23,791 bases of DNA, from positions 1-23,791 of the IMG/VR virus record IMGVR_UViG_3300017528_000128. One strand, given 5' to 3'. The stretch's first letter is position 1. Each line of letters opens with the position of its first letter. The position numbers and the translations under genes were made by a program. Shown one piece after another: positions 1-23,791 of the stretch. A model generated the notes under the pieces. The model saw only the letters and a program-made list of their open reading frames with translations. It had not been told where the DNA came from and ran no database searches. This DNA comes from a virus.

Positions 1-1026
1 CGTCATAGGCGTAGCTGCCCACCAGGAACGTTGGCGGCAGCCCGTCTGATACCGCGCCGCCGTAATCAGCGCCTACCAGCCGCACCACCTCCCCGGCCTG
101 CTCGGTGGCCAGGTTGATGCGGCTGCCCCGGTTGGTCAAATACTGGCCCGTGGTGACGGTGAACGGGCCACCCCAGGCGGCCTGCTGGTAGCGGTTAAGC
201 ACCCACTGGCCCACCGCTTGGGCCTGCCCGGCGGTCAGGTGCCCGGCGTTGGACAGGTCTATGTACTGCTCGCTGCGCCCGTACCTGGTGATCATTGCCG
301 CGTTGGTCACCGTGGTGGTGGTGAAGCTCGCCGGGGTGGTCGAGCCGCCCTTGGGGTCGGCGTTGTCCTGGTAGCGCAACACCACCGCGTTGACGACCCC
401 GGCCATGGTGCGCGGCACCGGGCTGGTGGCCACCAGCAGCCGGGTGGGTGTTACCGGCGCGGTGGGCACGGTGATGAACCGCAGGACGTTCCCTTGGGCA
501 AGGCACGCCACCTGCCACGTCAAGCCGCCGCGTGAGCACAGCAGATCGAGCATCGCGCCAATGTCCAGGCTGTCGTTGTCAGGCACCTGCCCCAGCCACG
601 CCCCGCCCGGCGGCGTGGCGAACCCGGGGTTGATCCACCGCATGCCCCTGCCGATGGCCTGGTCCACCGCATCGCTAGGCGCGGCAAGGCTGGCCCACGT
701 GGCCGTCCAGTGCGCCCGGAACTGGCCGCCGAACGTGCCCGTGCCGTGGGCCACCACCTGCCACCCGTCGCCGCCTGGCGTTGGTTCGTCAAGCTGCCCA
801 TCCCAAATCGGCCGCACCCCGGCATAGCACTGCACCTGCCGGCCCGCCTGTAGCGCCTTGGGCCGCGTCGCCACATCGGTTTGCAGGATGCACGAAAGCT
901 GGCCGGGGCCGCCGGGCACCGTGTGCGTCCAGTTGAGGCCCGACACCTGCCCGATCTGCCCCAGCCACCTGGCGTCGCCGCCGTTCGGGGCACGGGTGAC
1001 CACCTGGGCGTTAGCCTGCACCGGCA
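1..1026 (-). CDS. Minor tail protein, hub/Tal-like (3' end cut by window edge)
   Basis: An open frame of 342 codons begins at ATG 1024-1026 and runs off the left edge without a stop. Its start lies 3 bases after the stop of the giant tip gene, with a GAGGTA-type ribosome site inside that gene's last codons, so the two are translationally linked. The N-terminal third (GQIGQVSGLNWTHTVPGG, then GRQVQCYAG, IWDGQLDEP and a GWQVVAHGTG stretch) resembles the beta-barrel start of gp27-like baseplate hub or Tal proteins and the ReqiPepy6 gp37-like family of actinophages. A later part (NAVVLRYQDN, RYGRSEQYIDL) fits the same family. In siphoviruses this protein closes the tail tube below the Dit ring and opens on infection. 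Position after tape measure and Dit supports that role. The exact family was recognised by eye and remains moderate in certainty. Confidence 0.75.
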
Positions 1027-1029
1027 TAG

Positions 1030-4000
1030 CTACCTCAGCCTGTCCAGCCACCACCGTGGCAAGTAGGTGGCGAACATCGCCGGCGCGCCCGTGCGCGAGT
1101 AGGCGAACAGCCAGTTGTCCCCCGGGTCCACCGACAGCGGCGGCCCCGAGATGACCGTGTCATCCATGATCGCGCTGGCCGCGTCCCGGTCGTAGTAGGA
1201 GCCCAGCACCCACCCGGCGGCCTGGTCGGCGTCGGGGGCGTCGATGAACACGTTGGCGTAGCCCTGCGCGGTGCCGTTAAGCAGCACCGTGCTGCCCTCG
1301 GTGTCCAGCAGCAGCACGTCGTACCACACATCGCTATGGTTATCGTCGGTGACGGTCAGGGTGTACGTGGCGTCGGCCTGGTCGGCGGCCAGCCCACGCA
1401 CCGGCAACGTCACATCACCTAGCACGATCAGCCCGTTAGGCGCATCGGTGTTGGGCGTGAACGTCCGCGCCACGCTGTTGACCGACACCCGGCCCACCCC
1501 GCTGGTAGGCGGGTTGCCGCTGGCCCCGTCGTACTGCTTGATCTGCACAGTGAGGGTGCGCGAGCTGCCAGCCGAGGCGAACGTGTTAGCCACCGCCACC
1601 ACGGTGTACGTGCCATTGAACGCCGGCTGCACCCCCGGCGCGTAGGACAGCACCGGGTATTCGGTGGTGCCATCGGGCACATCAGTACCCGAAGCGTTTA
1701 CCGAAACCAGCGGCTGCAACGTGCCCGGCGCGGACGGCCCAGCCCGGTGCACGATCAGCGATTGCAGCGGGATACCCGCCGTGACGCCGTAGGTGATCCG
1801 CACCCGCCCAGACGCGCCCGCGCCACCCGGAGACTGCGCATCGCCGCCGCCGCCGCCGCCGCCGGGGCCTTGGCTGGGCGGCTGCCCCGCGCCACCCTGG
1901 GTGCCGCCAGTGCCCCCAGGGCCGCCGCCGCCGACCTGCACACCACCCGACCCGGGCGACTTGTCACCCGCGACCTGGCCGTCACGGCCACCCTGGAATT
2001 GGCCACCCGAGCCGCCGCCGCCCGCGCCGTTGGACCGCGACCGGTTGCCCGGCTCAGGCGGCCCGCCGTCGCCGCCGTCGAAGTGCACCGTGGCATGCGA
2101 GCCGGTGCCGCCAGCCGCCCCAACGCTGCTATGCGACCCGCCGACCAGCCCGCCAGGCCCCGGGTTGGACTGCACCGTCATACCGGCCGGGGTGGTGATC
2201 GAGGACACCGCGCCCGCGTGCCCGGCGCTGTGCACCGCGCCGCCGTTGCCCGGCGCACCCACGTTGGTGAGGACGTTGCTGCCAGGTGACACCGGCATCG
2301 CCGGCTCGCAGGAGTACTCCCCACCCGGGCCGCCACCACCGCCAAGGCTGCCGCCGTCGCCGCCGCCGCCGCCCGAGCCCGACGCCCAGGTTTCGCCCTT
2401 GATCGTTGTTACCCCGGCGGGCACCGGCCACGTGCCAGCGCCAGGGTTATCCCGCTGGAATACCTGCTGCACCGTGGCCGGCGCGGGCTGCAACTGGAGC
2501 GACAGCGGCGCGCGGGCCGTGCCCACCACGCCGCGCAGCAGGTACGCCGCGCCGCGTGCCTGCGGGCTGCCCACCGCCGTGCTGGACGCCTCCAGCCCGG
2601 CCAGGTAGAACTCCGCCTGGAGCACCCGCGAGCCGTCGCCGCTGTCGGTGGTGTTCCACGCCTTGATGCTGTAGGACGCCACGGCGGTGACATCAAAGTC
2701 GGTGGTCAGCGGCATGGCCGCGCTTACCCGCGTCCAAAACGGCTGGTTGGGCAGCCCCGAGCATGCGCACTTCACCGTCGCGGCCATCTGCACCGTGGTG
2801 CCGCTGGAGTCGGTCAACTGGATGTCGCACGTCACCCGGCCGCCGTGCCACACGTGGAACTGGTCCGCCGAGGTGCCCAGCCCCACCCAAAACGACACCT
2901 TGGGCCGCGTGCCTATCTGCACCGGGGTGGCCAGCACGTGGGTGTAATGCGGCCTGTCCCGCCACCGCCGCGACCAGTGCGCGGAGAACGCGCCCGCCGC
3001 CGCCTGGGTGGATTGGGACCACTGCCCGGGGTCGTTCTGGCTGGACACCGTGGCGAAGTTGTCTATCGTCACCGGGTCGGCGGGCTGCTGCCACTGGGCG
3101 CTGGGCGCGGCGAACGCGATCGTTTCCAGGTCGGTGCTGCGCCCGTACGGCAGCGCCTGGAAGGTGATGTCCATGGTGCTGATCAGCGACTTGTCTCTGA
3201 GCAGCGAGTATTCGTAGGTGGTGGCACCCGCGCGGAAGCAATCGAACACCACCGGCAGGCCGCCGCCGCGCGCCCACGTCAGCTCCCACCGGTCGCCGTC
3301 GATGGCCTGCCACAGCGCCTCACGTGCGGCGGCCAGCAGCGACCGGTCGGCCACCTGGTCACCGGTTATGGGCACCTGGATGACCACCGGCACCACCATG
3401 GTGCGGTTGGATGCGCGCCGCCCCTTGGGCCGCTCGCCGTCAAGCGCCAAGCTGGCCACCAGATCTTGCACCGGCTGCGGCATCCCCAAGTCGTAGTCCA
3501 GGGCACCGCCGGCGCGGCCCAGGCGGAAGACGGCCCCCGGGCACGCCGGGTGGTCTGAGACCACGCCGCCGGCCAGCAGCTCAAACTGGCCGGCCAGCAC
3601 CAGGCTGTCCGTGGCCGCCGCCGGGGTCGGCGGGTTGGTGACCACGATGACCAGGGCCATGCTGGCGGTGCTGCCGCCGCCGTCTGTCACCTGCACCGTG
3701 AAGGGCGCGGTTCCCGCCGTGGTGGGCGTGCCCGCGATGATCCCCGACGCCGCGTCCAGCGCTAGCCCGGCCGGCAAGCTGCCCGAGGTGATCGCCCACG
3801 TGTAGTCAGGCAGGCCGCCGGATTGCCCCAGCGCGGTGGCGTAGGACACGGTGACCACGCCAGGGGGCAGCGCGTTGGTGGTCACCGCCACCTGCGGCTG
3901 AATGGTCACCGTCAGCGTGGTGCGGTCGGTGCTGCCGTTGTGGTCGGTGACCATCACGTCGAAGCTGAAAGCCCCATCCGCGCTGGGCGTGCCGCTGAGC

Positions 4001-7000
4001 ACCCCGCCGCTGGATAGCGTCAGCCCGGTGGGCAGCGTGCCGCTGGGCTGCGTCCACGTGAAGGGGCTGGCCCCGCCGCTCAAGGTCATGGTCAGCGAGT
4101 ACGGGTCGCCCACCGCCCCATCGGGCAGCGTGCTGGGCGTGGTGATCGCCACCCCCACCGCGATGGTGACGGTGAACTGCCGGTAGCCCATGGCCCCGGT
4201 GGAGTCGGTGGCCAGCACGGTGAAGGTGAAGCTGCCCGCCGCGCTGGGCGTGCCGGCCAGGTTGCCGCCGGTCAGCGTCAGCCCTGTGGGCAGCGTCCCC
4301 GACCACAGCGACAGCGTGTACGGCCCGGTGCCGCCCGCGCTGGTGATGGCCTGGCTGTACGCCGCGCCCACGTTGCCGCCCGGCAGGCTGGCGGTGGTGA
4401 TGTGCACCAGGCTGGCCCAGTAGGTGGCGAACCCCGACGCCCAGGAGGTCATGTTGGTGGCGGTGCTCACCGTGTCGGTAAGCGTCAGCGTGCCAGCGGC
4501 CAGGCCGTTGTCCTCCTTGGCCGACCACGACATGACCGCGTTGGCCAAGCTGCCATCGGTCGTCCACCCGCTCACCGCAGGCCACGAGTTGGTGGGCACC
4601 GCCGAATACAGCACGCCCGTCATCGACTGTGCCAGGCCGCCCGTGACGCGCAGCGCCGCTATCGTCTCAGGCCCCAAGCTGGTGGAGGCGGCCAAGGCCC
4701 CGCTGGTGGCCGTGCGGTCCAGGTACTGGAAGGTGGACGCCGGGGTGGCCCACTCGTGCAGCTTGCCCCGCACGTTGGCGCTGGTGTTGGAGTAGGTGAA
4801 CGCCGCCGCCGTGCCCACCGAGCCGTACAGCGAACCGGGGTTGGACCGGTACACCCACTCCTGCACCCGCACCTGCCCGGCCGTGGTGCCCGAAGGCGAA
4901 TCGAAGGCCAGCTCCCACCCGGCGGGCATCGCGGTCGTCATGGCGCTGTCATCCATCGACACCCGGAACACCAGCATGGTGCCCGCCGTGCTGGCCACCG
5001 ACGTGGCGGAAAACCAGGCGTTAAGCGTGCCCGCCGCGCCCGTCAGGTTGTTGCTGGGCGACTGCTGCTGGGTGAACGCGCCGCTGGTGCCCGCCGCGCT
5101 GCCGATGTACTCCGCGACGTTGGAGCCGCTGGCGAACAGCCGCGTGCTGTTAGAGTCCCAGGTCAGAAACTCCGTGGTGTTGTCCAACTGGCCGAACTCG
5201 GCCCCGCCGAGCGCCGCCCACGTGCCGCCGCTGTCAGCCGATTGCCAGGCGGCCTGCCCGCTGCCGCTGTCCTTGGTGGTGGCCACCAGCAGCCCATCGC
5301 TGGCGCGGATGGCCAGCGCCCCGGCGCTCAGCGTGCCGATGAGGTTGTTCACCAAGCTGCCGCTGCCATCGGCGTGGGTCAGTTTGTGCAGGTTGTACCC
5401 GGTGGTGTACCACAGCTCGCCCACGTTGACCGGGTGGGCGGCCAGCGACGCCGACCCGGCGGAGGAGGCGTTGACGGCCAGCACCAGCGTCCAGGTGACG
5501 CCGTAGTCGGCGCTGCGCACGATGCCAGCGCCCTTTTGATCCCAGAAGTAGATGATCGGCGGGTTGCCCACGCCGCCGGGGCCGATGGAAAACGGGACGT
5601 TGAAGCCCACGTTGCCGGTGGTGCCCATCAGCCCGGTAATGCTGGTGCCTACCTGCGTCCAGCCGGTCCACACGCCGCTGGCTTGCACGTTGCGCCACAG
5701 GCCGCCGTTGTACGCCGCAGCGAGCAGCACTTTGTTGTTGGACCCGTCGCGCAGCGCGCACAACCCGATGGGGCACAGCCCGCCCGAGCCGGTGGCCGTG
5801 GCCCAGGTCGGCGTGCCGCTCACCAAGGTGAACGGCCCCGGCGGGAACGTGCCGCCGCCCGCGCCTTGGTACACCGCGCCGCCGTTGGGCGGGTTGAGGT
5901 ACTTCGGCCCCACCCCCAGATACCAAGTGGAGTCCACCGGGTCCACCGCGATGGCGTACCCCTGGGTGCTGCCAGGCAGCCCGCTGCCGCCTTGGCTGGT
6001 GGTGGAGGCGTTGGCCGCCACGCCATCGTTGGCCCAAAGCACCAGCCAGTCGCTGCTGCACACCCCCAGGTAGCCGGCGAAGTTCGGGTCCACCGCCGTG
6101 GCCCGGCCCAGGAACATGCGCGCACCGCCGCTGGCCCAAGCCCACGTGCTGCCCTGGTTGGTGGACCGGTAGAACCCCTGCGCCCCGCTGACGTACATCT
6201 TCTGATGGGTGCCATCGTTCGGATCCCACATCACCTGCGGGTTGACGAACCCGGCGTGGCCCATGGTCAGGCCCGAGCCCGCGTTCCACCAGGTCTGCCC
6301 GCCGGGCGGGACGGTGGCCGTCGACACGTTGGTGTTGTTGGCCAGCGACACCCTGGCGGTCAGCGTCTTGGTGGCCACGGTGACGGTCATCATGGCCACG
6401 TCGGTCTTGGCGGTGTCGGCGGCCGAGGAGCACGCGGCGGCGATGAGGTGGTGGCCGCTGCCGTCGTTCACCACATCCACGCTCATCCAGATGCTGGCAG
6501 CGTTAAGCACCGGGCCAAGGCCGGTGCCGCCCAGGGTGCCTATGTTTATCCAGTTGGCCGCGTTGGTCAGGTCGGCGGTCTTGTCTGCCATGTACACGCC
6601 ATCGGTGCCGCACGCCACATAGATCAGGCCGTCCAGCACCTTGATGTCCTCGGCCGCCGCCACCGCCAGGCCGGTGAGCTTGGCGAAGTTGGGCGTAGTG
6701 GTGGTGGTGTGCGCGTTGGTGCACCGCCAGATGCCGCCGAAGCCCCGGCTGCCGCCCGTGTCGTTGTGCTCGATGAACCCGGCGTACAACGTGGTGGCCT
6801 GGTCGGGGTCTTGGGCCAGCGCGCGGCAGTAGTAGTTAGACCCCGGCGCGCTGCTGCCCATGTTGGCCGTCGTCGGCCAGGTGGCCCCCTGGTCGGCGCT
6901 GCGCTTGATCCCCTTCTTGTACGTGCCGGCCCATAGGTACTTGATGGCCCCGGCGGTGTCCTCGATCAGCAGCCGCCCCACCGGCCGTGCTTGGTTGAGG

Positions 7001-7365
7001 CTCGGTATCGGGTCGGCGCTGCTGGCCCCGTTGGCCGCCCAGATCACATCGGTGCTGTTAACCGCCGTCCAGTGCAGCCCGTCGTCGGTGGACTTGACCA
7101 GCCCATCCCCGGTGCCCATGTAGGTGGTGCCGGGGAACTGCACCGACGACAAGATGCACGCGATCTGGTTGTAGTTGGCCGACGCGCCCAGGCCCACGTT
7201 GCGGCTGGAGAGGGTGTTGCCGAGGGTGGCGCTCCCAGGGTCGAAGTAGAACCCCTGGGTATCGGAGCCGATGTACAGCTTGCCGGTGCTGGGGCTGACG
7301 GTGCCGATGTCCATGCACTGCGCCAGGCCGCCGCCGTAGACGCCCCACGGTAGCCAGCTCGCCAT
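1030..7365 (-). CDS. Giant tail-tip protein: beta-propeller, Ig-like repeats, Dit-like core and glycine-rich domain
   Basis: The 2111-residue protein starts at ATG 7363-7365, directly after the tape measure stop, with GGAGG a few bases upstream. Residues 1-755 look like a beta-propeller with five Asp-box motifs (S-x-D/N-x-G-x-x-W) near residues 92, 156, 401, 618 and 709. Residues 756-990 look like an all-beta sandwich. Three putative Ig (He_PIG) repeats follow at about 991-1243, each with a GTLPTGLTL-like and a GTPSA-like core. Residues 1253-1420 match the distal tail (Dit) ring domain of actinophages (NRTMVVPVVIQVP, IDGDRWELTWARGGG, VVFDCFRAG). Residues 1430-1600 resemble a carbohydrate-binding jelly roll, 1640-1860 form a glycine-rich domain opened by WPVPAGVTTIKGETWASG, and the C-terminus is beta-rich. 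Dit proteins form a hexameric ring under the tube; the extra domains probably bind the cell surface. A Dit is normally a few hundred residues, so this is a very large fusion. Confidence 0.85.
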   Translation of the reverse strand: MASWLPWGVYGGGLAQCMDIGTVSPSTGKLYIGSDTQGFYFDPGSATLGNTLSSRNVGLGASANYNQIACILSSVQFPGTTYMGTGDGLVKSTDDGLHWTAVNSTDVIWAANGASSADPIPSLNQARPVGRLLIEDTAGAIKYLWAGTYKKGIKRSADQGATWPTTANMGSSAPGSNYYCRALAQDPDQATTLYAGFIEHNDTGGSRGFGGIWRCTNAHTTTTTPNFAKLTGLAVAAAEDIKVLDGLIYVACGTDGVYMADKTADLTNAANWINIGTLGGTGLGPVLNAASIWMSVDVVNDGSGHHLIAAACSSAADTAKTDVAMMTVTVATKTLTARVSLANNTNVSTATVPPGGQTWWNAGSGLTMGHAGFVNPQVMWDPNDGTHQKMYVSGAQGFYRSTNQGSTWAWASGGARMFLGRATAVDPNFAGYLGVCSSDWLVLWANDGVAANASTTSQGGSGLPGSTQGYAIAVDPVDSTWYLGVGPKYLNPPNGGAVYQGAGGGTFPPGPFTLVSGTPTWATATGSGGLCPIGLCALRDGSNNKVLLAAAYNGGLWRNVQASGVWTGWTQVGTSITGLMGTTGNVGFNVPFSIGPGGVGNPPIIYFWDQKGAGIVRSADYGVTWTLVLAVNASSAGSASLAAHPVNVGELWYTTGYNLHKLTHADGSGSLVNNLIGTLSAGALAIRASDGLLVATTKDSGSGQAAWQSADSGGTWAALGGAEFGQLDNTTEFLTWDSNSTRLFASGSNVAEYIGSAAGTSGAFTQQQSPSNNLTGAAGTLNAWFSATSVASTAGTMLVFRVSMDDSAMTTAMPAGWELAFDSPSGTTAGQVRVQEWVYRSNPGSLYGSVGTAAAFTYSNTSANVRGKLHEWATPASTFQYLDRTATSGALAASTSLGPETIAALRVTGGLAQSMTGVLYSAVPTNSWPAVSGWTTDGSLANAVMSWSAKEDNGLAAGTLTLTDTVSTATNMTSWASGFATYWASLVHITTASLPGGNVGAAYSQAITSAGGTGPYTLSLWSGTLPTGLTLTGGNLAGTPSAAGSFTFTVLATDSTGAMGYRQFTVTIAVGVAITTPSTLPDGAVGDPYSLTMTLSGGASPFTWTQPSGTLPTGLTLSSGGVLSGTPSADGAFSFDVMVTDHNGSTDRTTLTVTIQPQVAVTTNALPPGVVTVSYATALGQSGGLPDYTWAITSGSLPAGLALDAASGIIAGTPTTAGTAPFTVQVTDGGGSTASMALVIVVTNPPTPAAATDSLVLAGQFELLAGGVVSDHPACPGAVFRLGRAGGALDYDLGMPQPVQDLVASLALDGERPKGRRASNRTMVVPVVIQVPITGDQVADRSLLAAAREALWQAIDGDRWELTWARGGGLPVVFDCFRAGATTYEYSLLRDKSLISTMDITFQALPYGRSTDLETIAFAAPSAQWQQPADPVTIDNFATVSSQNDPGQWSQSTQAAAGAFSAHWSRRWRDRPHYTHVLATPVQIGTRPKVSFWVGLGTSADQFHVWHGGRVTCDIQLTDSSGTTVQMAATVKCACSGLPNQPFWTRVSAAMPLTTDFDVTAVASYSIKAWNTTDSGDGSRVLQAEFYLAGLEASSTAVGSPQARGAAYLLRGVVGTARAPLSLQLQPAPATVQQVFQRDNPGAGTWPVPAGVTTIKGETWASGSGGGGGDGGSLGGGGGPGGEYSCEPAMPVSPGSNVLTNVGAPGNGGAVHSAGHAGAVSSITTPAGMTVQSNPGPGGLVGGSHSSVGAAGGTGSHATVHFDGGDGGPPEPGNRSRSNGAGGGGSGGQFQGGRDGQVAGDKSPGSGGVQVGGGGPGGTGGTQGGAGQPPSQGPGGGGGGGDAQSPGGAGASGRVRITYGVTAGIPLQSLIVHRAGPSAPGTLQPLVSVNASGTDVPDGTTEYPVLSYAPGVQPAFNGTYTVVAVANTFASAGSSRTLTVQIKQYDGASGNPPTSGVGRVSVNSVARTFTPNTDAPNGLIVLGDVTLPVRGLAADQADATYTLTVTDDNHSDVWYDVLLLDTEGSTVLLNGTAQGYANVFIDAPDADQAAGWVLGSYYDRDAASAIMDDTVISGPPLSVDPGDNWLFAYSRTGAPAMFATYLPRWWLDRLR
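1786..2448 (-). repeat. Glycine-rich low-complexity domain of the tip protein
   Basis: Residues about 1640-1860 are dominated by glycine runs (GSGGGGGDGG, PGGGGGGGD and similar) and begin with the WPVPAGVTTIKGETWASG strand typical of phage glycine-rich tip domains. The plus strand shows long CCG and GCC tracts here. Such domains can fold into polyglycine sandwiches with exposed loops that contact receptors, as known for T-even gp38 adhesins. That role is inferred for this protein. Confidence 0.7.
3106..3609 (-). other. Dit-like (distal tail) domain inside the giant tip protein
   Basis: Residues about 1253-1420 of the tip protein carry the pattern of siphoviral distal tail proteins of actinophages: an arginine- and asparagine-containing strand before a PVVI strand, a helix over 1340-1355, then WELTWA and VVFDCFRAG. 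This is the part expected to dock on the tail tube. Boundaries are approximate and the match is by eye. Confidence 0.65.
3637..4395 (-). repeat. Three tandem putative-Ig (He_PIG) domain repeats
   Basis: The tip protein repeats a unit of about 80 residues three times (about 991-1070, 1073-1157, 1159-1243). Each unit has a G-x-x-Y-x-x-x-L/I start, a SGTLPTGLTL or SGSLPAGLAL strand, a G-x-L-S/A-GTPS/T turn and a F-x-V-x-V/A-TD strand. Such Ig-like units are common as stalks or spacers in surface adhesins and phage fibres; here they separate the propeller from the Dit core. Confidence 0.75.
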
Positions 7366-10353
7366 CTATCCTCCGTAACCCGCGCCATAGGCGGCCCTGC
7401 GGCTGCCCCGGTCCCAAACCTCTGCCATCCCCCTGGCGGTGCGCTGCGGCGCGGCCTCCATCGCCCTTATCAGCCGGTCCAGCTTGGCCAGCAGCGCATC
7501 GCCGTGCGCACCCACCGCCCCCGCCGACGACACGTACTCCGCCCGGCCGTCCTCCGCGAAGCTGTACGGCTGGCCGCTGCGCAGCCCGATGCCCCGCACC
7601 GGCTCAGTCACCCACCCGCCTGCCCGGTAGCCGTGGCCGTGGCCGATGACGGCAAGCTGCCCCACGCGGCCGTACCGGTGGGTGGCGTAGTTGATGCCGG
7701 CGTAGGTGTTGGCGAACCCGTCATAGATGCCCCGCCCAACGAACGGCCCCGCGTACGCCAGGAACGTGCTCATGATCGTCTGCAACAGCCCTCGTGACGG
7801 ATCGCCGGCCGCCGCGTTGCTGTCTGTAAGGTTGATGGCGAATCTGTTGCCTCCAGATTCGGTCTGCATCTGCGACAGCCACGGCCCCAGGTAGGACGCG
7901 GGCAAGCCGAGCAGCCGCAGCACAGCCAGCACGGTGCCTGCCCACTTCTGCACGCCCGGGGCGGCGGGGCCTGACCCGCCGCCCAGCGCCCCCAGGGAGG
8001 CCAGCGCGTTGCTGTTGGCCATCTTCTGCAACGCCCCCAGCAGCCCCGCGTTGATGGCCTTGGTGGACGGCAAGCTGGTCCGCACCGCCAGCCCCGGGCT
8101 GCCGCCGCTGGCGTAGGCGATGACCGCCCGGCCCTCGTTGACCGCCGCCATGGCCTGGTCGCCGTACATGCTGGACGACGAGCCCCGGATCACCCACTCC
8201 GTGTCCGACAGCATGGTCGGTATGCGGTCCCCGGTGGGGCCGCCTGGGCCGCGTATCTTGCCACCCGCCGCGCCGGTACGGGGGTGGATTAGCTGCCCCG
8301 ACTGCGCGGCCCGCCCAGCGGCCGTGAGCGGCGAGAAGTTCACCCCCACCGTGACGGTGTGCCCCTTGATGCCCAGAATCGAGTTGGTCACGTTGGTGCG
8401 GAACTGGTCGAACTGCCGGGCGGCGGTCTTTAGCTGGCCGCCGATGCCAGGTATCCACCCGAACGCGCGGGCGGCGGCGTGCAGGATCGACGCGAAGACG
8501 CCCAGGATGAAGTCCAGCAGCCCGGCCAGGACCACCCGCAGCACTTGCATGGCCACCCGCCAAGCCGTCTTCATCCACGACGTCAGCCGGTCCCAACTGC
8601 CCCGGATGTTGGCCACCATGTTGGTGGTCAGCTTCCCGAAGACCACGAACGCCGGCCCCACCACGTGCGCCAGCACCCAGGCGATGATCCGCAGCCCGGC
8701 TGCCACCGCGATCAGGTTGACGCCGATGACGACCAGGGCGGCCTTGATCACCGGCCCCAGGATCGGTGCCCACGCCACCCACACCGCCTTGGTGGATGCC
8801 CACACGTCCTTGAGGAAGGTGCCCACATCGCGCAGCGACGGCAGCGCCATCGCCCACGCCTTGGCCAGCACCGGCCCCAGCGTGCGCTCCACGTACCCGC
8901 CGATGGCCACCAGCCAGCCGTGCACCACCTGCAAGGTGTGTTCCCACGTCGATGCCTGCGCGGGCACCGGGGGCAGTATCTGCGCCGCCGTGCGGCCCGG
9001 AGACGCCGCCAGCGCGGCCGTGATGCCCGGGGCGGTACGCGGCACCACCCGCCCCGGGGAGAACCGGGACGCGCTGGCACCGGGCTGCCCAGCGCCACGT
9101 GGCACCGGGGCCAAGCTGCCGGTGGCCAGTATCCCCACCGCCGTGTGCAACGTCGCTATGGCCCGCGAGGCGGCAGGCGACACGAACGCATCCCAGAACT
9201 GCATGACCGCAGGCACACCCGTGTTAACCAGCCACGAGGACACCCGGGTCAACACCGGCAAGATCGCATCACCCAGGCGGATCATGCCCACCTGCACGAT
9301 GGCCTCAAGCCGGTGGAACTGGGCCTCGGCGGTCTTACGCTGCGCCTCCACCGCCGGGCCGTACCTGCCCATGCTGGCATTGATCTGGTCCTGCTTCTTG
9401 CGCAGCACGTCCAGGTTGTTGATCAGCCCCAAGATGGTGGCCGACGACCGGCCGCCGCCGAACGCATGCGCCAGCAGCGCCGCCGCATCGGTGGCCGACA
9501 GCCCCGAAGCGTCCAGGTGCGTTTTCAGCAACGTGATAGCCGCGATCAGCCCGCCGGGGCTGCGCATCGCCTCACCCAACTGGTGGCCGGTGACACCGAT
9601 GGTGGCCAACTGCTTGGCCGCCGCGCCGCTGGGCGCACCTAGCAACGCGAACGTCATCCGCAGCCGCGTGGCCGCCTCGGCCGCGTTCTGCCCCTCGTCG
9701 GTCATCAGCGCCAGCGCCCCGCCGACTTGCGCCAGCCCCAGCCCCCACGTCTTGGCCGCTGGCAGGATGCCCGTGCCGATGGCCGACACGAAATCGGACA
9801 GCTTCATGTTGCCCGCGCCGATGATGGCGTTGACGGTGGCGGCGGCCTGGGTGAAGTTGGTTGCCCCGCGTATGCCGGTGCGCCACGCCCCGGCCAGCGC
9901 GTTGGTGGTGGACTCCAGATCAGCGCCGCCCACCGCCGCCAAGTCGCTGGCGGTGCGCAGCGCCTTCATCGCGTCTACGTTGTCCAGGCCCACGCTTTTC
10001 AAGTGGTACAGCGCGGCGGCCAACTGCTGCGGCCCCTGCTGCGCGCGGGTGGCCCCCAACTCCAGCACCTGGTTGGACAGCACCCCCACGTCCTTGGCCG
10101 TGGCCCCGGCCTGGGTGCGGATGCGGATCATGGCCGCTTGGAACTTGACGGCCTGGTCGGCGGCCACCGCGCCGATGCCGATAGCCGCGCCGATGCCCGC
10201 CAGGGCGGTGACGGCGGATGCCTTGAACAGCTTGCCGAACCTGGCCCCCGCAGGGCTCGCGCCCTCCTCCACATCCCGGGCCACCTGGCGCTTCAAGTCC
10301 GCGCCGTCCACGCGCAACCGTACGAAGGCGTCAGCCACCGTCAAGCCTGGCAC
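7366..10353 (-). CDS. Tape measure protein with transglycosylase-like domain
   Basis: This 995-residue protein starts at GTG 10351-10353 with GTGAGGG upstream, and ends one base before the tip gene start. It sets tail length and is threaded inside the tube. Residues about 70-290 match the phage tail tape measure family (FQAAMIRIRTQAGAT, SVGLDNVDAMKALRTASD, LPAAKTWGLGLAQVGGALAL). Hydrophobic stretches near residues 50-65, 405 and 535-625 fit tape measures that insert in the host membrane. Residues about 800-905 look like a lysozyme or soluble lytic transglycosylase fold (QTESGGNRFAINL, then DPSRGLLQTIMSTFLAY, and NTYAGINYATHRYG), with the glutamate of TESGG as candidate catalytic residue. The segment 697-750 (GDRIPTMLSDTEWVI) is common near tape measure C-termini. 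At the family's usual rise of roughly 1.5 angstrom per residue, the tail would be about 150 nm. Confidence 0.93.
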   Translation of the reverse strand: MPGLTVADAFVRLRVDGADLKRQVARDVEEGASPAGARFGKLFKASAVTALAGIGAAIGIGAVAADQAVKFQAAMIRIRTQAGATAKDVGVLSNQVLELGATRAQQGPQQLAAALYHLKSVGLDNVDAMKALRTASDLAAVGGADLESTTNALAGAWRTGIRGATNFTQAAATVNAIIGAGNMKLSDFVSAIGTGILPAAKTWGLGLAQVGGALALMTDEGQNAAEAATRLRMTFALLGAPSGAAAKQLATIGVTGHQLGEAMRSPGGLIAAITLLKTHLDASGLSATDAAALLAHAFGGGRSSATILGLINNLDVLRKKQDQINASMGRYGPAVEAQRKTAEAQFHRLEAIVQVGMIRLGDAILPVLTRVSSWLVNTGVPAVMQFWDAFVSPAASRAIATLHTAVGILATGSLAPVPRGAGQPGASASRFSPGRVVPRTAPGITAALAASPGRTAAQILPPVPAQASTWEHTLQVVHGWLVAIGGYVERTLGPVLAKAWAMALPSLRDVGTFLKDVWASTKAVWVAWAPILGPVIKAALVVIGVNLIAVAAGLRIIAWVLAHVVGPAFVVFGKLTTNMVANIRGSWDRLTSWMKTAWRVAMQVLRVVLAGLLDFILGVFASILHAAARAFGWIPGIGGQLKTAARQFDQFRTNVTNSILGIKGHTVTVGVNFSPLTAAGRAAQSGQLIHPRTGAAGGKIRGPGGPTGDRIPTMLSDTEWVIRGSSSSMYGDQAMAAVNEGRAVIAYASGGSPGLAVRTSLPSTKAINAGLLGALQKMANSNALASLGALGGGSGPAAPGVQKWAGTVLAVLRLLGLPASYLGPWLSQMQTESGGNRFAINLTDSNAAAGDPSRGLLQTIMSTFLAYAGPFVGRGIYDGFANTYAGINYATHRYGRVGQLAVIGHGHGYRAGGWVTEPVRGIGLRSGQPYSFAEDGRAEYVSSAGAVGAHGDALLAKLDRLIRAMEAAPQRTARGMAEVWDRGSRRAAYGAGYGG

Positions 10354-10396
10354 TAACCCTCACCCCCAGACCGCCCAGCACAGCCGCACACGGTAA

Positions 10397-10432
10397 ACCA
10401 CCGGGTTACCGCGACAGCGGTACCCCGGCGGT
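10397..10432. promoter_or_regulatory. Long hairpin between chaperone and tape measure genes
   Basis: The 107-base gap between the chaperone stop (10461) and the tape measure start (10353) holds an inverted repeat: arms 10397-10411 and 10418-10432 pair at 13 of 15 positions around a 6-base loop, and 14 of 15 in the minus-strand RNA counting one G-U pair. A competing short hairpin can form from CGGTAA (10391-10396) with TTACCG (10406-10411). No U-tract follows on the minus strand, so it need not be an intrinsic terminator. It may tune expression between genes needed in very different amounts. Confidence 0.5.
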
Positions 10433-10460
10433 CTACCCGTGTGCCCAGGCCAGCGCCCAT

Positions 10461-11263
10461 CTACGCCTCTGCGGCGTCTAGGAAGGCGGCCACAGCGGCC
10501 TGCCGGTTGGCGGCCAGCTCTCCCGGGGTCCAGCCCATTTCCTCCACCTTGTCGGCCCAGTCCTCCGCCGGGGTCACATAGTCATCAGCCAGCCGGGCCG
10601 CACCAGCCGCCTGCCCGGCCACGGCCAGCAGGCGCAGCATGTCCCACCGCTCCCGCTCCCGCAGCATCAAGTGCTCGATCAGGTCGCACCGCTGCCGCAG
10701 CGCTAGCCGCCGCTGGCAGAAGCCTCCTTGCGCCGCGCGGATGCGCCGCTGCCTCTCGCGCCGCCGCGCGCCGATGGGGCTTTCCGCGCGGCCTTCGGCT
10801 GGCCGCCCGGCTGGCCCAAGTTGAGCACCGTGATATCCCCAGCTCCCGAGGCAATGGCCTTCGACAGTTGCGCGGCCCTCTCCGCATCCCCAGGCAAGGA
10901 GGGCGAGAGCGGCACGGTAGGGCGGCCACTGGCGGCCACCACGAACTCCTCTAGCTGCTCGTTGATGCCGGCCATGATGTCCATGATCACTTCCGGCCTG
11001 GTGTGGTGCTCCTTGGTGTGCCGCTTGAAGTGGGCGTACTCCGCGTGGCCGAAGGCCATCTGCAAGAATGCCGCGATGGCCGCCTGCGCCTCGGGCCGGG
11101 TGATGTCCGTGGCGCTGGCAGCCAGCAGGGCAAGCTCCGACTGGTCCAGCAGGTCGGGTTCCCCGTTGCAATGGAACTCCTCCCCGTCCAGGGTGAAACT
11201 GACCCCCGCCAGGGGGTTGACCATGGGCTCGCTGTCGTCGGGTACTGACACGTAGGCACGCAT
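10461..11263 (-). CDS. Tail assembly chaperone, long frameshifted form (gpGT-like)
   Basis: This is the predicted fusion product that starts as the short chaperone at 11263, then shifts to the -1 frame and ends at TAG 10461-10463. The distal part, unique to this form, is well formed: LALRQRCDLIEHLMLRERER, then WDMLRLLAVAGQAAGAARL, ADDYVTPAEDWADKVEEMGW and a helical end. The frame relation is right: codons of the first frame start at positions equal to 1 modulo 3, those of the second at 2, one base upstream. In lambda-like tails both G and GT bind the tape measure, and GT recruits tube subunits. I see no canonical X-XXY-YYZ heptamer in the overlap, so the shift point is unknown. If there is no shift, the downstream frame could instead be translated from ATG near 10670. 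Confidence 0.6.
10703..11263 (-). CDS. Tail assembly chaperone, short form (gpG-like)
   Basis: The 186-residue protein starts at ATG 11261-11263 after an AAGGAAGGGG site some 13 bases upstream, and ends at TAG 10703-10705. It follows the tail tube gene and precedes the tape measure, the conserved place of gpG-like chaperones, which bind the tape measure and keep it soluble before tube assembly. The first half is an acidic, helical domain (FTLDGEEFHCNG, LDQSELALLAASATDI, AAIAAFLQMAFG, RPEVIMDIMAGINEQLEEFV). The last 40 residues are basic and low in complexity (PKAARKAPSARGGARG, ASARRKEASASGG), usual for the zone before a frameshift. There is an AAGGAGG Shine-Dalgarno-like run at 10723-10729, about 18 bases before its stop. 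Assignment rests on position, size and the two-frame layout more than on strong sequence identity. Confidence 0.8.
   Translation of the reverse strand: MRAYVSVPDDSEPMVNPLAGVSFTLDGEEFHCNGEPDLLDQSELALLAASATDITRPEAQAAIAAFLQMAFGHAEYAHFKRHTKEHHTRPEVIMDIMAGINEQLEEFVVAASGRPTVPLSPSLPGDAERAAQLSKAIASGAGDITVLNLGQPGGQPKAARKAPSARGGARGSGASARRKEASASGG
10723..10729 (-). promoter_or_regulatory. Shine-Dalgarno-like AAGGAGG inside the chaperone overlap
   Basis: The minus strand reads AAGGAGG inside the short chaperone's coding end. Internal Shine-Dalgarno-like runs can stimulate -1 frameshifting, as known for E. coli dnaX. No ATG, GTG or TTG sits at normal spacing after it in the downstream frame, so it is more likely a frameshift stimulator, or incidental, than a start signal. 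Confidence 0.35.
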
Positions 11264-11287
11264 GCGCTGGGGTGCCCCTTCCTTGGG

Positions 11288-11848
11288 TTAGGCGCGCTGC
11301 GGGCTGGCAAGGATCGCCCGCCACGGCCGCAGCCCCGAGGCGGGAAGCTCCAGATTGAACACCACCGGGATAGTGGCCTTGGCCGCGCCCTTGGCGCGCA
11401 CGATCGCCACATCACCGGATTGGAAGCACTGCCGGTACACCCAGCGCTCCGTGTGGTCTTCGCTCTCGAAGAGGATCATGGCGCGCACCTCGGTGCCCAG
11501 ATCCGGCGGCTCGTAGATCACCACGCCGCTGCCGCTGGACACGTTGCCGCCGTTGAAGGCCGCCTTGAGGTTGGTGGCCGTGATCTGCGCCAGGGCGAAC
11601 TGCACAGTGCCCGCCCGGCTGGTCGGCTGGTAGGACAGCGGGTCCAGCACCTCGGCCACCTGCACCTGGTCAGTGTTGGTCTGGTAGTGGAACTCGCTGC
11701 CGGTGTCGGTGTAGCCCATCAGCACCCACGCCGCCGAGACCGTGGCCAAGCTGGTGGCCACGTCCACCGGCTCGGTGGTGCCGATTGGCGCAAGGTACAG
11801 GTAGCCGGGGCCAAGCGACAGGGCCGCCGGGTTGCCGCGTGCTGGCAT
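11288..11848 (-). CDS. Major tail tube protein
   Basis: This 186-residue protein begins at ATG 11846-11848, overlapping the previous stop as TAATG, and ends at TAA 11288-11290. It fits the tail tube family of actinophages: an early GYLYLAPIGTTEP strand, AAWVLMGYTDTGSEFHYQ, EVLDPLSYQPTSRAGTVQFA, a helix ATNLKAAFNGGN, then WVYRQCFQSGDVAIVR and a final VVFNLEL strand. These subunits stack as hexameric rings around the tape measure to make the tail tube. Position just before the chaperone pair supports this, as does the size. It should be among the most abundant virion proteins. I see no Ig-like extension at its C-terminus. Confidence 0.88.
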   Translation of the reverse strand: MPARGNPAALSLGPGYLYLAPIGTTEPVDVATSLATVSAAWVLMGYTDTGSEFHYQTNTDQVQVAEVLDPLSYQPTSRAGTVQFALAQITATNLKAAFNGGNVSSGSGVVIYEPPDLGTEVRAMILFESEDHTERWVYRQCFQSGDVAIVRAKGAAKATIPVVFNLELPASGLRPWRAILASPQRA

Positions 11849-12150
11849 TACTCCTCCTCGCCCTGGCCGCCGCCAGTGCTGTTAGAGCCCCCGGCGGGGG
11901 CCTGCTCTGTGTCCTCCTCGGCTGCGCTGGCGGCCTCGGCGTCTTCGGGGGTGGCCAGTAGCGCCTGCCACTCCGGGTTAGCGTCATACACGTCCGCCGG
12001 CACGTGATCACCCGCGCGGAACGCGCACACCTGCATGCGGTCCTCGGCCACCGGGGTGAACACATCCACCCGGGCCACGTAGTACGCGGGGCGCGCTGGG
12101 GCCTCCTCCTCGCCGGCCCCAGCCGCCCTGCGCCTTGGCTGCTGTGCCAT
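11848..12150 (-). CDS. Small acidic-tailed protein of the tail module, function unknown
   Basis: The 100-residue protein starts at ATG 12148-12150, 4 bases after the preceding stop, and its stop overlaps the tube gene start. The core, residues about 20-70, reads ARPAYYVARVDVFTPVAE then VCAFRAGDHVPADVYDANPE, a small beta-type domain. It is flanked by a basic, glutamate-rich start and an acidic, glycine-rich end (GGSNSTGGGQGEEE). Low-complexity ends suggest a disordered protein that binds a partner during tail assembly. It does not resemble any family I can name. Tight overlap with the tube gene suggests co-translation and a role tied to tail tube or tail completion. Confidence 0.7.
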   Translation of the reverse strand: MAQQPRRRAAGAGEEEAPARPAYYVARVDVFTPVAEDRMQVCAFRAGDHVPADVYDANPEWQALLATPEDAEAASAAEEDTEQAPAGGSNSTGGGQGEEE

Positions 12151-12154
12151 CGGC

Positions 12155-12514
12155 TCAGCCGCCCATGATTACCGGGCACACCTTGCAGGTGGCCCCGGTG
12201 GTGGAGCAGGTGGCCGTCACGTTGCCGTTGGAATCCCCGAAGGGGTACAGCGGGAACGGCCCGTACAGCCGCAGCCCCGTGGTGGCCTCCACCGTGGGGG
12301 CCAGGGCCAGCGGGGCGTTGGTCAGCGCCAGCGGGCCACCACCCGTGGGCGGGGTGACGGTGACGGTGACCGCGCCGCCGCTGGTGTTTTGCACCAGCAG
12401 GTAGGTGTTCGGCCCGGCCGGGAACGTGTCGCCAGATGCGCCGCTTGCCACCAGGCCGGTGGCGAGGCTGCCGCCGCCGGTACGGCTGGCCACAACCGGG
12501 GTCAGTGCTGCCAT
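12155..12514 (-). CDS. Small beta-rich structural protein, function unknown
   Basis: The 119-residue protein starts at ATG 12512-12514 behind a strong AAAGGAG site and ends with a CPVIMGG tail. It is nearly all short beta strands: YLLVQNTSGGAVTVTVTPP, then ALAPTVEATTGLRLYGPFP, LYPFGDSNGNVTATCSTTG and CKVCPVI. This pattern of a single small beta sandwich with a GPFPLYPF loop recurs among hypothetical actinophage virion proteins, and may be a decoration or tail-associated subunit. Three cysteines lie close together near the end (CSTTGATCKVC), which could form a disulfide or a metal site. Its place between tail terminator and tube protein suggests a tail or neck role, but that is inference. Confidence 0.72.
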   Translation of the reverse strand: MAALTPVVASRTGGGSLATGLVASGASGDTFPAGPNTYLLVQNTSGGAVTVTVTPPTGGGPLALTNAPLALAPTVEATTGLRLYGPFPLYPFGDSNGNVTATCSTTGATCKVCPVIMGG

Positions 12515-12524
12515 GGTTGCTCCT

Positions 12525-12953
12525 TTAGGTTGGTGCCAACACCAGGTCGGCCTGTACTTGAAACAGGTACGGCTCCGAGGCGTCCGCAGGCTGCGGCACG
12601 TACACCGGGCCGGCCAGATTGTCGTGCACCAGCACCGTCATGCCATCACCGGCAGGCTGCGGGGCACCGGTCAGCAACTCCACCGCCCCGGCAATTGCGG
12701 CCGCTGCCCGCTCGGCTGCCACCTCGTCGCCGCAATACACGTCCCACTGCATGCGCGCCTGGGTGACTACGCCGTCCTCAGCGGCCAGGCCGCCGCCGCC
12801 GCCGATGCGCGACACCAGCGCCCACGGCCCCGACGCGGGGGATCGGGGCGGCGGCTGGAGGAAGCAGCCGTTTTCCAGCGGGTTGCCCTGGCCGACCAGC
12901 GCCGCCTGGGCGTTGGTCCACTCGCACGCCGCCAGCTCCACCGCGCTAGCCAA
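12525..12953 (-). CDS. Tail terminator / minor head-tail protein
   Basis: The 142-residue frame starts at TTG 12951-12953, overlapping the end of the upstream gene, with GGGGGAAGG about 9 bases before it; a later GTG at 12939-12941 is possible. Its order after the gp10-like protein and before the tube protein is that of tail terminators, which cap the tube and join it to the head. Features are an N-terminal helix (LAACEWTNAQAALVGQG), then ALVSRIGG, VVTQARMQWDVYCGDEVAAE, a helix AAAAIAGAVELLTGA and strands ending in FQVQADLVLAPT. The helix-strand pattern with a WDVYC strand and a final hydrophobic strand fits gpU or gp17-like terminators, though the sequence match itself is weak. Confidence 0.7.
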   Translation of the reverse strand: MASAVELAACEWTNAQAALVGQGNPLENGCFLQPPPRSPASGPWALVSRIGGGGGLAAEDGVVTQARMQWDVYCGDEVAAERAAAAIAGAVELLTGAPQPAGDGMTVLVHDNLAGPVYVPQPADASEPYLFQVQADLVLAPT

Positions 12954-13506
12954 AGTGGAACACCTTCCCCCGCAAACTCAGCACCGTGGCTTCCACGAAG
13001 TGCGCGCCCTTGGTGCCGGGGTGGTGGACCAGCGGGCCGAAGATCTGCCCGGTGGCCCGGTTGCGCAGCGGCCATGGTCCGGTGGAGCGGATGATGTGCG
13101 GCGGGGTGCCGTTGTTCACCCACTTGCCGTAGTTGGCGGTGGGGCCGATCAGGTAGCCGCCGCCCCTGTCCAGCGGCAGCCCGGGGATGGGTTCGATGAC
13201 GACGCTGTTACGCAGAAACCCGCTGGGCCGCAGCGGCAGGTCGCCGGCGTACCGGGCGCGTGACACGGCAGGCCCCTTGGGCAGCGCCAGGCCACGGCCG
13301 AACGCGCCGGGCACCTGGTAGGTGGTGCCCTTGGAGAATCCGGGGGTGACCGGGTGGGCGTATACGGGGTAGACCGGCGACACCGGTATGTGCGCCTTCA
13401 TCTCAGCCGCCGCCAGGCCAGCCAGCAATCGCAGCGCCGTGCGTGGCTCGCCCTCATACCAGGCGTGCAGCGCCGCGTCACGCCACACCACCCTGGTTAC
13501 CGCCAT
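12946..13506 (-). CDS. HK97 gp10-like tail completion / neck protein
   Basis: This 186-residue protein starts at ATG 13504-13506. It has an N-terminal helical part (RTALRLLAGLAAAEMKAHIP), a SPVYPVYAHPVTPG turn, and a middle part typical of the HK97 gp10 family: LRNSVVIEPIPG, GGGYLIGPTANYGKWVNNG, PPHIIRS, then HPGTKGAHFVEATVLSLRG. The pattern of tyrosine, an N-G-T-x-P-H-x-I loop, a late H-P-G-T-K and a FVEAT helix is the family's signature. These proteins complete the head-tail interface. Its end overlaps the next gene by 8 bases. The middle part (GFSKGTTYQVPGAFGRGLALP) is longer than usual and may be an inserted loop. This is a confident call by motif and by position. Confidence 0.82.
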   Translation of the reverse strand: MAVTRVVWRDAALHAWYEGEPRTALRLLAGLAAAEMKAHIPVSPVYPVYAHPVTPGFSKGTTYQVPGAFGRGLALPKGPAVSRARYAGDLPLRPSGFLRNSVVIEPIPGLPLDRGGGYLIGPTANYGKWVNNGTPPHIIRSTGPWPLRNRATGQIFGPLVHHPGTKGAHFVEATVLSLRGKVFHFG

Positions 13507-13519
13507 CCGTCACACCCCC

Positions 13520-13972
13520 TCACAGCAGCAGGTCATCTCCCCAGGTCACCGGGTCCGGTGCCGCCCAAATCGGGTACAGTTCCGGGCCGCCGCCCTGCTC
13601 GTTACGGATCGCCGCCAGCACCTGCGCCAGCGCCGCGTTGGCCCGGCTGTCCAGCGTGTTGGCCACGTTGATGTTGGCCGTCCGCTCGGGGTAGGCCATC
13701 TCGATGTCGGCGGCGGCCCGCCACGCCGCCGCATCGCGGGCCGCCGTCTCAATCTCGTCAGCCAGTTGGCCCGTGGACGGCAGCGCCCCGGTGGCTGCCA
13801 GCACCCACCCCACCGCGTTGTCCACGAACCCCTGGGCCTGCTCGGCGGTGGGCTCGGTGTTCTCGGTGAACTGGCCCAGTAGCTGGGTGCTGCCAGGCGT
13901 GGTCCTATCACGGGTGCGGGTTGGGATCTTCTCCGCGACCTCACCCGTAGTAGGTGCCCACGCCTCGGCCAC
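13520..13972 (-). CDS. Head-tail connector (adaptor) protein
   Basis: The 150-residue protein starts at GTG 13970-13972, sharing one base with the preceding stop. It is mainly helical: an N-terminal strand (WAPTTGEVAEKIPTRT), a long helix (TAEQAQGFVDNAVGWVLAA), a second (QLADEIETAARDAAAWRAAA), and a third (NTLDSRANAALAQVLAAIRN), ending in PIWAAPDPVTWGDDLLL. This three-helix layout and the A-x-x-I-E-x-A-Y-P-E-R segment match gp6- or gp15-like adaptors of actinophages, which form a ring on the portal. The position two genes after the major capsid gene agrees. The fold assignment is from pattern recognition alone. Confidence 0.75.
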   Translation of the reverse strand: MAEAWAPTTGEVAEKIPTRTRDRTTPGSTQLLGQFTENTEPTAEQAQGFVDNAVGWVLAATGALPSTGQLADEIETAARDAAAWRAAADIEMAYPERTANINVANTLDSRANAALAQVLAAIRNEQGGGPELYPIWAAPDPVTWGDDLLL

Positions 13973-14403
13973 TACTTGCCGTCTGCCTTGCCGGCGGTGC
14001 CGCTACGCGAGGTGACGCCGCCCCGGGGGGCGGATGTGGAGGCCGCCGGGGGGCTGGCGGCCTGGGTAGGGGTCTCCCCGCCGCCCTTGGCCGCCGCCTC
14101 CTCGGCCTGCACGTCCACCCGCTGCGGCCCCGGCGGGCCGCCCGGCGGGTCAGCGGCCACCTGCTCCCGCTGCTGGCGGGTCATGGGGAACGCTTCGATC
14201 AGGTTGTGGCTGGCCAGGTGGGCGAGCTGCTCCTCCCGCACATCCAGCGGCAGCACACCGCCCCGGTGCAAGCCGATGATCCGCATGCCCTCCGTGGTGG
14301 CCGTCTTCACGGTCACGTACGGGGCGCACACCCGCCACCAGTACTCGCCGTCTGCCATGTCGGCGGGCTTCCAGGCGGCCCGCTTCTCCTTGGTGTCCGC
14401 CAC
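13972..14403 (-). CDS. Small head-associated protein, function unknown
   Basis: This 143-residue protein starts at GTG 14401-14403 behind a GGAAGGGG site. The first 75 residues form a compact domain: GEYWWRVCAPYVTVKTATTE, then GMRIIGLHRGGVLPLDV and EQLAHLASHNLIEAF. The rest is disordered and rich in proline, glycine and alanine, and basic at the end (SRSGTAGKADGK). Similar short proteins, where a strand pair is followed by a G-x-x-L-P-x-D-V turn and a helix, sit between capsid and adaptor genes in many actinophages, and their role is not settled. A role at the head surface or neck is inferred from place. I cannot name a family. Confidence 0.72.
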   Translation of the reverse strand: MADTKEKRAAWKPADMADGEYWWRVCAPYVTVKTATTEGMRIIGLHRGGVLPLDVREEQLAHLASHNLIEAFPMTRQQREQVAADPPGGPPGPQRVDVQAEEAAAKGGGETPTQAASPPAASTSAPRGGVTSRSGTAGKADGK

Positions 14404-14429
14404 AGCGGCACCCCTTCCCTTTGTCTCAG

Positions 14430-14463
14430 GGCTGCCCGGGGCAGCCAGTGCGCTGGTGCTGGC
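14430..14463. terminator. Tandem hairpins after the major capsid gene
   Basis: The 68 bases between the capsid stop (14472) and the next start (14403) hold two dyads: a 7-bp stem 14430-14436 with 14440-14446 around a CGG loop, and AGCCAG 14443-14448 with CTGGCT 14458-14463, which overlap and so compete. No U-run follows on the minus strand. It could be a partial terminator or an RNA-stability element that lets capsid transcript exceed downstream transcript. Confidence 0.4.
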
Positions 14464-14471
14464 TGCTGCGG

Positions 14472-15392
14472 TCAGGCGGTGAGGATTTCGCAGGCCGACC
14501 CGGGCTCCTGCACGATCGGCACCGTCTTGCGGCGGCCCTGCAAGTCCCAGGCGTCGTTGCCGTCGAGGCGGATGCTCTTGATCTGCACCGCCAACTGGTC
14601 CATGGCGTAGCCCGGTGCGTTGTCCATCTCGTCGGCCATGCCGCCGAGCTGGGTGCTGTCGAGCACGTAGGGGTGCGCCGCCACGCTGGACGGCGACACC
14701 ACGATGATCAGCCCCGCGATGATTTCCAGCGTGCCGGTGTAGATCGGGTTACTGGTGGTCTCGCGGCGCAGGGCGTTGGTGATGGCCTGGTCGGACATCA
14801 TGTAGGCGTAGTGGCTGTCGTCCACCAAAATGGTGTCCGGGTGGTAGCCCAGGTTCTTGCCGTACACGTGTGCCTTGGCCAGCAGGATGTCCTGGAAGAT
14901 CGTTCGCGTGGCCGCGTTCGACCAGACCGCCGTGGCGGTGGTGGTGTCGGTCACGGCCGACGCGATGGCCGACATGGCCTGCCCATCCACCTGCTGGATG
15001 ATGCTGTTGACGACCTTGCGCATGTTGCGGTCCACGGTCTGCCCGGCGTACACGTTCCGGGCAACCTCCTCGTCGGTGAGCCGCACCTTCTGGCCCCACT
15101 TGGACACCGAGGCGATGCCAGCGGTGCCGGTGGGCAGGTTGGCGAACGGGTACTCCGCGCCCGGCCCCACCGCTTCCACGGTGCGGTCAGTAACAAAGGG
15201 CTCGCTCAGCTCGTACAGCGCAGCGCCGCCGCTGGTGCGGAAACGCTGGGTGAGCAGTTGGTCCGCGACGAACCGCAGGTCGGTGTAGTCGCGCAGCCGC
15301 CGCCTGATCTGGGTGGGCGACTGGAGGAACCGGGAGATGGTCTCAAGGTCGCCGCTCAGTGTCGGTGGGGGGGCCGGGTAGGAACCTGGCAT
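14472..15392 (-). CDS. Major capsid protein, HK97 fold
   Basis: The 306-residue protein starts at ATG 15390-15392 behind a strong GAAAGGA site and ends at TGA 14472-14474. It builds the icosahedral shell. The sequence follows the HK97-fold capsid group of actinophages: SRFLQSPTQIRRRLRDYTD near the start, ADQLLTQRFRTSGGAALYEL, EYPFANLPTG, SKWGQKVRLTDEEVARNVY, a long spine helix VDRNMRKVVNSIIQQVDGQA, and ILLAKAHVYGKNLGYHPDTI with VDDSHYAYMMS. The N-terminal delta domain is nearly absent, in line with a separate scaffold supplied by the protease fusion upstream. There is no added Ig or insertion domain. Neighbours (decoration genes before, connectors after) agree with this call. Confidence 0.93.
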   Translation of the reverse strand: MPGSYPAPPPTLSGDLETISRFLQSPTQIRRRLRDYTDLRFVADQLLTQRFRTSGGAALYELSEPFVTDRTVEAVGPGAEYPFANLPTGTAGIASVSKWGQKVRLTDEEVARNVYAGQTVDRNMRKVVNSIIQQVDGQAMSAIASAVTDTTTATAVWSNAATRTIFQDILLAKAHVYGKNLGYHPDTILVDDSHYAYMMSDQAITNALRRETTSNPIYTGTLEIIAGLIIVVSPSSVAAHPYVLDSTQLGGMADEMDNAPGYAMDQLAVQIKSIRLDGNDAWDLQGRRKTVPIVQEPGSACEILTA

Positions 15393-15411
15393 GGCTTGTT
15401 TCCTTTCGTGC

Positions 15412-15458
15412 GGTGGGCCACCAGCGGCCCCCTGCTTGTGGGGCCGGCGTTAGACGCC
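15412..15458. promoter_or_regulatory. Hairpins at the stop of the second decoration gene, in the capsid leader
   Basis: The gap between the second decoration gene and the capsid start has three adjacent dyads: GGCGT and ACGCC around the stop codon (15446-15450 with 15454-15458), CGGCCCC with GGGGCCG (15425-15431 with 15440-15446), and the near-palindrome GGTGGGCCACC (15412-15422). These sit just upstream of the strong capsid ribosome site and may protect or process the capsid mRNA. Confidence 0.4.
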
Positions 15459-15845
15459 GACGAACCGGGCCTTGACGGTGCCCCCGGCGTTGCCGGTGCC
15501 GCCCTGGACGCAGATGCCGATAAGGGTGCCGGCGGCTGCCACGGTGGCCAGCGTGCCGGTGTCGATCGTCCCCGGCGCACCTGCGGCGGGTATGACCGGG
15601 TTGCCTGCGGCCAATACCGAGGCGTTCTTGATGACCACCTCGTGCACGTTGCCGGGCAGCGGCCACACGGTGACCCGCCCGCCTGACACCGCGTCATGCT
15701 CGGCCACGCCGATGGGGCGCAGCGCGCCCGCGCTGGGGCCAACGGTGCCGTTGCCCGTGGAGTCGAGAACCTGGCCGCCCGTGATGGTGGCCGACGCCGT
15801 TTGGGTGAACGGCTTGTCCTGGTTAACCGGTGTGTAGTCGCCCAC
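15450..15845 (-). CDS. Capsid decoration-type protein 2 (DUF2190-like)
   Basis: This 131-residue protein starts at GTG 15843-15845 with AAGGGAG upstream and ends at TAA 15450-15452. It is a small beta protein with DYTPV at the start, then ASATITGGQVLDSTGNGTVG, PIGVAEHDAVSGGRVTVW, a NVHEVVIKNASVLAAGNPVI stretch and GICVQGG. The ordering (gain of a G-x-x-V-L, P-x-G-V-A, G-x-x-V-x-V, and G-x-x-V-x-x-A loop) is that of DUF2190-type head decoration proteins. These bind the outer shell, usually at threefold sites, and stabilise it. It is a paralogue of the gene just upstream (15892-16302). Both lie immediately before the capsid gene, as expected for this family. Confidence 0.8.
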   Translation of the reverse strand: MGDYTPVNQDKPFTQTASATITGGQVLDSTGNGTVGPSAGALRPIGVAEHDAVSGGRVTVWPLPGNVHEVVIKNASVLAAGNPVIPAAGAPGTIDTGTLATVAAAGTLIGICVQGGTGNAGGTVKARFVGV

Positions 15846-15880
15846 GGCGGGGCTCCCTTCCGTTGCGTGGCCCGTGGGCG

Positions 15881-15903
15881 GCCACCAGGTGCTACCTGGC
15901 GGC
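15881..15903. terminator. Hairpin over the stop codon of the first decoration gene
   Basis: Arms 15881-15890 and 15894-15903 pair as a 10-bp stem with one G-U pair in the minus-strand RNA, around a 3-base loop that includes part of the stop codon at 15892-15894. No U-run follows. It may act as a weak terminator or as a stability element between the two decoration genes. Confidence 0.4.
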
Positions 15904-16302
15904 CATCCACCTGACCTTGGTGTTGTCGGACGCCGTGGTCAGCGCCACGCCGAGGATGGCCCGGGTGCCCACCACATCCGCCGCCGTGGGCGTTGTGACG
16001 GCGGCCAGGGTGCGCACCTGCCGGTTGGCGTTGGTGGCCGTGACGACCTGGTCGCCAGCGGTCACCGTGCCATCCGCGATGGACTCGTGGATGGGGCCGA
16101 AGCACCACACGCTGATCCGCGCGCCGCTGTTCTGGTCGGATTGGGCCAGGCCCACGACGTTGACCGCCGGGGTGGCACCAGGGGTGAATGGGGCCACGGT
16201 GCCGCTGCCCGTGACCACCAGCACGTCTCCGCCCTTGCACGAGGCGGACAGGGTGAGGGTGATGACCTCGCCCTCAACCGATACGGGTGTGTAGTCAGGC
16301 AC
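15892..16302 (-). CDS. Capsid decoration-type protein 1 (DUF2190-like)
   Basis: The 136-residue protein starts at GTG 16300-16302, 6 bases after the protease-scaffold stop. It shares the DYTPV start and the strand order of its neighbour: SASCKGGDVLVVTGSGTVAP, VVGLAQSDQNSGARISVW, HESIADGTVTAGDQVVTA, then ADVVGTRAILGVALT and VRWMAAR. This pattern is that of DUF2190-like head decoration proteins. The two copies align along their whole length but differ at most positions, so the duplication is old, and the two may bind different sites or form a mixed trimer. It has two cysteines (in SCKGG and VWCFG) that the paralogue lacks at these places. Function is inferred from family pattern and location. 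Confidence 0.78.
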   Translation of the reverse strand: MPDYTPVSVEGEVITLTLSASCKGGDVLVVTGSGTVAPFTPGATPAVNVVGLAQSDQNSGARISVWCFGPIHESIADGTVTAGDQVVTATNANRQVRTLAAVTTPTAADVVGTRAILGVALTTASDNTKVRWMAAR

Positions 16303-16308
16303 GCGGCA

Positions 16309-18216
16309 TCAGCCCTGCTGCCCGTCACGGCTGAAGATCGCCGTGCGGGTGTACTCGGGCGGGAACAGCCGGGCGTAGTCCTCCTCCTCGGCTGCTGCGG
16401 TGGGGCCGCCGGCCTGGCCGATGTCCTGGGTCGGGATCACGCCAGGCTGGAGGCCGGCGAGCACCAGCTCGGTGCCCTCGGGGTCGGCGTCGTAGACGCG
16501 CTGCCAGTGCTGCACCCGGGCCGCGCTGAACTTGCCGGCCTGCACCGCGCTGGCGATGGCCGAGTCCCGGCGGGCCAGCAACTGCTCCCGGCGGGCTTCC
16601 TCGCCCTTGCGGATGCGCGCCTGGGTGTCCTCCCACACGTCGGCGTCCACCACCCTGACGCCCGCTGGCAGCATGGTGCGCGCCCCGGCCGCCACCGGCT
16701 CCTTGTCCTTGTCGGCCTCGGGCTCGGTGGGTGCGGGTGCGGCGGCGGCCTTGGCTGCCATGGCCGCCACGTGCTCGGCGGTGATTTCCTCGTCGTCGGC
16801 CAGCCCGAGCGCTGCGCGGATCTGGGCCTTGATTGCGTCGCTGAGTTCCACGTCAGCGGCTCCCTTCCTACTTGGCCCCGCACTTGCGTGGGCGTGGTCG
16901 TGGACGCCATCACCCGCGTGGGTGTGGCTGTGGTCGTGTGTCTCGTCGCCGCCCTGGCTGCCCATAGCGGTGTGCTCATGGCTATGGGTGCCGGTGTAGG
17001 CCCCATGCCCGCCAGCCGCCACCTCAGCGGCCGTGGCGGCAGCACCGGGGCCGTTGTAGTCCGGGGCCTCCTGCCCGGCGTCCGCCAGGTGCTTGGCCAG
17101 GTGGTTGTACGCCTTACGGGCGGCGGCCTCGCCCACATCGGCCAAGCCGCCGTGTGCGCCGTTGATGGCCCCGATGGCCGCCGAGCAGCCGTCCGGGTTG
17201 GCTGCGCCCACGGCGTGGCTGGAGGCGTTCACATCGTGGTGGGGCAGTTTGCTGTCTGACTTGGTGTCGGCGGGCAGCGCGAACATGGCCTTGATGGCGC
17301 TGGCGCTGGGGTCGTCGCCCATGTTGCCCACCTGGGTGCTGGCCGACCAGGTGGCCTGCACCGGCACCGGCAGGTCCAGCCCCGCGCGGCTCTCCTCCGC
17401 GCTGGCGAACGCCACCAGGGTGCCGTGCCGCACGCGGGCCATGGCCGCCACGTCCTCGTACACCACCTCCACCGGCACGGCCTCACCGAAGGTGACCGCG
17501 CCGCCCTTGATCGAGAACGGCACCCGGTACACCTTGCCCTCGGCGTCGTCGCAGACGATCAGTTGGGTGGGGTCCATCTGCACTTCGGTGACCCACCGCG
17601 ACATGGGCGCGCCGCTGTTGTAGTACGCCTGCCGCACGTCATCCACGGTGATGGCTGCGGCTGCGCTGGTTGGGGCGGGCATAGCTCCTCCTGCTGCTGT
17701 CTGCCAGGTGGCCGCTGCCGTGCCGGTAGCAGCCGCCACCCCATACAGGGCGGCCACGTCGCTGATGTCACGCAGCACCCCAACCCCCGGCGGCGCGACG
17801 CCGAGCAGCGCCAGGCCGGTGATGACGAAGGGGTGCAGGTGGCCGATTTGGCATTGGAAGCCCCACGCGCCCTCCACACTGCGCTGGGGGTAGGCGGACT
17901 CCGCGATCACGGCCAGCCACCCGGGCATGCCCGCAAGGTCGCCGGTGATTTTGCTGCCCTCGGCGGCCAAGGCCAGGTTGCGTACCCGGCCGATAGCCGG
18001 CTGCCCGTCGCCATTGAAGCGGCGGTCGGTGTGCCCCAGCTTGATCACCGGGGCACCCACGGCCGGGCACTGCGCCGCGTCCACCGCATCGGCCAAGTCC
18101 TGGGTGGTGAACGTGGCCACCCCGGTGGACAGATCCCAGGTGCCGGCGGCCACCAGGTCCACGTTGGGCAGCGTGACCAGCGCGGGCATGGTCACCTGCT
18201 GCGCCGCTTCGGCCAT
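16309..18216 (-). CDS. Capsid maturation protease fused to scaffold (Mu gpI-like), with histidine-rich segment
   Basis: This 635-residue protein starts at ATG 18214-18216, sharing one base with the portal stop (TGATG). Residues 1-150 match the Mu gpI-like protease: VIKLGHTDRRFNGDGQPAIG with candidate catalytic His62, DLAGMPGWLAVI, then AYPQRSVEGAWGF with candidate Ser113. Residues 190-255 hold a small module (DDVRQAYYN, then QLIVCDDAEGKVYRVPFSI) known in actinophage proteases. Residues 322-385 hold KLPHHDVNASSHAVGAANP and a helical segment. A histidine-rich stretch lies at 404-443. Residues 455-635 are helical and scaffold-like (QARIRKGEEARREQLLARRD, then GKFSAARVQHWQRVYDADPEG). The scaffold part guides shell assembly and the protease then removes it. 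Protease and scaffold in one chain explains why no separate scaffold gene is seen and why the capsid protein has no delta domain. Confidence 0.85.
   Translation of the reverse strand: MAEAAQQVTMPALVTLPNVDLVAAGTWDLSTGVATFTTQDLADAVDAAQCPAVGAPVIKLGHTDRRFNGDGQPAIGRVRNLALAAEGSKITGDLAGMPGWLAVIAESAYPQRSVEGAWGFQCQIGHLHPFVITGLALLGVAPPGVGVLRDISDVAALYGVAAATGTAAATWQTAAGGAMPAPTSAAAAITVDDVRQAYYNSGAPMSRWVTEVQMDPTQLIVCDDAEGKVYRVPFSIKGGAVTFGEAVPVEVVYEDVAAMARVRHGTLVAFASAEESRAGLDLPVPVQATWSASTQVGNMGDDPSASAIKAMFALPADTKSDSKLPHHDVNASSHAVGAANPDGCSAAIGAINGAHGGLADVGEAAARKAYNHLAKHLADAGQEAPDYNGPGAAATAAEVAAGGHGAYTGTHSHEHTAMGSQGGDETHDHSHTHAGDGVHDHAHASAGPSRKGAADVELSDAIKAQIRAALGLADDEEITAEHVAAMAAKAAAAPAPTEPEADKDKEPVAAGARTMLPAGVRVVDADVWEDTQARIRKGEEARREQLLARRDSAIASAVQAGKFSAARVQHWQRVYDADPEGTELVLAGLQPGVIPTQDIGQAGGPTAAAEEEDYARLFPPEYTRTAIFSRDGQQG
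16888..17007 (-). repeat. Histidine-rich segment in the protease-scaffold protein
   Basis: Residues about 404-443 read as repeated H-x-H units: THSHEHTA, THDHSHTHAGDG, VHDHAHA, about a dozen histidines in 40 residues. Such runs bind Zn, Ni or Cu. The segment lies between the protease region and the scaffold helices. A metal- or pH-sensitive switch in assembly is possible but unproven. Confidence 0.75.
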
Positions 18217-20549
18217 CAGCCCTCACCGCCCCAAAAGCCCACGACGGTGCCACGGCAGCGCATGCCGCCCTCACAAAACAGGAAGCCGCCGTTCGGGTAG
18301 GCATCCTGCGCCTCGGCCAAGCTGGTGAACTCAAGGCCGTCCTCGTCTTGGCACGGCTTGCACGTGTCGTCGTCTTCGATTTCGCTGGCCATGTAGGTGG
18401 CGTTAGCCGGCCCGGCCAGGAACGCGGCCATGCGGCCCATGTTCTGCGCTGCGGTAAGCGCGGCCCCAAGCTGGTCAACCACCGGGTTTTCGCTGAGCAG
18501 CGCCAGCCAGCCGGCCAGGTCGTCGCCCGCGTCCACCGCCTGCTCCGCTGGTGTCTTCGGCTCAGGGTGCTGCGCCGGGGGGCTGGCCGCGCGTACCTGC
18601 TGGAGCACGCGGACCCCGGCGGCCTGGGCCAGCCGCGCCGCGATCAGTTGCGCCCTGGCGCTGGCCACCTTTTGCAACCGGGCCACCTGGATTGTCACCT
18701 GGTCCATGGGGATCATCACGCCCTGGTGCGCGGCCTCGGTGGCCACCCGCAGCGCCCCCAGGTCGGCAACCTGCTTCATCGCCGCGTAGATGATCGACTG
18801 GCCGTCGCTGGTAGGCACGCCCAGGCCGCCCAGCTTGCCCATCTGCCCGGCGGTCACCGCCTCCACCACCTGCTCCACCAGGTCCGCGCGCTGCGCCGAC
18901 ACCACCGGCCGGTATGCCACCAGCAGCGCATCGCGGGCCGACAGCCACTCCTGCTGGTGCCCCTTGGGATCGAACCCGGCGGCCACCTCGCGGGGGGTTA
19001 GCTGCCGGTGGAATTGACCGGGCGGCGCTGCCGCCAGCGCACGGCCGCGCCGCCCGGTGCGCGTGCCGCGCCCACGGCGGGTGGCGGCCTGCTTGGTACC
19101 CGGGGCCGGCGGGCCGGCTGGCCCCGGGGGCTTGGCGGTGCCTGGCGCGGGCAGTGGCAGCACGTCAGGCGCTGGCGCGGGCAGCCCCTCCCCCGTACCT
19201 GGCACCGGCCCCGCAGGCGCGCCAGGGGCCGGTATGCCGCGCGACATGGGCTCCCACGGCGTCTCCCGCTCGGGCAGCCGCCAGGCGTCCCTGATCCACC
19301 GGTCCAGCGCCGGGTCAGGCACCAGCGCACCGGCCTGGGTCAGCCGGTACAGCGCCTCGGCGGTCACCTCGTAGTTGGAGCCGATGTCGTTGCACACGAT
19401 CCTGGGCGCGGGCTCCTCTGGCCCCCAGTTCTGGTCAACCAGGTCCGTCACGATGCCCGGCGTGCCGTCCTGCCCGCTGGTGGCGGTGTCGGCCAGGTCG
19501 TCGGCCTCGGCTTGCAGGCTGAGCAGGAACAGGTCAAGGAACGTCTCGCCCAGCGCCCGGCTGCCGTGCTCGGTTTGCCCCAACTCGATCAGCCCGGCCA
19601 GCGCCATCTTGGCTATGGCCCCGTCCAGGTACTTGAGGAACGCCAGCGCGTCGGGCACCGTGCCGGTCAGCCCGGCCAGTTTGAACACATACCCCTGCGG
19701 CAGCCCCACCCCCGACTGGTCGCCCACCCGCATGGCACTGGCCAACTGCTGCGCCTGGGCCACCTGGTTGGCGCTGCCGCCCGCCGGGGCCTCCACCGTA
19801 GGCACGCCCATGCCGAAGCGGCGGATGGATGTCGCGTGCACCCGCTGGGTTTCGTGCTTGAGCAGCCACGCGCCGAACGCGGGGCGCAGCATGCTGATGC
19901 CCGCCCAGTTCGCGCCCTCCTGCTGGTGGACGTACCACACCAGCCGGTTGGCGGGGATCGGCTCAATCTGGGTGGTCTGCACGATGTGGTTGATCGTGGA
20001 ATCGGTGTTGAGCATGATCTGCGCCAGCGTCCACGGCATCCGCGCGCCCAGGTGGTCCAGGTGCACCCCGCCGGGCTCGGGCCGGTCGATGCGGTACCGC
20101 AGCTCAAACGGCATGTGCCCGTAGACCAGGCGGTGGTATGCCGCGTCGCGCAGGTGCCGCCGCCAGTTGACCCCGCGCCGCCGCGCCGGGCCGGGGTGCG
20201 GGTCGTCGCCCAAGATCGGCAGCCCCAGGTCATCGGCTACGTGGTTGACTACCTCGTCGCGGCACCCCTCGGGGTCCAGCCACCAGTTGGCCCGCAAGAT
20301 CGGCAGCAGGTAGGAGTACAGCACCGCGCGGATCTGGGTGTCTTGCCGCATCCGGCCGTAGGTGATTACCGATTGGGGCCAGATCAGGTCGGCGGTGGTT
20401 TCCCACCAGTCGGTCAGCAGCCCCTGGCCGAAGGTGCCCCAGTACAGGTCGGTGTTGCCGATGTCGCGTGTGGGGGGGTTGCCGGGCAGGCCGTTGTGGA
20501 GGTTCGTGGCGGCGCGAAAGGTGCCCTTAGGCTGGAGCGCTGCCACCAT
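18216..20549 (-). CDS. Portal protein fused to MuF-like head morphogenesis domain
   Basis: The 777-residue protein starts at ATG 20547-20549; a GAGGGGA run lies about 14 bases upstream. Residues about 30-430 follow the Mu gp29-like portal family (DUF935): YGRMRQDTQIRAVLYSYLLP, ANWWLDPEG, YHRLVYGHMPFELRY, PANRLVWYVHQQEGANWAG, SMLRPAFGAWLLKHE, FGMGVPTVEAP, and KLAGLTGTVPDALAFLKYLD. This forms the 12-subunit ring through which DNA is packaged. A proline-rich linker spans 436-500. Residues 510-777 are MuF-like: helices then a cysteine pair motif (DDDTCKPCQDEDG, 727-739) and FLFCEGGMRCRG near the end. MuF domains are minor head proteins injected or attached near the portal. Fusion in one chain is known in some actinophages but is uncommon compared with two genes. 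Confidence 0.9.
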   Translation of the reverse strand: MVAALQPKGTFRAATNLHNGLPGNPPTRDIGNTDLYWGTFGQGLLTDWWETTADLIWPQSVITYGRMRQDTQIRAVLYSYLLPILRANWWLDPEGCRDEVVNHVADDLGLPILGDDPHPGPARRRGVNWRRHLRDAAYHRLVYGHMPFELRYRIDRPEPGGVHLDHLGARMPWTLAQIMLNTDSTINHIVQTTQIEPIPANRLVWYVHQQEGANWAGISMLRPAFGAWLLKHETQRVHATSIRRFGMGVPTVEAPAGGSANQVAQAQQLASAMRVGDQSGVGLPQGYVFKLAGLTGTVPDALAFLKYLDGAIAKMALAGLIELGQTEHGSRALGETFLDLFLLSLQAEADDLADTATSGQDGTPGIVTDLVDQNWGPEEPAPRIVCNDIGSNYEVTAEALYRLTQAGALVPDPALDRWIRDAWRLPERETPWEPMSRGIPAPGAPAGPVPGTGEGLPAPAPDVLPLPAPGTAKPPGPAGPPAPGTKQAATRRGRGTRTGRRGRALAAAPPGQFHRQLTPREVAAGFDPKGHQQEWLSARDALLVAYRPVVSAQRADLVEQVVEAVTAGQMGKLGGLGVPTSDGQSIIYAAMKQVADLGALRVATEAAHQGVMIPMDQVTIQVARLQKVASARAQLIAARLAQAAGVRVLQQVRAASPPAQHPEPKTPAEQAVDAGDDLAGWLALLSENPVVDQLGAALTAAQNMGRMAAFLAGPANATYMASEIEDDDTCKPCQDEDGLEFTSLAEAQDAYPNGGFLFCEGGMRCRGTVVGFWGGEG

Positions 20550-20689
20550 GGCGAAGCCGGGTTCCCCTCAGATATGCCGGTCAGCGGCCAGCCGCCCGAG
20601 GGGCGGTTCCATGGTGGCCTTATGGCGGGCAGCATACACTCCCGTGGCTGCCAGATGGGGGTGAGGGCGTGTTGGGCGCGGCGCAGGCA

Positions 20690-20735
20690 ACGGCCCCGCA
20701 CCGGGGGACTTGGGGGATCGTCCGGGCGGGGCCGT
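20690..20735. repeat. Perfect 10-bp inverted repeat sharing the ACGGCCCCG core
   Basis: ACGGCCCCGC (20690-20699) and GCGGGGCCGT (20726-20735) are exact reverse complements 26 bases apart. The 9-base core is the same as in the arms at 20861-20910, so four copies lie within 221 bases in alternating orientation. Confidence 0.5.
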
Positions 20736-20860
20736 CGCCGGGGGCCGGCAAGGGGATCACTAGCGGTTGGGGCCTTGCCGTGCACACCGTAGTCGTGCCC
20801 GGGGCTGCCCACCAGGGCTCGCGTGCTTGGCCAGCCGCTCCTTGCGCCCACCGTGAAGGT

Positions 20861-20910
20861 GCACGGCCCCGGGCCTTGGCCCACAGCTTAGGCACACCCC
20901 GGGGCCGTGC
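20861..20910. terminator. Perfect 13-bp inverted repeat, terminator-like, after the DUF397-like gene
   Basis: GCACGGCCCCGGG (20861-20873) and its exact reverse complement (20898-20910) flank 24 bases. The minus-strand stem begins 11 bases after the stop of the DUF397-like gene (20921-20923), as for an intrinsic terminator. There is no U-tract, which is common for stems in high-GC actinobacteria. Confidence 0.5.
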
Positions 20911-20920
20911 GCCACCACCC

Positions 20921-21115
20921 TTACTCGATGTACAGGCCAGCGGGCACGCCGCCGATGCCGTGCACCCACTGGGTGGGGCTGAATGCCAGTTGCGGCGCGT
21001 CGGGGTCTTCGGCGTCACGCACCAGCCACCACCCGTCGTACGGGTCCACCGCCACCTCAGCGGCGTGCCCGGTGCCGCTAAACCTGTACGGCGACGGCTG
21101 CCAGCGGGGCTCCAC
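20921..21115 (-). CDS. DUF397-like small protein
   Basis: The 64-residue reading starts at GTG 21113-21115 and ends at TAA 20921-20923. It resembles the DUF397 family of actinomycetes, small proteins of about 60-70 residues usually encoded beside an XRE-type regulator: PRWQPSPYRFSGTG matches the family's W-x-x-S-x-Y-S start, AAEVAV its VEVA strand, and WWLVRDAEDPDAPQLAFSP then WVHGIGGVPAGLYIE its V-R-D-S-K-D-P-x-G-P-x-L-x-F and W...G end. The usual cysteine before VEVA is alanine here. Other in-frame GTG starts are at 21136 and 21172; 21115 is preferred since it fits family length and reduces overlap with the upstream membrane peptide to 38 bases. No clear ribosome site precedes any of the starts, so translation may be coupled. 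No partner regulator is visible nearby. Confidence 0.65.
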   Translation of the reverse strand: MEPRWQPSPYRFSGTGHAAEVAVDPYDGWWLVRDAEDPDAPQLAFSPTQWVHGIGGVPAGLYIE

Positions 21116-21224
21116 CCGGCACCCCAGGCGGGTCACCGTGGTGATACATGTTGGTCCCGACGACCAGGGCACCGACCAGCACCACCCCGGCCAGCACGCG
21201 CTTGGCCAGCTTCTTGATGTCCAT
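21078..21224 (-). CDS. Small single-pass membrane protein
   Basis: A 48-codon frame starts at ATG 21222-21224 behind an excellent GGAGGTGA site at ideal spacing, 27 bases after the terminase stop. The stop is TAG 21078-21080. The protein has a basic start (MDIKKLAKR) and then one hydrophobic span (VLAGVVLVGALVVGTNM), a positive-inside signal-anchor layout, then HHGDPPGVPGG and a hydrophobic end (APLAAVAVQV). It does not belong to a family I know. Its 3' end overlaps the DUF397-like frame, which would couple their translation. A role at the host membrane, for example in exclusion or lysis control, is only a guess. The strong ribosome site is the main support for a real gene. Confidence 0.65.
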   Translation of the reverse strand: MDIKKLAKRVLAGVVLVGALVVGTNMYHHGDPPGVPGGAPLAAVAVQV

Positions 21225-21251
21225 GACTGGTCACCTCCGTGGCCAGCCTAA

Positions 21252-22883
21252 TCAGCCAAGCGGCGCGTTCATAAGATCCAGCTCGTGGCTGCCGTTGCCG
21301 GTGGCCGCCCGGTGCGCCGCCGCTATCGCCTGCTCCGCCGCGCTGGGCCTGGGCGCGGCAGGTGGCTGGCGGCGCTGCGGCGACACCCACTGATGCGACC
21401 GCACCCGCGCGGCGTAGCTGAATGTGTCCACCTGGTCATCGTTGGTGCCCCGGGGGAACGCGGCCAGCTCGTCAAGCCACTCATCCAGCCACACCCCATC
21501 CAGGCAGTTGCCGCACGGGCAGCCGCTGGTCTCGGCGGGGAACCACACCTTGCCCGCCTGGCACTGCCCGGCCGCCGGCTCGGCACGGGTCACCTTGTCG
21601 GTGTCCGCGATCAGCGGCACCACCGGCACCCCGGCGTCGCGGCCGTCTTGCACCACGGTGGTGGACCACCACGACTGCTCGACGTACAGAATGTCAAACC
21701 CCCACGTGTTGGCCAGGCCCTCCACCATGCCGAAGTGGTCGTGGTCGGCTATGCGGTTGCGCTGGCGGTCCAGCAGCACCAAGATGCCTTCCACGGTGAT
21801 GGCCCACACCGACACCACGGTGAAGTCCGCGCCGGTCTTAGTGGAGGCGGCCACGTCCATGGTGGCGAACCGCCACGTATCGGCCATCGTGACGAGGCGG
21901 CCCTCGCACTCGATGCGCTGCCGGCCATCGGGCCACGGGTCGGCCCACCGCCAGTAGCGGAAGGTGGGCCGGCGGAAGAAATTGCCCTCGGCGGCCGTGG
22001 GCGTCTGCTGGTAGACGCCAGCGAACACGTACTGGCTCATGCCCGCTTGGAGGTTGTGGAAGTACCCGGGTTCGCGGCCCCGCACGCTGGGCAGCTCTTG
22101 CCCCGGTGCGCGGCCCAGCGGGTCAGCGTCGCCAGCGATGGCGGGGATGGTCAGCCGCCGCCACCGCAGCGGCCCTGGCCGGGAGAAGATGCGCCCGGCC
22201 AAATCGTCCTCGTGCCACCGGGTTTGGATGAGCACCACCCGCGCGCCGGGGGCCAGGCGGGTGAGCGCCACGCTCTCCCACCAATCCCAGGCCGCGTCGC
22301 GCAGCTTCTCGCTCTCGGCGGCGGCCCGGTCTTTCACCGGGTCATCCACGATCAGCACATCCACCGGGCGGCCGGTGAGCGCGCCGCCGATGCCGACGCA
22401 GTACACGCCGCCGCCCGCCGGGGTTTCCCACCGGCTGGCGGCCATGGAGTCGCGGCGCACGTCGATGTGCAGCTTGGCGCAGCCGCCGTCGCACACCTGC
22501 CCGGCCTTGGATACCCCGCAGGTTTCCTGCCGGATGTCCTGCTTGATGTCGCGGCCCCACCGGGTGGCAAGGTCCATCTCGTAGGAGACGATGGCGATGC
22601 GCAGCGCCGGGTTGTGATCCAGCAGCCATTCCACGAACCGCCGCGACACCCGCTGGCTCTTGCCCTCCTGGGGTGGCATGAACACCGCCAGGGCGTTGTC
22701 TGGGGAGTCCTCGGCCATCAGCCCCACCAGCGCCTCGTCTACCAGCTTGAGCGCGGGGCTGTTGCCGGTGGTGATGTCGAGCGCCTGGGCCAGCGCGCCG
22801 GGCGTGGGGTAGCGGCGGGGCTGGGTCTCCCACTGCCGCGCCGCCCACTCCTGCCACGGCACCACCGCAGGGCGTACGGTCAC
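21252..22883 (-). CDS. terL: Terminase large subunit
   Basis: The 543-residue protein starts at GTG 22881-22883, overlapping the previous stop as GTGA. It is the packaging motor: ATPase first, nuclease second. ATPase motifs: Walker A-like PPQEGKSQ at 70-77, adenine-binding WQEW region near the start, Walker B DVLIVDDP at 175-182, and the coupling motif TRWHEDDLAG at 221-230. Nuclease motifs: MDVAAS with Asp343, YVEQSWW with Glu402, and the final acidic NDDQVDTFSYA with Asp486. Two cysteine groups are unusual: Cys122, Cys131 and Cys135 in the ATPase half, and GCPCGNC at 454-460 before the last nuclease motif. No small terminase gene is seen in the window, so it should lie upstream of the right edge or be absent. 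Length is normal for the family. Confidence 0.95.
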   Translation of the reverse strand: MTVRPAVVPWQEWAARQWETQPRRYPTPGALAQALDITTGNSPALKLVDEALVGLMAEDSPDNALAVFMPPQEGKSQRVSRRFVEWLLDHNPALRIAIVSYEMDLATRWGRDIKQDIRQETCGVSKAGQVCDGGCAKLHIDVRRDSMAASRWETPAGGGVYCVGIGGALTGRPVDVLIVDDPVKDRAAAESEKLRDAAWDWWESVALTRLAPGARVVLIQTRWHEDDLAGRIFSRPGPLRWRRLTIPAIAGDADPLGRAPGQELPSVRGREPGYFHNLQAGMSQYVFAGVYQQTPTAAEGNFFRRPTFRYWRWADPWPDGRQRIECEGRLVTMADTWRFATMDVAASTKTGADFTVVSVWAITVEGILVLLDRQRNRIADHDHFGMVEGLANTWGFDILYVEQSWWSTTVVQDGRDAGVPVVPLIADTDKVTRAEPAAGQCQAGKVWFPAETSGCPCGNCLDGVWLDEWLDELAAFPRGTNDDQVDTFSYAARVRSHQWVSPQRRQPPAAPRPSAAEQAIAAAHRAATGNGSHELDLMNAPLG

Positions 22884-23194
22884 GCCACGGTGCCCCTGGT
22901 GTCACCGATACGCACCCGCCCCGCGCGCAATATCAGCAGTTCCGGCGCGGCGTGGACGCGGACGAACGCCATGTACTCGCCATCGGGCCATAGCACCGTG
23001 CTGCGCTGCAACGCCACCTCCTCATCCGCGCCTACGGTGGGTGAGCGCCAGGTGGCCGGCTGCCAGTCCGCGCTGCCAGGCGTGGTGTCCTGCGCCACCA
23101 GCGCCAAGTCCACCAGCAGCCCCGTGGGGTCGGCCAGGGGCGTGGTCAGCGGCACGTAGATGTACGGGGTGGCCCCCGACTCGATCACCAGCAC
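22880..23194 (-). CDS. Small beta-rich protein, function unknown
   Basis: This 104-residue protein starts at GTG 23192-23194 behind a GAGGAGGGG site and ends at TGA 22880-22882, overlapping the terminase start. It is made of short strands: MLVIESGATPYIYVPLTTP, a LLVDLALVAQDTTPGSADWQ stretch, TWRSPTVGADEEVALQRS, then WPDGEYMAFVRVHAAPELLI and LRAGRVRIGD. The order (an early P-Y-I-Y-V-P-L, mid D-W-x-x-A-x-W, G-x-Y-x-x-x-V-R-V, and final A-G-x-V-R-I) is seen in short actinophage hypothetical proteins encoded near tail or terminase genes. I take it as a virion or tail-fibre partner, given the LamG-type protein before it. I cannot name a family. Confidence 0.75.
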   Translation of the reverse strand: MLVIESGATPYIYVPLTTPLADPTGLLVDLALVAQDTTPGSADWQPATWRSPTVGADEEVALQRSTVLWPDGEYMAFVRVHAAPELLILRAGRVRIGDTRGTVA

Positions 23195-23206
23195 GGCCCC
23201 TCCTCG

Positions 23207-23791
23207 TCAGTCGTGTGGTGGCCGCGCCGCCCAGGCGGTGTGCGGCTCACCGGCAGCATACGGCTCGGCGTGCGGCGGCCTGGCAACCCACACGATGTGC
23301 GGCCCGCCAGCAGCGGCACCAGACAGCACCACCAGCGGCACCGGCACCCCAGCAGCCGCCAGCGTAGCCACCACGGTGGCCGTGGCGGCGGCCCGCAGCG
23401 TAGCTGGGGCGTTGATGGCGGCCAGCGCGGCCAGCAACGCGGCGGCGGCCTCGCGGGACGGCGGGGCCGTCAGGGCGGCCGTGGCGGCCAGGGCAGCGGC
23501 AGCGCCTTGGGTGGCTGGCACCAGGCCCAGCGCGGTGGCCACGGCCAGGGTGGCCGTGCCTTGGGTGGCAAGCGTCCCAGCGGCGGCCACGGCAGCAGCA
23601 GCGGCCAGGGTGGCGGGGGCCACCTGGACGGCTGGCGGGGCGGCCAGCGCCATCTGGGCGGCCAGCACCGCGCCCGCACCTTGGGTGGGTGACGGCGGCG
23701 GCCCGGTGCCGGCCTGGTAGTGGGCGGTCACCTGCGCCTGGGTGAGCACCGCTTTGTAAATCGCCACCTCATCCAGCGACCCGCCGAACGC
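23207..23791 (-). CDS. LamG-type structural protein with alanine-rich repeats (5' end cut by window edge)
   Basis: The frame is open to the right edge and ends at TGA 23207-23209. Its first visible residues, FGGSLDEVAIYKAVLTQAQ then VTAHYQAG, are the classic end of a LamG or concanavalin-like domain (G-x-L-D-E-V-A-I-Y...L-T...Q-x-x-x-H-Y). After a proline turn come six imperfect alanine-rich repeats of 18-21 residues, then a C-terminus with two copies of a P-H-x-x-W-x-A-R-P-P-H motif. LamG domains bind carbohydrate, and phages use them in tail or head surface proteins. This position upstream of terminase suggests a host-contact protein or the last gene of a receptor-binding block. The N-terminus lies outside the window, so the total size is unknown. 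Confidence 0.82.
   Translation of the reverse strand, partial: AFGGSLDEVAIYKAVLTQAQVTAHYQAGTGPPPSPTQGAGAVLAAQMALAAPPAVQVAPATLAAAAAVAAAGTLATQGTATLAVATALGLVPATQGAAAALAATAALTAPPSREAAAALLAALAAINAPATLRAAATATVVATLAAAGVPVPLVVLSGAAAGGPHIVWVARPPHAEPYAAGEPHTAWAARPPHD
23213..23302 (-). repeat. Duplicated P-H-x-x-W-x-A-R-P-P-H motif
   Basis: PHIVWVARPPH and PHTAWAARPPH lie 8 residues apart at the C-terminus of the LamG-type protein. Each has two histidines and a tryptophan, and may be a small binding element. It resembles no domain I can name. Confidence 0.55.
23339..23686 (-). repeat. Six imperfect alanine-rich repeats
   Basis: After the LamG end, repeats of 18-21 residues follow each other, such as TQGTATLAVATALGLVPA, TQGAAAALAATAALTAPPS and REAAAALLAALAAINAPA. 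Each has A-x-L-A-A-x-A-A-L followed by a proline-containing turn. The plus strand shows recurring CCTTGGGTGG and GGCGGCCAGGG words. These may form a regular stalk. Confidence 0.6.

Follow-up and report, generated by a model that had tools for sequence, protein, structure and literature searches.

A distal tail protein preceded by a GH74-like propeller cassette in a probably actinobacterial phage from soil

The window analysed here is a 23,791-base virus record with a GC content of 71%, from a virus of bacteria found in soil, and it encodes a large fused tail protein that is a distal tail (Dit) protein by its gene position, its family homology and its predicted ring fold. It is a decorated Dit, and it departs from the pattern of the known 'evolved Dit' proteins in both the position and the size of its addition. 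The explanation that we favour, and consider likely, is an evolved Dit of a probably actinobacterial siphovirus with a glycan-binding, and possibly glycan-cleaving, cassette grafted at its N-terminus. The graft would have three parts, namely a double beta-propeller of GH74-like type, a beta domain and a spacer of three He_PIG repeats, and the Dit core would be followed, as usual, by a CBM-like jelly roll and a C-terminal domain. The features are collected in Table 1.

Table 1. Features of the fused gene and its neighbours, in window positions; residues are those of the fused protein.
Feature	Position	Strand	Evidence
Whole fused gene, 2111 aa	1030..7365	-	ORF and translation, orthologues, coding signature
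Residues 1-775, Asp-box beta-propeller region, probably two tandem 7-bladed propellers, GH74-like	5041..7365	-	Asp boxes, PDB profile, hhalign
Residues 776-990, all-beta domain ('cap')	4396..5040	-	Also in L021 and L058 (L058 profile match 4.6e-11)
Residues 991-1245, three He_PIG (Ig-like) repeats	3631..4395	-	PF05345, E 9.6e-28, three stretches
Residues 1253-1440, Dit (distal tail) ring core	3046..3609	-	Family matches PHROG_33 and PF05709; AlphaFold2 and Foldseek
Residues 1441-1620, CBM-like jelly roll after Dit core	2506..3045	-	AlphaFold2 pLDDT about 90; Foldseek CBM11, CBM22, CBM28
Residues 1642-1859, glycine-rich domain (Gly_rich_2)	1789..2442	-	PF21722, E 6e-7
Residues 1861-2111, conserved C-terminal domain	1033..1785	-	Profile matches in most complete Dit-family genes
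Asp35, near the GH74 RTDIGG catalytic Asp (putative)	7261..7263	-	Invariant in five sequences
Asp439, near the GH74 GDIxGF catalytic Asp (putative)	6049..6051	-	Invariant in five sequences
Tape measure protein (TMP) gene	7366..10353	-	PHROG_167, E 2.5e-53; immediately upstream of fused gene
Next tail gene, hub/Tal position, cut by window end	2..1054	-	Position and order kept in L003, L004, L005

The fused gene and its genomic setting

The minus strand of the window encodes terminase, portal, capsid, neck and tail-tube proteins, followed by the TMP, the fused gene and a gene in the hub position. The order of TMP, fused gene and hub-like gene is the canonical Dit position and is kept in the contigs L003, L004 and L005; the gene downstream has no significant family match and is called hub-like by position alone. 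In most contigs of the wider Dit family, the ORF upstream of Dit is TMP-like. Most relatives of the portal and terminase belong to actinobacterial phages, and the best matches include phages of Arthrobacter and Brevibacterium. The tail-tube protein has its matches in Streptomyces phages, so that an actinobacterial host is likely for this virus; two scans of cellular genomes with the Dit alignments found no prophage. Elsewhere in the window, two long antisense ORFs (4402-6936 (+), 844 aa; 8120-10396 (+), 758 aa) are probably a by-product of the high GC content and the strong third-position bias. The small gene at window 15892-16302, ahead of the capsid gene, is duplicated in relatives, where the extra copy is 36-39% identical (L001:1071-1481 and L001:1528-1923; L007:989-1396 and L007:1438-1833).

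A reading of the sequence made earlier, hereafter the sequence-only reading, had described the frame without its strand, had named homologues of identical domain order as a check, and had named an artificial joining of two genes as one way in which the proposal could fail. The frame is genuine and lies on the minus strand, with an ATG start and zero internal stops. Further, the frame begins right after the TMP stop codon, with TACGGAGG ahead of its start that is present in the fused relatives too, and third-position GC stays at 0.84-0.95 over the entire frame, including every domain junction. Homologues with the identical domain order were found, three of them full-length (L003, 2471 aa; L004, 2465 aa; L005, 2193 aa) and all three from metagenome records other than the window's, together with the truncated L001, which spans the first 866 aa of the fused protein before the contig ends. 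L001 and L004 look like one phage, giving a count of the window plus three lineages. The window is itself a metagenomic fragment, and its frame could in principle be an artefact, or the Dit could also be made separately from an internal start, leaving the ring mostly unfused; we consider either scarcely credible. In particular, the recurrence of the fusion in separate metagenome records makes an artificial joining of two genes very unlikely, the coding signature is continuous through the frame, and a start codon and ribosome site are not conserved ahead of the Dit core. Neither the whole fused protein nor its Dit piece has a match among 50,697 phage records.

Compared with the window, the fused relatives are 63-68% identical in the propeller and 49-70% in the beta domain; the values are 79-84% for the Dit and 76-79% for the C-terminal domain, and the major capsid protein is 95-99.7% identical. 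The part proposed to contact the host diverges faster than Dit and capsid. The window's capsid gene (14472-15392, minus strand) is 99.7% identical to L001:1981-2901 and likewise to that of L004, and the propeller there is 66-68% identical, a markedly uneven divergence inside a single group of phages.

The Dit core and the length of its leader

The window sequence by itself has zero Dit matches in Pfam and PHROG family searches, and the Dit fold at residues 1253-1440 is supported through homologues and a structural model. The Dit alignment, together with L056 and L089, led to 39 loci from IMG/VR, of which 36 contigs remain once the fused ones are set aside. At a permissive limit (E up to 1) and with a 31-member alignment, PHROG_33 ('distal tail protein Dit') is matched by 19 of the 31 family members, with a best value of 3.1e-6, and Pfam Sipho_tail (PF05709) by 15 of the 31, with a best value of 2.7e-4; a PDB sequence search with the Dit profile gave zero matches. 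AlphaFold2 on the 31-sequence alignment predicts a model with a mean pLDDT of 75.4 and with values that mostly exceed 80 within the two folded domains, compared to a pLDDT of 32 on a 4-sequence alignment (about 80% identical). Foldseek relates the predicted Dit to the baseplates of lactococcal phage p2 (2wzp_P, 1e-4) and mycobacteriophage Douge (8zdo, 5e-5), to lambda tail-tip chains and, in a viral library, to the Lactococcus P078 Dit (6.9e-7). TM-scores stay low, since the model leaves it uncertain how the two domains lie with respect to each other (pTM 0.47). The structure prediction and fold search that the sequence-only reading had proposed for this region thus lead to phage baseplate and Dit entries, and the jelly roll that it placed after the Dit is CBM-like by fold. 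Candidate Dit-like C-terminal cores behind long leaders in Jumbo gp22, Perlina and Zuko gp24 were rejected, being unconfirmed by family searches, and the 4-sequence Dit profile found nothing among the tail proteins of Kromp, Ibantik, Kumao, Jumbo, Perlina, UNTPL and Zuko.

The whole domain order noted earlier also holds, running from the Asp-box propeller region through the beta domain, three He_PIG repeats, Dit core and jelly roll to the glycine-rich stretch, after which a C-terminal domain completes the chain. This last domain is common to the non-fused Dit relatives; no Pfam family was found for it, and a viral scan using it alone found nothing. No known family in Pfam matches the all-beta domain either, and the He_PIG repeats are a probable stalk.

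The length of the leader sets the fused protein apart from its relatives. Across the 36 other contigs with the Dit family, the stretch ahead of the core is no longer than 173 residues (32 or fewer in 30 of them) and the propeller cassette occurs in none, so the approximately 1250 residues ahead of the core are exceptional, in agreement with the earlier claim. L099, L102, L104, L113 and L056, for example, share with the window the Dit core (38-56% identity) as well as the jelly roll and the C-terminal domain, whereas the wider family, these five included, lacks the propeller, beta domain and He_PIG block. L126-L130 are Dit relatives of 1957-2182 aa whose Dit begins at residues 168-174, with about 170 extra N-terminal residues of no assigned type, and L128 has a Laminin_G_3 domain after its Dit core.

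The GH74-like propeller region and the movable cassette

Five Asp boxes, at residues 92, 156, 401, 618 and 709, bear out an N-terminal propeller region. A propeller profile built from the window, L003, L004, L005 and L021 was compared with a PDB library by sequence only, where the matches were all Asp-box propeller proteins with GH74 first: the best were the GH74 xyloglucanases 2cn2/2cn3 (4e-7) and 4lgn (1.3e-5). The same profile also matched 3b7f, and GH74 likeness is common to Asp-box propellers in general. An hhalign comparison of the propeller with two cellular GH74 genes (L136 and L138) gave a probability of 96.8% and a score of 88.3, where 30 column-shuffled controls scored 24.7 or less. 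A single propeller, for example a 10-bladed Vps10/sortilin-like one, accompanied by other beta domains and recognising protein instead of glycans, would agree with a weak Sortilin-Vps10 match in L004 (E 0.005) and with the presence of just five clear Asp boxes; we regard it as improbable, since the GH74 chain matches, the best of the profile, spread across both halves of the enzyme, the 775 residues fit 7+7 blades, and two stretches, 60-300 and 471-766, each give an alignment of their own to GH74. The Asp-box propeller of the sequence-only reading is therefore retained, but the region is probably two tandem 7-bladed GH74-type propellers and not the single one that it described.

GH74 xyloglucanases have this same architecture, two tandem 7-bladed propellers with Asp-box blades over about 750 residues, which the fused protein probably has too, judging by profile and length. 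They are secreted enzymes that break down plant polysaccharides, whereas the fused protein is a predicted part of the virion and has low identity to them. The fused protein resembles GH74, of which it is a candidate member.

Two invariant aspartates bear on whether the cassette may be an enzyme. Asp35 lies in the context GGG...LYIGSDTQG and Asp439 in SSDW, close to the GH74 motifs GGGFV...LIYARTDIGG and GLEET...GDIxGF, respectively; one published GH74 enzyme has the catalytic residues D70 and Asp477 (PMC10317168). The GGG and LY motifs co-align at Asp35, but Asp35 itself is gapped in the automatic alignment and Asp439 falls two columns off the catalytic Asp, so that catalysis is hypothetical. 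The two residues are 404 positions apart, compared to 412 and 366 in the two cellular GH74 genes. Ten Asp are invariant in all five propeller sequences and two other invariant pairs are similarly spaced, making the spacing alone weak evidence.

The adhesin proposed in the sequence-only reading keeps its propeller cassette, but the retention of an Asp near both GH74 catalytic positions means that an enzyme is possible. The cassette might be primarily a GH74-type tail-tip glycanase, with adhesion secondary, and might remove capsule, exopolysaccharide or plant-derived glucan so that the cell is reached by the Dit and hub only afterwards. The invariance of the Asp pair across five sequences, one of them only 31% identical, its spacing close to that of one cellular enzyme, the published GH74 pair, and the insertion in L003 and L004 of what may be a second glycosidase would all suit such a role; the misplaced or gapped aspartates, the weak overall GH74 similarity and the use of Asp-box propellers as pure binding domains (Vps10, PMC2716378) all tell against it, and we judge it rather unlikely.

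The favoured reading, a glycan-binding cassette grafted onto a Dit, gains a further aspect from L021. Its hub-like protein of 1710 aa (L021:12954-18083) carries a propeller, beta domain and three He_PIG repeats in the same order as the window, with 31% identity in the propeller, ahead of a hub-like minor tail protein (PHROG_1885, 4.6e-13). L021 also has its own short Dit (L021:10586-11476) directly after the TMP (PHROG_33, 1.3e-4; SPP1_Dit, 7e-4). The cassette therefore sits on a hub-like protein in L021, compared to the Dit in the window, and it moves; further, the beta domain and He_PIG occur in L058 on a different tail protein. By these sequence comparisons, the cassette is not tied to Dit and looks like a movable docking tool.

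Within the first He_PIG repeat, L003 and L004 have an extra domain of about 355 residues that is absent from the window and from L005. The inserted domains (L003:6386-7450, L004:8231-9286 and L058:11327-12196) are 290-355 residues long, and the one in the He_PIG of L058 is a distant relative of those in L003 and L004 (22% identity, E 6e-5). Their conserved WQE, DxY and E[VM]GS motifs suggest a glycosidase; no Pfam or PDB glycosidase match was found for them. The most far-reaching proposal, in which a catalytically competent double-propeller glycanase of GH74 type would sit in the Dit ring (about six per virion at the tube mouth), the cassette would be transferable between Dit and hub, and the Ig repeats would house glycosidases, is in our estimate a shade less likely again than the primary glycanase role.

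Relation to known Dit proteins and proposed mechanism

In staphylococcal phages phi11 and 80alpha, a beta-propeller receptor-binding protein at the siphophage tail tip serves host binding. That propeller is part of a separate receptor-binding protein, whereas the window's is fused to Dit. The closest known systems are the evolved Dits of lactic-acid-bacteria siphophages, such as the 659 aa Dit of OE33PA, whose CBMs are inserted either into the galectin loops or at the point where the N-terminal belt passes into the galectin domain (PMC8540738, PMC7291167). Like the window protein, they are Dit ring proteins enlarged by carbohydrate-type modules and encoded in the order TMP, Dit and Tal, and the predicted CBM11/22/28-like jelly roll supplies the window protein with a putative CBM by fold. 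In evolved Dits, however, the core is N-terminal with small CBM additions after or inside it, whereas in the window it begins at residue 1253, and the residues ahead of it include an enzyme-like double propeller. Within the literature searched, with most subscription journals lying outside it, an N-terminal double-propeller addition to Dit is not described.

Known Dit proteins form a hexamer under the tail tube, bound to the hub trimer (PMC7291167). By analogy, the Dit part would assemble into a ring of six subunits between the tail-tube end and the hub, with one cassette per subunit, six in total, projecting outward on the Ig-like stalk; if the propellers are in tandem, twelve would be displayed. 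A polysaccharide of the host surface or of a matrix would be held by the cassette in the saddle that lies between its two propellers, with avidity gained from the several copies, and the cassette might also cleave the bound glycan. We infer the hexamer, the outward display together with the crown geometry of the sequence-only reading, the receptor or glycan ligand and the cleavage.

Overall, these findings indicate that a double propeller as large as an enzyme can be attached through an Ig-like stalk to the N-terminus of a Dit, and that a second tail-tip protein can bear this cassette too. Fragments 1-775 and 1-1245 are defined candidate units for glycan binding or cleavage. Further, the findings suggest that the evolution of tail tips proceeds by adding whole glycan-recognition cassettes to any available tip protein.
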